From: Pseudomonas sp. MM213 | GTDB lineage: Bacteria > Pseudomonadota > Gammaproteobacteria > Pseudomonadales > Pseudomonadaceae | Assembly: GCF_020423045.1 (NCBI RefSeq) | Contig: NZ_CP081943.1 | Coordinates: 2,232,001 to 2,296,000 of the forward strand | Reading direction: 5' to 3' | Length of the DNA: 64,000 nucleotides | Shown here: positions 1 through 64,000 of the stretch, in pieces | Position numbering within the stretch: the stretch's first letter is position 1 | How the letters are laid out: each line of letters begins with the position of its first letter | Notes under the pieces: model-generated | Told to the model about the DNA's origin: nothing | What the model saw: the letters and a program-made list of their open reading frames with translations, nothing else | The model's database searches: none | Made by a program: the position numbers and the translations under genes

Positions 1-319
1 CCGACAGCTGCGTAAGTACCAGCGCATTGCCAGCGCATCAAAGCAGTTTTGATTGAGGTTGATCGTTCTCACGCTACGCGTGGAAGTCATGCCTGAGTTC
101 TGGCGGGCTGAAAATCCGACTTTTTCAACGGATGATCCATTGCTGCCCTGCATGAAGGGCAGCAATGGGTCGGCTGCTGCCCTTCGTAACTGGTCGTTAT
201 CGACCTGATGATGCCAGCCGCTCGACAGAAGTCGCCATTCCATCCCGAGCAATCTTGTCATTTGCCAAGGCTTAAGGCAGGGTCGATACCACTGACATCT
301 CTGCCAAAGGAGTCACTCC
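1..319. other. Leader/intergenic region with a 13-bp perfect hairpin
   Basis: No convincing gene is seen. An open frame entering from the left edge stops near position 52 and could be the end of an upstream gene, but it is too short to name. Positions 137-149 and 156-168 form a perfect 13-bp inverted repeat with a 6-nt loop and no T-run. The left-arm core TGCTGCCCT recurs at 175-183, so the middle segment could pair with either copy. The last bases carry the AAGGAG ribosome site of the gene starting at 320. Confidence 0.5.
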
Positions 320-1453
320 ATGTCAAAGCTATATCCCAGTATCGATCCTGAGGGGCTGGTCGAGTACTCAGTGGTCTACACCGACCGCTCGCTCAACCAC
401 ATGTCGCAGTCATTTCAAGGCGTGATGAAGAACATTTCCAGGACCCTGAAACAGGTCTACAACGCCCAGGCTGTTGCGGTGGTTCCGGGCAGCGGCACAT
501 TTGGCATGGAAGCGGTGGCGCGACAGTTTGCCACCGGCCAGCAATGCCTGGTGATACGCAACGGCTGGTTCAGTTATCGCTGGAGCCAGATCCTTGAGAT
601 GGGCAACATCCCGGCGGCCACCACGGTGCTGAAAGCCCGACCGGTCGACGCGGGTCGCCAGGCTGCCTACGCCCCACCCCCTCTGGACGAAGTGCTGGCA
701 GCCATTGTGGCGCAGAAGCCGCAGATTGTCTTCGCCCCCCACGTTGAAACCTCCTCAGGGATTATCCTGCCCGACGACTACCTGCGGGCCGTCGGCGACG
801 CCGTGCATGCGGTGGGTGGCCTGTTCGTGCTGGACTGCATCGCCTCAGGCACGATTTGGGTTGATATGCACAAATGCGCCGTCGACCTGCTGATCAGCGC
901 ACCGCAGAAAGGCTGGAGCGCCTCCCCTTGCTGCGCCCTGGTGATGCTCAGTTCCTTGGCCCTCGAACGCATCGAGCAGACGCAGAGCAGCAGCTTCGCC
1001 TGCGACCTGAAAAAGTGGCTTCAGATCATGCAGGCCTACGAACAGGGCGGACATGCCTACCATGCGACCATGCCCAGCGATTCCCTCGCGCGATTCAACG
1101 ATGTGATGAAAGAGACGCAAGCCTACGGTTTCGACAAGGTCCGCGACGAACAACAGGCGCTGGGCGATCGGGTGCGCGCCATGTTGACCGGCAAAGGCAT
1201 CAAAAGCGTGGCCGCAGCTGGCTTTCAGGCCCCTGGCGTCGTGGTGAGCTACACCGATGATGCCGACATCAAGAACGGCAAGAAATTTGCCAACCACGGC
1301 CTACAGATCGCCGCCGGAGTGCCGTTGCAATGCGACGAGCCGGCCGACTTCCAGACCTTCCGCATCGGTCTGTTCGGACTCGAAAAGCTGCAAAATATCG
1401 AGCGCACGGTCAGCACCCTCGAGCAGGCACTGGATGAGGTGATGGTGAACTAA
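320..1453 (+). CDS. Class V aminotransferase, alanine-glyoxylate/serine-pyruvate type
   Basis: A 377-aa PLP-dependent fold-type I enzyme of the alanine-glyoxylate / serine-pyruvate / 2-aminoethylphosphonate aminotransferase group, which moves an amino group between small amino acids and 2-oxo acids. The N-terminal third has the glycine-rich cofactor motif PGSGTFGMEA (about 56-65). LDCIASG (171-177) carries the aspartate that contacts the pyridine nitrogen, and SAPQKGWSASP has the likely Schiff-base Lys197. Length is normal for the family. The start is fixed by AAGGAG at 307-312, 7 nt upstream. It stands alone, convergent with the TetR gene, so its substrate cannot be deduced from neighbours. 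Confidence 0.85.
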   Translation: MSKLYPSIDPEGLVEYSVVYTDRSLNHMSQSFQGVMKNISRTLKQVYNAQAVAVVPGSGTFGMEAVARQFATGQQCLVIRNGWFSYRWSQILEMGNIPAATTVLKARPVDAGRQAAYAPPPLDEVLAAIVAQKPQIVFAPHVETSSGIILPDDYLRAVGDAVHAVGGLFVLDCIASGTIWVDMHKCAVDLLISAPQKGWSASPCCALVMLSSLALERIEQTQSSSFACDLKKWLQIMQAYEQGGHAYHATMPSDSLARFNDVMKETQAYGFDKVRDEQQALGDRVRAMLTGKGIKSVAAAGFQAPGVVVSYTDDADIKNGKKFANHGLQIAAGVPLQCDEPADFQTFRIGLFGLEKLQNIERTVSTLEQALDEVMVN

Positions 1454-1561
1454 GCCCGCATCTTGCCTGGGCACTGCCGGCCCACGGCGCTGATCTACGA
1501 ATATGACGCTGGTCGTCCGGACGTCATGTCAGAACCACAAGGGAAAGCCCGTGCACGTGTC

Positions 1562-2122
1562 TTAGTGACGCGTGCGCCACGGTGGAATAGCCCCTTCGAA
1601 AAGTGAAAAGGCTCGACTCAGGAAACTGTTGAAGCGAGCGGCATCACGCCGCAGCCCTGCCTGCTGACCACCAATCAGGCACAGATGGGCCACCCGACCA
1701 ATCACTTCTGCTTCGCCTGGCAAAGGGACCAAGCGCCGGCACGTCCGTATCGCGAAGTCCAGTCGTCTTGTGTCAACACGCTGCTGAAACTCGCCTACCA
1801 ACGGATCGTGCAGCGACCAGGCTCGGATGGAAACTTCCCGCCCAGGTTGTTTCTCAGCGGCAATACTCAAGTAGCGTTTCAGGATTTCGCCCGCGCTACG
1901 ACCCTGCGCCGCATAAGTGAGCATGCGCTCCGTGTAGTCTTCTTCCCAAGCGGCCAGCAAGGTGCGGACAAAGTCTTCGCGATTACGGAAATGGTGATAG
2001 AACGATCCGCGGGTCACATTCAATCGGCGCGATAGACTCTCGGCCGAAACACCACTATGTCCTATTTGGTCGAGGGCCTCAAAACCAGCCGCGATCCAAT
2101 GGTTGCGAGTTAATTTTCCCAC
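1562..2122 (-). CDS. TetR/AcrR family transcriptional regulator
   Basis: A 186-aa TetR-type repressor. The N-terminal helix-turn-helix is clear: a helix around GFEALDQIGHSGVSAESLSR, then RLNVTRGSFYHHFRNREDF at about 28-46, the classic recognition helix of this family. The rest is a helical ligand-binding domain with no recognisable specificity. It is divergent from the DJ-1/PfpI gene, and a perfect 10-bp inverted repeat lies between them, so it probably represses itself and that neighbour. Inducer unknown. Confidence 0.9.
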   Translation of the reverse strand: MGKLTRNHWIAAGFEALDQIGHSGVSAESLSRRLNVTRGSFYHHFRNREDFVRTLLAAWEEDYTERMLTYAAQGRSAGEILKRYLSIAAEKQPGREVSIRAWSLHDPLVGEFQQRVDTRRLDFAIRTCRRLVPLPGEAEVIGRVAHLCLIGGQQAGLRRDAARFNSFLSRAFSLFEGAIPPWRTRH

Positions 2123-2144
2123 CCGTTATTTCGCTCCATGTTTA

Positions 2145-2169
2145 GCGCCATACAGACTGTGTATGGCGC
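2145..2169. promoter_or_regulatory. Palindromic operator candidate between tetR-like and pfpI-like genes
   Basis: GCGCCATACA and TGTATGGCGC are perfect 10-bp inverted arms around a 5-bp spacer. The site lies 22 bp from the start codon of the TetR gene and 67 bp before the chosen start of the divergent gene. Size, symmetry and position are those expected for a TetR-family operator; binding itself is inferred. Confidence 0.65.
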
Positions 2170-2236
2170 GCAACCGATTGATACGCTGCGAACACCAGCA
2201 AAGATAGCCGTTGCGTTTTGCACGCTAGCACTTTTC

Positions 2237-2899
2237 ATGGAGCTCGCCTTGAAGAAAATCGTTCTGGTTGCTTTCGACCAATTCACTGATATCGACCTGT
2301 TCCTGATGTGGGACATTTTGGGTCGCAACACTGAGGACTGGCACGTCCGGATATTGGGTTCCAGCGCTATCGTGCGATCGGCGCATGGCCTGTCTGTTTC
2401 GGTGCACGGTCCGCTTTCCGAGGCCAATAGTGCCGACGCAGTATTGTTCGTCAGCGGCAAGGAAGGGATACCCGCTGCACTTGCCGCCCCGGATTTCCTG
2501 CCGTCGTTTGAACTTGACTCCAGACGCCAGCGAATCGGTTCCATATGCGCCGGAGCGTTCATTCTCGAACGGCTTGGGCTGCTCAGCGGCCAAGCAACTA
2601 CACACCCGGATGCACGATCGAGCTTGCAAGCTCTGGGACTTGAACCCGTGGACCAGCCACTTGTTTGCCAGGGGAACGTTGCAACGGCTGGCGGATGCCT
2701 TTCGGCGCTCTATCTGGTGGGATGGCTGGTTGAATCCTGGTTCGATGTCGGCAAGCGCCGTGCAACGTTGCTCCCTGTTTTGCCAGCTGGGCAGCAAGAG
2801 CTCTATGATGCGTTGATCGGGCTCAGCATCCGACAAGGAGCGTTATACGACAAACCATCGCAACAAGAAACGCGACATGGCATGTCATCTAATTGGTAG
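2237..2899 (+). CDS. DJ-1/PfpI family (class I glutamine amidotransferase-like) protein
   Basis: A 220-aa protein with the DJ-1/PfpI fold. It starts KKIVLVAFDQFTDIDLFLMWD, the usual first strand and helix, and has the nucleophile elbow GSICAGAFIL with Cys104, followed by TTHPDARSSL, where the family has its His. This subgroup resembles the N-terminal domain of GlxA-like AraC regulators and isonitrile hydratase-like proteins, but there is no helix-turn-helix here. The ATG at 2237 is preferred over an upstream ATG at 2138, because the upstream one would place the palindromic operator inside the coding region. No strong ribosome site precedes either. Substrate unknown. Confidence 0.75.
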   Translation: MELALKKIVLVAFDQFTDIDLFLMWDILGRNTEDWHVRILGSSAIVRSAHGLSVSVHGPLSEANSADAVLFVSGKEGIPAALAAPDFLPSFELDSRRQRIGSICAGAFILERLGLLSGQATTHPDARSSLQALGLEPVDQPLVCQGNVATAGGCLSALYLVGWLVESWFDVGKRRATLLPVLPAGQQELYDALIGLSIRQGALYDKPSQQETRHGMSSNW

Positions 2900-2922
2900 T
2901 TGGAACTCAGGAGAGATCCCCG

Positions 2923-3459
2923 ATGCCCCGAGAATTTGAACTCATTATGTCCGTGCCAGTACCCTCGAGGTCCGGCATCACCCACCTTTACGAGTCGATG
3001 AACCTGGCGGACGCTTTTGCGATTCAGCTCCCGGCGGGCACCTCCAGCAATCCAGATGTGCTGGCTCGATTCATCCTTTCCCACCAGCCATCCTGGATCG
3101 GATGGCTCATGAAAGTCCGAGACACTATCGTTGCCTGTTTTGGTATCAAGACAGCCAGACATTTGGCAACGCTTGCTGATCGGATTCAAATCTTCAAGGT
3201 CTACAGCTCGAACCAGACTGAAATCGTGTTGGGAGAGGACGACAAGCACCTCGACTTCCGGATATCGATCCTGTGTTCTGGAGAGGCAGAGCCAGAAGGC
3301 AGTCGCCAACTCGTTTTTTCAACCGTGGTCCATTGCCACAATCGTCTAGGCCGGGCCTACATATTCGTTATTGCCCCATTTCACCGCTTGGTTGTTAAGG
3401 CCAGCCTCCTCCGTGCAGCGCGCATCGGTTGGCCTCTGGCTACCGGCTCCGAAGGCTGA
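2923..3459 (+). CDS. DUF2867-like protein
   Basis: A 178-aa protein beginning MPREFELIMSVPVPSRSG. It resembles the DUF2867 family: an N-terminal segment with a DAF motif, a central hydrophobic stretch SWIGWLMKVRDTIVACFG, and a C-terminal half rich in beta strands ending near ARIGWPLATG. Function unknown. A good ribosome site (CAGGAG at 2908-2913) precedes the ATG at 2923, 23 bp after the stop of the DJ-1/PfpI gene, so the two are probably co-transcribed and under the same TetR control. Family assignment is from memory of the pattern only. Confidence 0.65.
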   Translation: MPREFELIMSVPVPSRSGITHLYESMNLADAFAIQLPAGTSSNPDVLARFILSHQPSWIGWLMKVRDTIVACFGIKTARHLATLADRIQIFKVYSSNQTEIVLGEDDKHLDFRISILCSGEAEPEGSRQLVFSTVVHCHNRLGRAYIFVIAPFHRLVVKASLLRAARIGWPLATGSEG

Positions 3460-3575
3460 GAGCAAGGTCGCGTAGTAGTACAGGGTGGCAAAAAGGCAGG
3501 ACGACGCTATAGAAAGAACGACACCTTTGAACAAGGGGGCGTCCACTTATCAGGGGAGAATTGAAGATCAGCCAG

Positions 3576-4502
3576 TCAAATGGCCCAGGGGGGCACTGGG
3601 ATGAACTTTGACTCGATCCATTGTTTGAAGGCGACGACCACAGCGCTGGGAAATTTGGCCGATGGCCTGATCAAGTAGACTCCACCAGCGGTGTCCAATT
3701 GCCAGTCAGGAAGAACATGCAGCAGTTTTCCGGCTGCAATATCACTACTCATCAACCAGTCACCGGCGCCCAGTATTCCCGCATCCGCTCGGGCCGCCGC
3801 AAGTAACGACTCGCTATCATTGGCCGTCAGGTTTCCTTTGGGTGAAACCGTCTGAAGTTCGTTACCTCGATGAAGTCTCCACTGAGGAAAAGACGCAAGA
3901 CCGCTGAAGCGAAGGCAATTGTGCTTGATCAGATCCTGAGGCGTTTCAGGCATGCCATGCTCTCTGATGTAAGCAGGCGACGCACACAATATGCGGCGAT
4001 GATCACTCAGTTTCCTGGCGATCAACCTGTTGTCTTCCAACTCTCCAATTCGGATGGCAGCGTCAAAACCTTCATCAATGATATCGACCAGCCGCTCGCT
4101 ATAGTCTGCAAGGATTGAGACGTGAGGGTAAGCCTTGAGAAACTCCGGCAGCATCGGGCCAAGCCAACGCCGTCCCATGGCTGCGGGCAGCGCAAGCCGC
4201 AAAGTTCCTCGAATTTCGCTGGCCCCCTCCGCTGCTTGCTGCTGCGCTTCATTCATCAGTTCGATGGCGGAGCGAAGACGCTGCTCCAGCTTGGCACCTA
4301 CTTCGGTAATTCGAACCTGCCGGGTTGAACGCTCCACCAGCCGAACACCAAGGCGCTTTTCCATTGAGGCGAGTCGTTTCGAGACGACCGTAGGGTGTCG
4401 CTGCAATAGCCGACCAGCCCCGACAAATGAACCTTGCGAGGCAACGGCCAGAAACGCAGCGATTTCGTCACTGTATTGATTATTCAGAACATCAAGATTC
4501 AT
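3576..4502 (-). CDS. LysR family transcriptional regulator
   Basis: A 308-aa LysR-type regulator. The winged helix-turn-helix is at the N-terminus (FLAVASQGSFVGAGRLL, then HPTVVSKRLASMEKRLGVRL), followed by the effector-binding domain (RGTLRLALPAAMGRRWL onward). Start chosen at MNLDVLNNQ because this ATG overlaps the stop of the upstream oxidoreductase gene as ATGA (4499-4502), a common coupling arrangement. Unlike most LysR regulators it is not divergent from its likely target but lies downstream in the same transcription unit. The effector is unknown; a quinone or other electrophile would fit its partner. Confidence 0.88.
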   Translation of the reverse strand: MNLDVLNNQYSDEIAAFLAVASQGSFVGAGRLLQRHPTVVSKRLASMEKRLGVRLVERSTRQVRITEVGAKLEQRLRSAIELMNEAQQQAAEGASEIRGTLRLALPAAMGRRWLGPMLPEFLKAYPHVSILADYSERLVDIIDEGFDAAIRIGELEDNRLIARKLSDHRRILCASPAYIREHGMPETPQDLIKHNCLRFSGLASFPQWRLHRGNELQTVSPKGNLTANDSESLLAAARADAGILGAGDWLMSSDIAAGKLLHVLPDWQLDTAGGVYLIRPSAKFPSAVVVAFKQWIESKFIPVPPWAI

Positions 4503-5479
4503 GGTTTTAGAATGATCGCCCCGGATGAACGCCACGACTCCAGGTCGGCATGCGCCAATGCTGCGTCAGCCAATGAATAGCTCGCCCAGATCCGGGGTTT
4601 GATAATACCCGCAGCAATGGCGGCCAAGACATCCTTGGCTCGTTCCTGGTACTCAGCGGCACTTGCCGTATGGGCTGCCAACGAAGGACGCGTCAGGTAC
4701 AGCGAGCCTTTGGAATTGAGTGTTGATAGCTCCACGGCAGACGGTGCACCGGATGAAGCTCCAAACGAGACCATCAAACCCCGTGGCCGCAGACTATCCA
4801 AAGACGCCTGGAAGGAAGCGCGCCCTATGGGGTCATAGACCACGTCAACCTTTCTACCCTCGGTGATACGAGCGACATCCGATGCCAGACTGTCAGCGTC
4901 AAACACCAAGACTTCATCACAGCCCAACGCCTTGGCTTTTTCGACACTGGCCGACTTTGAAACTACGCCGATTACGGTCGCACCTAAATGCTTTGCCCAC
5001 GGCACCATAATTTCCCCCAGTCCTCCAGCCACACCATAAAGAAGGATGGTTGTGCCATGCCCTACGGGATAGGTGCTCTTCAAAAGGTACTGTGCTGTGA
5101 GGCCCTTGAACATGACGGCTGCGGCATCATCAAACGACAGTGCATCCGGAATTTTGACCAGTCGCGCCGCCGGATAAAGCCGGGCCGAAGCATACGAACC
5201 AATAGGCCCGGTGGCATAAGCGACGCGATCCCCAACTTGCACATTGCTGACACCGGCACCCACAGCGGCGACACGCCCGGAGCCTTCCAACCCAAGTCCA
5301 GATGGCAACGCGATGGGCACTGCGCCCTTACGTTGGGTTACGTCGAGAAAATTGACACCAATCGCTTCTTGCTCAAGCCAAACGTCGCCTTGCCCTGGCA
5401 ATTGTTCGCTCAGTGTCTCCAGATTCAGTACTTCAGGATTGCCAAACTGGTTAAACCGGATCGCAGATACCATGGTCAT
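4499..5479 (-). CDS. Zinc-free NADPH:quinone oxidoreductase (zeta-crystallin type)
   Basis: A 326-aa medium-chain dehydrogenase/reductase. The N-terminal catalytic fold has IGVNFLDVTQRKG and GLEGSGRVAAVGAG. The Rossmann half has LLYGVAGGLGEIMVPWAKHLGA (about 146-167), which binds the nicotinamide cofactor, followed by YDPIGRASF. There is no zinc-binding cysteine set, as in quinone oxidoreductases. Such enzymes reduce quinones or conjugated carbonyls with NADPH in the cytosol. First gene of a two-gene unit with the LysR regulator, overlapping it by 4 bp. A GAGGA ribosome site precedes the start. Confidence 0.85.
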   Translation of the reverse strand: MTMVSAIRFNQFGNPEVLNLETLSEQLPGQGDVWLEQEAIGVNFLDVTQRKGAVPIALPSGLGLEGSGRVAAVGAGVSNVQVGDRVAYATGPIGSYASARLYPAARLVKIPDALSFDDAAAVMFKGLTAQYLLKSTYPVGHGTTILLYGVAGGLGEIMVPWAKHLGATVIGVVSKSASVEKAKALGCDEVLVFDADSLASDVARITEGRKVDVVYDPIGRASFQASLDSLRPRGLMVSFGASSGAPSAVELSTLNSKGSLYLTRPSLAAHTASAAEYQERAKDVLAAIAAGIIKPRIWASYSLADAALAHADLESWRSSGAIILKP

Positions 5480-6091
5480 TTCCTCTTCATCCAGAAGCTG
5501 CCTTCACATTGATGCCTCTAGTGTGAGAACTGCCCCCGCGATGAACAAGACTGGTTTATTGCAGATCATTAATGCACAGATTGCAGCAATAAAATCGATA
5601 ACACCATGCGTTTTTCGCGTAGATCGATGGCGGGTGTGTAGCGATTGTAGAGACGCCAAAGATCATTGCAGAGCGTCTGCTTCGGAAAAACGTGGTCAGA
5701 CCATGTTTAGGATAATGGTGGTCTGGCCCCGGTTTCCCCACGGGGCGCATGATTGGCGGCTGTATGATTTGGATCGACTCAAAGGTGACTGTAGGGACAG
5801 GCAGAAATCGGCCAGAAGCGGTCGGTGAAACAGGGTCGCTACGATCTCCATAAATGGGGAATTACACCCACGCAACCGGGCGTTTACCACCTGATTTGAG
5901 GATTATCCCCCACTCACCTTTTCTCTAACTCGAAACGCCCGGAAGCAGTTTATTAATTAAGTTGAACTTTTTTCGCTCTATTGAAATGGCTCATTAGTTG
6001 CGCCGCCCCCTCGTACCCGCAATAGCTGTCGTCCCGGACATCATGCAGACGACAGGGCTTGGCAGATTCGGCATGACAGGAGGGGTGAAAA
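5480..6091. other. Gene-free stretch
   Basis: No open frame here looks coding on either strand. There is an imperfect inverted repeat near 5694-5728 (GGTCAGACCAT against ATGGTGGTCTGGCC). The base composition between 5900 and 6000 is more AT-rich than the neighbouring genes. The stretch ends with the strong ribosome site AGGAGGGG at 6078-6085. It looks like decayed accessory DNA upstream of the cytochrome oxidase scar. Confidence 0.4.
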
Positions 6092-6451
6092 ATGAAACGC
6101 GCGACACCACCATGCCGCTCCGTCGCCTTGCTGCTCGGGTCAAGCCTGCGCTGTCCGATGCGCCTTACCCTGACCACCGCCAACGCCATGCCGCTGGATG
6201 ATTTCGGTCCGCCACCACCGACGGCCCCTTCGGCATCTACTAACCCGCCGGCCGCCCCCAAGGCCGCGCCGGATGCCTTGCTGACCTTGCTGGCCGGACA
6301 TCATCCCGCCATCCGTCAGCCTGTGGGCGGCGACATCACCGGCCACCAGTTAGTTGTTCGCCTTGATTGGCACGCTGTTCATCCTGCCGGTGATTCTGAT
6401 GTACACCTTCAGGAGCTATTGGGTGTTCTGCGCAAAAGTGAGGATTGGTGA
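6092..6451 (+). CDS. Doubtful ORF with good ribosome site, proline-rich
   Basis: A 119-aa open frame. In its favour, AGGAGGGG lies 6 nt before the ATG. Against it, the product is low-complexity (PPPPTAPSASTNPPAAP), resembles no family I know, and its last third reads a cytochrome oxidase fragment in the wrong frame. It may be the surviving start of a small secreted protein joined by deletion to the oxidase remnant. Kept only because of the strong ribosome site. Confidence 0.25.
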   Translation: MKRATPPCRSVALLLGSSLRCPMRLTLTTANAMPLDDFGPPPPTAPSASTNPPAAPKAAPDALLTLLAGHHPAIRQPVGGDITGHQLVVRLDWHAVHPAGDSDVHLQELLGVLRKSEDW

Positions 6452-6467
6452 TGTCTTCCACTGTTAA
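6354..6467 (+). pseudogene. C-terminal remnant of cytochrome bd-type (cyanide-insensitive) oxidase subunit II
   Basis: In the frame starting at 6354 the translation LFALIGTLFILPVILMYTFR followed by SYWVF and KVRIGD reads as the last transmembrane segment and tail of CydB/CioB, ending at TAA 6465-6467. The usual VFRGKV motif is changed to VFCAKV. A TAG at 6351-6353 lies in frame directly upstream, and none of the other roughly 300 residues of the subunit, nor the heme-bearing subunit I, is present nearby. This is therefore a deletion scar. Confidence 0.7.
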
Positions 6468-6606
6468 ATCAATTACTCGAATCACGAATAGGCCGATACC
6501 CCGTTATAAGCAGGTCGCTCATTTGAGCCTAATGTTTATAGCGTTGCTGATTATGTTGGCGTTGAGCACTTTCGTAGCGATGGAGTTGCCCCTCGGAACG
6601 CTCTGA
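6451..6606 (+). CDS. Small single-pass membrane protein, possible oxidase accessory peptide
   Basis: A 51-aa ORF overlapping the end of the oxidase subunit II remnant by 17 bp, with GAGGA upstream of its ATG. The first half is basic and polar; the second half, about residues 25-45 (SLMFIALLIMLALSTFVAME), is one hydrophobic helix. Its position directly after subunit II is that of the CydX/YbgT or DUF2474 small subunits of bd oxidases, but the sequence does not match the versions I know. If real, it has outlived the enzyme it served. Confidence 0.4.
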   Translation: MSSTVKSITRITNRPIPRYKQVAHLSLMFIALLIMLALSTFVAMELPLGTL

Positions 6607-6700
6607 CGGTGGATGAGGCCGATCGCCCTCCGGACTGAACCACAGTGTTACCCGTAACGACCCGAACCGAAGTGAGAAAATCCCACTTCGCTCAACCAGA

Positions 6701-6735
6701 AAGCCCCCACACTTGAGCCGAGTGCGGGGGCTTTT
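6701..6735 (+). terminator. Rho-independent terminator
   Basis: GCCCCCACACT pairs with AGTGCGGGGGC (one mismatch) around a short loop and is followed by TTTT. A second smaller hairpin lies just before it at 6668-6690. It would end transcription from the oxidase remnant and small ORF and insulate the exporter operon. Confidence 0.75.
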
Positions 6736-7104
6736 CTTCGAGCACGAAAACCAGTCGCGCCTACCCGGTCTACCTAGACCTGCGTCACTAGTTTGAGACC
6801 TTGAGTCCAACACGCAGCTATCGGCCAATTTGAGCCAATGCTGACCGACAGCCTGGGCTGCTTGAAGACATTCGGGTATGAGCAAAGCGTGGCACAGTTT
6901 CCGGGGATATTTCGACGTCGTAGCGTCGCCGCGGCAAGGAGTTTTAGTGAGTTGGCATGGCTGGGGGATAGCAGTTGCGAGAGAAATAAATCTCATTCGC
7001 CATTTTTATGACGCTCGTCTGAAAATCGTCGGATAAATGGCGCTTCGCGTTGAGCTTTTACCTTCCTGACCTAGGCTCAAGCCATGTGGGAGGAGGTGCA
7101 GTCC

Positions 7105-8256
7105 ATGCGCAAATTATTGATTGGCTCGTCGATGCTGGCCTGTCTGATGGTGCTTGGTGGCTGGTTGAGTCGACCACAGCCGTTGCCGGTCAGGCTGCTA
7201 GAGGTTGAGCGGGGGCCGGTGGAGACGCTGGTGGCCAACACTCGCGCGGGTACGCTGAAGTCCTGTCGACGCTCGCATCTGTCCTTCAATGTCGGCGGCC
7301 AGGTTGCCGAGTTGCTGATCGGCGAGGGCCAGCGGGTTCAGCCGGGTCAGGTGCTCATGCGCCTGCGACAGGACGAGCAACAGGCCCGGCTGCAGGAGGC
7401 CGAGGCGCGGCTGGAGGCCCAACGCAACGCCCGCGAACAGCGCTGCCAGCAGGCTAATCTGGACCGGCGCGACCTAGATCGCCTGGGCCTTCTGGCCGAC
7501 CGCAAGCTGGTTGCCGCCGATCGTCTCGATCAGGCCGAGACCAAGGCTCACCTGGCGAAGCTGATGTGCAGTGCCACTGCCGTGCTGATCCGCGAAGCCG
7601 ACGCCAGCCTGCAGTTGCAGCGTTCACTGCTGGAGCAGACGACCCTGCGTGCGCCATTCGCCGGCATAGTCGCAGAAATCAACGGCGAACTCGGCGAGTT
7701 CGTCACCCCTTCGCCGCCGGGTATTCCCACGCCGCCGGCGATCGACCTGATCGACGACAGCTGCCTGTATGTCGAGGCGCCGATCGATGAGGTGGACGCT
7801 GCCCGGGTTCGCCCCGGAACCGCCGTGCGGATCAGCCTGGATGCCTTCCGTGGCCAGCATTTCGCCGGCCGCGTCAGCCGCATCGCGCCCTATGTGCGTG
7901 AACTGGAGAAGCAGGCGCGCACCGTCGATGTCGAGGTGCGCTTCGACCAGCCGCCGGCCGATCTGGTCCTGCTCACCGGCTATAGCGCCGATGTCGAGAT
8001 CCTCTTGGAGCAGCGCGCACGTGCTTTGCGCATCCCCACCGAGACCCTGCTGGAGGGGCAGCACGTGCTGCGATATGACCCGACCACCCGGGTGTTACGC
8101 GAGGTGGAGGTGCAAACCGGGTTGAGCAACTGGCGCTGGACCGAGGTGCTCGCAGGGCTGGACGAGGACGCACGTATAGTCGCCAGCCTCGAGCAGGAAG
8201 GGCTCAAGGACAACGTGGCGGTGATCCCGGTGGATGCGGCGGAGACTGAGCAATGA
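7105..8256 (+). CDS. HlyD/MacA-like periplasmic membrane fusion protein
   Basis: A 383-aa adaptor of an ABC exporter. The N-terminal hydrophobic anchor is MRKLLIGSSMLACLMVLGGW, followed by a lipoyl/barrel-sandwich half (LSFNVGGQVAELLIGEGQRV), a helical hairpin of alternating Arg/Glu/Ala/Gln at about 95-175, the second lipoyl half (TTLRAPFAGIVAEINGELGE) and beta-barrel domains. AGGAGG at 7091-7096 lies 8 nt before the ATG at 7105, fixing the start. First gene of a four-gene operon with overlapping junctions. It should bridge the inner-membrane permeases to an outer-membrane channel encoded elsewhere. Confidence 0.85.
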   Translation: MRKLLIGSSMLACLMVLGGWLSRPQPLPVRLLEVERGPVETLVANTRAGTLKSCRRSHLSFNVGGQVAELLIGEGQRVQPGQVLMRLRQDEQQARLQEAEARLEAQRNAREQRCQQANLDRRDLDRLGLLADRKLVAADRLDQAETKAHLAKLMCSATAVLIREADASLQLQRSLLEQTTLRAPFAGIVAEINGELGEFVTPSPPGIPTPPAIDLIDDSCLYVEAPIDEVDAARVRPGTAVRISLDAFRGQHFAGRVSRIAPYVRELEKQARTVDVEVRFDQPPADLVLLTGYSADVEILLEQRARALRIPTETLLEGQHVLRYDPTTRVLREVEVQTGLSNWRWTEVLAGLDEDARIVASLEQEGLKDNVAVIPVDAAETEQ

Positions 8257-8939
8257 TCCGTCTGCGCGGCGGTAGCCGCAGTTTCCAGTTGGGCGAGCAG
8301 CAGGTGATGGGGCTGGACGGCCTGGATCTGGACATCGCCGCCGGTGACTACATGGCGGTGATGGGCCCGTCGGGCTCGGGCAAGTCGACCCTGCTGAACA
8401 TCCTCGGTTTGCTCGATGCGCCGAGCGCCGGCGAATACTGGCTGCAGGGCGAGGCCACGGCGACGCTGAGCGAGGCGCGGCGCGCCCAATTGCGCAGCCA
8501 ACTGATAGGTTTCGTGTTCCAGTCCTACCACCTGATCGCACGGCTGACGGTGCTGGAAAACATCGAGCTGCCGATGGTCCTCGCTGGCATCGGCGCGGCG
8601 CAACGGCACAAGCGCAGCAGCCAATTGGTGGCGCGCCTGGGGCTGGGCGAGCGCATTGCCCACCGCCCTGCCGAGCTGTCCGGTGGTCAGCGCCAGCGCG
8701 TCGCCATCGCCCGGGCGATGGTCATGCAACCGGCGCTGTTGTTGGCCGACGAGCCCACCGGCAATCTCGATAGCCAGGCCGGCGCCGAGGTCTTCAGCCT
8801 GCTGGAGGAGCTCAACGGCGAGGGCCTGACCCTGATAGTGGTGACCCACGACGCCAGCCTGGGCGCCCGCGCGCAGCGCCAGTTACACATGCGTGACGGG
8901 CGGATCCACACTGCTGCGCCGCAGCGGGCGCTGACCTGA
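8253..8939 (+). CDS. ABC transporter ATP-binding protein, MacB/LolD type
   Basis: A 228-aa ATPase. Walker A is GPSGSGKST (38-46), the signature LSGGQRQRVAIARAM begins at 142, Walker B LLLADEPTGNLD begins at 162 and the H-loop histidine is His199. The pattern ADEPTGNLDS is that of the MacB/LolD/FtsE class, which works with FtsX-type permeases in mechanotransmission rather than classic channel transport. Its ATG overlaps the stop of the fusion-protein gene as ATGA, so translation is probably coupled. Confidence 0.92.
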   Translation: MIRLRGGSRSFQLGEQQVMGLDGLDLDIAAGDYMAVMGPSGSGKSTLLNILGLLDAPSAGEYWLQGEATATLSEARRAQLRSQLIGFVFQSYHLIARLTVLENIELPMVLAGIGAAQRHKRSSQLVARLGLGERIAHRPAELSGGQRQRVAIARAMVMQPALLLADEPTGNLDSQAGAEVFSLLEELNGEGLTLIVVTHDASLGARAQRQLHMRDGRIHTAAPQRALT

Positions 8940-10150
8940 TGCGCGCTGCCGATGCCCTGGGCTTCTGGCTCGGCGCCTTGCGTGGGCATCGCTCGCGCAG
9001 CTTGATGCTGCTGCTGGCCATCTCTATCGGAGTGGTTGCGGTCAATCTGCTCACCGGTCTCGGCGCGGGGGCGCGGGCCTTCGTCCTGAACGAGTTCTCG
9101 CTGCTCGGGCGCGACATCCTGATCGTTTTCCCGGGCCGCAAGGAAACCACGGGGCGCATGCCGCCGCTCACCGGCCTGACGCCGCACGAATTGACCTTGC
9201 AGGACGTCCAGGCCATCACCCAGTTGCCGGGCATCCGCCGGGTCGCGCCGCTGCAGGCCGGGCAGATGGAGGTGATAGTCGGCAACCGCAATCGTGAGGT
9301 GCTGACCCTGGGCACCACCCGGGACTTCTTCGCCATTCGCCAACTGACGGTCGTCCAGGGCCAACCCCTGCCGGCGCTGGACCCTGAGCAGGCCGAGGCC
9401 GTCTGCGTGATCGGCGGCAAACTCCGGCGCGAGCTATTCGGTGCGCGCCCGGCCCTGGGTGAATGGTTGCGCGCCGGCGACCGGCGCTTCCGGGTGGTCG
9501 GCATCCTCGGTGAGCGGGGCGAATCCCTGGGGATGGATTTCGCCGAGATGTTGATCATCCCGGTGGCCAGTGCCCAGGCCTTGTTCAATCGCGAGGGGTT
9601 GTTGCGGGTGTTTGTCGAGGTGCGTGGTCCGAGCTTTCTCGACCGTAGCAAGCGGCTGATACTCGCCGCGCTCAAGGAGCGCCACGAGGGTAAGGAAGAC
9701 ATCACCCTGATCAGCCAGGACAGCCTGCTCAGCGCCTTCGACGACATACTCGCGGTGCTGACCCTGGCGGTCGCCGGGATTGCCGCGATCAGCCTGCTGG
9801 TGGCAGGCATCCTGATCATGAACGTGACCTGGATTGCGGTGAGCCAGCGCAGCGCCGAGATCGGCCTGCTCAAAGCCATAGGTGCGACGGCGGCGCAACT
9901 GCGCCTGCTGTTCCTCGGCGAGGCGGCGTTGCTCGCCCTGACGGGGGCGCTGGCGGGGCTACTTCTGGCCGAAACCTTGCTCTGGCTGGGGCGCCTGGCG
10001 TTCGATCTGCCGCTCTATGCACCCTGGTGGGCGCGGGCTAGCGCAGTGCTGCTGGCACTCGGCACGGCGCTGCTGTTCGCCTGGCTGCCGGCCGCTCGGG
10101 CCTCGGCGCTGGAGCCGGTGGCGGCGCTACGCCCGCCGGGAGCGCACTGA
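8939..10150 (+). CDS. ABC exporter permease, FtsX/MacB-like (first of two)
   Basis: A 403-aa membrane protein with MacB architecture: one N-terminal transmembrane helix (SLMLLLAISIGVVAVNLLTG), a large periplasmic domain of about 230 residues, then three C-terminal helices (LTLAVAGIAAISLLVAGIL; LLFLGEAALLALTGALAGLL; a last one near ASAVLLALGTALLFAWLPAA). The SQRSAEIGLLKAIGA motif before the penultimate helix is the coupling segment typical of FtsX-domain proteins. It starts at a TGATG overlap with the ATPase gene. Probably forms a heterodimer with the next protein. Confidence 0.88.
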   Translation: MRAADALGFWLGALRGHRSRSLMLLLAISIGVVAVNLLTGLGAGARAFVLNEFSLLGRDILIVFPGRKETTGRMPPLTGLTPHELTLQDVQAITQLPGIRRVAPLQAGQMEVIVGNRNREVLTLGTTRDFFAIRQLTVVQGQPLPALDPEQAEAVCVIGGKLRRELFGARPALGEWLRAGDRRFRVVGILGERGESLGMDFAEMLIIPVASAQALFNREGLLRVFVEVRGPSFLDRSKRLILAALKERHEGKEDITLISQDSLLSAFDDILAVLTLAVAGIAAISLLVAGILIMNVTWIAVSQRSAEIGLLKAIGATAAQLRLLFLGEAALLALTGALAGLLLAETLLWLGRLAFDLPLYAPWWARASAVLLALGTALLFAWLPAARASALEPVAALRPPGAH

Positions 10151-11346
10151 TGCGCTGGCAAGATGGTTTCCGGCTGACCAGCTCGGCGCTGACCTGTCGC
10201 CCCTTGCGCAGCCTGCTGACCCTGCTCGGGGTAGCGATCGGGATAGCCGCTGTGGCGCTGCTCACGGCCATAGGCGAAGGCGCGCGCGGCTATGTGCTGG
10301 AGAACTTCTCGCAGTTTGGTACGCGGATCATCACCGTGCGCCCGGGCAAGACCCAGACCAGCGGCCTCGGCGGTCTGCTCGGCAGCGTACGGCCACTGAC
10401 TATCAGTGATACCGACGCCCTGCGGCGCTTGCCGCATGTCGAGGCGGCGGTGCCGATCATTCAGGGCAGCGGGGATATCCAGTTCGGTCAACTGAGCCGG
10501 CGCAGCGACATTCTCGGTGGCGGCCATCAGCTGGCGCAGGCCTGGCGCATGCAACTGAGCCTGGGCGAGTTCCTGCCCGTGGCCCGTGACGGTCGTTCGC
10601 CGCCCTATGTGGTGCTCGGCCATCAGTTGCGTGTCGAGCTGTTCGGTGAACGCAATCCGCTGGGCGAGCTGATCCGCGTCGGGGGCGTGCGTTTCCGAGT
10701 GATAGGCGTGATGGCGGAAAAGGGCCAATTGCTCGGCTTCAACCTCGACGATATCGCCTACATCCCGGTGGATTGGGCCGAAAGCCTGTTCAACCGCACC
10801 GGGGTGGTCAAAGTCCATGTGGTGTTCGGCGCCGGCACCACTTCGCGGGCGTTGAGTCGGCAGATTCGCCAGGTGCTCGGCGAACGGCACGGCGTGGAGG
10901 ACTTCAGTCTGAGCACCCAGGACGACATGCTGCGCAGCTTCAACCGCGTTCTCGGCACCCTGAGCCTGGCCATCGGTGCCTTGGGGGGCATTTCCCTGTT
11001 GGTCGGCGCCGTCGGCATTCTCACCATCATGACGACCACTGTGGGCGAGCGCACGGCGGAAATCGGCCTGTTGCGGGCGATTGGTGCCAGTCCGCGGCAG
11101 GTGCTCGGGCTGTTTCTCGCCGAAGCGACACTGCTGTCCCTGGCCGGTGGTCTGCTTGGTCTGCTGTTGATGGGCCTCCTGCTCGGGCTACTGCACCTGG
11201 CCATGCCGAGCCTGCCCTTGGCGCTGCAGCCGCTGTTTCTGCTACTGGCGCTGCTGCTGGCGGCGGTGCTCGGCATTCTCGCCGGCCTGGCTCCGGCACT
11301 GCGGGCGGCCCGCCTGCATCCGGTGGCGGCTCTGCGCAGTGAATAG
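10150..11346 (+). CDS. ABC exporter permease, FtsX/MacB-like (second of two)
   Basis: A 398-aa paralogue of the preceding permease with the same layout: an N-terminal helix (LRSLLTLLGVAIGIAAVALL), a periplasmic MacB-type domain, then three C-terminal helices with VGERTAEIGLLRAIGASPRQ before the last pair. It starts at a TGATG overlap. MacB itself is a homodimer with the ATPase fused to its N-terminus, while here ATPase and two different permeases are separate chains, as in several peptide or lipoprotein exporters. No substrate gene, peptidase or outer-membrane factor is adjacent. Confidence 0.88.
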   Translation: MRWQDGFRLTSSALTCRPLRSLLTLLGVAIGIAAVALLTAIGEGARGYVLENFSQFGTRIITVRPGKTQTSGLGGLLGSVRPLTISDTDALRRLPHVEAAVPIIQGSGDIQFGQLSRRSDILGGGHQLAQAWRMQLSLGEFLPVARDGRSPPYVVLGHQLRVELFGERNPLGELIRVGGVRFRVIGVMAEKGQLLGFNLDDIAYIPVDWAESLFNRTGVVKVHVVFGAGTTSRALSRQIRQVLGERHGVEDFSLSTQDDMLRSFNRVLGTLSLAIGALGGISLLVGAVGILTIMTTTVGERTAEIGLLRAIGASPRQVLGLFLAEATLLSLAGGLLGLLLMGLLLGLLHLAMPSLPLALQPLFLLLALLLAAVLGILAGLAPALRAARLHPVAALRSE

Positions 11347-11398
11347 CGGCCAGGCCAATGAGCCTGACGGGCTAGCTGTACGCTGCGTGACGATAACG

Positions 11399-11421
11399 CC
11401 GGCGCTGGGCCGGTGATTTTA
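11399..11421 (+). terminator. Weak terminator candidate after the exporter operon
   Basis: CCGGC and GCCGG pair around a 5-nt loop and are followed by TGATTTTAATT. The stem is short, so this may only slow polymerase. Nothing better lies between the operon and the next genes. Confidence 0.3.
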
Positions 11422-11480
11422 ATTGGTTGGCAGCGGCAAAAACTGAGTGCAACACCTGACCGCTTCGGTAGGGTGTTGCC

Positions 11481-11585
11481 ATGTTTTATCACGAACTCAG
11501 CGTTGAAGAGCGCGTCACGATCCATTTCGTTAACCTGGGCGACATTTCCTATTGGTTTGCCTTGTGGTCGGGTAGCAGTGTTTGA
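11481..11585 (+). pseudogene. Possible IS30-type transposase N-terminal remnant
   Basis: A 34-codon frame MFYHELSVEERVTIHF resembles the start of IS30-family transposases, which typically begin with an L-S/T-x-E-E-R-x-x-I pattern. It stops after LWSGSSV and nothing further of the enzyme follows. Just upstream, GCAACACC and GGTGTTGC form an 8-bp inverted repeat (about 11449-11479). The match is short and may be chance. The 11347-11659 interval otherwise contains nothing recognisable. Confidence 0.3.
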
Positions 11586-11659
11586 TAAAGCTGGTAGACA
11601 GTGGGGGCGAGTCCATACATAAATAAGGGCAGGATTTTCACCCGCCCTCCTCCGGTTGC

Positions 11660-12490
11660 CTAACCTCGCAGGAAAGCGAGCAAATCGGCGTTGATCGTAT
11701 CGGCGTTCGTTGTAGGCATTCCGTGTGGGTAGCCCGAGTAGGTTTTCAGCGTGCTGTTCTGCAAGAGTCTGGCTGACAAGGGCCCGGAGTTTTCATAAGG
11801 CACGATCTGATCATCATCACCATGCATCACCAGCACGGGGATCTTGATGCTCTTCAGATCGTCGGTAAAGTCGGTCTGGGAAAAGGCTACGATCCCGTCG
11901 TAATGTGCCTTTGCACAGCCCATCATGCCTTGGCGCCACCAGTTCAGGATGATGCCCTCTGACGGTTTGGCGCCCGGACGGTTGTAACCGTAGAAAGGTC
12001 CCGCTGGAACGTCGTGGTAGAACTGTGCACGGTTGGCTTTGAGCTGTGCCTGCAAGTCATCGAAAACCGACTTCGGCAAGCCACCTGGATTCGCCGGGGT
12101 CTGAACCATTAGCGGAGGCACGGCGCTGATGATGGCGGCCTTGGACACTCGATCTTCGCCGTGGCGAGCAATGTAATGAATGACTTCGCCACCGCCGGTG
12201 GAGTGCCCCACATGGGCTGCGCCCTGCACGCCAAGATGATCGACTACGGCCGCGACATCATCGGCATAGTGATCCATGTCGTGCCCGTCCCAGACCTGGC
12301 TGGATCGCCCATGACCGCGTCGGTCGTGTGCAACCACCCGGTAGCCGTTCGCCAGGAAAAAAAGCATTTGCGCATCCCAGTCGTCCGCGCTGAGCGGCCA
12401 TCCGTGATGGAAAAAGACCACTGGGGCATCGCGTGGTCCCCAGTCTTTATAAAAGATCTCAACACCGTCCTGCGTAGTGACATAACCCAT
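11660..12490 (-). CDS. Alpha/beta hydrolase, non-heme chloroperoxidase/esterase type
   Basis: A 276-aa alpha/beta hydrolase of the cofactor-free haloperoxidase / arylesterase group. The oxyanion-hole motif is HHGWPLS (28-34). The catalytic triad is Ser97 in GHSTGG, Asp227 in HGDDDQIVP and His256 in YPHGMP. Members hydrolyse esters or, with organic acid, form peracids; the natural substrate is unknown. The frame is open to 12652, but the start MGYVTTQDGV at 12490 matches the family N-terminus and has GGGAG upstream. A MerR-type promoter facing it lies at 12676-12706, giving a leader of about 180 nt. Confidence 0.88.
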   Translation of the reverse strand: MGYVTTQDGVEIFYKDWGPRDAPVVFFHHGWPLSADDWDAQMLFFLANGYRVVAHDRRGHGRSSQVWDGHDMDHYADDVAAVVDHLGVQGAAHVGHSTGGGEVIHYIARHGEDRVSKAAIISAVPPLMVQTPANPGGLPKSVFDDLQAQLKANRAQFYHDVPAGPFYGYNRPGAKPSEGIILNWWRQGMMGCAKAHYDGIVAFSQTDFTDDLKSIKIPVLVMHGDDDQIVPYENSGPLSARLLQNSTLKTYSGYPHGMPTTNADTINADLLAFLRG

Positions 12491-12675
12491 GTTCGCATCT
12501 CCCGAATGAAATGGAGGCCATGACCAGAATCGTGTACTGATCGTGCCCCTTGTTGAACAAGTGCAGCCCACCCCATAGGCGGTACTGAGACGGGTCCTGG
12601 TCCGGCTTTCGCCTATCCCTGCATTCCATGGCGTTTGAGCAACGCATGACATCCGCGCCGCTTGGCCACCAAATC

Positions 12676-12706
12676 ACTTTAGGTTTAAAGTCAACTTTAA
12701 GGTCAA
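12676..12706 (-). promoter_or_regulatory. MerR-type promoter with 19-bp spacer and perfect palindrome
   Basis: Read on the minus strand: -35 TTGACC, 19-bp spacer, -10 TAAAGT. The spacer contains the perfect palindrome TTAAAGT-TG-ACTTTAA (12685-12700). An overlong 19-bp spacer with a centred dyad is the hallmark of promoters activated by DNA distortion by MerR-family proteins. It lies between merR (starting at 12725) and the hydrolase gene and faces the hydrolase. Confidence 0.75.
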
Positions 12707-12724
12707 TGGTTTTCTGGGGGGAAT

Positions 12725-13174
12725 ATGAGAATAGGCGAACTGGCGAAAATCAGCGGATTGGCGCCTTCACGTATTCGTTTCTACGAAGCGAGCGGCCTGA
12801 TTAAATCTGTCGTGCGCAAAGCCAATGGGTATCGGGACTACGCCCCTGACACGGAGTGGGTTCTGGAGATCATCACGGGTGCTCAGGCGGCGGGTTTTTC
12901 ATTGGAAGAAATCCGACAATTGCTGCCGATGAATGCGAACGGTTGGCAGCATGAAGAGTTGCTCAGCGGGCTCAAACGCAAGGTTGAGGAAATCGAAGTC
13001 CTGCAGCAACGGCTGGCCCAGAATAAAGCGCAACTTCTTCTGGTTATCGAGGGCATTGAAAGCAAGCCGGAAGGCATGGGTTGCGTGGACAACACGCAGT
13101 TGTTATTGCATCGCCTGCGCGAGGAAGGTGTGGCGGCAGCACCGCGCGGCCGTGATACCGCATCGTCCAAGTAA
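12725..13174 (+). CDS. MerR family transcriptional regulator
   Basis: A 149-aa MerR-family activator. The N-terminal winged helix MRIGELAKISGLAPSRIRFY continues to EASGLIKSVVRKANGYRDY, the standard signature. A DUF-type second helical motif (EIITGAQAAGFSLEEIRQLL) and a dimerisation coiled coil (about 80-118) follow. A lone Cys near residue 120 is not a metal-binding set, so an organic or redox inducer is more likely than a metal. The operator-like promoter begins 19 bp upstream and a copy lies before the acetoacetate-decarboxylase-like gene, so both are likely targets. Confidence 0.9.
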   Translation: MRIGELAKISGLAPSRIRFYEASGLIKSVVRKANGYRDYAPDTEWVLEIITGAQAAGFSLEEIRQLLPMNANGWQHEELLSGLKRKVEEIEVLQQRLAQNKAQLLLVIEGIESKPEGMGCVDNTQLLLHRLREEGVAAAPRGRDTASSK

Positions 13175-13182
13175 GGCGTCAC

Positions 13183-13212
13183 CTGTCAGGCTTATGAGGC
13201 CTGACAGATTTT
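13183..13212 (+). terminator. Rho-independent terminator of the merR gene
   Basis: CTGTCAGGC and GCCTGACAG form a perfect 9-bp stem around a 7-nt loop, followed by ATTTTT. It sits 9 bp after the merR stop and separates it from the convergent gene. Confidence 0.8.
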
Positions 13213-13227
13213 TGCCGGCAGGTTTAG

Positions 13228-14232
13228 TTAGTGCGTGTCAGCCAGTGCCGCCAACGGCTTCGGCGCGTAGAGCGCACTTTGGAACGCTGGCACGTATTCG
13301 TACTTCATCATTTTCCCCAGTTTCAAGGAGCGGATGTAGTTCGACAGGCTGCCGTCGCCCAGCGTGAGGGTTGCCGAATCCTCGTTTCTGCTGGAGCCGT
13401 GGCTGAGCTGGCGGGAAATCGCATACCCATAGGCTAACCGGCCTTGGTAATCGAGATTGGTGAAACTGCTGGTGACGATATCGACGTCACTGGACAGGTC
13501 GTCGAGCTTCTGCGCTTTGAAGGACACGTCCACTTTGCCCGTCTCGCTATCGGTAATGTCATAGACCACCGATTGGGCATCTTCTTTGCGGTCAATCCCC
13601 GTCAGCCATTTCGGCAGGTTGTAACCGACGACACCACGAACCCTCGCAAGCTCTGTATTGACCGGTAACTTGAGTACATAACCCCAGAAGTCTCCAGACA
13701 TCGACTGGCCAATCAGCGTAACCGGCCCCAGATTGGCTTTGCCCGGTTTGTTGGTGATGATCGACACCGCGACTTCGTTATAGGCGTCGTTATCGCAGTG
13801 CTCATAGGTGTAAGCGGTAAACGCAATCAGGCCTCGACCAGGCCAGATTTGCAGAGGCTGGACGGTTGCCAACACTTCGGGTGGCATCAGTGCCCGGAGC
13901 TTGTCCAGATCTGCCGTATAGACAGCCGTTACGCGACTGTTCTGGTAGTAAAAGTTTGGCGAGAACGATTCGAAGCCTATGTCGACCTTGTTCTTCTCCA
14001 ACCCTTTGAACCAACTCAAATCAACGCCCGGTACTTCTGCTGCAATCACCGACAAAGGAGGGTTGGAGCGAAAGCGATCGTACAAACCGCCCTTGACGAC
14101 GGGCACCTGGTGACCGGCGATATCGATCATGGCTGTGTCGGTCGGGCTGGGCATTTCAGGCATCCCCGCCAACGCATGGTTGGCGAACGTGTTGAACAGC
14201 AATCCTGTTAAAACGGCGCTTGCGAGTTTCAA
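13228..14232 (-). CDS. Acetoacetate decarboxylase-like protein with signal peptide
   Basis: A 334-aa protein. Residues 1-22 form a Sec signal peptide (MKLASAVLTGLLFNTFANHA, cleavage near ALAG), so it is periplasmic or secreted. The mature part resembles the acetoacetate decarboxylase superfamily: LRALMPPEV, AFTAYTYEHC, EVAVSI, and RGVVGYNLPKW with Lys208 where the Schiff-base lysine lies in true decarboxylases. Many superfamily members are not decarboxylases but act in aldol, cyclase or hydratase chemistry, so the reaction is uncertain. It has its own MerR-type promoter (14307-14337), matching that of the nearby hydrolase. Confidence 0.75.
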   Translation of the reverse strand: MKLASAVLTGLLFNTFANHALAGMPEMPSPTDTAMIDIAGHQVPVVKGGLYDRFRSNPPLSVIAAEVPGVDLSWFKGLEKNKVDIGFESFSPNFYYQNSRVTAVYTADLDKLRALMPPEVLATVQPLQIWPGRGLIAFTAYTYEHCDNDAYNEVAVSIITNKPGKANLGPVTLIGQSMSGDFWGYVLKLPVNTELARVRGVVGYNLPKWLTGIDRKEDAQSVVYDITDSETGKVDVSFKAQKLDDLSSDVDIVTSSFTNLDYQGRLAYGYAISRQLSHGSSRNEDSATLTLGDGSLSNYIRSLKLGKMMKYEYVPAFQSALYAPKPLAALADTH

Positions 14233-14306
14233 TCTGTCTCTCTCCAGGTGATTGCATCTGCTTGATGGCGTCGGCCAGGGCAGGCTTCTGAGGCCGGCTT
14301 GAAATC

Positions 14307-14337
14307 ACCTTAACGTTAAACTGAACTTTAAGGTCAA
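14307..14337 (-). promoter_or_regulatory. Second MerR-type promoter, upstream of the decarboxylase-like gene
   Basis: Minus strand: -35 TTGACC, 19-bp spacer, -10 TAAGGT. The spacer contains TTAAAGTTCAGTTTAA, the same dyad as at 12685-12700 with one symmetry mismatch. Over 31 bp it is clearly related to the first site. It gives a leader of about 70 nt before the start codon at 14232. Confidence 0.72.
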
Positions 14338-14497
14338 GCGCTGGAAAGGCAGATTTTCAGTTTGTTCGCAGCAGCGTTTTCAACGTGCCATCGACCAGGA
14401 TTCAGCGATTCGAGATTGAGGGTTTTGGCCCTTCATCGGTGATGGCAAAGCTCACCCTCCTGTCCTCAAATGAGTCCATATACGGTCACCCAGAAGC

Positions 14498-15262
14498 TCA
14501 ACCGCGGACCAAATAGGCCCCTGGCGGAACCCGATGTCGCAGCTTCTTGCATTTGCCGGGTGCGGGCTGGTGCCCCGGTGGGCGATCCGGGAACCAGATT
14601 CGGCATTTGCCCGGCGGCGGCCAATGGCCCCGGGGAATCTCGACCGCATCGTTTGTACCCGCAGGCTCGGTGGAAGCCATTTGCATGTTTCCTTCGGGCC
14701 CCGGCCTGCCAACCATAGGCGAGTCCAATACCGGCGCAGCCTCTGCGCGAGCGAAGCTGCCAGCGTCGCGCCCAGCATTCTGAGCGGGGTGTTCAGCAAT
14801 GCTGATTTCTTCTTCGCTGCGCCTTTGGGTCTCCACTTCCGGTTTGTTCAGTACGGCGACCCTGTCTGCGTTGGCACTGGGTGGGATACCGGAAGCCTGG
14901 GCCCGCTGCGCAGCCTGTATCAATTGCAAGTTGCGGTTACGTAACTCGACGTTACGCCCCACCCGAATGTTCGAGCGCATCCCCAAGGTTTCAGCCTGCT
15001 GGTACTGCCCCTGCTGAAGACGCAACACACCGAGGTAATGCAGCGTCGCGGGATTGTTCGGCTGAATATGCAGGGCCCGCTCCAGCGTGGCAGCAGCCTG
15101 GTCCAACTGGCCATTTTCATACTGCCGCGAAGCCGTTTCGATCAAGGTGGTTGATGCGCTGTTGCTTTGCGCTGTCGCTCTTCGCTCAGCAGCCACCGAA
15201 TAAAGCGACGCGCTGGCGCATAACGCCAGGATGAAACCTGTCAGAAAACGTTTGGTTGGCAT
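14498..15262 (-). CDS. Secreted TPR protein with C-terminal proline-glycine-cysteine motif
   Basis: A 254-aa protein. The start at 15262 (MPTKRFLTGFILALCASASL) gives a signal peptide; the frame is open further upstream but without coding character. Residues about 35-95 hold TPR-like repeats (YENGQLDQAAATLERALHIQ, then NNPATLHYLGVLRLQQGQY). A low-complexity linker follows. The tail contains PPPGKCRIWFPDRPPGHQP and a second PGKC, a short repeated motif seen in envelope proteins of other proteobacteria. Probably periplasmic or surface-attached; role unknown. It has a REPIN-rich upstream region and no operon partner. Confidence 0.7.
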   Translation of the reverse strand: MPTKRFLTGFILALCASASLYSVAAERRATAQSNSASTTLIETASRQYENGQLDQAAATLERALHIQPNNPATLHYLGVLRLQQGQYQQAETLGMRSNIRVGRNVELRNRNLQLIQAAQRAQASGIPPSANADRVAVLNKPEVETQRRSEEEISIAEHPAQNAGRDAGSFARAEAAPVLDSPMVGRPGPEGNMQMASTEPAGTNDAVEIPRGHWPPPGKCRIWFPDRPPGHQPAPGKCKKLRHRVPPGAYLVRG

Positions 15263-15519
15263 CAGTGGGCGAACTCGATTGATCTCTCGTGGCACGATCG
15301 TACAACCGACCACAGCACTCGATACAGGGCTCCAACTGACCTGCCCGGCAGCCTGAAGTTCCCGCTGCAACGGCCACTGTAACCCGTGTTTTTTTTGCCA
15401 CCCCATCACTAAGCGTGAAGGTTGATGCAACTTAAAAGCGCTGGTGATATCGACCTTGAGCTGCGCACCAATCCATGGCCGGGGCGGCACCTAAAACGGA
15501 CTGGCTACACCAATCAACT

Positions 15520-15608
15520 GTAGGAGCCGGCTTGCTGGCGATAGCGATGTGTCAGTCAACGCATGTATTGGCTGAACGGACGCTATCGCCAGCAAGCCGG
15601 CTCCTACA
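15520..15608. repeat. REPIN (inverted REP pair)
   Basis: GTAGGAGCCGGCTTGCTGGC and its reverse complement face each other around about 48 bp. This is the common GTAGGAGC family of fluorescent pseudomonads. Confidence 0.9.
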
Positions 15609-15620
15609 GGGATTCGCGTG

Positions 15621-15715
15621 TGCTTTTGATTTTCACCACTCATCAGGTCGAGCGTTAGCTCGCCTTCAGCTTTTGATCTGAGCGCCCCTCGAGGGCATGC
15701 CGAGCCACAGCGAGG
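15621..15715. repeat. Shortened copy of the long intergenic repeat
   Basis: The bases from CACCACTCATCAG to the CTCGAG near 15690 match 46490-46550, and the following GGCATGCCGAGCC matches 46663-46675. The roughly 110 bp between them are missing here. As at 46464, a REP arm and a CAGGGAT-GCTTTTG stretch sit directly before it, so the REP belongs to the composite. Confidence 0.7.
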
Positions 15716-15755
15716 CTCAAGCGGACAGGCTACCTAGACATGACACCAATCAACT

Positions 15756-15872
15756 GTAGGAGCCGGCTTGCTGCGGGCGGCGTTCCGACGATAGCGGTGG
15801 GTCAATCGACACATCTGTCGCCTGAAAGGACGCCATCGTCGGAACGCCGCCCGCAGCAAGCCGGCTCCTACA
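15756..15872. repeat. REPIN with GCGGGCGGCG inner arm
   Basis: An inverted REP pair of about 117 bp. The inner palindrome uses the variant CTTGCTGCGGGCGGCGTTCC instead of CTTGCTGGCGAT, so the arms pair over about 40 bp. It follows the shortened long repeat. Confidence 0.88.
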
Positions 15873-15935
15873 GGGGGAACGTGTGCAGACGCCGGTAGGC
15901 CGCTTCGCCCCCCATCCATTAGAAAAAGCTCACCA

Positions 15936-18758
15936 TCAAGCCACACGCTCAACCGTATCCGAACCGCTCTTCTTGCCTGCGCCACTCCAGCGCACCAAAA
16001 CGATTCGAACAACTTTGTTCCACACATACGCGACCGCGATGCCACCTACGACGGCAAAGACCACCGCGACCCCAGGCAGGTCAACAATATGCCGGGCCAG
16101 GGACTGGAATTGAAAATGCGTCAGATAAATAAACAGCGTTGACGATGCAACCAACGCAAGCCCCCGCGCGATGAGACCTGGCACCGGAATTGACTTGACC
16201 CAAATCAGAGAGAGAACTGCAGGGATGGCGATATCAACATAATCCTTCGCAACTTCCTGCGCCCCCGTCCCGAAGATTGCCAGAAGATCCTCCCCACCCA
16301 TCACAACCACAGCAACCGCACTGACGATCCACTTCTGGGCACTTGAATGAGCGTAGTGAACGGCCATTCCAAGCACCATGACTGCAAGATAATGCTGTGG
16401 CACGCGGTTATAGAGCGGTGACGCGTCAAACAGAAACGCACTGATCACAATGTCGGCCACGGCCAATGCACATGCCGCCAGAACAAGGCAGCGAAACGGG
16501 TTCGCAACAATGATGTTCCTGACGCGCTCGAACGACAGAACAAACCCGATGATGACAATCATCTGCAGGAGCACTTCAACATACCAGTAGGCAAAGCCGC
16601 CCATCATCGTCGGTGGAAACCAGTTGGAGATCAGCAACATCGTTTGCCAATGAACCTGGTCGAACAGTATCTGATTCAAAAGTGTGTAAAGGATGGTCGG
16701 CACCGCAATAAAGACCACTGACCTGACCAGCGTACGCACATTGCCGCGTTCATTGATGGCTTGAAACTGGAACCTCGCCAGACTGATACCCGAGATCAGA
16801 AACAATACCGTCGTCTCCCCGACCACTGACCAGGTCGAGAACAGATGAAGATGCCCAATGACAATCAGGATTATCGAGATAACACGTAAAAGGACAGGGA
16901 CTTCCATTGCCCTGATGGACAGCTTTGAACTGCTGGTTTTACCGGCCAACCCACACAGTTCATGTACCGGTGTCATTTCCCATTGATCGGGCAGATGGCC
17001 GATCAGTTCTTCAAGCACCATTGAGGCCTGAACGAACGACAGCGAATCCCCACCCAGCTCGACAAACGTCAGGTTTGCATCGATGCGCGGGACCTGGAGT
17101 ATTTCGGCCCAAGCCTGTGTCAGTTTTAACGCAAGCGGCGATAGATCCTGATCGGAATGGATGGACGCCGCCTCTGTGTTGGCAGCTATCCGCGGCAGCG
17201 CCCGCCTATCGATCTTTCCGTTCGGCGTCAGTGGAATCGCATCCAGAAAGACGAACAACGCCGGCACCATGTATTCCGGAAGCCGAGTGTTGAGGTGCTC
17301 ACGCAGTTCACCCGTTGAAACAGCGTTGATTGAAACGCAATAGGCCACCAGCCTGACCTGCGCGTTTTCATTGACGGCAAGCACAACGCACTGCTTGATC
17401 AGCGGATGTTTCGAAAGTGCGCCTTCGATTTCAGCCAGCTCAATACGATGTCCGCGAATCTTGACCTGACTATCGCCCCGCCCCAGAAAGCTGACTCTGC
17501 CATCTGAAAGATAAGTCCCAAGGTCGCCGGTTCTATAACAAATGTCGTTCTCGACATTGGTAAACGGATTCACCACAAACTTTTCCCGGGTTTGCGCGAT
17601 GTCCTCCCAGTAACCCTGCGCCAAGTAAGGGCTGCGTATCAGGATTTCTCCGACCTCACCTTCATGCACCAATTGACGGGTGTCATTCACGACCAGCAAT
17701 TGCGCGTTTTTAATGCCTCTACCCAGTGGAATCCTGGAATTGTCGGCTTCAGGGTCGACGTGGTGGTACGCCATTGCCTGAGGCGTTTCCGTCGTACCGT
17801 AAAAATTGACACTGACGGCATTGGGGGCGATCACGCACATTTGCTCGAACAGCGAAATGCCTAATGCATCGCCACCCCAGAACAAGTATCGAAGCGCGTT
17901 GAATCTTGCACCCTGAAGTGTTGCGCCGGTTCCTATCAGCCTTCCCAACGGCGGCGTCAGATGAATAATCGAAATGGCATTTTTTTGTATCCACGCCGCC
18001 AATGCCACAGGGTCTATGACGGTCGACTGTGCGGGAACGATAACTTTTGCGCCAATCGACAGCGGGGTAAATACATCCCGGTACACAGGGTCATGCCCCA
18101 GCCCGGACAGCAGCGAAAAGCAATCGTCTTTTGACAAGGAATGGCGCTGGGTATGCCACTCAATGAAATGCACCAACGGCGCATGAGTGGCCACGATGCC
18201 CTTCGGTTCGCCGGTGCTGCCCGATGTGAAGGTGATATAGGCCGGCTGTGCAGGGTCGACTTGCGGCAAGGCATGTTGGTGAAAGGCGAACTCACGCAAT
18301 GAATCGGCGGGGTCTTCCGCAATGCTGACGATCCGTGGAGCCGGACGCCCGGCCTCCAGGTGTTCGGAATCGAGATCGACGGTGGCCCCACCGCAAAGCA
18401 GGACAAAGGAAGGCTTTAGCATTCGGATGATTTGCCCGATGCGCGCAGGTGGATACGCAACGTCGGCAACGGTGAACGTCGACCCGGCACGCAAGGCGCC
18501 GAGCATTGCATAGACCAACCCCGCACAGCGATTGGAAACAATAACCACCCGGTCGGATTCGGTCGCGCCATTGACCTTCAGGAAGGACGCAATGCCATGG
18601 CTGATCTGTTCAAGCTGACGATAACTGCACGTCGCGTCGTGAGAGACGACCGCAATGGCGTCAGGCGAGCGCTGTGCCTGTTGCAAGAAGTCCATGAATA
18701 TCGGGCGATCGGCACAATACTCCAGATTAAGCGTCGGATTTGGGCGATGATCCTGCAT
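15936..18758 (-). CDS. Adenylation domain - carrier protein - acyltransferase-3 membrane fusion
   Basis: A 940-aa three-part protein. Residues 20-525 are an NRPS-type adenylation domain with A3 YITFTSGSTGEPKG (174-187), GTTET at 321, YRTGD at 408 and A10 PNGKIDR with Lys515. The stretch SGLGHDPVYRDVFTPLSIGA (218-237) is of the kind found in Lys2/aminoadipate-reductase adenylation domains. Residues 540-605 are a carrier domain with phosphopantetheine Ser572 in LGGDSL. Residues 618-930 have about ten membrane helices with the acyltransferase-3 (OafA/YrhL) pattern, including the GH pair 635-636. There is no condensation, reductase or thioesterase domain. Inferred role: activate an amino acid, hold it as a thioester and transfer it to a membrane or periplasmic acceptor, in the manner of DltA-DltC-DltB but in one chain. 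Confidence 0.85.
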   Translation of the reverse strand: MQDHRPNPTLNLEYCADRPIFMDFLQQAQRSPDAIAVVSHDATCSYRQLEQISHGIASFLKVNGATESDRVVIVSNRCAGLVYAMLGALRAGSTFTVADVAYPPARIGQIIRMLKPSFVLLCGGATVDLDSEHLEAGRPAPRIVSIAEDPADSLREFAFHQHALPQVDPAQPAYITFTSGSTGEPKGIVATHAPLVHFIEWHTQRHSLSKDDCFSLLSGLGHDPVYRDVFTPLSIGAKVIVPAQSTVIDPVALAAWIQKNAISIIHLTPPLGRLIGTGATLQGARFNALRYLFWGGDALGISLFEQMCVIAPNAVSVNFYGTTETPQAMAYHHVDPEADNSRIPLGRGIKNAQLLVVNDTRQLVHEGEVGEILIRSPYLAQGYWEDIAQTREKFVVNPFTNVENDICYRTGDLGTYLSDGRVSFLGRGDSQVKIRGHRIELAEIEGALSKHPLIKQCVVLAVNENAQVRLVAYCVSINAVSTGELREHLNTRLPEYMVPALFVFLDAIPLTPNGKIDRRALPRIAANTEAASIHSDQDLSPLALKLTQAWAEILQVPRIDANLTFVELGGDSLSFVQASMVLEELIGHLPDQWEMTPVHELCGLAGKTSSSKLSIRAMEVPVLLRVISIILIVIGHLHLFSTWSVVGETTVLFLISGISLARFQFQAINERGNVRTLVRSVVFIAVPTILYTLLNQILFDQVHWQTMLLISNWFPPTMMGGFAYWYVEVLLQMIVIIGFVLSFERVRNIIVANPFRCLVLAACALAVADIVISAFLFDASPLYNRVPQHYLAVMVLGMAVHYAHSSAQKWIVSAVAVVVMGGEDLLAIFGTGAQEVAKDYVDIAIPAVLSLIWVKSIPVPGLIARGLALVASSTLFIYLTHFQFQSLARHIVDLPGVAVVFAVVGGIAVAYVWNKVVRIVLVRWSGAGKKSGSDTVERVA

Positions 18759-18893
18759 CTTGGATTTATGCTCCGCATGATCTGTACGAGGTTAACGTCG
18801 TGATCCGGAAATGCAGACTGAGGTTAGTCCCCCTCACCTCAGTCTGCTACCTTTCCCCCGTTCATTGCGTACCCGGCATCCTGGAGACATCGC

Positions 18894-20330
18894 ATGCGCC
18901 CTCTTCGCACCATCGCCCGCCCCTGGCTGCAATCGCTGCTGTTGCTGGGCAGCGTCCTGGCGGGCATGTCCAGTGCCGAGCCGCGGCCGGGGCACATGGT
19001 CTATCTGCGAGCGATTGATCCGAGCATCGAGCAAGACATTCGCTACGCCAGCCCCCACAACTTCACCGGTCACCCACTCGACGGTTATGCCGCCGCCGAA
19101 TGCCTGTTGACGCTGGACGCCGCCAAAGCGCTCGCCCGGGTACAAGCGTCGTTGCGCACGCAAGGCTACGGTTTGAAGGTGTTTGATTGTTATCGCCCGA
19201 ATCGGGCGGTGGCCGATATGGGCCGCTTTGCCACCGAACCGGGCGACCCACGCAAGGCCGAGTTCTACCCGCGTGTGGACAAGCAGGACTTCTGGCGCCT
19301 GGGGTATGTGGCGCGGGTGTCGAATCACTCCAGAGGCTCGACCGTGGACCTGACACTCACCGGGCCCAAGGCGTTGCCCGCCAGCACCTGGACGCCCTCG
19401 GCCACGCAGGTCGATTGCACCGCCCCCTACGATCAGCGCTGGCATGACGGCGCACTCGACATGGGCACCGGCTTCGATTGCTTCGATGAGCGGGCGCATA
19501 CCGCCAACCCGACGATCAATGCGACCGCGCAGGACAATCGCCAGCGGCTCGGCAGCGCCATGGCAAAAGAAGGCTTCTCCGGGTACTCGAAAGAATGGTG
19601 GCACTTCACTTATGGCAGCGCACAGGCACCGAACAACGTGATGGATTTCCCCATTACGCCGCTCGACGCCAATGCCGCACTCGACGCCAGCCATCAGCTG
19701 ATTGTGGTCACCACAAAAAACTGGGATGACCTGCAAGGCAGCGCCCAGCGCTATGAGCGCGACGGGAACAGCTTCCGCAAATATGGCGAGGCGTTTGCGG
19801 TGGTGGTCGGCAAAAACGGCATGGCCTGGGGCAAAGGGTTGGACAACGTTGAGCCAGGTGCAGAACCCGTCAAACACGAAGGCGATGGAAAAGCGCCGGC
19901 CGGGATTTTCACGCTGGGAACAGCGTTCGGTTACGAGACCAGCGCCGACACGAAACTGCCCTACCTCGCACTGACAGCGACCACCGAATGCGTGGACGAC
20001 AGCCATTCCGAACACTACAACACCCTGGTCGACGGCGCGGCGATGCCCAAGGACTGGAACAGCTCAGAACGCATGCGCAGCGAAGAAGGCTATCGCAAAG
20101 GCATTGTCATCGAGCACAACACACCAGCGTCCCCCGCCTCGGGCTCGTGCATCTTTTTCCACATCTGGCGTAGCCCGACATCGCCGACGGCGGGTTGCAC
20201 GGCCATGGATCAGGCGGACATCAGCCGATTGTTCGACTGGCTCGATCCGCAACAGTCTCCCCTGCTGGTGCAAATGCCCGAGGCGCAATACGAGCACGTT
20301 CGCGAGCGCTGGAACCTGCCGGAACGGTGA
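18894..20330 (+). CDS. VanX-like D-Ala-D-Ala dipeptidase fused to an L,D-transpeptidase-like domain
   Basis: A 478-aa exported protein. Residues 1-28 form a signal peptide ending near MSSAEP. Residues 35-245 are an M15D peptidase of VanX/DdpX type: FDCYRPNRA with Arg101, SNHSRGSTVD giving zinc ligands His145 and Asp152, and KEWWHFTY giving Glu234 and His237. Residues 265-470 resemble a YkuD/YafK-like L,D-transpeptidase, with GDGKAPAGIF at 331-339 and IFFHIW then SPTAGCTAM with His423 and Cys435. Both active sites look intact. It should act on peptidoglycan peptides in the periplasm: cleaving D-Ala-D-Ala with one half, making or cutting L,D bonds with the other. Divergent from the adenylation fusion gene. 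Confidence 0.82.
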   Translation: MRPLRTIARPWLQSLLLLGSVLAGMSSAEPRPGHMVYLRAIDPSIEQDIRYASPHNFTGHPLDGYAAAECLLTLDAAKALARVQASLRTQGYGLKVFDCYRPNRAVADMGRFATEPGDPRKAEFYPRVDKQDFWRLGYVARVSNHSRGSTVDLTLTGPKALPASTWTPSATQVDCTAPYDQRWHDGALDMGTGFDCFDERAHTANPTINATAQDNRQRLGSAMAKEGFSGYSKEWWHFTYGSAQAPNNVMDFPITPLDANAALDASHQLIVVTTKNWDDLQGSAQRYERDGNSFRKYGEAFAVVVGKNGMAWGKGLDNVEPGAEPVKHEGDGKAPAGIFTLGTAFGYETSADTKLPYLALTATTECVDDSHSEHYNTLVDGAAMPKDWNSSERMRSEEGYRKGIVIEHNTPASPASGSCIFFHIWRSPTSPTAGCTAMDQADISRLFDWLDPQQSPLLVQMPEAQYEHVRERWNLPER

Positions 20331-20334
20331 CCGG

Positions 20335-20793
20335 TCAGCCCTGCTTCAAATCCAGGCAATAGGTGTAGTAACCCGTATCGCGCACATAGCCCAAGGCTTC
20401 ATACAACCGCTGCGCACCGTGATTGTCCGTGGCGGTTTCCAGCACCAGGCCTTTGGCGCCGCTCAACACCGCGAAGTCGCGCGCGGTGTTCATCAGCCGC
20501 GTTGCGACCCCGCGTCCTCGGGCGGCAGGCGCGGTGAACAGGTCGCCGAGCAGCCAGGTGCGATGCGCATCGATAGACGAAAAGGTCGGGAACAACTGGA
20601 CGAAACCCAGTGCTTCGCCGTCGGTGTCCCGGGCGAAGAAGATCACGGATTCATCCCGGGCAATGCGCTCGGCGATAAAGTGGCGGGACTGATTCAGGTT
20701 CGAGGGCTGGCCATAAAACCCCCGATAGGCGTCGAAGAGGCTGGCGACTTGATCGATGTGCGTTGCGTCGGCGCGATGTACCTGAACATCCAT
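20335..20793 (-). CDS. GNAT family N-acetyltransferase
   Basis: A 152-aa GNAT enzyme. The core acetyl-CoA motif is FTAPAARGRGVATRLM (about 91-106), preceded by FVQLFPTF and followed by KGLVLETATDNHGAQRLYEA and LGYVRDTGYYTYCL. Substrate unknown. Two starts are possible: a GTG at 20817 overlapping the previous stop as GTGA, or the ATG at 20793 with GGAG 10 nt upstream. The ATG gives the usual family N-terminus and is preferred. Last gene of a three-gene minus-strand unit; it ends 4 bp from the convergent VanX-like gene. Confidence 0.85.
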   Translation of the reverse strand: MDVQVHRADATHIDQVASLFDAYRGFYGQPSNLNQSRHFIAERIARDESVIFFARDTDGEALGFVQLFPTFSSIDAHRTWLLGDLFTAPAARGRGVATRLMNTARDFAVLSGAKGLVLETATDNHGAQRLYEALGYVRDTGYYTYCLDLKQG

Positions 20794-20813
20794 CTCAATG
20801 GTCTCCGTGCGGT

Positions 20814-21188
20814 TCACGACTCATGGTAGTAGTACAGTTTGTTGATGATGACCCAGCGATCATCGATCTTCAGTAACGACAGGTAATCGGTAAACCTCAT
20901 CCCCGCATAATCATCGATGATTTTTACGGCGGCGGCGTCGCCTGTTATGTCCAGGTCAATCACTTCCCAAAAAGGCTTCACCTCTTTTGCCGCCGGGCCT
21001 TCGGTTTTGATCGCGTCGACAAACTCATCAAGGGACAGCCATTCAAGCGCTTTTTGGAAGTGACCGATGATGCGACAAGACGGATGAAATGCTTTTCGCA
21101 ACGAGGCTTCGTCAGCGAAGACCATACCCTCGACATAAAGTTTGACGGCTTCTTTGACAGACTCTTTTTCCGCGGAATCAGTTGTCAT
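20814..21188 (-). CDS. NTF2-like / lumazine-binding-type protein
   Basis: A 124-aa protein with the cone-shaped NTF2-like fold pattern: an N-terminal helix VKEAVKLYVEGMVFADEASL, the loop FHPSCRIIGHF, then strands LDITGDAAAVKIIDDYAG and YLSLLKIDDRWVIINKLYYY. It most resembles the putative lumazine-binding (SnoaL-like) family. Members may be small enzymes (isomerases, cyclases) or binding proteins; none of that can be decided here. Its start overlaps the end of the sterol-desaturase gene by 11 bp, so the two are made together. Confidence 0.75.
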   Translation of the reverse strand: MTTDSAEKESVKEAVKLYVEGMVFADEASLRKAFHPSCRIIGHFQKALEWLSLDEFVDAIKTEGPAAKEVKPFWEVIDLDITGDAAAVKIIDDYAGMRFTDYLSLLKIDDRWVIINKLYYYHES

Positions 21189-22248
21189 GTCTCACCTCCA
21201 CTTCTGCTAACGCATTCTGGATTGTTCGCAAGGGCGCCCGCGAACGATCAGGTCGTTTGGTCGAACGGACCTTGCGGGCGATGTCCACAAACGGCGTGAC
21301 GATCAGGCTGTAAACCGTCAGGTAACGCTCAGAATCCTGATCACCGGTGCCGAACCGCAGGGCTTCGGGTTTCGACGTGGTGACGTAGAGCGTGCCGAAC
21401 ATCCAGTCCCACAGTGACAGGTTGATGCTGAAGTTCTTGTTGAAATGGTGCGGTGCGTCGCTGTGATGAATCTGGTGCTGGGCCGGGCTGTTCAGCACAT
21501 GTTCGAACACCGGGCCGAACGACAGCCAGACATGACTGTGACGCAGGTTTCCCACCAGCCCGTTGAGGATGAACACCAGCCAGGTTACGCCGAACAAAGT
21601 ATAGCGGCTGATCTCGCCGCCGCAGGCGTACCAGAAGACGCCGGCATAGGCGCCGATGCCGATGATCGTCGAGAGTTTTTCGACAATCTTTTCCACGAAA
21701 TGAACCCGGCTGGCGGTCGCTGGAACCAGCACCGGCGCCGAATGGTGGACCTTGTGGAATGCCCACAGCCATTTGGAATGGAAGGCGCGGTGCGCCCAGT
21801 AGGCCATGAAGTCTTTCACCAGGAAAACGCCCAGCCCGTAGAGCAAGGACAGTGAAAGATTCTGCTCCACTTGCACCCGTGCGCCCCACAGGTTGGTGAA
21901 AAAGGCGATGTAGTCTCCGGAGCGCAGGACGAGCGGGTCCACCAGACCGACAATCGGCAACACCAACGCCACTTTCAGAATCGCCCGCACGAAGTAGTAG
22001 CGGTAATCGAGCAACGCCGAACGATGGAAATACACCCGACGCCCGCCGATGAACTGCCCGAACGACTGCGCGTCGGTGAGACCTCGATGTTTCCTGAACC
22101 GGAACAGGGCGTAAGCGATGCTGTAAGACGAGAACAGAAACAGTACACCCATGCGCCCGTTCAGATCGAAAAGGCCCAGGAACTGGCGAGTGACGGGCTC
22201 AATCACCCACTCGGTCAGGCCGTTAAAAAGCAGCACAAGGGCATCCAC
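21178..22248 (-). CDS. Sterol desaturase / fatty acid hydroxylase superfamily membrane protein
   Basis: A 356-aa integral membrane di-iron oxygenase. The histidine boxes are AHRAFH (His153, His157), FHKVHH (His165, His168, His169) and QHQIHHSDAPHH (His258-His268), the set that binds two irons. Hydrophobic helices lie at about 32-50, 88-105, 130-150 and 195-235. Family members hydroxylate or desaturate lipids or sterols with oxygen. First gene of an operon with the NTF2-like and GNAT genes; the substrate could be a membrane lipid or an alkyl chain, which is not visible from sequence. Confidence 0.85.
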   Translation of the reverse strand: MDALVLLFNGLTEWVIEPVTRQFLGLFDLNGRMGVLFLFSSYSIAYALFRFRKHRGLTDAQSFGQFIGGRRVYFHRSALLDYRYYFVRAILKVALVLPIVGLVDPLVLRSGDYIAFFTNLWGARVQVEQNLSLSLLYGLGVFLVKDFMAYWAHRAFHSKWLWAFHKVHHSAPVLVPATASRVHFVEKIVEKLSTIIGIGAYAGVFWYACGGEISRYTLFGVTWLVFILNGLVGNLRHSHVWLSFGPVFEHVLNSPAQHQIHHSDAPHHFNKNFSINLSLWDWMFGTLYVTTSKPEALRFGTGDQDSERYLTVYSLIVTPFVDIARKVRSTKRPDRSRAPLRTIQNALAEVEVRHDN

Positions 22249-22424
22249 CAGGAGCTTGCCTCCCTCAAAGAAAAGGTATTGGAATTTAACCGCAACAGAG
22301 AACGGTTCTTAAGTGTAGATTGAGTTCAAGCCTCTGCACATCCCCCTACTCAGAGATTGGATCTGCTTCCTCACCATAGGGTTTGCGGCTGACGTAAAGC
22401 CGCGGGACTTTCCGGAGGCTCAAC

Positions 22425-22550
22425 ATGAGCGAACCCACCCCCACGATCTACCTGTCCGATACATCCGACCGGGCGCTGTTCGACTGGATCGCCGATGAAT
22501 TGCAGGTTTTCGATCAAGAAAAATCGATGGGTACGCACCCCAATCCGTAG
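22425..22550 (+). CDS. Small acidic protein of 41 residues ending in a REP element
   Basis: The reading frame MSEPTPTIYLSDTSDRALF continues with DWIADELQVFDQEKS and stops at TAG 22548-22550. GGAGG at 22414-22418 lies 6 nt before the ATG, and a hairpin (22384-22404) precedes it. The stop codon is the TAG of the first REP in the array (GTAGGAGC), so the original 3' end was probably replaced or capped by the repeat. No family recognised. The codon use is ordinary for this genome, supporting a real or recently truncated gene. Confidence 0.55.
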   Translation: MSEPTPTIYLSDTSDRALFDWIADELQVFDQEKSMGTHPNP

Positions 22551-23145
22551 GAGCCAGGCTTGCCGGCGAAGGCGTCCGTGAAATCACCATCGCCGGCAAG
22601 CCGGCTCCTACAGGTTTTGCGTGAACCCTCAATCCCCAACACCCTCGCGATTTGTAGGAGCCAGGCTTGCCGGCGATGGCATCCGTGAAATCGCCATCGC
22701 CAGCAAGCCGGGCTCCTACAGGTTTGGGGTGAACCCGCCATCTCGGACATCCCGCGATCCGTAGGAGCCGGCTTGCTGGCGATGGCGTCCGTGAAATCGC
22801 CATCGCCAGCAAGCCAGGCTCCTACAGGTTTTGCGTGAACCCTCAATCTCCAACACCCTCGCGATTTGTAGGAGCCGGCTTGCTGGCGATGGCGTCCGTA
22901 AAACCGCCATCGCCAGCAAGCCGGGCTCCTACAGGTTTTGCGTGAACCCTAAATCTCCAACACCCTCGCGATCCGTAGGAGCCCGGCTTGCCGGCGATGG
23001 CGTCCGTAAAATCGCCATCGCCAGCAAGCCGGCTCCTACAGGTTTTGCGTGAACCCGCCATCCCGGACATCCCACAATCCGTAGGAGCCGGCTTGCCGGC
23101 GATGGCGTCCGTGAAATCGCCATCGCCAGCAAGCCGGCTCCTACA
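22547..23145. repeat. Tandem array of six REPINs, 107-bp period
   Basis: Six inverted REP pairs start at 22547, 22654, 22761, 22868, 22975 and 23081. The spacing is 107 bp four times and 106 bp once. Each unit is GTAGGAGCC-GGCTTGC..-CTCCTACAGG around a GGCGTCCGTGAAATCGCC centre. The 40-41 bp spacers are themselves conserved and of two kinds: type A contains CCAACACCCTCGCGAT, type B contains CGGACATCCC, in the order A B A A B. Confidence 0.92.
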
Positions 23146-23172
23146 GGGTTGGGGGGCCCGTCATCTTGGGTG

Positions 23173-23706
23173 CTAGAACGTGATGTCGGCGGCGGGTATC
23201 ACGTCGATCCGTGCCACTGAACCGGTCAAATGCGCCAGGTCCTTGTTGTGCTCGGCGATGATGTCTTCGGCGGGGATGTTGCCGTTGTCGACCGTGGAGT
23301 GAGCGTCAGCCGCCAGCACCACGTCGTACCCCAGTTGCAACGCCTGACGCACTGTGGCGTTGACGCAATAGTCGGTTTGCAAACCGCAAATGACCAGGCG
23401 TTCGAAATCCTGCACCGGCAGCAGCTTTTGCAGGTTGGTCTGGTAGAACGAATCCGGTGTGGTCTTGCGTACGTGCCAATCCTTGGTCGAGGTCTCCAGC
23501 CCTTCGGCCAGTTGCCAGCCGTCAGCGTTATACGCCAGCGGACTGCCTTCTTCCTCATGCTGAATCAGCACCACCGGAACCCCGGCCTTTCGGGCACGGG
23601 TGCTGAGCCCGTTAATGGTGTCGATGACACGTGAGATTTCGAAGCACTCGTACTCGCCCGTGCAAAGTGCTCGCTGGACATCGATGATCAACATTGCAGT
23701 GGTCAT
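23173..23706 (-). CDS. Cysteine hydrolase of the isochorismatase family
   Basis: A 177-aa isochorismatase-like hydrolase. The catalytic triad is Asp9 (LIIDVQ), Lys81 (VRKTTPDSF) and Cys114 (GLQTDYCVNATVRQA). These enzymes hydrolyse amides or vinyl ethers (nicotinamide, N-carbamoyl compounds, isochorismate); with no neighbouring pathway gene the substrate stays open. The start at 23706 (MTTAMLIIDVQ) has AAGGATGG upstream, and the longer frame to 23772 is not family-like. 70 bp upstream lies the end of the ggt gene on the same strand. Confidence 0.85.
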   Translation of the reverse strand: MTTAMLIIDVQRALCTGEYECFEISRVIDTINGLSTRARKAGVPVVLIQHEEEGSPLAYNADGWQLAEGLETSTKDWHVRKTTPDSFYQTNLQKLLPVQDFERLVICGLQTDYCVNATVRQALQLGYDVVLAADAHSTVDNGNIPAEDIIAEHNKDLAHLTGSVARIDVIPAADITF

Positions 23707-23775
23707 GGTTCCATCCTTGATCTGTCGTTGGGTCAGGGGACAGAAACTAAATCCGTCCCCTTCCAAACACAACCC

Positions 23776-25503
23776 TCAATAACCGAGAGACAACCCGGTG
23801 TTACGACGCGGATCGTTCGCTCCGTAGAAACGGTTTTTGCCCACCGGTTTACCTTCCAGCGACGGCGCCCCGACCAGGATCGCGGCGATATGGTTGGCAT
23901 CCTGCGGCCCTGCAAACTTGTGGCCCCAGCTTTCAAGCAGTTTCACCGTGTCCGGACTGGTGGTGAACGCCTCCAGGTTGGTCTCTTCCGGCAACCACTG
24001 CTGGTGGAAACGCGGCGCATCCACCGCCTCCTGGATGTTCATGCCGTAGTCGATCACGTTGAGGATGGTCAGCAAGGTCGCGGTGATGATGCGGCTGCCG
24101 CCGGGGGTGCCGACGACCATCACGACTTTGCCGTCCTTGGTGACGATGGTCGGGCTCATGGACGACAGCGGCGCCTTGCCCGGCGCGATGGCGTTGGCCT
24201 CCCCTTGCACCAGACCGTACATGTTCGGCACGCCGATTTTCGAGGTGAAGTCGTCCATTTCGTCGTTGAGGATGACCCCGGTTTTGCTGGCCATGACCCC
24301 GGCGCCAAACCAGTCGTTCAAGGTGTAGGTCACCGACACCGCGTTGCCCCATTTATCGACGATGGAGTAATGGGTGGTGTTGCTGCCTTCGTGCGGCGCG
24401 ACGCCGGGTTTGAGCTCGCGGGACACACCGGCCTTTTGCGGATTGATGGCAGCGCGGATTTTGCTCGCGTAGTTTTTATCCAGCAAATGGGCGATCGGAT
24501 TTTTCACGAAGTCCGGGTCGCCGAGGTAGCTGTTACGGTCGACATACGCGTGGCGCATGGCTTCGATCTGGTAATGCATACCCTGCGCCGAGCGGTACCC
24601 CAGGTCTTTCATCGGGTAGCCGTCGAGGATGTTCATGATCTCGCAGATCACTACGCCGCCGGAGCTTGGCGGTGGTGCCGAGACCACGTGGTAGCCACGG
24701 TAATCGCACTCGATGGGTGCCAGTTCGCGGGTCTTGTATTTGTCGAGGTCGGCCTGGGTGATGATGCCTTTGTTGGCCTGACTGGAGGTGACGATCGCGT
24801 CAGCGACCCAGCCCTTATAGAAACCGTCGGCGCCCTTCTCGGAGATTTCCCGTAGGGTTTTGCCGAGGTCTTTTTGCACCAGTTTCTGGCCGACTTGCAT
24901 CGGCTCGCCGTTGCTCAGGAAAATCGAGCCGGAATCTTTCATGTCCTTTTTGAAGACGTCGGTGGCGGACTCCAGCAAATCGACATCGCCCTGCTCCAGC
25001 ACAAAGCCGTCTTCAGCGAGTTTGATCGCCGGGGCGATCACTTCCTTGCGCGGTTTGGTGCCGTAGGTTTTCAGCGCCAGTTCCATACCAGACACGGTGC
25101 CCGGCACGCCGACCGCCAGATGACCACGGGTGCTGAGGTCCGGGACGACGTTGCCCTCTTTGTCGAGGTACATGTCGGCAGTGGCGGCCAGCGGGGCTTT
25201 TTCGCGGAAATCGAGGAAGGTCTTGCGCCCGTCCGCCAGTTGAATGGTCATGAAACCACCGCCGCCCAGGTTACCTGCCGCGGGATACACCACTGCCAGC
25301 GCATACCCGACCGCGACGGCGGCATCGACGGCGTTACCACCGTTCTTGAGCACATCGACGCCCACATGACTGGCCAGATGCTGGGCCGTGACCACCATGC
25401 CGTTTTCGGCGGCGACGGGGGCGACAGAAGCGGCGTGAGCCGCCAGGCAACTGAGTGCCAATGAAGTCGCGATGAGCGATTTGGCAAAAGGTTCGAACTT
25501 CAT
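23776..25503 (-). CDS. ggt: Gamma-glutamyltranspeptidase
   Basis: A 575-aa periplasmic Ntn-hydrolase that cleaves the gamma-glutamyl bond of glutathione and related amides. The signal peptide is residues 1-25 (MKFEPFAKSLIATSLALSCL, cut near AAHA). The precursor self-cleaves before the catalytic Thr376 in SNTTHYSIVDKWGNAVS. The glycine-rich GGGGFM (about 80-85) and the PPPSSGG motif near 277 build the active site. Length and spacing match bacterial GGTs. It is divergent from the ogt gene. Confidence 0.93.
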   Translation of the reverse strand: MKFEPFAKSLIATSLALSCLAAHAASVAPVAAENGMVVTAQHLASHVGVDVLKNGGNAVDAAVAVGYALAVVYPAAGNLGGGGFMTIQLADGRKTFLDFREKAPLAATADMYLDKEGNVVPDLSTRGHLAVGVPGTVSGMELALKTYGTKPRKEVIAPAIKLAEDGFVLEQGDVDLLESATDVFKKDMKDSGSIFLSNGEPMQVGQKLVQKDLGKTLREISEKGADGFYKGWVADAIVTSSQANKGIITQADLDKYKTRELAPIECDYRGYHVVSAPPPSSGGVVICEIMNILDGYPMKDLGYRSAQGMHYQIEAMRHAYVDRNSYLGDPDFVKNPIAHLLDKNYASKIRAAINPQKAGVSRELKPGVAPHEGSNTTHYSIVDKWGNAVSVTYTLNDWFGAGVMASKTGVILNDEMDDFTSKIGVPNMYGLVQGEANAIAPGKAPLSSMSPTIVTKDGKVVMVVGTPGGSRIITATLLTILNVIDYGMNIQEAVDAPRFHQQWLPEETNLEAFTTSPDTVKLLESWGHKFAGPQDANHIAAILVGAPSLEGKPVGKNRFYGANDPRRNTGLSLGY

Positions 25504-25652
25504 GAGTCGGTCTCTTTTTGTTTTTAGGGTCGGTAAAAAAACAGAGAAAACGTTTCAAGAGCAGTACGCAGTATGGTCGGGATTGCGTATTGCGCCTCCC
25601 CGTCGAGGCAGTATGCTTGCCGCCTGCTCACCTGTTTTCGGAGTCCGCCCGC

Positions 25653-26165
25653 ATGAGTTACACCTTCACCACCATGGCGTCGCCGGTCGGCGAGTTGAAG
25701 CTGGTCGCGAACGGTTCGAGACTGGCGGCCATCCTCTGGGAAAACGACAAACCGAATCGCGTACGGCTCGGGCCGATGAGTGAGGCGGCGGACAACCCGG
25801 TCCTGGTGCGCGCGGTTCAACAGTTGCAGGAATACTTCGCAGGCACACGAAACCGCTTCGACCTGGAACTGGATTTCGCCGGGACGGACTTTCAGAAAAA
25901 GGTGTGGCAGGCCCTGCTGACCATTCCGTTCGGCGAAACGCGCAGCTATAGCCAGATTGCCGAGCAGATCGGCAACCCGAGCGCAGTGCGTGCAGTGGGT
26001 GCGGCGAATGGCAAGAACCCGATCTCGATTATTGCGCCGTGCCATCGGGTGATCGGCGCGTCGGGGAAATTGACCGGGTTTGCAGGTGGGCTTGAGGCGA
26101 AGGAATTATTGCTGACCCTGGAAGGCGGCCAATGGGGTGGGACCGGGCGACTGGAAGGCTTTTGA
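25653..26165 (+). CDS. ogt: Methylated-DNA-[protein]-cysteine S-methyltransferase
   Basis: A 170-aa suicide DNA repair protein that moves the alkyl group of O6-methylguanine or O4-methylthymine to its own cysteine. The DNA-binding motif is QIGNPSAVRAVGAANGKNPI with the arginine finger, followed by the acceptor-site motif PCHRVIG and SGKLTGFAGGLEAKE. The N-terminal domain is short and without the Ada zinc cysteines, so this is an Ogt/AGT-type, not Ada-type, protein. Start chosen at MSYTFTTMASPVG with GGAG upstream; the longer frame reads through promoter DNA. Confidence 0.92.
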   Translation: MSYTFTTMASPVGELKLVANGSRLAAILWENDKPNRVRLGPMSEAADNPVLVRAVQQLQEYFAGTRNRFDLELDFAGTDFQKKVWQALLTIPFGETRSYSQIAEQIGNPSAVRAVGAANGKNPISIIAPCHRVIGASGKLTGFAGGLEAKELLLTLEGGQWGGTGRLEGF

Positions 26166-26176
26166 CCTTGCTTTAT

Positions 26177-26260
26177 GTAGGAGCGAAGCTTGCTCGCGAA
26201 GGTGTGTCAGCAACGGTGCTGTCGCCTGACACACCTTCGCGAGCAAGCTTCGCTCCTACA
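26177..26260. repeat. REPIN of the GAGCGAAGCTTGCTCGCGAAGG class
   Basis: GTAGGAGCGAAGCTTGCTCG and its complement form a near-perfect inverted pair around GTGTGTCAG...CTGACACAC. This is the second REP class of the window, differing from the GCCGGCTTGCTGGCGAT class. Confidence 0.9.
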
Positions 26261-26273
26261 GGGGATTGCGTGC

Positions 26274-26861
26274 TCAGGTGAACATATTTTTCATGGCGGC
26301 GTACTGCAGCAGCATGATGGTCTTCGCGTCGCAGATCTCCCCGCGATAAAACGCTTCCAGTGCGGCCTCGAACGGCCACTCCAGCACTTCCAGTTCTTCG
26401 GTCTCTTCTTCGAGCCCGCCGCCCTCGCCGACTTTCGATGAAGCATCGTATTCGGCGATGAAAAAATGCAGTTTCTCAGTCACCGAGCCGGGGCTCATGT
26501 AGGCCTCGAACACCTTCTGCACATGGTGCACGCGATAACCGGTTTCTTCCTCCGCTTCATCGCGGATGCGTTCTTCGGGCGCAGCGCCTTCGAGCAATCC
26601 CGCAGCCACCTCGATCAACAGACCGTCGTGACCATTGACGAACACCGGCAAGCGGAATTGCCGGGTCAGTACGACGGTTTTCTTCTCGCGGTTGAACAGC
26701 AGAATCGCCGCGCCATTGCCACGGTCATAGACCTCGCGAGTCTGGCGTTGCCATTCGCCGTTGTTGCGCTGGTAATCGAAGGTGATTTTCTTCAGCAGAT
26801 ACCAGTCGTGGGACAACACCTGGGACTCGACGATGTTGACCCGCTCGGCTGTGTTCGGCAT
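26274..26861 (-). CDS. nudK: NUDIX hydrolase, GDP-mannose pyrophosphatase type
   Basis: A 195-aa NUDIX enzyme. The box GLLEGAAPEERIRDEAEEET (about 89-108) followed by GY matches GX5EX7REUXEEXGU apart from small spacing choices. The long N-terminal part (LLKKITFDYQRNNGEWQRQT) and EVYDRGNGAAILLF are those of the NudK/ADP-sugar pyrophosphatase group, which splits GDP-mannose to mannose 1-phosphate and GMP. Cytosolic. Solitary gene on the minus strand next to a hemerythrin-like gene. Confidence 0.82.
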   Translation of the reverse strand: MPNTAERVNIVESQVLSHDWYLLKKITFDYQRNNGEWQRQTREVYDRGNGAAILLFNREKKTVVLTRQFRLPVFVNGHDGLLIEVAAGLLEGAAPEERIRDEAEEETGYRVHHVQKVFEAYMSPGSVTEKLHFFIAEYDASSKVGEGGGLEEETEELEVLEWPFEAALEAFYRGEICDAKTIMLLQYAAMKNMFT

Positions 26862-26911
26862 GACAACGCATCCTTATTTCGTCAGAAAACGCCCATCTTA
26901 GACGAAGGTCC

Positions 26912-27349
26912 TCACGAAAGTTGAGCCTTGTATTCCCTCTCGTATTGCCTGGCGAGCGTTTCTTTCTGCTGGTCGTCGAGCAGCTTGCCGGCCATCTGGA
27001 AGAACTTCTGCTCTTCTTCCTCCAGATGGTGATGGACCTTCTCCGAGAGCTTCTTCGCGGTCGCCAGCCAGCCCGGGCTGGACATCTCGGTCTCGTCGAG
27101 TTCCTCCATCATTTCGTCCATCTCGTGATGTTCCGAAATCGCGTGGCGACTGAGGTCGACACCGTTGTCGAACTCCATCAGCGGGATATAAAAATGCCGC
27201 TCTTCTGCAGTTTCGTGTGCCTGGAGTTCTGACTTGAGCTGCTTGTAGGCTTCAACGCGCTCCGGGGTGTCGCCGCTGGTCTTGACCAATGCGACGGCGT
27301 AGGTGCGTTGGCGGTCATGGCTTTCGCGCAAGGCTTCGAAAATGTTCAT
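26912..27349 (-). CDS. Hemerythrin HHE cation-binding domain protein
   Basis: A 145-aa four-helix protein. Likely iron-ligand residues lie in ESHDRQR, LQAHETAEERHFY, ISEHHEMDEMMEELDE and VHHHLEEEEQKFF, the spacing expected for an HHE hemerythrin domain. Such proteins bind oxygen or nitric oxide or sense iron. The chosen ATG at 27349 has GAGGA 6 nt upstream; a TTG two codons earlier is too close to that site. It lacks any extra signalling domain. Confidence 0.85.
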   Translation of the reverse strand: MNIFEALRESHDRQRTYAVALVKTSGDTPERVEAYKQLKSELQAHETAEERHFYIPLMEFDNGVDLSRHAISEHHEMDEMMEELDETEMSSPGWLATAKKLSEKVHHHLEEEEQKFFQMAGKLLDDQQKETLARQYEREYKAQLS

Positions 27350-27495
27350 TGGCAATCCTCATCGGCCGCGTTCTGGAATGACGCTGTAAAGGCTAGACAT
27401 CTGCGCGCTGGCGACGGTTCCTCTGAATAACGAGGGATAGAACAATCGTCGCGACCCGGATACGCTCGTGCATCACTGCCATAAGGATGTAGCCG

Positions 27496-27939
27496 ATGAC
27501 ACTCAGCATCGAACAGTCGCACAACCCGACACCGGAAGATCGCGAGGCGATCCTTGCACCGTTGCGAGCCTACAACGTCGCCCAAGCGGGGGACGGCAAA
27601 GCGCAACCGCTGGCCCTGCTGGTACGCGATGACCAGGGCGAAATTCTCGGCGGGCTGTACGGCCGGTTTTTCTATCAATGGTTGTTTATCGAATTGCTGT
27701 CGGTGCCGGAACAGGGCCGGGGACAAGGCATCGGTTCCAGGCTGATGCAGATGGCCGAAGACCTGGCGCGGGAGAAGGAATGCGTGGGGATCTGGCTGGA
27801 CACCTTCGACTTTCAGGCGCCGGAGTTCTACAAGAAGCTTGGGTTCAGCGAGTTGGGGCAGATCGTTGACTACCCGCCGGGGCACAAGCGCTTCTTTTTC
27901 CAGAAGCGCCTGATCAATAAAGCCGAACTCTCCCTGTAG
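27496..27939 (+). CDS. GNAT family N-acetyltransferase
   Basis: A 147-aa GNAT protein. The acetyl-CoA-binding motif LSVPEQGRGQGIGSRLMQMA is preceded by EILGGLYGRFFYQWLFIELL and followed by GIWLDTFDFQAPEFYKKLGF. This subgroup is common in pseudomonads, function unknown. The stop codon TAG (27937-27939) is provided by the REP element that begins at 27936, so the natural C-terminus may have been a few residues different. The gene is complete otherwise. Confidence 0.85.
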   Translation: MTLSIEQSHNPTPEDREAILAPLRAYNVAQAGDGKAQPLALLVRDDQGEILGGLYGRFFYQWLFIELLSVPEQGRGQGIGSRLMQMAEDLAREKECVGIWLDTFDFQAPEFYKKLGFSELGQIVDYPPGHKRFFFQKRLINKAELSL

Positions 27940-28002
27940 GAGCATGGCTTGCCAGCGAAGGCGTCCGTGAAATCGCCATCGCCGGCAAGCCGTGCTCCTA
28001 CA
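27936..28002. repeat. REPIN overlapping the GNAT stop codon
   Basis: A 67-bp inverted REP pair with GTAGGAGCATGGCTTGCCAGCG at the left and CAAGCCGTGCTCCTAC at the right. Its second to fourth bases are the TAG stop of the preceding gene. Confidence 0.9.
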
Positions 28003-28025
28003 AAGGTATTGCGGTGCTCAAAAGA

Positions 28026-28376
28026 TCAGAGGCAGGTAGCCAGCGCCGCCAAACGGCGCTTGGCGACAAAGTCGTCATGCTGCGCGTAGTAACTCAACGC
28101 CGTCCCTGACGCATCGGTGGTCACGTCCACAAAGGACTCCGCCGAACGCGTGTAAACGGTAGACCCACCCTTCTTACCCGGCTGCAAATAAGCGCCCGCA
28201 TCGACGCCGAATACTGCCTCGTCCTGCCACGCGAACTGCACGCACTGGGCGACGACTTTTTCCGGTTTGTCCGAAGTCAGGGTTTTGTACGGGGTGCCCG
28301 TGCGGGCATCGTTCATCACCGAACCGGCGCATCCCGCCAGCAACGTTGCGGCCAGCGCCACCATCAGAATTCGCAT
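28026..28376 (-). CDS. Small lipoprotein of unknown function
   Basis: A 116-aa protein beginning MRILMVALAATLLAGCAGSV, a signal peptide with lipobox LLAGC (Cys16 would be lipidated). The mature part (about 100 residues) reads as a mixed alpha/beta domain with CVQFAWQDEAVFGVDAG and SYYAQHDDFVAKRRLAALA; the single other cysteines at about 45 and 115 could form a disulfide. No family recognised with certainty. Expected at the outer membrane because the residue after Cys is Ala, not Asp. Confidence 0.75.
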   Translation of the reverse strand: MRILMVALAATLLAGCAGSVMNDARTGTPYKTLTSDKPEKVVAQCVQFAWQDEAVFGVDAGAYLQPGKKGGSTVYTRSAESFVDVTTDASGTALSYYAQHDDFVAKRRLAALATCL

Positions 28377-28538
28377 TGCGTGTGCTCATCAAGAAAAAGC
28401 GGACTGTATCACCGTGGGCCGGCGTATCGTTCTGCTTTACTTCATTTATACCGCGACACCGCGCAACGATTCGCGCACCCTGTCGCGCCAAACGCTGCAT
28501 CGCCCTTATTTCCGGGCTCATTTTTTTCTGGAACGTCC

Positions 28539-28787
28539 ATGACACCCAACGCCGAATTCTACAAACCGACCGCTGAATATGCCGACAAGCTGATCAGCCA
28601 GATCGGCCAGACGCCTTCCTGGATCGCCAAGCGAATCGGCGTCACCGACAAGCGGATCCGTTACATCCTCGACGGCGAACGTACCGTCAAGGGCGAAACC
28701 ACGCCGATCCAGATGACCTACTGCGAGCAGTTTGCCCTCGAATGCCTGGCCGCAGCGGCCAAGGCCAGCAAGAAGCAGTCCGTGTAA
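28539..28787 (+). CDS. Small helix-turn-helix protein
   Basis: An 82-aa protein, MTPNAEFYKPTAEYADKLI onward. The centre QIGQTPSWIAKRIGVTDKRI followed by RYILDGE reads as a lambda-repressor-type helix-turn-helix, so it is probably a small DNA-binding protein. The start at 28539 has a weak ribosome site (GGAACG); the upstream frame is open but not coding in character. It is followed 20 bp later by another small gene on the same strand, likely in one transcript. Target unknown. Confidence 0.65.
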   Translation: MTPNAEFYKPTAEYADKLISQIGQTPSWIAKRIGVTDKRIRYILDGERTVKGETTPIQMTYCEQFALECLAAAAKASKKQSV

Positions 28788-28807
28788 CCCATTCTCAAGG
28801 AGCGACC

Positions 28808-29137
28808 ATGGCGGCAACCGAACAGCAACACGAGCAGGCGCTGCAGAAGTTTCTCGATGAGCGACCTGAACTGCGCCACGAACTCGACAACCTCAACCCG
28901 CTGCTGGCTCAGGCCAAGGGCGAAACCGCAGCGCAGTTTCGCGACGAGCGCTTGCATGAAGCGTTCGAAGCCGAGGCCGAACGCCTGGGGTTGTTTGCCT
29001 GGGAGCTGACCCTGCAACTGACCGCCGCGACACCGGAGGACTACGAAGCTCAACGCCTGAACGTACACCGGGAAGTGGCCGAGATGGCGGGGATGGACTG
29101 GCTGGAGTATTGCGAGTTATATGGTCTGATCCCATAA
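28808..29137 (+). CDS. Conserved small cytosolic protein, unknown function
   Basis: A 109-aa helical protein, MAATEQQHEQALQKFLDERP onward, without a signal peptide or membrane segment. AAGGAG at 28797-28802 is a strong ribosome site 5 nt before the ATG. The sequence is rich in Glu, Ala and Leu, and ends GMDWLEYCELYGLIP. It looks like one of the Pseudomonas-restricted domain-of-unknown-function families; I cannot name it safely. Probably co-transcribed with the small helix-turn-helix gene upstream. Confidence 0.65.
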   Translation: MAATEQQHEQALQKFLDERPELRHELDNLNPLLAQAKGETAAQFRDERLHEAFEAEAERLGLFAWELTLQLTAATPEDYEAQRLNVHREVAEMAGMDWLEYCELYGLIP

Positions 29138-29165
29138 CCGTCGCCGCACAAGGATCCCGCCACCG

Positions 29166-29870
29166 ATGCTGCCTTCGTCTTCCACGACCCGCGCCAGTCC
29201 GGGGCATCTGCACACTCAGAAATGGCGCGGCCGCATCGGCCTGTCGCTGGTGGCCGCACTCTCGGTGCTTGCCGGCATGACCGACGCTATCGGCTTCATG
29301 GCCAGCGGCGATTTCGTTTCCTTCATGAGCGGCAACACCACCCGCCTCGCCGTGGCGATCAGCGACGGCGACATGGGCCTGACCCTGCGCCTGCTGCTGC
29401 TCGTGGCCACGTTCATCCTCGGCAACGCCTTGGGCATTGTCGTCAGCCGTGTCGGCGGGCGCCGCGCGCTGCCCTTGCTGTTGTGCATCGCCATGTTGCT
29501 GTGTGCGGCGGCGGCCTGGCCTTATGACGAACAATTGCCGGCGCTGCTGGCGGCGATCATCGCGATGGGCATGCTCAATGCCGCCGTCGAAGAAGTGAAT
29601 GGCCTGCCGGTGGGCCTGACTTACGTGACGGGCGCCCTGTCGCGCTTCGGTCGCGGCCTGGGACGCTGGATGCTCGGCGAGCGGCGCAATGGCTGGCGGG
29701 TGCAGCTGATCCCCTGGACCGGAATGTTTGCCGGCGCGGTGCTGGGGGCTGTGCTGGAGCATCATCTTGGACTCAGGGCGTTGTTTGTCAGCGGGTTGCT
29801 GGCGGGGGCGCTTGGAGTGCTGTCGTTGAGGATTCCAAGGCGTTGGCAGTTGGGGTATATGCCGCGTTGA
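29166..29870 (+). CDS. YoaK/DUF1275 family inner-membrane protein
   Basis: A 234-aa integral membrane protein with about six helices. It carries the DUF1275 hallmark GMTDAIGFMASGDFVSFMSG followed by NTTRLAVAI, plus hydrophobic stretches around LRLLLLVATFILGNALGIVV, LPLLLCIAMLLCAAAAW and LLAAIIAMGMLNAAVEEVNG. The family is widespread and poorly characterised, perhaps transport. Start from the frame as given; the N-terminal 25 residues are polar and could be shorter. Confidence 0.82.
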   Translation: MLPSSSTTRASPGHLHTQKWRGRIGLSLVAALSVLAGMTDAIGFMASGDFVSFMSGNTTRLAVAISDGDMGLTLRLLLLVATFILGNALGIVVSRVGGRRALPLLLCIAMLLCAAAAWPYDEQLPALLAAIIAMGMLNAAVEEVNGLPVGLTYVTGALSRFGRGLGRWMLGERRNGWRVQLIPWTGMFAGAVLGAVLEHHLGLRALFVSGLLAGALGVLSLRIPRRWQLGYMPR

Positions 29871-29912
29871 GCTCGGGTGTACATCCGGAACCTTTAGGCT
29901 GCCTGGCAGGCC

Positions 29913-30018
29913 GCCATCGCCAGCAAGCCGGCTCCTACAAGGGGTTTGCGGTGGGTCGCGGTCTTGCATAAGACACAGATCCTGTAGGAGCCGGCTTGCT
30001 GCGGGCGGCGATCCGACG
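29913..30018. repeat. Outward-mixed REP pair before tusD
   Basis: A minus-oriented REP (CCATCGCCAGCAAGCCGGCT to CTAC at 29939) is followed 44 bp later by a plus-oriented REP of the GCGGGCGGCG variant starting at 29984. The two point away from each other rather than inward, so this is not a normal REPIN. Confidence 0.8.
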
Positions 30019-30076
30019 ATGGCGACAACTCGGTCCACGCCTTATCATGGCCGCAGTTTCGCTGATCGAGTCCGTC

Positions 30077-30469
30077 ATGAAGTTCGCCATCGCGCTGTTT
30101 TCCGCCGCCCATGCGCCCTCCTCGCGCCGTGCCTTGCTGTTCGCCCAGGCTGCGCTGGCCGGCGGGCATGAGATTGTCCGGCTGTTTTTCTATCAGGATG
30201 GCGTCTACAACGCGTCCGCCAGCGTGGTCACGCCGCAGGATGAACTGGACCTGCCCAAGCAATGGCGCGCCTTTGTGGCCGAACATCAACTGGACGGTGT
30301 CGTCTGCATCGCCGCCGCCCTGCGTCGTGGCGTATTGAACGACGAAGAAGCCCAGCGTTATCAGCGCGAAGCGGTCGCCGTCGGCGCGCCGTGGGAATTG
30401 TCCGGTCTCGGTCAGTTGCATGACGCGGTGCAGGACGCCGACCGACTGATCTGTTTCGGAGGTGCGTGA
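30077..30469 (+). CDS. tusD: Sulfurtransferase TusD
   Basis: A 130-aa DsrE-type subunit of the TusBCD complex. It accepts persulfide sulfur from TusA and passes it to TusE for 2-thiouridine formation at the tRNA wobble base. The active cysteine is Cys77 in DGVVCIAAALRRGV. The start at 30077 gives MKFAIALFSAAHAPSSRR, typical for TusD. First gene of the tight tusDCBE operon; it ends one base before the tusC start. Confidence 0.92.
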   Translation: MKFAIALFSAAHAPSSRRALLFAQAALAGGHEIVRLFFYQDGVYNASASVVTPQDELDLPKQWRAFVAEHQLDGVVCIAAALRRGVLNDEEAQRYQREAVAVGAPWELSGLGQLHDAVQDADRLICFGGA

Positions 30470-30470
30470 C

Positions 30471-30833
30471 ATGCCTAAATCCTTGCTGATTATCAGCCGT
30501 CAGGCGCCGTGGTCCGGGCCGAGCGCACGCGAAGCACTGGACATCGTGCTGGCCGGCGGTGCCTTCGACCTGCCGATCGGCCTGCTGTTTCTTGATGACG
30601 GGGTGTTCCAGCTCGCGCCGAAACAGGACGCCAAGGCCCTGCAACAAAAAGACTTGAGCGCCAACCTGCAAGCGTTGCCGATGTTCGGCGTCGAAGACCT
30701 TTTCGTCTGTGGCGACAGCGCCGCTGAACGCGGCCTGGCCCCGGACAGCTTGTCGCTGGAGGACGCCCAAGTGCTGGCCGCCCGCGAAATCACCGCCCTT
30801 ATTGACCGTTACGACCAGGTGATCACCCTCTGA
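30471..30833 (+). CDS. tusC: Sulfurtransferase complex subunit TusC
   Basis: A 120-aa DsrF-like subunit of the TusBCD heterohexamer. It opens MPKSLLIISRQAPWSGPSAR with a Rossmann-like strand-helix pattern, then EALDIVLAGGAFDLPIGLLF. It has no redox cysteine in the usual place, as expected for this structural subunit. It sits between tusD and tusB with a TGATG overlap at its 3' end. Confidence 0.9.
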   Translation: MPKSLLIISRQAPWSGPSAREALDIVLAGGAFDLPIGLLFLDDGVFQLAPKQDAKALQQKDLSANLQALPMFGVEDLFVCGDSAAERGLAPDSLSLEDAQVLAAREITALIDRYDQVITL

Positions 30834-31126
30834 TGTCGACTTTGCATGTGTTGTCTCATTCCCCGTTCGGCGACGACCGCCTGAGCAGTTGCCTGCGCCT
30901 GATCGGCGCGAACGATGCGCTGCTGCTGACCGGTGACGCGGTGTATGCGTTGCAACCGGGCACCGCGCCCTTCAACGCACTGATCGCCGGCAACCCGACG
31001 CTGTTCGTGTTGGCCGAAGACGCCCGGGCTCGTGCGGTGGAGGTTCCGGATACGGCCAAGGCGATCGATTATCCCGCCTTCGTCGAACTGTCGATTCACT
31101 ACGACAAGGTCAACAGCTGGTTATGA
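30833..31126 (+). CDS. tusB: Sulfurtransferase complex subunit TusB
   Basis: A 97-aa DsrH-like subunit, the smallest member of TusBCD. MSTLHVLSHSPFGDDRLSSC at the N-terminus and DALLLTGDAVYAL in the middle are family-typical. It starts on a TGATG overlap with tusC and ends in an ATGA overlap with tusE. Part of the tRNA 2-thiolation sulfur relay, whose last enzyme MnmA is encoded at 54782. Confidence 0.9.
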   Translation: MSTLHVLSHSPFGDDRLSSCLRLIGANDALLLTGDAVYALQPGTAPFNALIAGNPTLFVLAEDARARAVEVPDTAKAIDYPAFVELSIHYDKVNSWL

Positions 31127-31458
31127 ATGCACTGACGGTCGGCGCCCGCGCCATCGAGTTGGACAAGGACGGTTTCCTGGTTGAACTGAGCGACTGGTCC
31201 GCCGACGTGGCCAGCGCCCTCGCCGCTGCCGAAGACATCGAGTTGAGCCCCGAACACTGGGAAATCCTCGAATTGCTGCGCAGCTTCTACGCCGAATTCC
31301 AGCTGTCCCCGGCGACGCGTCCGCTGATCAAGTACACAGCGTTGAAGCTCGGCCCGGAAAAAGGCAACAGCCTGCACCTGAACCGACTGTTCAAAGGCAC
31401 CCCTGCCAAACTCGCCGCGAAACTGGCGGGCCTGCCCAAACCGACGAATTGCTTATGA
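31123..31458 (+). CDS. tusE: Sulfur-carrier protein TusE (DsrC family)
   Basis: A 111-aa DsrC-family carrier that takes sulfur from TusBCD to MnmA. The penultimate Cys110 in PKPTNCL is the conserved swinging-arm cysteine; the core contains HWEILELLRSFYAEFQLSPA and TALKLGPEKGNSLHLNRLF. It overlaps both neighbours by 4 bp, so the whole tus block is one translationally coupled operon. Confidence 0.92.
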   Translation: MNALTVGARAIELDKDGFLVELSDWSADVASALAAAEDIELSPEHWEILELLRSFYAEFQLSPATRPLIKYTALKLGPEKGNSLHLNRLFKGTPAKLAAKLAGLPKPTNCL

Positions 31459-32456
31459 CCGATTATCCAGTGCTGACTCTAGAAACGCCCGCCGAACACC
31501 CCTTCGCCCAATTCGTGCGGATCCTCGGCAAAGGCAAGCGCGGCGCCCGCGACCTGACCCGCGAAGAAGCCCGCGAAGCCATGGGCATGGTGCTCGACGA
31601 CAAGGTCGAAGACACTCAGCTCGGTGCATTTCTGATGCTGCTGCGGCACAAGGAAGAAAGCGCCGAGGAAATGGCCGGCTTCACCGAAGCCCTGCGTGAG
31701 CGCTTGCAACCACCGGCCTTGAATGTCGATCTGGATTGGCCAACCTACGCCGGCAAGAAACGCCATCTGCCGTGGTATCTGCTGGCGGCCAAGTGCCTGG
31801 CGCAAAACGGCGTGCGGATTTTCATGCACGGCGGCGGCGCACATACGGCCGGGCGGCTGTACAGCGAGCAACTGCTGGATGAGCTGAAGATCCCGTTGTG
31901 CCGCAACTGGCAACAGGTCGGCTCGGCGCTCGATAACGGCGGCCTGGCGTTCATGCCGCTGGTGGATTGGGCACCGCAACTGCAACGCATGATCGACCTG
32001 CGCAACACCTTGGGCCTGCGCTCGCCGATCCACTCCCTGACGCGCATTCTCAATCCGTTGAACGCCCGCTGCGGCCTGCAAAGCATTTTCCACCCCGGCT
32101 ACCAGGCGGTGCATCGCGATGCCAGCGGCTTGCTCGGCGACACCGCGATTGTGGTCAAGGGCGATGGCGGCGAGATCGAGATCAACCCCGACACCGACAG
32201 CCACTTGTACGGCACCACCGGCGGCGAGAGCTGGGATGAGGAATGGCCGCAGCTGTCGGCGCAACGCCATGTCAAACCCGCCTCTCTCGATCCCGAGCAT
32301 CTGAAAGCCGTATGGCGTGGCGACGTGGTCGACAGTTATCCGCAAATGGCGCTGATCTCGACCATGGCCCTCGCACTACGCGGCCTCGGCCAACCTCGCG
32401 AAATCGCCTTCGAAACAGCCCAGAAATATTGGGACGCACGGGACAGATCGATTTAA
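31455..32456 (+). CDS. YbiB-like glycosyltransferase/phosphoribosyltransferase-fold protein
   Basis: A 333-aa protein with the anthranilate phosphoribosyltransferase (TrpD2/YbiB) fold. FVRILGKGKRGARDLTREEA with LGAFLMLLRHKEESAEEMAG is the N-terminal helical domain, and FMHGGGAHTAGR replaces the PRPP-loop of true TrpD. YbiB of E. coli binds nucleic acid rather than making phosphoribosyl anthranilate, so this is unlikely to be a tryptophan enzyme. Its ATG overlaps the tusE stop (ATGA), placing it in the sulfur-relay operon; a link to RNA handling is plausible. Confidence 0.8.
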   Translation: MTDYPVLTLETPAEHPFAQFVRILGKGKRGARDLTREEAREAMGMVLDDKVEDTQLGAFLMLLRHKEESAEEMAGFTEALRERLQPPALNVDLDWPTYAGKKRHLPWYLLAAKCLAQNGVRIFMHGGGAHTAGRLYSEQLLDELKIPLCRNWQQVGSALDNGGLAFMPLVDWAPQLQRMIDLRNTLGLRSPIHSLTRILNPLNARCGLQSIFHPGYQAVHRDASGLLGDTAIVVKGDGGEIEINPDTDSHLYGTTGGESWDEEWPQLSAQRHVKPASLDPEHLKAVWRGDVVDSYPQMALISTMALALRGLGQPREIAFETAQKYWDARDRSI

Positions 32457-32546
32457 CCGATCATAAGCGCCCAACCTTTGCGCTTTTTTATCGAACCTAT
32501 CGGAATAGACTCCTCTCCAACGCTTATCGGTTGAGGAGTCTTGAAC

Positions 32547-33554
32547 ATGGGTTTGTTAGTCGAAGGTCGCTGGCATGACCAGTGGTACGAAAGCAGCAAG
32601 GACGGCGCGTTCCAGCGCGAACAGGCGCAGCGGCGAAACTGGCTGACCGCCGACGGCACGCCCGGCCCGACCGGTGTGGGTGGCTTTGCCGCCGAGGCGG
32701 GTCGTTATCACCTCTACGTATCGCTCGCCTGTCCGTGGGCGCATCGCACACTGATCCTGCGCAAACTCAAAGGCCTTGAAAGCCTGATCGACGTGTCGGT
32801 GGTCAGTTGGCTGATGCTGGAAAACGGCTGGACCTTCGACAAGCACTTCGGCTCGACCGGCGACAAGCTCGATCACTTCAACTTCATGCACCAGCGCTAT
32901 ACCGCCGACACTGCCGACTACACGGGCCGCGTCACCGTGCCGGTGCTCTGGGACAAGCAGCAGAATCGCATCGTCAACAATGAATCGGCGGAGATCATCC
33001 GCATGTTCAACGGCGCATTCGATGACTTGACCGGCAATGACCTGGATTTCTATCCGGCGCCGTTGCGCGGCGAGATCGATGCGTTGAATGAGCGGATTTA
33101 TCCGGCGGTGAACAACGGTGTGTACCGCGCCGGGTTCGCGACATCGCAGACGGCTTATGAAGAGGCGTTTGACGGGTTGTTTGCGGAACTGGATCGACTG
33201 GAACAGCTGTTAGACGCCAATCGTTATCTGGTGGGCGAATACCTGACCGAAGCGGACATTCGCCTGTTTACCACGCTGATCCGCTTTGATGCGGTGTACC
33301 ACGGGCACTTCAAGTGCAACCTGCGGCGGATTGCCGATTATCCGAACCTGTCGAACTGGCTGCGCGAGATTTATCAGTGGCCGGGGATTGCCGAGACGGT
33401 GGATTTTCAGCACATCAAGAACCACTACTATGGCAGCCACAAGACCATTAACCCGACCGGGGTTGTGCCGAAGGGGCCGGAGCAGGACTTTACCGTGGCG
33501 CATGATCGGGCGCGGTTGAGCGGGAAAGGGGTTTGGCGCAAGAACAGCGCCTGA
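32547..33554 (+). CDS. Glutathionyl-hydroquinone reductase (Xi-class GST, YqjG type)
   Basis: A 335-aa glutathione transferase of the Xi class, which removes glutathione from glutathionyl-hydroquinones. The catalytic Cys is in SLACPWAHRTLILRKLKGLE; VPVLWDKQQNRIVNNESAEI is the thioredoxin-fold GSH site, and the C-terminal helical domain has TEADIRLFTTLIRFDAVYHG. The ATG at 32547 has GAGGAG about 9 nt upstream. It lies after the tus operon on the same strand but 90 bp away, probably with its own promoter. Confidence 0.9.
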   Translation: MGLLVEGRWHDQWYESSKDGAFQREQAQRRNWLTADGTPGPTGVGGFAAEAGRYHLYVSLACPWAHRTLILRKLKGLESLIDVSVVSWLMLENGWTFDKHFGSTGDKLDHFNFMHQRYTADTADYTGRVTVPVLWDKQQNRIVNNESAEIIRMFNGAFDDLTGNDLDFYPAPLRGEIDALNERIYPAVNNGVYRAGFATSQTAYEEAFDGLFAELDRLEQLLDANRYLVGEYLTEADIRLFTTLIRFDAVYHGHFKCNLRRIADYPNLSNWLREIYQWPGIAETVDFQHIKNHYYGSHKTINPTGVVPKGPEQDFTVAHDRARLSGKGVWRKNSA

Positions 33555-33582
33555 TCCGGGTTCTATTTCGATTTTGAGGCCC

Positions 33583-33680
33583 CCTTCGCGGGCAAGCCTC
33601 GCTCCTACAGGTTTTGTGTCCACCCGCAATCGTGCGAACAACATAAAATCTGTAGGAGCGAGGCTTGCCCGCGAAGAAGG
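33583..33680. repeat. Divergent REP pair, CGAGGCTTGCCCGCGAAG class
   Basis: CTTCGCGGGCAAGCCTCGCTCCTAC (33587-33609, minus orientation) and GTAGGAGCGAGGCTTGCCCG (from 33652, plus) are separated by about 42 bp and point outward. It ends 12 bp before the cysG stop codon. Confidence 0.85.
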
Positions 33681-33691
33681 CGATGCGGTCT

Positions 33692-35086
33692 CTAGACTTG
33701 CGCCTGCGCACCCTCAAACCACGCCAGTTTCTCGCGCAACTGCACCACTTCCCCAACAATCACCAGCGTCGGTGCATGCACTTCATGCTCCGCTACCAGC
33801 CGTGGAAGATCGGCCAAGGTGCCGGTAAACACCCGCTGATTAACCGTGGTGCCCTGCTGAATCAACGCCGCCGGCGTATCCGCTGCGCGACCATGCTTGA
33901 TCAACTGCTCGCAGATGATCGGCAAGCCCACCAGCCCCATGTAGAACACCAGGGTTTGCGCCGGCGCAACCAGGTCACCCCACGGCAAATCGGTGGAGCC
34001 GTCCTTCAGGTGCCCGGTGACAAATCGCACCGACTGCGCGTAATCGCGGTGGGTCAGCGGAATCCCGGCGTACGCCGCGCAACCGCTGGCCGCCGTGATG
34101 CCCGGCACCACCTGGAACGGGATGCCATGGGCCGCCAGTTCTTCGATCTCTTCACCGCCACGGCCGAAGATGAACGGATCACCGCCCTTCAACCGCACGA
34201 CGCGCTTGCCCTGTTTGGCCAGGTCCACCAGTTGCTGGTTGATCTGATCCTGCGGCACGGCGTGATCGGCGCGACGCTTGCCGACGTAGACCCGCTCGGC
34301 ATCACGACGGCACAAATCGAGAATCGCCGGCGCCACCAACCGGTCATACAGCACCACATCGGCTTGCTGCATCAGGCGCAAGGCGCGGAAGGTCAACAGG
34401 TCTGGATCACCCGGCCCGGCACCGACCAGGTACACCTCACCCGTGGCAACCGGCGCTTCACCGCTGATTTTCGCCTGCATCATGCGCTCGGCTTCAGCGC
34501 CCTGCCCGGCCAGTTGCCGGTCGGCAATCGGGCCCTGGAACACATCTTCCCAGAACGCCCGACGCTGCTGTACATCCGGAAACAGGCCTTTGACCTGACT
34601 GCGAAAACGCGCAGCCAGACCGGCCAGTTGACCGTAGGTGGAAGGAATCCAGGTTTCGATCTTGGCGCGGATCAACCGCGCCAGCACCGGCGCATCGCCG
34701 CCACTGGAAACCGCGATGATCAATGGCGAACGGTCGACGATCGCCGGGAAGATCACGCTGCACAAGGCTGGCGCATCCACCACGTTGACCGGCACGCAAC
34801 GCCGATGAGCATCGGCGGAGACTTGTGCATTCAGCGGTTCATCATCGGTGGCGGCAATGATCAGCCCGCAGCCGTCCAGATCCGCTTCGACGTAGCCACG
34901 CAACAGGCACTCGCCACCGCTGCCGGCAACGAGTTCGCGCAGTTGCGGTTCGATTTCAGGCGCAACCACCCGCAGCAGCGCACCGGCTTCGGCCAGCAGG
35001 CGGGATTTGCGCAAGGCAATTTCCCCCCCACCGACGACCAACACACGACTGCCGCGAAGGTTGTGAAACAGCGGCAGATAGTCCAT
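33692..35086 (-). CDS. cysG: Siroheme synthase, trifunctional
   Basis: A 464-aa CysG. The N-terminal third is precorrin-2 dehydrogenase/ferrochelatase ([20 protein letters not shown], then AATDDEPLN). The C-terminal two thirds are uroporphyrinogen III methyltransferase ([56 protein letters not shown]). It makes siroheme for sulfite and nitrite reductases. Its start codon follows the serS stop with no gap, so it is expressed with serS, and crcB and rarA lie upstream in the same direction. Confidence 0.95.
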
Positions 35087-36379
<1,293 letters not shown>

Positions 36380-36382
36380 TTA

Positions 36383-36757
36383 TCAAAGTTTGGTCAAGGA
36401 CAGGCCGGCCCAGGTGGCGAGCAGCCCGCCGAATACGCTGATGGCAGCATAGCCCAGGGCTAGTGGCACCTGCCCGCTTTCCAGCAGGCGCACCGTATCC
36501 AGTGAAAAGGATGAAAAAGTCGTCAGCCCCCCGAGGAAGCCGACAATCAGCCCGGCGCGCACTTCGAAAGGCACCTCCGGGCGAATCAAAAACAGACCGT
36601 ATAGAACGCCGATCAGCAAACAGCCGACGATATTAACGGCCAGCGTCGCGGTATAGAAGTGCCGTGGCCAATTAGCGTTGACCCAGTTGCCAGTGGCGAA
36701 GCGCAACAGCGTGCCAGCGACCCCGCCGACGGAAACCGCAACAATCAATGGAAGCAC
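36383..36757 (-). CDS. crcB: Fluoride ion transporter CrcB/Fluc
   Basis: A 124-aa four-helix membrane protein that exports fluoride as a dual-topology dimer. The signature [14 protein letters not shown] with the phenylalanines that line the pore is intact, as is [13 protein letters not shown] near the N-terminus. It shares one base with the rarA stop region, so it is translated from the rarA-crcB-serS-cysG transcript; no fluoride riboswitch is seen just upstream. Confidence 0.92.
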
Positions 36758-38082
36758 TATTTTCTCCGCTGCCGGGGGCTTAAACGGTCAAGTTGCGCGA
36801 GGTGATTGAGCTTCTCGCCGATCTTCAGCTCCAGGCCTCGCGGCACTGGCTGATAGAACGGTTGCGGCTCAAGCTCTTCAGGGAAGTAGTCTTCGCCGGC
36901 GGCGTAGGCATCCGGTTCATCGTGGGCATAACGGTACTCGTCGCCGTAACCGAGTTGCTTCATCAGCTTGGTCGGGGCGTTGCGCAGGTGCAACGGCACT
37001 TCCAGCGAACCGTGTTCGGTGGCGCTGCGCATCGCGGCTTTGAAACCCATGTACACCGCGTTGCTTTTCGGCGCACACGCCAGATAGGTGATGGCCTGGG
37101 CCACCGCCAACTCGCCTTCCGGGCTGCCGAGGCGTTCCTGCACTTCCCACGCGGCCAGGCACAGGCTCAAGGCGCGGGGGTCGGCGTTGCCGATGTCTTC
37201 GCTGGCCATGCGCACCACACGCCGGGCGAGGTACAGCGGATCGCAACCGCCATCGATCATCCGTGCAAACCAGTACAACGCGCCGTCCGGATTGGAGCCG
37301 CGCACCGATTTATGCAGCGCGGAAATCTGGTCGTAAAACGCTTCACCGCCCTTGTCGAATCGGCGACGGGTATCGCCCAAAAGACTTTGCAGCAGATCGA
37401 CGCCGATTTCGCTGTTGTCTTCGGCAAGGTCCGAGGCGTTTTCCAGCAGGTTGAGCAGGCGCCGACCATCGCCATCGGCGGCGGACAGCAGCATCTGAAA
37501 ACCTTCATCGCTGAGGGTCAGTTGCCGTTTGCCCAGGCCACGCTCTTCGGTCAGCGCACGATGCACCAGTTTGCGCAGCGCCGCTTCGTCGAGGCTTTTG
37601 AGCACGTAGACGCGCGCCCGGGAGAGCAAGGCGTTATTGAGTTCGAACGAGGGGTTTTCCGTGGTCGCACCGATGAAAATCAGCGTGCCGTCTTCGACGT
37701 AGGGCAGGAAAGCGTCCTGCTGCGACTTGTTGAAGCGGTGCACTTCGTCGACGAACAGGATGGTGCGTTTGCCGTATTGACCGGCCTGTTGCTTGGCGAT
37801 TTCCACCGCCTGGCGGATTTCCTTCACGCCGGCCAATACAGCCGAAACCGTTTCGAAGTGCGCATCCGAGACTTCCGCCAGCAACCGTGCCAGGGTGGTT
37901 TTGCCCACGCCCGGCGGCCCCCAGAAAATCATCGAATGCAGCGCACCCTGCTCCAGCGCTTCGCGCAAAGGCTTGCCGCGAGCGAGCACGTGTTCCTGAC
38001 CGACGTACTCGTCCAGATTGGCCGCACGCAAACGGGCGGCCAAGGGCTGAGCTATCGGGGCGCTGCGAAACAGGTCCATCAC
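36757..38082 (-). CDS. rarA: Replication-associated recombination protein A
   Basis: A 441-aa AAA+ ATPase (RarA/MgsA) that loads at stalled replication forks. Walker [18 protein letters not shown] and the Walker B region [20 protein letters not shown] are clear, with sensor 1 [14 protein letters not shown] and the MgsA C-terminal domain ([20 protein letters not shown]). Length is normal. It follows lolA on the same strand, separated by a REPIN. Confidence 0.95.
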
Positions 38083-38121
38083 GACTTGCGAAACCTCACT
38101 ACTTGAACACTGCAGGCCTCT

Positions 38122-38206
38122 GTAGGAGCCGGCTTGCTGGCGATGGTGGGTCAGTCGACATTAATGTTGAATGAATAATCGCCATCGCCAGCAAGCCGGC
38201 TCCTAC
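38122..38206. repeat. REPIN between rarA and lolA
   Basis: GTAGGAGCCGGCTTGCTGGC and its complement face inward around an AT-rich centre (GACATTAATGTTGAATG). It lies in the short gap of two co-oriented genes and could act as a partial transcription or decay barrier. Confidence 0.9.
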
Positions 38207-38218
38207 AAGGGATTTGTG

Positions 38219-38842
38219 TTACTCCTGGATGATGTCCGCGCCCTTAGGGATGTCAAACTTGAACTTCGACGCCGGGATCGGCTCGTTGGCCTTCACGCCG
38301 GTAAACAGGATGTTGGTGCGCTGGCCGACGCTGTCGATCAGTTGCATGTCATTGACCAGGCCATTGCGGAACGACAGGCGCAGGCTGTCGAACAGGGTGT
38401 CCTTGGTCTTTGGCTTCAGCGTGAAATCGATCACGCCGCCGGCTTCCTTGGCACTGATGTCAAAGCTCTGGTTGATCTTCGACACGTCACCGGACAGCAG
38501 CAATGCCGGGGTCTGGCTCAGACGCAGGTCGAGGGTCTTGATGGTGGCCTGTTCCAGGTCCGGGTCCCACAGGGTCACTTTCTTGCCGTCGGAAACCACG
38601 ACTTGCTCCGCCGGCGCATCGGTGTGCCAGTAGAACAGGCCCGGGCGCTGCAGCGACATTTCACCGGCCGTTTCCTGCAACTGGGTGCCGCTGCCATCAA
38701 GGGTCAGCTGCGAGAAGCGTGCGGTCAGGGTCTGGGATTTTTCCAGGAGTTGGGTCAGACGCGCCACGTCCTTGTCATCGGCGTGGGCCGAGAGTGTGGT
38801 CAAAGCCAGAACCGGCAGCAACAGCATGCGGATAAGACGCAT
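38219..38842 (-). CDS. lolA: Outer-membrane lipoprotein carrier protein LolA
   Basis: A 207-aa periplasmic chaperone that ferries lipoproteins from LolCDE to LolB. Signal peptide [20 protein letters not shown], cut near AHA-DD. The mature part has the expected strands ([40 protein letters not shown]). The start at 38842 has AGGA 5 nt upstream; the frame's first ATG, four codons earlier, contains that ribosome site and is rejected. Downstream of ftsK on the same strand. Confidence 0.93.
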
Positions 38843-38907
38843 GGGAGTCCTCATAACATTCGTGGGAGTTCGGACGGTGCGTCACCGCACCATCCTTGCA
38901 AATCAAA

Positions 38908-41316
38908 TCAGTCGCGCACCGGGCCAGGCGCCAGGACTTCACGCGAACCGTTGGTGTTCATGGACGTCACGACCCCGGCCATTTCCATGGCTTCGATCAT
39001 GCGTGCGGCGCGGTTGTAGCCGATTTTCAGCTTGCGCTGAACCGCAGAGATGGACGCGCGACGGCTTTCCAGTACGAACTGCACCGCTTCGTCGTACAGC
39101 GCATCGGTTTCAGCATCGTCATCACCGCCGCCACCGCCATTCTCAAAGCCGCTACCGGCCTCTTCAACACCGGCGAGGATGTCGTCGTTGTATTCCGGCG
39201 CACCGCGCAGTTTCCAGGCTTCCACCACCCGGTGAACCTCGTCATCGGACACGAACGCGCCATGCACACGAATCGGCAGGCTGGTGCCCGGCGGCATGTA
39301 GAGCATGTCACCGTGGCCCAGCAGCTGCTCGGCACCACCCTGGTCGATGATGGTCCGCGAGTCGATCTTGCTCGACACCTGGAACGCCATGCGCGTCGGG
39401 ATGTTCGCCTTGATCAGACCGGTGATCACGTCAACCGACGGACGCTGGGTCGCGAGGATCAAGTGGATACCGGCGGCACGGGCCTTCTGGGCGATACGGG
39501 CGATCAGCTCTTCAACCTTCTTGCCGACGATCATCATCATGTCGGCGAATTCGTCGACCACCACGACAATGGTCGGCAGCTTGGTCAGCAGCGGCGCTTC
39601 GTCGTGAATGCTTTCGCGCTTGTACAGCGGATCGGTCAGCGGCGTTCCGGCGTCCTGGGCTTCCTTGACCTTGGCGTTGAAGCCGGACAGGTTTCGTACG
39701 CCCATCTTCGCCATCAGTTTGTAGCGACGCTCCATCTCCGCCACGCTCCAGCGCAGGGCGTTGGCCGCGTCTTTCATGTCGGTCACAACCGGGCACAACA
39801 GGTGCGGAATGCCTTCGTAGATCGACAGTTCAAGCATTTTCGGGTCGATCATGATCAGCTTGGCGTCTTCCGGGCCAGACTTGAACAGGATCGACAGAAT
39901 CATCGCGTTCACACCCACCGACTTACCGGAACCGGTCGTACCGGCCACCAGCAAGTGCGGCATTTTGGCGAGGTCGGTGATGACCGGCTTGCCGCCGATG
40001 TCATGACCCAGGGCCAGGGTGACCGGGGATTTGAAGTTGTCGTACTCAGGCGTCGACAGCACTTCGGAGAAGCGCACGATCTGCCGGTCTTCGTTGGGAA
40101 TCTCGATACCGACGGTGGTCTTGCCCGGAATCACTTCCACCACCCGCACGCTGGTCACGGCCAGGGAACGCGCCAGGTCTTTCGCCAGGTTGGCGATGCG
40201 GCTGACCTTGACCCCGGCGGCAGGCTGGATTTCGTAACGGGTAATCACCGGGCCCGGGTGGATCGAATCCACCGAGACTTCGACGCCGAATTCCTTGAGC
40301 TTGATTTCCAGCAAGTGGCCAACGGCCGCCAGCGACTCCGGGGAATAATTGAGTTGTTTCTTTTCTGCAGGATCGAGAATCGAGATCGGCGGCAAGGTGC
40401 CTTCGACGGCGCTGTCGACGAACAGCGGCGCCTGTTTCTCTTTTTCCACGCGCTGGCTTGGCGCGGCGGGTTTCGGCGGCGCGGGGGCAATCACCGGCGG
40501 GACCTGCTTCTCGCGGTCCGACATGTGTTTGCTCAGGGCTTGCTCACGCTCGATCAGGCGTTCCTTGACCTTGGCTTGCTCGCGCTTGTCGGTAACGGTC
40601 GGTGCGACCACCTCATGCACGCGATCATCGACTTCACGCAACTGCGCAACCAGCTGCTTGCGCTCGACACGGGCGGCCCACCAGCGGTTGGCCGCGCCCT
40701 GGAACACTTCGAACAGGTCGAGGGTGATCTTGCCGGTAACGTCCATCACCTTGAACCACGACAGGTCGGTGAACACCGTCAGGCCGAACAGGAACAACGC
40801 GATGAACAGCAAGGTGCTGCCCTGGATATTCAGCGCATTGCGGGCCAGGTCGCCAAGGCTTTCGCCCAACGCGCCGCCCGCGCCGGCCGGCAGACCGGTC
40901 GGTGCATGGAAATGGATGTGAGCCAGGGCCGCGCCCGACAGCACCAGGAACACCAGGCCGATCAGGCGCCAGGAAAACAGCCAGCCGCTCCACTGCCACG
41001 GCTCGTGGCGTTGACGGAAGATCTGGTAGGTCTTGACCGCCAGCAACAGCGGGAAAATGTAGGCGAAGTAACCCAGCACCATGAACAGGATGTCGGCACT
41101 GTAGGAGCCGACCGGTCCGCCAAAGTTCTGAACATCGTCGATCTTGCTGTTATGGCTCCAGCCCGGATCGTCCTTGCCGTAAGTCAACAAGGCCATCATC
41201 AGGAACAGGCACAGGCCGCCGATGGCGATCAATGCACCTTCCTTGAGCCGGTAGTGCAAATGCTGGCGCCAGAGCGGAACGACGGCTGGTTTAGGTGCTG
41301 CGGTGGATTTCTTCAA
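38908..41316 (-). CDS. ftsK: DNA translocase FtsK
   Basis: An 802-aa septal DNA pump. Membrane helices occupy about residues 25-190 ([53 protein letters not shown] and others). A short charged/proline linker (about 240-310) replaces the very long E. coli linker. The motor has Walker [17 protein letters not shown] and Walker [15 protein letters not shown]. The C-terminal gamma winged-helix domain ([20 protein letters not shown]) recognises KOPS. It is divergent from trxB. Confidence 0.96.
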
Positions 41317-41590
41317 AACGCTTCTTTTCCTGCGCCTATGGCGCGTCCATCTGTTGAATGACTATAAAAAACTGCCCAATCCAGGCAGGTAAAAAAGTTA
41401 ACCGGCGCAACTGGGACTACTTTTAACACTGCACTCCGGTTTTTATAAACACGGGGCGCACTGAATATTCAAGTGACCGGCACGCATTGTACGGGTTTGT
41501 TCGTACGATGCCATGCTGGCAGGCCATGGATCAGCATAGCTAACGGCGCACCGATTGCGATTCAATTTGAGCACGCATTCTCTTTCGTGA

Positions 41591-42571
<981 letters not shown>

Positions 42572-42635
42572 CGGCAAACTTCACGGTGGGCCCAACCGCC
42601 CACCACTGCCCTCCCCTTCTGTAAGCCCGGATGCC

Positions 42636-43316
42636 ATGCTGACTTGGTTACAACGCAACACCCTGACCTTCCCGCCGCTGGAAAAAGCCATGCGCGATCC
42701 CAACGGATTGCTGGCTGCGGGTGGCGATCTGTCCGCCGATCGTCTGATTCAGGCCTATCGCCATGGCTGCTTTCCGTGGTTTTCGGAAGGCCAGCCGATC
42801 CTCTGGTGGTCGCCGGATCCGCGTACCGTGCTGTTTCCCGACGAACTGCACGTCTCACGCAGCCTGAACAAACTGCTGCGTCAGCAACGCTATCAAGTGA
42901 CCTTTGATCAGGATTTTGCCGCGGTCATTCGCGCGTGCGCTGCACCGCGCGATTATGCCGACGGGACCTGGATCACCGAAGCGATGCAGAACGCCTACCT
43001 GGCGCTGCACCAGCGGGGCTACGCGCATTCGGTGGAGGTCTGGGATCAGGGCGAACTGGTCGGCGGGCTCTATGGCCTGGCAATGGGGCAGTTGTTCTTC
43101 GGCGAATCCATGTTCAGCCGCGCCGACAACGCCTCCAAATTCGGCTTTGCCACCCTGGTCAAACATCTGAAAGACTCGGGTTTCGTGCTGATCGACTGCC
43201 AGATGCCCACCGATCATTTGCACAGCCTGGGCGCCCGCGCCATTCCTCGTCGCGAGTTTGCCCGCTATCTTGCGCAGCATCTGGACCAACCCAGCCGTGC
43301 CACCTGGGTTTGCTGA
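42636..43316 (+). CDS. aat: Leucyl/phenylalanyl-tRNA--protein transferase
   Basis: A 226-aa Aat enzyme that adds Leu or Phe to proteins with N-terminal Lys or Arg, tagging them for ClpS-ClpAP. Typical motifs are [36 protein letters not shown] and [20 protein letters not shown]. Start at MLTWLQRN, 5 bp after another out-of-frame ATG; the family begins this way. Between trxB and bpt. Confidence 0.95.
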
Positions 43317-43372
43317 GCGACTTTCGCGCGCGTGGCTTACACTTAATTCAAAGCTTATACCGAGGGTTGATC

Positions 43373-44080
43373 ATGACCGAGTTGGCGCGTTTGAAGTTTT
43401 ATGCCACTCAGCCCCACTCTTGCAGTTATCTGCCCGAGGAGCAGGCCACAACGCTGTTCCTCGACCCTAGCCAGCCCATGGATGTGCATGTCTATGCAGA
43501 CCTGTCTGAAATGGGTTTTCGTCGCAGCGGCGATCATCTTTATCGGCCACATTGCCAGAATTGCAATGCGTGCGTGCCTGCGCGCATTCCGGTAGCGCAA
43601 TTTTCGCCGAATCGTCAGCAGAAACGCATTTTCAAGCGCAATGCCGACGTGCAGGTGCGCCCAACCAAGCCGAAGTTCAGCGAAGAGTACTTCGACCTGT
43701 ATCAGCGCTACATCGAACAGCGCCATGCCGATGGCGACATGTACCCGCCGAGTCGTGACCAGTTCTCGACCTTCCTGGTGCGTGACCTGCCATTTTCGCG
43801 TTTCTACGAATTTCGCCTGGAGGGCCAGTTGCTGGCGGTGGCTGTCACTGACTTGCTGCCGAACGGTCTGTCGGCGGTCTACACCTTCTACGAACCCTCT
43901 GAAGAACGCCGCAGCCTGGGGCGCTATGCGATTCTCTGGCAAATCGCCGAGGCCCAGCGTCTGGGGCTTGAAGCGGTCTACCTCGGATACTGGATCAAGA
44001 ACTGCAAAAAAATGAGCTACAAGACCCAATATCGCCCAATCGAACTGTTGATTAATCAGCGCTGGGTCATCCTGAACTAG
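43373..44080 (+). CDS. bpt: Aspartate/glutamate leucyltransferase
   Basis: A 235-aa member of the R-transferase (Ate1-like) family. Bacterial Bpt adds Leu to N-terminal Asp or Glu and feeds the same ClpS pathway as Aat. The family Cys cluster is at [20 protein letters not shown]; the C-terminal GNAT-like half has [20 protein letters not shown] and [20 protein letters not shown]. It follows aat after 56 bp. Confidence 0.94.
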
Positions 44081-44180
44081 AACCCCTTGGCTTAAACCCC
44101 ATTTTTCGGGCACAATGCACGCCGCTTTTGCCTGGCGCAGTTGCACCGGGCCATTCATTGGACACCGAGGGCTTTACTGC

Positions 44181-44399
44181 ATGTCGAAAGAAGACAGCTT
44201 CGAAATGGAAGGCACTGTCGTCGACACCCTGCCCAACACCATGTTTCGCGTGGAGTTGGAAAATGGGCACGTCGTAACCGCGCATATCTCCGGCAAGATG
44301 CGCAAGAACTACATTCGTATTCTTACCGGTGACAAAGTGCGCGTCGAGCTGACGCCCTATGACTTGAGCAAAGGGCGCATCACTTACCGCGCTCGCTAA
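44181..44399 (+). CDS. infA: Translation initiation factor IF-1
   Basis: A 72-aa S1/OB-fold protein that sits in the ribosomal A site during initiation. [20 protein letters not shown] and the C-terminal [12 protein letters not shown] are invariant features. Start at ATG 44181. It is followed by a strong terminator, then the IS481-type insertion. Confidence 0.97.
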
Positions 44400-44414
44400 T
44401 CAAGTCAATACAAG

Positions 44415-44441
44415 ACGCCCGGCTTTTGCCGGGCGTTTTTG
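44415..44441 (+). terminator. infA terminator
   Basis: ACGCCCGGC and GCCGGGCGT form a perfect 9-bp stem with a TTTT loop and are followed by TTTTTG. It closes the trxB-aat-bpt-infA run. Confidence 0.92.
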
Positions 44442-44548
44442 TTTGTCTGCGATTTGGTTTGGCTTGGTTTGGCTTGGTGTGAATATCCATTTTTTTGGTG
44501 ATGGCTGATATTGGTTCCGCTCTTACAGCGGGTCACTTTGGAAAAGCC

Positions 44549-45807
44549 TGTACGGACCGGACACATGGTTGACGGGTGTGCGGGGACATGGTGGACACTT
44601 TTCGGCGAGCCAACTTCGCCGGGAATCCATCATGCCCTGGGACACGAGAGATACCATGAGCCTGAAAGAAGAGTTTGTTGCCTTAGCACGGCAACCCGGC
44701 AGCAATAAACGAGAACTGTGTCGACGGTTCGGCATCAGTCCGCAAACGGCCTACAAGTGGCTCAACCGCTACGAGACACACGGTCAGTCGGGACTGCAAG
44801 AGAAGTCCCGCAGACCTGCAACCAGCCCCAAGCTGACCCCTGCTGCTTTGGAGGCCGAAGTCTTAGCCCTCAGGCAAGAACATCCCGCATGGGGCGGACG
44901 CACAATCAGCATCATCTTGAAAAAGCAGATCGCTCCCAGCACCGTCACCAATGTCCTGCGCAGGCACGGGCTGATTCAGCCTGCTCAGAATGAGCAAGAG
45001 GCCAAGCTGAGATTTGAACACGATGCGCCTAACGATCTGTGGCAGATGGATTTCAAGGGGCACTTCTCAACGCAAGAAGGCCGATGCCACCCCCTGACTT
45101 TGTTGGACGACCACTCACGATTCAATTTGGCTATTCAGGCCTGCGATAACGAGCGCGGAGCCACGGTGAAGGAAAAGATGATTGAGGTATTCCAGCGCTT
45201 CGGATTACCAGCACGCATCAATGTTGATAACGGCCCGCCATGGGGCTCACCGCGCAACCCAGGTGAAATCACAGAGCTGAGTATCTGGCTGATTCGTTTA
45301 GGAATCCGGATCAGCTTCAGCCGCCCTTACCATCCCCAAACCAATGGGAAGATCGAGCGCTTCCACCGTTCACTCAAAGCCGAAGTGCTTGAGGGGCGTC
45401 AATTTTCCACGGTCAAGGAGGCTCAATCCGCGTTTGATCGATGGCGGGAGGTTTATAACCTGCAACGGCCTCATCAAGCGTTGAACTATCAAGTGCCGAT
45501 GGACCGGTATCGCTCTAGCCCCTGGGCTTATCCGCAGCAACTATCGGAGTTTGAATACGGGCCGGACGATGTGTTGGCCAAGGTTTATCACAGCCGATTT
45601 CGCTTTCAGAAACGCTATTTCAGCATCGCCAAGGGCTTGGTTGGGCAGCACATCGCAATACGGCCCAACCCTGAAAGAAATGGACTCTTTGACGTCTACT
45701 TCTGCCATCACTTCCTAAGAACGTTCGACGTGAGCAAACCTGACTATGGGTCATAATGTGTCAACCATGTCCCCGCACATGTGTCCACCATGTGTCCGGT
45801 CCGTACA
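44549..45807 (+). mobile_element. Complete IS481-type insertion sequence, 1259 bp
   Basis: The ends are TGTACGGACCGGACACATGG at the left and its complement at the right. The terminal inverted repeats match at about 45 of 50 positions and begin with TGT, as in IS481. Both ends are flanked by the 7-bp target duplication AAAAGCC (44542-44548 and 45808-45814). One transposase gene fills the middle. Intact ends, duplication and open frame suggest a recent, possibly active, insertion. Confidence 0.88.
44632..45756 (+). CDS. IS481 family transposase
   Basis: A 374-aa DDE transposase. The N-terminal helix-turn-helix is ELCRRFGISPQTAYKWLNRY (about 26-45). The catalytic domain has WQMDFKGHF (first Asp), ARINVDNGPPW (second Asp) and PHQ..NGKIERFHRS (Glu). 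The start MPWDTRDTMSLKEEF is chosen because IS481 proteins usually open with MPW; an ATG at 44656 is the alternative. The C-terminal 90 residues (FEYGPDDVLAKVYHSRFRFQ onward) are the usual IS481 tail. It is intact, with no internal stop. Confidence 0.9.
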   Translation: MPWDTRDTMSLKEEFVALARQPGSNKRELCRRFGISPQTAYKWLNRYETHGQSGLQEKSRRPATSPKLTPAALEAEVLALRQEHPAWGGRTISIILKKQIAPSTVTNVLRRHGLIQPAQNEQEAKLRFEHDAPNDLWQMDFKGHFSTQEGRCHPLTLLDDHSRFNLAIQACDNERGATVKEKMIEVFQRFGLPARINVDNGPPWGSPRNPGEITELSIWLIRLGIRISFSRPYHPQTNGKIERFHRSLKAEVLEGRQFSTVKEAQSAFDRWREVYNLQRPHQALNYQVPMDRYRSSPWAYPQQLSEFEYGPDDVLAKVYHSRFRFQKRYFSIAKGLVGQHIAIRPNPERNGLFDVYFCHHFLRTFDVSKPDYGS

Positions 45808-46107
45808 AAAAGCCCCAAAGTAACCAAAAGGCTCTGCCCCTTTCGTTCGGTGGCTCGCTAAGGCTCGCCATACCCTCGCTCCGGTCCTGCTCCGTGGGCA
45901 CGCCGCCATCGGCCATCCATGGCCGGGGGCGGCTAACCCGGCATCCATGCCGGGTTGCCCACTGCGCAGAACCTCCACTCGGCCTCTCGAGGGGGCGACT
46001 ACCGCCACAGCCGCCGAGGCGGCCTGAAAGCCGACCTGGCTCTGCAGTTGTCCGCGTTGTCCTTCACTGCTGCGCTCACTCATTCCGAACATGTACACCA
46101 ATCCCCT

Positions 46108-46209
46108 GTAGGAGCCGGCTTGCTGGCGATGGCGTCCTTTCAGGCGATAAATGCGCGACTGACCCACCGCTATCGTCGGAACGCCGCCCGCAGCAAGCCG
46201 GCTCCTACA
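46108..46209. repeat. REPIN
   Basis: An inverted pair, GTAGGAGCCGGCTTGCTGGC at the left and the GCCGCCCGCAGCAAGCCGGC variant at the right, so its two arms come from two REP subtypes. First of three REPINs in a row between the two long-repeat copies. Confidence 0.88.
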
Positions 46210-46237
46210 AGGGATTGGGTTCACACGACTCAAAATT

Positions 46238-46336
46238 GTAGGAGCCAGCTTGCTGGCGATGGACGCCAACGATAACGCGGGCTGTCTGAATGAACGCGTC
46301 GCCCAAACGCTTTTCGCCGGCAAGCCGGCTCCTACA
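46238..46336. repeat. REPIN, first of a 127-bp tandem pair
   Basis: GTAGGAGCCAGCTTGCTGGC at the left and CGCCGGCAAGCCGGCTCCTAC at the right. The centre contains ATAACGCGGGCTGTCTGAAT. With its downstream flank TTGGGTTCACACGA it recurs at 46365, a direct duplication of about 127 bp. Confidence 0.88.
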
Positions 46337-46364
46337 AGGGATTGGGTTCACACGATTCAAAATT

Positions 46365-46464
46365 GTAGGAGCTGGCTTGCCAGCGATGGACGTCAACGAT
46401 AACGCGGGGCTGTCTGAATGAACGCGTTGTCCAAACGATTTTCGCCGGCAAGCCGGCTCCTACA
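46365..46464. repeat. REPIN, second of the 127-bp tandem pair
   Basis: Near-copy of 46238-46336, with GGACGTCAACGATAACGCGG and CTGTCTGAATGAACGCGT shared apart from a few changes. Directly followed by the second long-repeat copy. Confidence 0.88.
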
Positions 46465-46483
46465 GGGATCGGCGTTTGCTTTT

Positions 46484-46767
46484 GCTTCTCACCACTCATC
46501 AGGCCGAGCGTTAGCTCGCCTTCCGCTTTTGATCTGAGCGCCCCCTCGAGAGGCCGAGTGGAGGTTCTGCGCAGTGGGCAACCCGGCATGGATGCCGGGT
46601 TAGCCGCCCCCAGCCATGGATGGCCGATGGCGGCGGGCCCACGGAGCAGGACCGGAGCGAGGGCATGCCGAGCCTAGGCGAGGCACCGAACGAAAGGGGC
46701 AAGAGCCCTTGGTTACTTGGGGCTCTTCCAAGTGACTCGCCGTAAGGGCGAAACCAATAGCCGCCGT
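46484..46767. repeat. Long intergenic repeat, copy 2 (inverted, uninterrupted)
   Basis: This copy shows what copy 1 looked like before insertion: GGTTACTTGGGGCTCTTCCA runs through the point where the insertion sequence sits in copy 1. It extends further than copy 1 at its left side, where CACCACTCATCAGGCCGAGC to GATCTGAGCGCC matches the fragment at 15621. Open frames of 70-95 codons on the minus strand are conserved with the other copies but have no clear start signals. Confidence 0.75.
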
Positions 46768-46806
46768 TACCAAAGAAACGGATATGCACCCAAACCAAGC
46801 AGACAA

Positions 46807-46832
46807 CAAAAAAGGCGCCCGAAGGCGCCTTT
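46807..46832 (-). terminator. clpA terminator
   Basis: On the minus strand AAAGGCGCC and GGCGCCTTT pair around CGAA-type loop bases and run into a T-rich tract. It sits 25 bp after the clpA stop. Confidence 0.9.
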
Positions 46833-46856
46833 CGCTTTACAACAGATCAACAACCG

Positions 46857-49127
46857 TCAGGCCATTTCAGCCGTGGTTTCAAACTCGAAGGTCAGCTCGC
46901 CGTCCTTCAGGTCGATATGCACCACGCCACCATGGTCAGCCAGCTCGCCAAAGAGAATCTCTTCCGCCAGCGGACGCTTGATCTTGTCCTGGATCAAACG
47001 CGCCATCGGCCGAGCGCCCATTGCCGAGTCGTAACCACCTGCCGCCAGCCAGCTGCGCGCCGCGTCGGTCACTTCCAGCTGCACGCGCTTGTCTTCCAGC
47101 TGCGCCTGAAGCTCGGTAAGGAACTTGTCCACCACGCTTTTGATGACCTCATGACTGAGGCGACCAAACTGGATAATGGTGTCCAGACGGTTGCGGAACT
47201 CCGGCGTGAAGCTCTTCTTGATCACTTCCATCGCATCGGACGAGTGGTCCTGATGGGTGAAACCGATCGAAGCACGCGCGGCGGTTTCGGCACCGGCGTT
47301 GGTCGTCATGATGACGATCACGTTACGGAAGTCCGCCTTGCGCCCGTTGTTATCGGTCAGCGTACCGTGGTCCATGACCTGCAACAGCAAGTTGAAGACT
47401 TCCGGATGCGCCTTCTCGATTTCATCGAGCAACAGCACGCAGTGAGGCTGCTTGGTGATAGCTTCGGTCAGCAGACCGCCCTGATCAAACCCCACGTAGC
47501 CAGGAGGCGCACCGATCAGACGCGATACGGTGTGGCGCTCCATGTACTCGGACATGTCAAAACGAACCAGCTCGATACCCAACGCCTTGGCCAACTGACG
47601 CGCCGCTTCGGTTTTACCGACACCGGTCGGGCCTGCGAACAGGAACGAACCGACAGGCTTGTCAGGCGACTTGAGGCCGGCACGGGACAGTTTGATCGCA
47701 GTCGACAGCGAGTCGATTGCGGCATCCTGACCAAACACCGTCAGCTTCAGGTCACGCTCAAGGTTACGCAGCAGCTCTTTGTCGGAGCTGGTGACGTGTT
47801 TTGGCGGAATCCGCGCGATTTTCGCGACGATGTCCTCGACCTGAGGCACTTCGATGCGTTTCACGCGTTTCTCGATCGGCTGCAGACGCTGGTAGGCGCC
47901 CGCCTCGTCGATCACGTCGATGGCCTTGTCCGGCATGTGCCGGTCATTGATGTAACGCGAGGCAAGTTCGGCAGCGGCGCGCAGGGCTTCATCACTGTAT
48001 TCGATATTGTGATGGAGCTCGAAACGCCCTTTCAGGCCGCGCAGGATGCCGATGGTGTCTTCCACCGACGGTTCCGACACATCGACTTTCTGGAAGCGTC
48101 GTGCCAGGGCACGGTCCTTCTCGAAGATGCCGCGGAATTCCTGGAAGGTGGTCGAACCGATGCAACGGATGTCACCGGACGACAGCAGCGGCTTGAGCAG
48201 GTTCGAGGCATCCATGACGCCACCGGACGCGGCACCCGCACCGATGATGGTGTGGATTTCGTCGATGAACAGGATCGCCTGCGGACGTTTTTTCAGCTCA
48301 TTGAGCAACGCCTTGAAGCGTTTCTCGAAATCGCCGCGGTATTTGGTCCCGGCCAGCAAGGCGCCCAAGTCGAGGGAATACACCACGCTGTTGGCCAGCA
48401 GGTCCGGCACCTGGTTGTCGACAATACGCTTGGCCAGGCCTTCGGCAATCGCGGTTTTACCCACGCCCGCCTCGCCCACCAGCAGCGGGTTGTTTTTGCG
48501 TCGACGCGCGAGGATCTGCGCGACACGCTCGACTTCGAGCTCACGGCCTACCAACGGATCGATACGACCCTGGCGCGCGAGTTCGTTGAGGTTACTGGCA
48601 TAAGCATCCAGAGGATTGCCTGAAGAAGAAGACTCACCGCCCTCGTCGTCCTGCATATCTTGCTCACCTTCAGAGTGATCGCCATGCCCCGGCACTTTGG
48701 AAATGCCGTGTGCGATGTAGTTGACGACATCAATGCGTGCAACGCTCTGCTGTTTCAGCAGGAACACTGCCTGACTTTCTTGCTCACTGAAGATCGCAAC
48801 CAGCACGTTTGCGCCAGTCACTTCGCGTTTGCCCGAGCTCTGTACGTGGAAAACAGCACGCTGCAGAACACGCTGGAAGCCCAGGGTAGGTTGGGTCTCG
48901 CGATCCTCATCATGAATAGGGATCAACGGCGTGGTGGAGTCGATGAACTCCTGCAGATCATGCTTGAGTTTGTCGAGGTTGGCGCCGCAGGCACGCAAAA
49001 CGGTGGCGGCAGCCTCATTGTCCAATAAGGCCAGCAGAAGATGTTCGACGGTCATGAATTCATGACGCTTCGAACGGGCCTCCTTGAAGGCAAGATTGAG
49101 GGTGACTTCGAGCTCGCGGTTTAACAT
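46857..49127 (-). CDS. clpA: ATP-dependent Clp protease ATP-binding subunit ClpA
   Basis: A 756-aa Hsp100 unfoldase. The N-domain (MLNRELEVTLNLAFKEARSK to about 145) binds ClpS. AAA-1 has LLVGEAGVGKTAIAEGLA, AAA-2 has FLFAGPTGVGKTEAARQLA, with Walker B ILFIDEIHTIIGAGAASG and LLLDEIEKAHPEVF. It feeds substrates to ClpP, including N-degron proteins marked by Aat and Bpt. It follows clpS after 30 bp on the same strand. Confidence 0.97.
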   Translation of the reverse strand: MLNRELEVTLNLAFKEARSKRHEFMTVEHLLLALLDNEAAATVLRACGANLDKLKHDLQEFIDSTTPLIPIHDEDRETQPTLGFQRVLQRAVFHVQSSGKREVTGANVLVAIFSEQESQAVFLLKQQSVARIDVVNYIAHGISKVPGHGDHSEGEQDMQDDEGGESSSSGNPLDAYASNLNELARQGRIDPLVGRELEVERVAQILARRRKNNPLLVGEAGVGKTAIAEGLAKRIVDNQVPDLLANSVVYSLDLGALLAGTKYRGDFEKRFKALLNELKKRPQAILFIDEIHTIIGAGAASGGVMDASNLLKPLLSSGDIRCIGSTTFQEFRGIFEKDRALARRFQKVDVSEPSVEDTIGILRGLKGRFELHHNIEYSDEALRAAAELASRYINDRHMPDKAIDVIDEAGAYQRLQPIEKRVKRIEVPQVEDIVAKIARIPPKHVTSSDKELLRNLERDLKLTVFGQDAAIDSLSTAIKLSRAGLKSPDKPVGSFLFAGPTGVGKTEAARQLAKALGIELVRFDMSEYMERHTVSRLIGAPPGYVGFDQGGLLTEAITKQPHCVLLLDEIEKAHPEVFNLLLQVMDHGTLTDNNGRKADFRNVIVIMTTNAGAETAARASIGFTHQDHSSDAMEVIKKSFTPEFRNRLDTIIQFGRLSHEVIKSVVDKFLTELQAQLEDKRVQLEVTDAARSWLAAGGYDSAMGARPMARLIQDKIKRPLAEEILFGELADHGGVVHIDLKDGELTFEFETTAEMA

Positions 49128-49157
49128 AGCTTCACCTCATACCCAAGTGGTCGGCGA

Positions 49158-49520
49158 TTAACCGTCCTTCTCGATTTCACAGAGTAGCGGATGCTGGCTT
49201 TCCCTGGCGTACTGGTTGACCTGCATGGCCTTGGTCTCGGCAATGTCGCGGGTAAACACTCCACATACTGCCCGTCCTTCTGTGTGGACGGCCAGCATGA
49301 CCTTGGTCGCCAGCTCGCGATTCAGGTTAAAAAACACCTCGAGCACTTCGACGACGAAATCCATCGGTGTGTAGTCATCATTAAACAAAACCACCTTGTA
49401 CATCGGCGGCGCCTGTAAAGCAGGCTTGGCCTCCTGAACAGCAATGCCTGCGGAATCGTCGTCGTGTAAATCAGGGCGATCCTGATTGAATGTTAGTCGA
49501 ATCTGGCTGATTGCATGCAT
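49158..49520 (-). CDS. clpS: ATP-dependent Clp protease adaptor ClpS
   Basis: A 120-aa adaptor that holds proteins with N-terminal Leu, Phe, Tyr or Trp and delivers them to ClpA. The flexible N-terminus (about 1-38) is followed by the core [20 protein letters not shown] with the N-degron pocket residues Asn-Asp-Asp, and later [20 protein letters not shown]. Divergent from cspD with a shared promoter region. Confidence 0.95.
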
Positions 49521-49745
49521 GGAAAGAAAGGTTCGTCAGTTGTGCGAATACAGTAGTGGGGACGGTTATGAACGATTTCAATACCGACTGCCGGGTCACC
49601 TTGACTATCGGCAAAACGGTGTTACAACCAATAGAGCCCACAGTGGGTAAAAAAGGTCCGCGGAGTCAATCTTATTTACAGGATTCGACTGCGGATGTAC
49701 TGGATGATACTCCAGTGATGGAGTCTGTTGCAGAGGGATATGAGC

Positions 49746-50027
49746 ATGGCTGTCGGTAAGGTGAAATGGTTCAACAATGCCAAAGGGTTCGGTTTCATCA
49801 ATACCGACACCAGTGAAGGTCGCCACGAGGATGGTTGCCTTATTGATTTCTTCGCCCATTATTCCGCCATTGAAATGGACGGGTACAAAACCCTCAAGGC
49901 CGGGCAACTCGTGAAATTCGAGATCGTCCAGGGCCCTAAAGGCCTGCACGCCGTGAAGATTACGGCGGCGCCTGCCTCTAACGAACTGCCCACACCCGCC
50001 CCCCACAAAGAAACAGTGTCGAACTGA
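49746..50027 (+). CDS. cspD: Cold-shock-like protein CspD
   Basis: A 93-aa cold-shock domain protein. RNP1 KGFGFI and RNP2 DFFAHYSAI are present; the opening MAVGKVKWFNNAKGFGFINT and the DGCLIDFFAHY variant are those of CspD, which in E. coli blocks replication in stationary phase. ATG at 49746 has AGAGGG 8 nt upstream; an ATG two codons earlier is too close. The 225-bp gap to clpS holds both promoters. The C-terminal tail (TAAPASNELPTPAPHKETVS) is unstructured. Confidence 0.92.
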   Translation: MAVGKVKWFNNAKGFGFINTDTSEGRHEDGCLIDFFAHYSAIEMDGYKTLKAGQLVKFEIVQGPKGLHAVKITAAPASNELPTPAPHKETVSN

Positions 50028-50048
50028 CGCAAGCCGTTACCCAGTCAT

Positions 50049-50076
50049 AAAAAAACCGCCCGAAGGCGGTTTTTTT
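50049..50076. terminator. Bidirectional terminator between cspD and icd
   Basis: AAAAAAACCGCC and GGCGGTTTTTTT form a symmetric hairpin with a CGAA loop, giving T-runs on both strands between two converging genes. Confidence 0.93.
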
Positions 50077-50088
50077 GTGCCGATTCGC

Positions 50089-51345
50089 TTACATGTGCGA
50101 AATCAGTGCATCGCCAAACCCGGAAGACGACACCAGCTTCGCGCCGTCCATCAGACGTTCGAAGTCATAGGTCACGGTCTTCGCGAAAATCGCGCCGTTG
50201 GTGCCCTTGATGATCAGGTCGGCCGCTTCGGTCCAGCCCAGGTGACGCAGCATCATCTCGGCGGAAAGAATCAGCGAACCCGGGTTGACCTGGTCCTTGC
50301 CGGCGTACTTCGGCGCAGTACCGTGGGTCGCTTCGAACATGGCGATGGTGTCGGACAGGTTGGCACCCGGTGCAATACCGATACCGCCCACTTCCGCCGC
50401 CAGGGCGTCGGAGAGGTAGTCGCCGTTCAGGTTCAGGGTCGCGATCACATCGTACTCGGCCGGGCGCAGCAGGATCTGCTGGAGCATGGCGTCGGCGATG
50501 GCATCCTTGACGATGACGTTCTTGCCGGTTTTCGGGTTCTTGAACTGCATCCACGGACCGCCATCGAGCAGGGTCGCGCCGAACTCTTCAGCCGCCACTT
50601 CGTAGGCCCATTCCTTGAAGGCACCTTCGGTGAACTTCATGATGTTGCCTTTGTGCACGATGGTCAGCGAGTCGCGGTCGTTGTCGACCACGTACTGCAG
50701 GGCCTTGCGCGCCAGACGCTTGGTGCCTTGCAGGGACACCGGCTTGACGCCGATACCGCAGTTTTCGTCGAAACGGATCTTGGTGACGCCCATTTCTTCT
50801 TTGAGGAACTTGATGACCTTGGTCGCTTCCGGCGAACCGGCCTTCCACTCGATACCGGCATAAATGTCTTCCGAGTTTTCACGGAAGATGGTCATGTCGA
50901 CGTCGCCTGGCTTCTTGACCGGGCTAGGCACGCCTTCGAACCAGCGCACCGGGCGCAGGCAAACGTACAGGTCGAGTTGCTGACGCAGGGCCACGTTCAG
51001 GGAACGAATGCCGCCGCCGACCGGCGTGGTCAGAGGGCCCTTGATGGAAACCACGTAATCCTTGACTGCGTCCAGGGTTTCCTGAGGCAGCCAGGTGTCC
51101 TGATCGTAAACCTGAGTCGCTTTCTCCCCGGCGTAGACTTCCATCCAGGAAATTTTGCGCTCGCCGCCGTAAGCCTTCTTAACAGCAGCATCGACAACCT
51201 TGATCATGACCGGGCTGATATCAACGCCAATACCATCGCCTTCGATGAAGGGGATGATCGGGTTGTTAGGAACATTGAGAGAATGGTCCGCGTTGACGGT
51301 GATTTTGTCGCCGACTGCTGGAACCTGAATCTTCTTGTATCCCAT
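50089..51345 (-). CDS. icd: Isocitrate dehydrogenase, NADP-dependent, homodimeric
   Basis: A 418-aa Icd that turns isocitrate into 2-oxoglutarate with [24 protein letters not shown] contains the substrate-binding serine and arginines, and [20 protein letters not shown] with [20 protein letters not shown] forms the metal and nucleotide site. Start at MGYKKIQVP with GGAG 8 nt upstream; the frame to 51414 is not coding in style. Divergent from the unrelated monomeric idh. Confidence 0.95.
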
Positions 51346-54065
<2,720 letters not shown>

Positions 54066-54084
54066 GGTTGTAAGGATGCAAAAA

Positions 54085-54113
54085 GAAGCCCCGGCCCAGT
54101 GCCGGGGTTTCTG
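54085..54113 (+). terminator. idh terminator
   Basis: CCCCGGC and GCCGGGG pair around a 5-nt loop, followed by TTTCTGTTTG. It lies 20 bp after the idh stop. Confidence 0.8.
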
Positions 54114-54152
54114 TTTGTGGTTTCTACAATCTATCTGCCGAACACAATCCCT

Positions 54153-54240
54153 GTAGGAGCCGGCTTGCTGGCGATCGCGGAGTATCAGCCAACAAAATGT
54201 TGAATGATAAAACGCAATCGCCAGCAAGCCGGCTCCTACA
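54153..54240. repeat. REPIN between idh and nudJ
   Basis: GTAGGAGCCGGCTTGCTGGC with its complement at the other end; the loop is AT-rich. It lies 35 bp before the nudJ start, in the likely leader. Confidence 0.9.
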
Positions 54241-54275
54241 GGGTCCGTATTTCAATTGGAAATTGAGGAAGCTTT

Positions 54276-54722
54276 ATGGACTGGAAACCCCACATCACCG
54301 TCGCCACCATCGTCGAAGACAATGGTCGCTTCCTGATAGTCGAAGAAACCAAGCACGGACGGACGGTACTCAACCAGCCCGCCGGCCACCTCGACCCGAA
54401 CGAAACCCTGACCGAAGCCGCCGTACGCGAAACCCTCGAAGAAACCGGCTGGGACGTCGAGGCGACCGGCGTGGTGGGCATTTACCTCTACACCGCGCCC
54501 AGCAACGGCGTGACGTATCAGCGAGTCTGCTTCATCGCAAAAGCGCTCAAGCACCACCCTGACTATCAGCTGGATGACGGCATCGTCGGCGCAAAATGGC
54601 TGACGCGTGACGAACTGCTGGCACAACGCGCAAACTGGCGCAGTGAGCTGATCATCCGTTGTATCGATGATTATCTGGACGGTAAACACTTCGGCCTCGA
54701 ACTGATCCGCCCTTCTCTTTAG
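54276..54722 (+). CDS. nudJ: NUDIX phosphatase NudJ
   Basis: A 148-aa NUDIX hydrolase. The box is AGHLDPNETLTEAAVRETLE followed by ETGW. NudJ in E. coli removes phosphate from thiamine pyrimidine pyrophosphate and nucleotides. Opening MDWKPHITVATIVEDNGRFL is typical of the family. Directly upstream of mnmA on the same strand, a conserved order. Confidence 0.88.
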   Translation: MDWKPHITVATIVEDNGRFLIVEETKHGRTVLNQPAGHLDPNETLTEAAVRETLEETGWDVEATGVVGIYLYTAPSNGVTYQRVCFIAKALKHHPDYQLDDGIVGAKWLTRDELLAQRANWRSELIIRCIDDYLDGKHFGLELIRPSL

Positions 54723-54781
54723 CCTTGTGGGCTGCGGCCTGCTAGAATCGCGTCCTTTTTCAAGACACTCATTGAATCCCT

Positions 54782-55927
54782 ATGCGTGATCCAGCCCCTT
54801 CTGACACACAAAAGAAGCGCGTCATTGTCGGCATGTCCGGCGGCGTGGACTCTTCCGTTTCCGCCCTCCTGCTGATCGAGCAGGGTTATGAGGTGGAAGG
54901 CCTGTTCATGAAGAACTGGGAAGAAGACGATGGAACGGAATACTGCACCGCCATGGACGACCTGGCGGACGCCCAGGCCGTGTGCGACAAAATTGGCATC
55001 AAGCTGCACACCGCCAACTTCGCCGCCGAGTACTGGGACAACGTGTTCGAGCACTTCCTGGCCGAATACAAGGCTGGTCGCACGCCGAACCCGGACATCC
55101 TGTGCAACCGCGAAATCAAGTTCAAGGCGTTCCTCGACTACGCCATGGTGCTCGGTGCCGACCTGATTGCCACCGGCCACTACGTGCGCCGCCGCGACAT
55201 CGACGGCCGCACCGAACTGCTCAAGGGCCTGGACCCGAACAAGGACCAGAGCTACTTCCTGCACGCCGTCGGCGGCGAACAGATCGCCAAGACCCTGTTC
55301 CCGGTCGGCGAGCTGGAAAAACCACAAGTGCGGGCGATTGCCGAGAAATACGAACTCGCCACCGCGAAGAAAAAGGATTCCACCGGAATCTGCTTTATCG
55401 GCGAACGCCGCTTCAGCGACTTCCTCAAGCAATACCTGCCGGCGCAGCCAGGCGAAATCAAAACCACCGAAGGTGAAGTCATCGGCCGCCACCACGGCTT
55501 GATGTACCACACCATCGGCCAGCGTCAGGGCCTGGGCATCGGCGGCTTGAAAGACGCCAGCGACGAGCCGTGGTACGTGCTGATCAAGGACCTGGAGCAC
55601 AACGAACTGATCGTTGGCCAGGGCAATGACCACCCTTACCTGTTCTCCCGCGCCCTGCTCGCCTCGGACATCTATTGGGTCAACCCGATCGACCTGAGCG
55701 AGCCGCGCAAGCTGACCGCCAAAGTGCGATATCGCCAGAGCGACCAGTCGTGCACGCTGGAGAAAACCGCCACCGGCTACCGCGCGACCTTCGATGAGCC
55801 GCAACGCGCGGTCACTCCGGGTCAGTCCGTGGTGTTCTACGACGGCGAAATCTGCCTCGGCGGCGGCGTGATTGAAGTGGCGGAACCGTGGACCAGCAAA
55901 GGCACCCTTCAAGGCGAGCAGCAATGA
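54782..55927 (+). CDS. mnmA: tRNA-specific 2-thiouridylase MnmA
   Basis: A 381-aa enzyme that puts sulfur on U34 of tRNA-Lys, Glu and Gln using the TusE persulfide. The PP-loop is [18 protein letters not shown]. The two catalytic cysteines lie in [12 protein letters not shown] and [16 protein letters not shown]. Its stop overlaps the hflD start as ATGA. It is the final step of the relay encoded by tusDCBE in this window. Confidence 0.96.
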
Positions 55928-56547
55928 GCCCCACTCAGGAGCAACTGACGGCGCTGGGCGGCGTGTTTCTCGCCGCCGTCCTTGTCGACAAGATCGCCAA
56001 GACCGGCCAGACCAGCGAAGCCGGCCTGACGTGCATGCTTGGCAGCCTGCTGATTCGCGACCCCAAGGACACGCTGGAAGTCTACGGCGGCGACGACATC
56101 AATCTGCGCGAAGGTTATCGCGCACTGATCGGCGCCCTTGAACGTGACCCGAGCACCCTGCAGCGCGAACCGCTGCGCTACGCCCTGGCAATGCTCGGGC
56201 TGGAACGGCAACTGGCCAAGCGCGGCGACATGCTCGAGGTGATCGGCAAACGTCTGCCGCAGATTCAGTCCCAGGTCGAACACTTCGGCCCGGCGCACGA
56301 AAATGTGATCGCCGCCTGCGGCGCGCTGTACCAGGACACCCTGAGCACCTTGCGCCAACGGATTCAGGTTCACGGCGACATGCGCAACCTGCAGCAGCCG
56401 AGCAACGCTTCGAAGATCCGCGCGCTGTTGCTGGCCGGGATTCGTTCGGCGCGCCTGTGGCGGCAGTTGGGCGGTCATCGCTGGCAGTTGGTCGTCAGCC
56501 GCCGCAAATTGCTGAAAGAGCTTTACCCGCTGATGCGCAGCAGCTGA
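55924..56547 (+). CDS. hflD: High-frequency lysogenization protein HflD homologue
   Basis: A 207-aa helical protein peripheral to the inner membrane. In E. coli HflD binds the lambda CII activator; the general role is unclear. [20 protein letters not shown] and the [20 protein letters not shown] region match the family. ATGA overlap with mnmA fixes the start. The mnmA-hflD-purB order is conserved in gamma-proteobacteria. Confidence 0.92.
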
Positions 56548-56587
56548 ACCGCGCCCGCAACACCGTTTTGTAGTCAGTAACGCGTAA

Positions 56588-58045
<1,458 letters not shown>

Positions 58046-58067
58046 TCGACCGCTTTACCCGTTTGAG

Positions 58068-58093
58068 ACGCCCGGCAGCGCCGGGCGTTTTTA
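58068..58093 (+). terminator. purB terminator
   Basis: ACGCCCGGC and GCCGGGCGT form a 9-bp stem with a 3-nt loop followed by TTTTATT. Confidence 0.93.
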
Positions 58094-58131
58094 TTCCCGT
58101 CTGAAAAGTGCTTTTTTTCAATAGGTTACAC

Positions 58132-59301
58132 ATGAATCCTGACATTCCTCTTCAACTTCTGGGCGGCATCACGGCGCGCGAATTCCTGCGTGACTACTGG
58201 CAGAAAAAACCCCTGCTGATCCGTCAGGCGATCCCTGATTTCGAAAGCCCGATCGACGCCGACGAACTGGCTGGCCTGGCGCTGGAAGAAGAAGTTGAAT
58301 CGCGCCTGATCATCGAGCACGGCGAGCGTCCTTGGGAATTGCGCCGCGGCCCGTTCGCCGAAGACGAATTCAGCAAGCTGCCGGAAACCGAATGGACCCT
58401 GCTGGTGCAAGCGGTTGACCAGTTCGTGCCAGAAGTCAGCGAACTGCTGGAGCAGTTCCGCTTCCTGCCGAGCTGGCGCATCGACGACGTGATGATCAGC
58501 TTTGCCGCGCCGGGTGGCAGCGTCGGTCCGCACTTCGACAACTACGACGTGTTCCTGCTGCAAGGCCACGGCAAGCGCAACTGGAAAATCGGCCAGATGT
58601 GCAACTCCGACAGCCCGCTGCTGCAACACGCGGACCTGCGCATCCTGGCTGATTTCGAAGCCACCGATGAGTGGGTCCTGGAACCGGGCGACATGCTCTA
58701 CCTGCCGCCACGCCTGGCCCACTGCGGCGTGGCCGTCGATAACTGCCTGACCTACTCCGTAGGTTTCCGCGCACCGAGCGCCGCTGAAGTGCTGACCCAC
58801 TTCACCGACTTCCTCAGCCAGTTCCTGACTGACGAAGAGCGTTACACCGACGCCGATGCCCTGCCGGCAGTTGATCCGCATCAGATCCAGCACGACGCCC
58901 TCGATCGCCTGAAAGCCCTTCTGGCTGAGCACATGAGCGACGAACGCCTGCTGCTGACCTGGTTCGGCCAGTTCATGACTGAACCGCGCTACCCGGAACT
59001 GGTGGTCGGCCCTGAAGAAATCGAAGAAGACGACCTGCTTGCCAGCCTGGAGCAAGGCGCCGTACTGATCCGCAACCCGAGCGCCCGCATGGCCTGGTCC
59101 GAAGTCGATGACGACCTGCTGCTGTTCGCCAGCGGTCAGAGCCGTTATCTGCCGGGCAAACTGCGCGATCTGCTGAAGTTGATCTGTGCCGCCGATGCGC
59201 TGCACATCGACAACCTCGGCGAATGGCTGAGCGACGAAGACGGTCGCGGCTTGATTTGCGAACTGATCAAGCAAGGAAGCCTGGGGTTTGCCGATGAATA
59301 A
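58132..59301 (+). CDS. roxA: Ribosomal protein L16 arginine hydroxylase (JmjC-type ribosomal oxygenase)
   Basis: A 389-aa cupin/JmjC 2-oxoglutarate and iron-dependent oxygenase of the YcfD/RoxA family, which hydroxylates an arginine of ribosomal protein L16. The iron triad is in GPHFDNYDVFLLQ (His and Asp) and PRLAHCGVAVDN (His). The C-terminal dimerisation and winged-helix parts follow. Start at MNPDIPLQLLGG, 40 bp after the purB terminator. It overlaps the next gene by 8 bp. Confidence 0.9.
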   Translation: MNPDIPLQLLGGITAREFLRDYWQKKPLLIRQAIPDFESPIDADELAGLALEEEVESRLIIEHGERPWELRRGPFAEDEFSKLPETEWTLLVQAVDQFVPEVSELLEQFRFLPSWRIDDVMISFAAPGGSVGPHFDNYDVFLLQGHGKRNWKIGQMCNSDSPLLQHADLRILADFEATDEWVLEPGDMLYLPPRLAHCGVAVDNCLTYSVGFRAPSAAEVLTHFTDFLSQFLTDEERYTDADALPAVDPHQIQHDALDRLKALLAEHMSDERLLLTWFGQFMTEPRYPELVVGPEEIEEDDLLASLEQGAVLIRNPSARMAWSEVDDDLLLFASGQSRYLPGKLRDLLKLICAADALHIDNLGEWLSDEDGRGLICELIKQGSLGFADE

Positions 59302-59719
59302 AATTCACGTACGTGTCGCAGACTGGCAAAAGGATAACGCCGAGATCCGGCGCATTCGTGAGACGGTGTTCATCGCCGAGCAATCCGTTCCGCCCGAGCT
59401 GGAATGGGATGCAGATGACGCGACAGCAGTGCATTTCCTGGCCTTCGAAGGTGACTTTCCGATTGGCACCGCACGCTTGCTGCCCGACGGGCATGTTGGC
59501 CGGGTTTCGGTGCTGAAAGACTGGCGCGGTTTGAAGGTTGGCGATGCGCTGATGCAAGCGGTGATCGGTGAAGCCGAGAAGCGCGGGCTGAAGCAGCAGA
59601 TGCTGAGCGCGCAGGTGCAGGCGACGGCGTTCTATGAGCGCCTGGGCTTCAGCCTGGTCAGTGAGGAGTTCCTGGAAGCCGGGATTCCGCATGTGGACAT
59701 GGTGCGGCACTCGGCTTAA
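59294..59719 (+). CDS. GNAT family N-acetyltransferase, ElaA-like
   Basis: A 141-aa GNAT protein, MNKIHVRVADWQKDNAEIRR onward, with IRETVFIAEQSVPPELEWD, the acetyl-CoA motif GRVSVLKDWRGLKVGDALMQ and ATAFYERLGFSLVSEEFLEA. The VFxxEQxVPxxxEWD pattern is shared by the YjcF/ElaA-type acetyltransferases of unknown substrate. It starts inside the end of roxA (8-bp overlap), so both are made from one message; a role in modifying ribosome-related molecules is possible but unproven. Confidence 0.88.
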   Translation: MNKIHVRVADWQKDNAEIRRIRETVFIAEQSVPPELEWDADDATAVHFLAFEGDFPIGTARLLPDGHVGRVSVLKDWRGLKVGDALMQAVIGEAEKRGLKQQMLSAQVQATAFYERLGFSLVSEEFLEAGIPHVDMVRHSA

Positions 59720-59732
59720 AACCGTGGCGCGG

Positions 59733-59802
59733 CCTTCGCGAGCAAGCTTCGCTCCTACAGGTACAGCGTGATCCCTTGTAGGAGCGAGGCTTGCCCGCGA
59801 AG
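59733..59802. repeat. Divergent REP pair, GCGAAG class
   Basis: CCTTCGCGAGCAAGCTTCGC (minus orientation) is followed 17 bp after its CTAC end by GTAGGAGCGAGGCTTGCCCG (plus). The units point outward and belong to two subtypes. Confidence 0.85.
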
Positions 59803-59820
59803 AGGCCCGAAAGCACCCCA

Positions 59821-59859
59821 CAAAACGCCCCGCCATCTTCGGATGCCGGGGCGTTTTGC
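59821..59859. terminator. Long GC-rich terminator hairpin
   Basis: CAAAACGCCCCG pairs with CGGGGCGTTTTG, and CATC pairs with GATG around a TTCG loop (one bulged region). A TTCG tetraloop and flanking A/T runs make it usable from both sides; it closes the roxA operon. Confidence 0.85.
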
Positions 59860-59915
59860 TGTCTACGATTCAACTTGCCCCACGCCGGGCCGACAAACTG
59901 GCAAACTCAAGACCT

Positions 59916-60013
59916 GTAGGAGCGAGCCTGGTCGCGATGGTCGTGAGAGCGCCGCGGGATATCAGGCTTCCAGCGTCATCGTTGACGACCATCGCCAGCA
60001 AGCTGGCTCCTAC
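59916..60013. repeat. Hybrid REPIN before the secretin-domain gene
   Basis: The left arm is GTAGGAGCGAGCCTGGTCGCGATGG and the right arm CCATCGCCAGCAAGCTGGCTCCTAC. The two arms belong to different REP classes, sharing only the outer GTAGGAGC and the inner GATGGTCGT. Confidence 0.85.
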
Positions 60014-60043
60014 GCACAAACTTCAAGGCCGGAGATAACGGAT

Positions 60044-60805
60044 ATGTCCCTACGCACCCTGCTCACCACGCTGCTGCTGACCTGCAGTTTTTCGGTCATG
60101 GCAGCCACCGAGATCGTGCCGTTGAACTACCACACCAGCGCCGACATGCTGCCGATGGCGCAGGACTTTATCGGCAAGGACGGCCAGGTCAGCGCCTATG
60201 GCAACCAACTGATCGTCAATGCCGATCAACGCAAGATCGACGAACTTAAAGCGCTTATCGCCCAACTCGACACTCAGCCCAAGCGCCTGCTGATCACCGT
60301 CGACACCAACGAAAACAACTTCCAGGGCGATCAGGGTTACTCGGTGAACGGCGCCAAACCCAGCCAGACCCGAATCATCAATCGCAGCACCGAAAGCCGT
60401 GACGGCGGCATTCAGCAAGTCCAGGCCAGCGAAGGCACACCGGCGCTGATCCAGGTCGGCCAGAGCGTGCCACTGACCAGCACGCAGATCGATTCGTATG
60501 GCGATCCCCGCAGCCAGACCGAATACCGCAACGTCACCCAGGGTTTCTATGTCACCGCCAGCATCACCGGCGACATCGTTCACCTGTCGATCAGTACCAA
60601 CCGTGACCGCATGAGCCAGGAACGTCCCGATGTAGTGAACGTGCAAAGCACCGACACAACCGTCACCGGCCGCCTCGGCGAATGGATCACCCTCGCTGGC
60701 GTGAATCACCAGACTCAGGCCGACAAACAGGGCATGACCCGCAGCTACTCGACTCAGGGCCGGGATGACATGACCCTGCGGGTGAAAGTCGATACTTTGG
60801 ACTAA
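60044..60805 (+). CDS. Exported protein with a secretin short (NolW-like) domain
   Basis: A 253-aa protein. Signal peptide MSLRTLLTTLLLTCSFSVMA, cleaved before ATEIV. Residues 22-85 (EIVPLNYHTSADMLPMAQDF to IDELKALIAQLDTQPKRLLI) have the pattern of the N-domains of type II/IV secretins. The rest has strands such as PALIQVGQSVPLTSTQIDSY and LGEWITLAGVNHQTQA but lacks the full pore-forming C-domain. It may be a stand-alone secretin-like domain in the periplasm. GGAG lies 9 nt before the ATG. Confidence 0.75.
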   Translation: MSLRTLLTTLLLTCSFSVMAATEIVPLNYHTSADMLPMAQDFIGKDGQVSAYGNQLIVNADQRKIDELKALIAQLDTQPKRLLITVDTNENNFQGDQGYSVNGAKPSQTRIINRSTESRDGGIQQVQASEGTPALIQVGQSVPLTSTQIDSYGDPRSQTEYRNVTQGFYVTASITGDIVHLSISTNRDRMSQERPDVVNVQSTDTTVTGRLGEWITLAGVNHQTQADKQGMTRSYSTQGRDDMTLRVKVDTLD

Positions 60806-61280
60806 ACCACCAAAAACTGACTGATTAGTCGTATTAGACCAAAGATGTAGTGCCATAAAAAAAGCACTACAAAACGTTTGACGAGCCAAAAAAGCGAAGG
60901 CATGATGGCCTCGCTCCCGCTAATCAGGGGCCCTGGCAAGGGCCTTCGAGGCGATGCTCGCACCTACCCCGCGAGCCGTTTCGTGTCTGTACCGCCCACA
61001 AGGTGTGTTTGACGAGGTTGCCGACTGGAACGAAGTTGTCCCGAGGGACGGAAGCGTATTTAGGTAACCCGGCATCACACTGAAGTTCGTATAAAGGCCC
61101 ACGACGCCCGAATGCGCTCGCCAGTCCGCCCTTACCTGCTCACTTCCCCTCGAGCCCATCGTTCATCCCGTCGCCAACCCCGCCGAATTCGACTTGACCG
61201 CCTAAGCTTCTGGTCTGCGAGCGCATGAATTTTCCACCGCAGAACAACTTTCCGTAAAAGACGCGACGAGGTTTATCTCC
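60806..61280. other. aceA upstream region, no gene seen
   Basis: About 475 bp. The minus strand has a 79-codon frame at 60920-61159 with no ribosome site or family features, judged chance. The last 100 bp before aceA should hold its promoter; no clear -10/-35 pair is obvious, fitting a regulated gene. A GAGG lies 12 nt before the aceA start. Confidence 0.4.
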
Positions 61281-62606
61281 ATGGCACTGACACGCGAACA
61301 GCAAATTGCAGCCCTCGAAAAAGACTGGGCTGAAAACCCACGCTGGAAAGGCGTGACACGCGCTTACTCCGCTGCTGACGTCGTCCGCCTGCGTGGCTCG
61401 GTTCAACCTGAGCACACCTTTGCAAAACTCGGCGCCGAGAAGCTCTGGAACCTGGTCACCCAGGGCGCCAAGCCGTCCTTCCGTCCTGAGAAAGATTTCG
61501 TCAACTGCATGGGCGCCCTGACCGGCGGCCAGGCTGTACAACAAGTCAAAGCCGGTATCCAGGCGATCTACCTGTCGGGCTGGCAGGTTGCTGCGGACAA
61601 CAACTCCGCCGAATCGATGTACCCGGACCAGTCGCTGTACCCGGTGGACTCGGTTCCAACCGTGGTCAAGCGCATCAACAACTCGTTCCGTCGTGCCGAC
61701 CAGATCCAGTGGAAAGCCGGCAAGGGCCCGGGCGACGAAGGTTACATCGACTACTTCGCACCAATCGTGGCTGACGCCGAAGCCGGTTTCGGCGGCGTAC
61801 TGAACGCCTACGAGCTGATGAAGAGCATGATCGAAGCAGGCGCCGCCGGCGTTCACTTCGAAGACCAACTGGCGTCCGTGAAAAAATGCGGCCACATGGG
61901 CGGCAAGGTACTGGTTCCTACCCAGGAAGCCGTACAGAAGCTGACCGCTGCCCGTCTGGCGGCTGACGTTGCCGGTACTCCGACCATCATCCTGGCACGT
62001 ACCGACGCTAACGCGGCTGACCTGCTGACTTCCGACTGCGACCCGTACGACCAGCCATTCGTGACTGGCGAACGTACCCAGGAAGGCTTCTACAAAGTGC
62101 GCGCTGGCCTGGACCAGGCAATCGCTCGCGGCCTGGCTTACGCTCCGTACGCCGACCTGATCTGGTGCGAAACCGCCAAGCCGGACCTGGACGAAGCCCG
62201 TCGCTTCGCTGAAGCGATCAAGAAGGAATACCCGGACCAACTGCTGTCGTACAACTGCTCGCCTTCCTTCAACTGGAAGAAAAACCTGGACGACGCGACC
62301 ATCGCCAAGTTCCAGCGCGAACTGTCCGCCATGGGTTACAAGCACCAGTTCATCACCCTGGCCGGCATTCACAACATGTGGCACAGCATGTTCAACCTGG
62401 CGCACGACTACGCCCGCAACGACATGACTGCCTACGTGAAGCTGCAAGAGCAGGAATTCGCCGACGCCGCCAAGGGTTACACCTTCGTGGCTCACCAGCA
62501 GGAAGTGGGCACCGGCTACTTCGACGACATGACCACCGTGATCCAGGGCGGCTCTTCGTCGGTTACCGCACTGACCGGTTCGACTGAAGAAGAACAGTTC
62601 CACTGA
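61281..62606 (+). CDS. aceA: Isocitrate lyase
   Basis: A 441-aa enzyme of the glyoxylate shunt, splitting isocitrate to succinate and glyoxylate. The catalytic loop [18 protein letters not shown] carries the cysteine, and [15 protein letters not shown] and [10 protein letters not shown] are further signatures. The length matches the E. coli-type enzyme. It competes for isocitrate with the two dehydrogenases encoded 7-11 kb to the left. Confidence 0.96.
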
Positions 62607-62673
62607 TCTGCTTCGCCTGAACGAACGGCCGTTGCGGACCGAATAAAAAGCTAACCGCAACGCCGCACATCTG

Positions 62674-62705
62674 ACGCCCCGACTGGTTCGGGGCGTTTTT
62701 TTTGC
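62674..62705 (+). terminator. aceA terminator
   Basis: ACGCCCCGA and TCGGGGCGT pair around CTGGT, followed by eight T. It lies 67 bp after the stop. Confidence 0.93.
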
Positions 62706-62732
62706 GTTCATTTTTTACACGATACGGCCCCT

Positions 62733-62836
62733 GTAGGAGCGAGCGGTGCGGCGATCCGACTTGCCCGCGAAGAATGCGCCGCCGTGCTTCTGGCATACCG
62801 CGTCATCGTTCTTCGCGGGCAAGCCTCGCTCCTACA
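62733..62836. repeat. REPIN of the CTTGCCCGCGAAG class
   Basis: The left arm is GTAGGAGCGAGCGGTGCGGC followed by GATCCGACTTGCCCGCGAAG; the right arm is CTTCGCGGGCAAGCCTCGCT with CCTACAG. The left arm carries a 17-bp insertion (GGTGCGGCGATCCGACT). Confidence 0.85.
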
Positions 62837-63113
62837 GAGGGTGGGGACGGTGGTGATTCAGGAAAAATCCTTGATCCAGCGCAGTTTCACGATCAGAAAA
62901 ACAGGGTAAAACGGTGCCGCCCGCTACTTGCAGTAACGCGCATATAAGACAACTTTCCACCCACCTACCCGTTAAACAGTTTGAAAACCGCTTCAAACAA
63001 TATTGATTATCATTTAGCTCAAACTATGTTCGTTACATTCCCTACAAAACATAATTGATGAAAAGCCTGCTAATGCCCGCAACGCATGGGCTGCGGGACT
63101 TTGGAGGTGCGCT

Positions 63114-63131
63114 ATGTCCTTATTCCTATAA
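63114..63131 (+). CDS. Putative five-residue leader peptide MSLFL
   Basis: ATG TCC TTA TTC CTA TAA, with GGAGG at 63103-63107, 6 nt upstream, a stronger ribosome site than that of nuoA. Just before it, CCCGCA and TGCGGG (63076-63097) form a hairpin. Two of the four codons after ATG are rare leucine codons (TTA, CTA) for a GC-rich Pseudomonas. Its stop lies in the next hairpin. Confidence 0.35.
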   Translation: MSLFL

Positions 63132-63153
63132 ATAATTTCGCTATAGGAATTTT
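63123..63153 (+). terminator. Terminator-like hairpin in the nuoA leader
   Basis: TTCCTATA and TATAGGAA are perfect 8-bp arms around an 11-nt loop, followed directly by TTTTAC. The stem is AT-rich and weak. It overlaps the last codons of the mini-ORF, the geometry of a ribosome-controlled attenuator, about 115 nt before nuoA. Confidence 0.4.
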
Positions 63154-63267
63154 ACTTGCACGGTGTTGTGCCATAAAATCAGCGGGATTGATTGCTGCGA
63201 CATATCGTCACTGCTTTGTTTCTTTTTCAAGCTCAGAGACCTTTGCTCTCTGTTAAGGATTACCAGC

Positions 63268-63681
63268 ATGCCCGAAGCGACAGGACTCATGGCCCACAAC
63301 TGGGGCTTTGCCATTTTCCTTCTGGGCGTCGTCGGCCTTTGCGCCTTCATGCTCGGCGTCTCCAGCCTCCTCGGGTCAAAAGCCTGGGGCCGCAGCAAAA
63401 ACGAACCGTTCGAGTCCGGCATGCTACCTACAGGTGGCGCCCGCTTACGGCTCTCAGCCAAATTCTATCTGGTCGCGATGCTCTTCGTGATCTTCGATAT
63501 CGAAGCCCTTTTTCTCTTTGCCTGGTCTGTGTCCGTCCGCGAAAGCGGCTGGACCGGATTCGTCGAAGCTCTCGTTTTCATAGCAATTCTGTTGGCAGGC
63601 CTTGTCTACCTATTCCGAGTGGGCGCCCTTGACTGGGCTCCGGAAGCTCGTCGTAAGCGGCAAGCGAAGCTGAAACAATGA
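63268..63681 (+). CDS. nuoA: NADH-quinone oxidoreductase subunit A
   Basis: A 137-aa membrane subunit of respiratory complex I. Three helices: [40 protein letters not shown] (with the conserved FDIE loop region) and [29 protein letters not shown], the conserved loop near the quinone channel, is intact. Start at [17 protein letters not shown] 9 nt upstream. First gene of the nuo operon. Confidence 0.95.
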
Positions 63682-63691
63682 GGCTTTGGCA

Positions 63692-64000
63692 ATGCAATAC
63701 AATCTCACCAGGATCGACCCCGATGCTCCTAACGAGCAGTATCCGATTGGCGAACGGGAAACCGTTTCCGATCCGTTAGAAGATCAAGTCCACAAAAACA
63801 TCTTCATGGGCAAGCTCGAAGACGTGCTTAACGGCACGATCAACTGGGGGCGCAAGAACTCCCTGTGGCCGTATAACTTCGGCCTTTCGTGCTGCTACGT
63901 GGAAATGACCACCGCCTTCACGGCGCCCCACGACATCGCGCGCTTTGGCGCGGAGGTTATCCGGGCATCGCCGCGTCAGGCGGATTTCATGGTTATCGCC
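63692..64000 (+). CDS. nuoB: NADH-quinone oxidoreductase subunit B (5' part, cut by window end)
   Basis: The first 103 codons of nuo[21 protein letters not shown] onward, through [15 protein letters not shown], which has the paired cysteines of the N2 4Fe-4S cluster, to [13 protein letters not shown], where the window ends. The frame is open with no defects. It starts 10 bp after nuoA. Confidence 0.95.

What the first reader, a model, noticed from the sequence alone, without database searches (positions are those of the whole stretch)
15936..18758. One-chain amino acid activation and membrane transfer enzyme (A - carrier - acyltransferase-3)
The protein joins an adenylation domain, a phosphopantetheine carrier with Ser572, and a multi-pass acyltransferase-3 domain, with no condensation, reductase or thioesterase part. 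Established: DltA, DltC and DltB do adenylation, carrying and membrane transfer of D-alanine as separate proteins, with an MBOAT-type transferase. Inference: here a similar logic is built with an OafA-type transferase, decorating an envelope glycan, lipid or small molecule with an amino acid. The adenylation domain has a Lys2-like GHDPVYRDVF segment, so the substrate may be unusual.
Basis: partly seen in the sequence, partly recalled or inferred. Interest (0 to 1): 0.7.

Follow-up and report, generated by a model that had tools for sequence, protein, structure and literature searches.

The report
Self-loading membrane amino-acid transferase
One bacterial protein appears to pick up an amino acid, hold it on its own arm and hand it to a membrane-embedded transferase, and relatives with the same build form a widespread, untested enzyme family.

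The parts
15936..18758 (-). whole gene, 940 aa, A-T-AT3
   Evidence: start ATG, stop TGA, GGAG upstream of the start
17607..18683 (-). adenylation core, residues 26-384
   Evidence: PF00501 224.6 bits; best NCBIfam hit TIGR03443, 363.8 bits
18069..18098 (-). GHDPVYRDVF segment, residues 221-230, with pocket residues D223, P224, R227
   Evidence: pocket the same in 157 of 158 family members
17214..17432 (-). adenylation C-terminal subdomain, residues 443-515, K515
   Evidence: PF13193 47.3 bits
17007..17126 (-). carrier (peptidyl carrier) domain, residues 545-584
17043..17045 (-). Ser572, expected phosphopantetheine site
   Evidence: S in 158 of 158
16023..16892 (-). acyltransferase-3 domain, residues 623-912
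16884..16886 (-). Arg625 of the TMH1 R-X10-H motif
   Evidence: R in 158 of 158; motif from PMC9833829 (passages)
16851..16853 (-). His636 of the TMH1 R-X10-H motif
   Evidence: H in 158 of 158
16722..16724 (-). Arg679, a basic residue kept near the usual RXXR site of TMH3
   Evidence: K or R in 153 of 158; RXXR pattern absent in 157 of 157
16116..16127 (-). Y878-L-T-H881 near the C-terminal end of the AT3 domain
   Evidence: Y878 and H881 in 158 of 158

Best explanation
The protein is a self-contained aminoacyl transferase. The cytoplasmic A domain activates a carboxylic amino acid with ATP and loads it as a thioester on the phosphopantetheine arm of the adjacent carrier. The carrier then presents the thioester to the membrane AT3 domain, which moves the acyl group to an acceptor at or across the inner membrane. 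Shown by sequence or model: the domains, intact key residues, the AT3/HGSNAT-type fold, one conserved pocket, and one clade of carrier-fused AT3 domains. Inferred: loading, direct hand-off from carrier to AT3, the acceptor, and the side of the membrane. The substrate guess is a Lys2-like amino-dicarboxylic acid (for example alpha-aminoadipate) activated at its side-chain carboxylate, which would leave a free alpha-amino acid head; this part is weaker (about 0.3).
Against: No biochemistry. The RXXR argument is only suggestive: among 18 weakly scoring carrier-free PF01757 proteins only 3 (alignment-free) or 5 have it, 35 of 120 AMP-ligase-type fused ones do have it, and K/R679 may be a shifted remnant. 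PF01757 is only 1.7 bits above cut-off, and Foldseek alone gave no match at E 0.001 or better (best 0.091). No conserved neighbour names an acceptor. The tree is a quick one, and its carrier-free rows come from genomes of the window's own genus and order only.
Confidence: 0.6

Rival explanations
1. A small-molecule or lipid maker: the AT3 domain releases the aminoacyl group onto a membrane lipid, polyamine or other small acceptor to make a secreted product, not an envelope decoration.
For: In a second branch the same A-T-AT3 core carries an upstream condensation domain (HHxxxDG-like motif in 86 of 89 long forms), as in peptide-making enzymes; names given by sources include 'antibiotic biosynthesis protein'. 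No glycan genes are conserved beside it.
Against: The 2022 review presents AT3 proteins chiefly as acylators of sugars, extracytoplasmic ones above all, though it also covers antibiotics (PMC9558356, abstract and passages). No exporter or tailoring gene is conserved beside it in the Pseudomonas loci.
Confidence: 0.25
2. The AT3 domain uses acetyl- or acyl-CoA as in ordinary AT3 proteins and acylates the carrier-bound amino acid or an unrelated acceptor; the fusion only co-localises two activities.
For: R-X10-H is intact, and 35 of 120 AMP-ligase-type fused members keep RXXR.
Against: RXXR is found in 0 of 157 and 1 of 106 NRPS-type fused domains; carrier and AT3 stay joined across one clade.
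Confidence: 0.12
3. The C-terminal part is a transporter or unrelated membrane domain.
For: The AT3 sequence score is low.
Confidence: 0.03

Closest known systems
Dlt system (DltA, DltC, DltB)
   Same: Adenylation, carrier, then a multi-pass membrane acyltransferase (PMC3783018 passages); DltA models match the A domain (246.4 and 224.3 bits).
   Different: Separate proteins, D-alanine, MBOAT-type DltB plus DltD; both DltA models are far below their cut-offs (476, 559.85) and the transferase here is AT3.
Alm system of Vibrio cholerae (glycine on LPS)
   Same: A Gram-negative ligase-carrier-acyltransferase relay that puts an amino acid on an envelope lipid (passage of PMC3783018).
   Different: Separate proteins; AlmG has an LPLAT domain, not AT3.
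Lys2-type alpha-aminoadipate reductases (AAR)
   Same: Closest A-domain family model (TIGR03443); pseudomonad A-plus-PF01757 proteins group beside AARs in a 2010 tree (PMC2823734 passages). The pocket shares six of nine positions with the Lys2 code as I recall it.
   Different: No reductase domain matched; TIGR03443 363.8 bits against a cut-off of 1030.1.
OafA/OafB/OatA-type AT3 acetyltransferases
   Same: PF01757 and the TMH1 R-X10-H motif.
   Different: Acetyl-CoA the likely donor; usually alone or with SGNH or racemase domains (PMC9558356 and PMC9833829 passages). Here carrier-fused, RXXR missing.
HGSNAT
   Different: A human enzyme solved with acetyl-CoA; 11% identity in the structural alignment.
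epsilon-poly-lysine and delta-poly-ornithine synthetases (Pls, PosA)
   Same: Recalled only: one-chain A-carrier-membrane proteins.
   Different: Recalled only: membrane part with condensation-like domains, making polymers. The PosA paper was seen only as a search listing with the start of its abstract.

Membership tests
Acyltransferase-3 (PF01757) | Profile above curated cut-off | tested here: met
   32.7 bits, cut-off 31; 36.4 bits in the genome search
Acyltransferase-3 (PF01757) | R-X10-H in TMH1, called absolutely conserved in PMC9833829 | tested here: met
   R625/H636 in 158 of 158
Acyltransferase-3 (PF01757) | RXXR at TMH3, called highly conserved in PMC9833829 | tested here: not met
   0 of 157. 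Not treated as defining, since 15 of 18 weak carrier-free PF01757 proteins also lack it in the alignment-free count; filed as a divergent AT3 branch
Acyltransferase-3 (PF01757) | Membrane acyltransferase fold | tested here: met
NRPS-type adenylation plus carrier | AMP-binding, AMP-binding_C, PP-binding with Ser; amino-group Asp and Lys of the pocket | tested here: met
   D223 and K515 stand at positions 235 and 517 by motif alignment; roles per PMC11253843 (passages)
Lys2-type alpha-aminoadipate reductase | TIGR03443 cut-off and C-terminal reductase | tested here: not met
   363.8 against 1030.1; no reductase family
DltA D-alanine ligase | Model cut-offs | tested here: not met
   246.4 against 476 and 224.3 against 559.85
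Dlt system | MBOAT transferase | tested here: not met
   AT3, not MBOAT, is matched by Pfam
Alm system | LPLAT-type transferase, separate proteins | tested here: not met
   one chain with AT3
Envelope aminoacylation systems in general | Aminoacyl group on an envelope acceptor | not testable with these tools
   needs biochemistry

The most novel reading that the evidence does not exclude
A whole, old branch of AT3 enzymes has switched from CoA to a fused carrier, making AT3 a membrane-embedded release domain of miniature NRPSs. Different front ends (amino-acid A domain, condensation plus A, AMP-ligase) feed the same membrane end, and the Pseudomonas branch exports a side-chain-linked amino-dicarboxylic acid to a periplasmic acceptor.
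Probability: 0.35. Interest if true: 0.8.

Novelty: new variant of a known kind. Interest (0 to 1): 0.62.

Why it matters
If true, nature has a second, one-protein answer to the Dlt/Alm problem of passing activated amino acids to or through a membrane, and AT3 domains need not use CoA. It would give a compact model for how a tethered thioester reaches a membrane acyltransferase, and a new way to find envelope or secreted aminoacyl products that neighbouring genes do not reveal. In the listings of the ten searches of the held open library I saw no paper that tests such a protein. That library lacks most subscription journals, the listings were capped, and beyond them only the abstract and passages named here were seen.

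Tried and rejected
Transporter reading: rejected.

Operon reading: 18 neighbouring window ORFs were sought in 39 loci. Only the nearest relative, L007, shares a block of them; beyond that one ABC-type ATPase ORF had 26-39% matches in 7 loci and one further ORF a 24% match in one, which I take for generic. De novo clustering of ORFs in 39 regions (window included; the family gene itself clustered in 36) found no partner at a fixed place; the best was a set in 10 regions at scattered distances, which I took by eye for FecR/FecI/TonB-type genes, untested. In 22 wider regions (L041, L060, L062-L066, L133-L143 and four rhizobial plasmid regions L056-L059) a block is shared by L057, L062 and L063, and a few single ORFs by L056/L066/L142, L066/L142 and L060/L142; I saw no partner common to more. 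In that script the greedy ORF choice missed the family gene in L064 and L136 and the second family gene of L041.

RXXR as proof of carrier feeding: downgraded to a hint, because weak carrier-free AT3s mostly lack it too. Rows dropped: set 1 used 27 of 30 carrier-free loci; the weak set used 18 of the 20 carrier-free places under 64 bits, two that begin beyond TMH1 being left out; set 2 was 20 places of my choice. One of 158 Pseudomonas-type rows and 14 of 120 second-branch rows gave no carrier motif to the scripts; of the 120 proteins, 116 passed, and 4 rows from loci were added, 120 in all. The Pseudomonas-type set includes the C-A-T-AT3 protein of L041. In one search the short alignment put R and H at the motif columns in only 102 and 101 of 106 second-branch rows, while the full-length alignment gave 120 of 120. 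Rows from loci and from the protein database overlap, so counts hold near-copies. The tree used 10, 18 and 30 fused rows picked by me or at random from these sets.

Promoter motif: TGGCG-N13-TGCAC in 23 of 37 upstream regions, not in the window's own; nothing concluded. Viral structure library: no match at 0.001. MBOAT rows were not seen among the fold rows; an absence there proves nothing.

Full report
What is there. The 940-aa reading frame fills 15936-18758 exactly, on the minus strand. Pfam gives AMP-binding, AMP-binding_C, PP-binding and Acyl_transf_3 in that order, and nothing else at E 0.001. The genome is one 6.75-Mb contig; five other PF01757 places are listed there, four of them over the cut-off. 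The nearest named relatives are Pseudomonas proteins, so I take the window's genus to be Pseudomonas. GC of the gene is 54.6% against 59.1% for the window.

Donor. [quoted passage not shown] The RXXR motif that includes R74 is found, without alignment, in 23 of 27 and 15 of 20 strong carrier-free AT3 domains, 3 of 18 weak carrier-free ones, 0 of 157 Pseudomonas-type fused, 1 of 106 second-branch NRPS-type fused and 35 of 120 AMP-ligase-type fused. Fisher tests give 6e-39 for strong against NRPS-type fused and 0.0009 for weak against NRPS-type fused, ignoring kinship; weak against AMP-ligase type is 0.40. By alignment column, a basic residue at the first position is present in 64 of 65 carrier-free and 1 of 383 fused domains, but K/R679, one column away, is kept in 153 of 158 Pseudomonas-type proteins, so a shifted helix could mimic the loss. 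I count this as a hint of carrier feeding, not a proof.

Substrate. The best NCBIfam match is TIGR03443, L-aminoadipate-semialdehyde dehydrogenase, the Lys2 type (363.8 bits, far below its cut-off of 1030.1), ahead of the general amino-acid adenylation model (342.5 bits, cut-off 317.4). The pocket read by motif alignment is DPRHFGFQAK. It is the same in 157 of 158 family members, the exception being a fragment without that part, and in 97 of 120 proteins of the second branch; D, R, H, G, Q and K are fixed in 120 of 120. That branch was found with the C-A-T-AT3 protein of L041, itself 34% identical to this protein; its rows that bear a name are alphaproteobacterial, most rows bear none. The Lys2 code that I recall, DPRHFVMRA, shares six of nine positions; no held paper returned it. 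In Lys2 the side-chain carboxylate is activated (recalled), so an Arg in the pocket could hold the far alpha-carboxylate. Hence the guess of a side-chain-activated amino-dicarboxylic acid, at about 0.3. PMC2823734 (passages read) reports that bacterial sequences grouping with fungal Lys2-type enzymes are all pseudomonads, have an A domain followed by PF01757, and are likely not lysine enzymes. The architecture in this genus was therefore seen before; its function was not assigned there.

Family. A genome-contig scan gave 39 loci, 38 of them covering the C-terminal part. The T+AT3 profile hits 13 of 199 genomes of the genus, the own one included (E 1e-20), and 9 of 398 of the phylum, the own one included (E 1e-8). 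It hits 5 of 385 genomes of the class and 7 of 149 of the family of the unnamed handle G581 (E 1e-15). In these searches only the best few first-look candidates of a genome were scored, so the counts are lower bounds. Protein searches show AMP-ligase-T-AT3 proteins named for Streptomyces, Lentzea, Rhizobium, Sphingomonas and Plectolyngbya, a cyanobacterium, and C-A-T-AT3 proteins in Phenylobacterium and Sandaracinobacteroides. On plasmids, a Rhizobium member matches 222 records, 79 over at least 80% of its length; the window's own protein covers 80% in 12 records, the best being a Pseudorhodobacter plasmid at 30.5%. In Sandaracinobacteroides sayramensis the two kinds sit in tandem between ORFs that I read by eye as GatA- and GatB-like, followed by an epimerase, a DegT aminotransferase and an FAD oxidoreductase. 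In a tree of 118 AT3 domains the 58 carrier-fused ones are one side of a branch with SH-aLRT 99, and the Pseudomonas and second-branch NRPS types group together at 92. The tree is quick, the root is only drawn, and the carrier-free rows come from the window's genus and order.

Context. No neighbour at a fixed place is conserved in the Pseudomonas loci. In 22 wider regions a block is shared by L057, L062 and L063 and a few single ORFs by pairs or a trio of others; no partner common to more was seen. Four annotated rhizobial plasmid regions show it beside unrelated genes. A gene that works alone in many settings fits a self-contained enzyme with a common acceptor, but it tells nothing about which one. 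A phosphopantetheinyl transferase gene (PF01648) is present elsewhere in the genome.

How it compares. It works like Dlt (DltA, DltC, DltB; passages of PMC3783018) and the Vibrio Alm relay (same paper), but belongs to neither by the tests given. By fold and motif it is an AT3 protein of a divergent, carrier-fused branch. The papers on AT3 (abstract and passages of PMC9558356; passages of PMC9833829) name SGNH and racemase fusions; 'adenylation' and 'AMP-binding' do not occur in the main text of the first.

Verdict. Real, uncommon and probably functional; a new variant of a known kind. The chemistry and the acceptor need the bench.

Noticed in passing
window 18894-20330 +: Divergent neighbour joins a VanX-like M15 dipeptidase (35-156) with a YkuD-type L,D-transpeptidase-like domain (289-453).
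   Followed up: partly
window 20814-22248 -: Fatty-acid hydroxylase gene (weak OlsE-type match) overlapping a lumazine-binding-like gene.
   Followed up: no
window 13228-14232 -: ORF with a sub-threshold acetoacetate-decarboxylase match and, by eye, a signal-like N-terminus.
   Followed up: no
L041 3862-10730: AMP-ligase-T-AT3 and C-A-T-AT3 genes in tandem, with nucleotide-sugar-type genes further downstream.
   Followed up: partly
P0151, P0167: AMP-ligase-T-AT3 proteins with an extra C-terminal 2-hydroxyacid dehydrogenase domain, hinting at a 2-hydroxy or keto acid substrate in that branch.
   Followed up: no
upstream regions of L007-L044: TGGCG-N13-TGCAC word pair in 23 of 37 upstream regions, looking like a promoter; not in the window.
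   Followed up: partly
   Followed up: no
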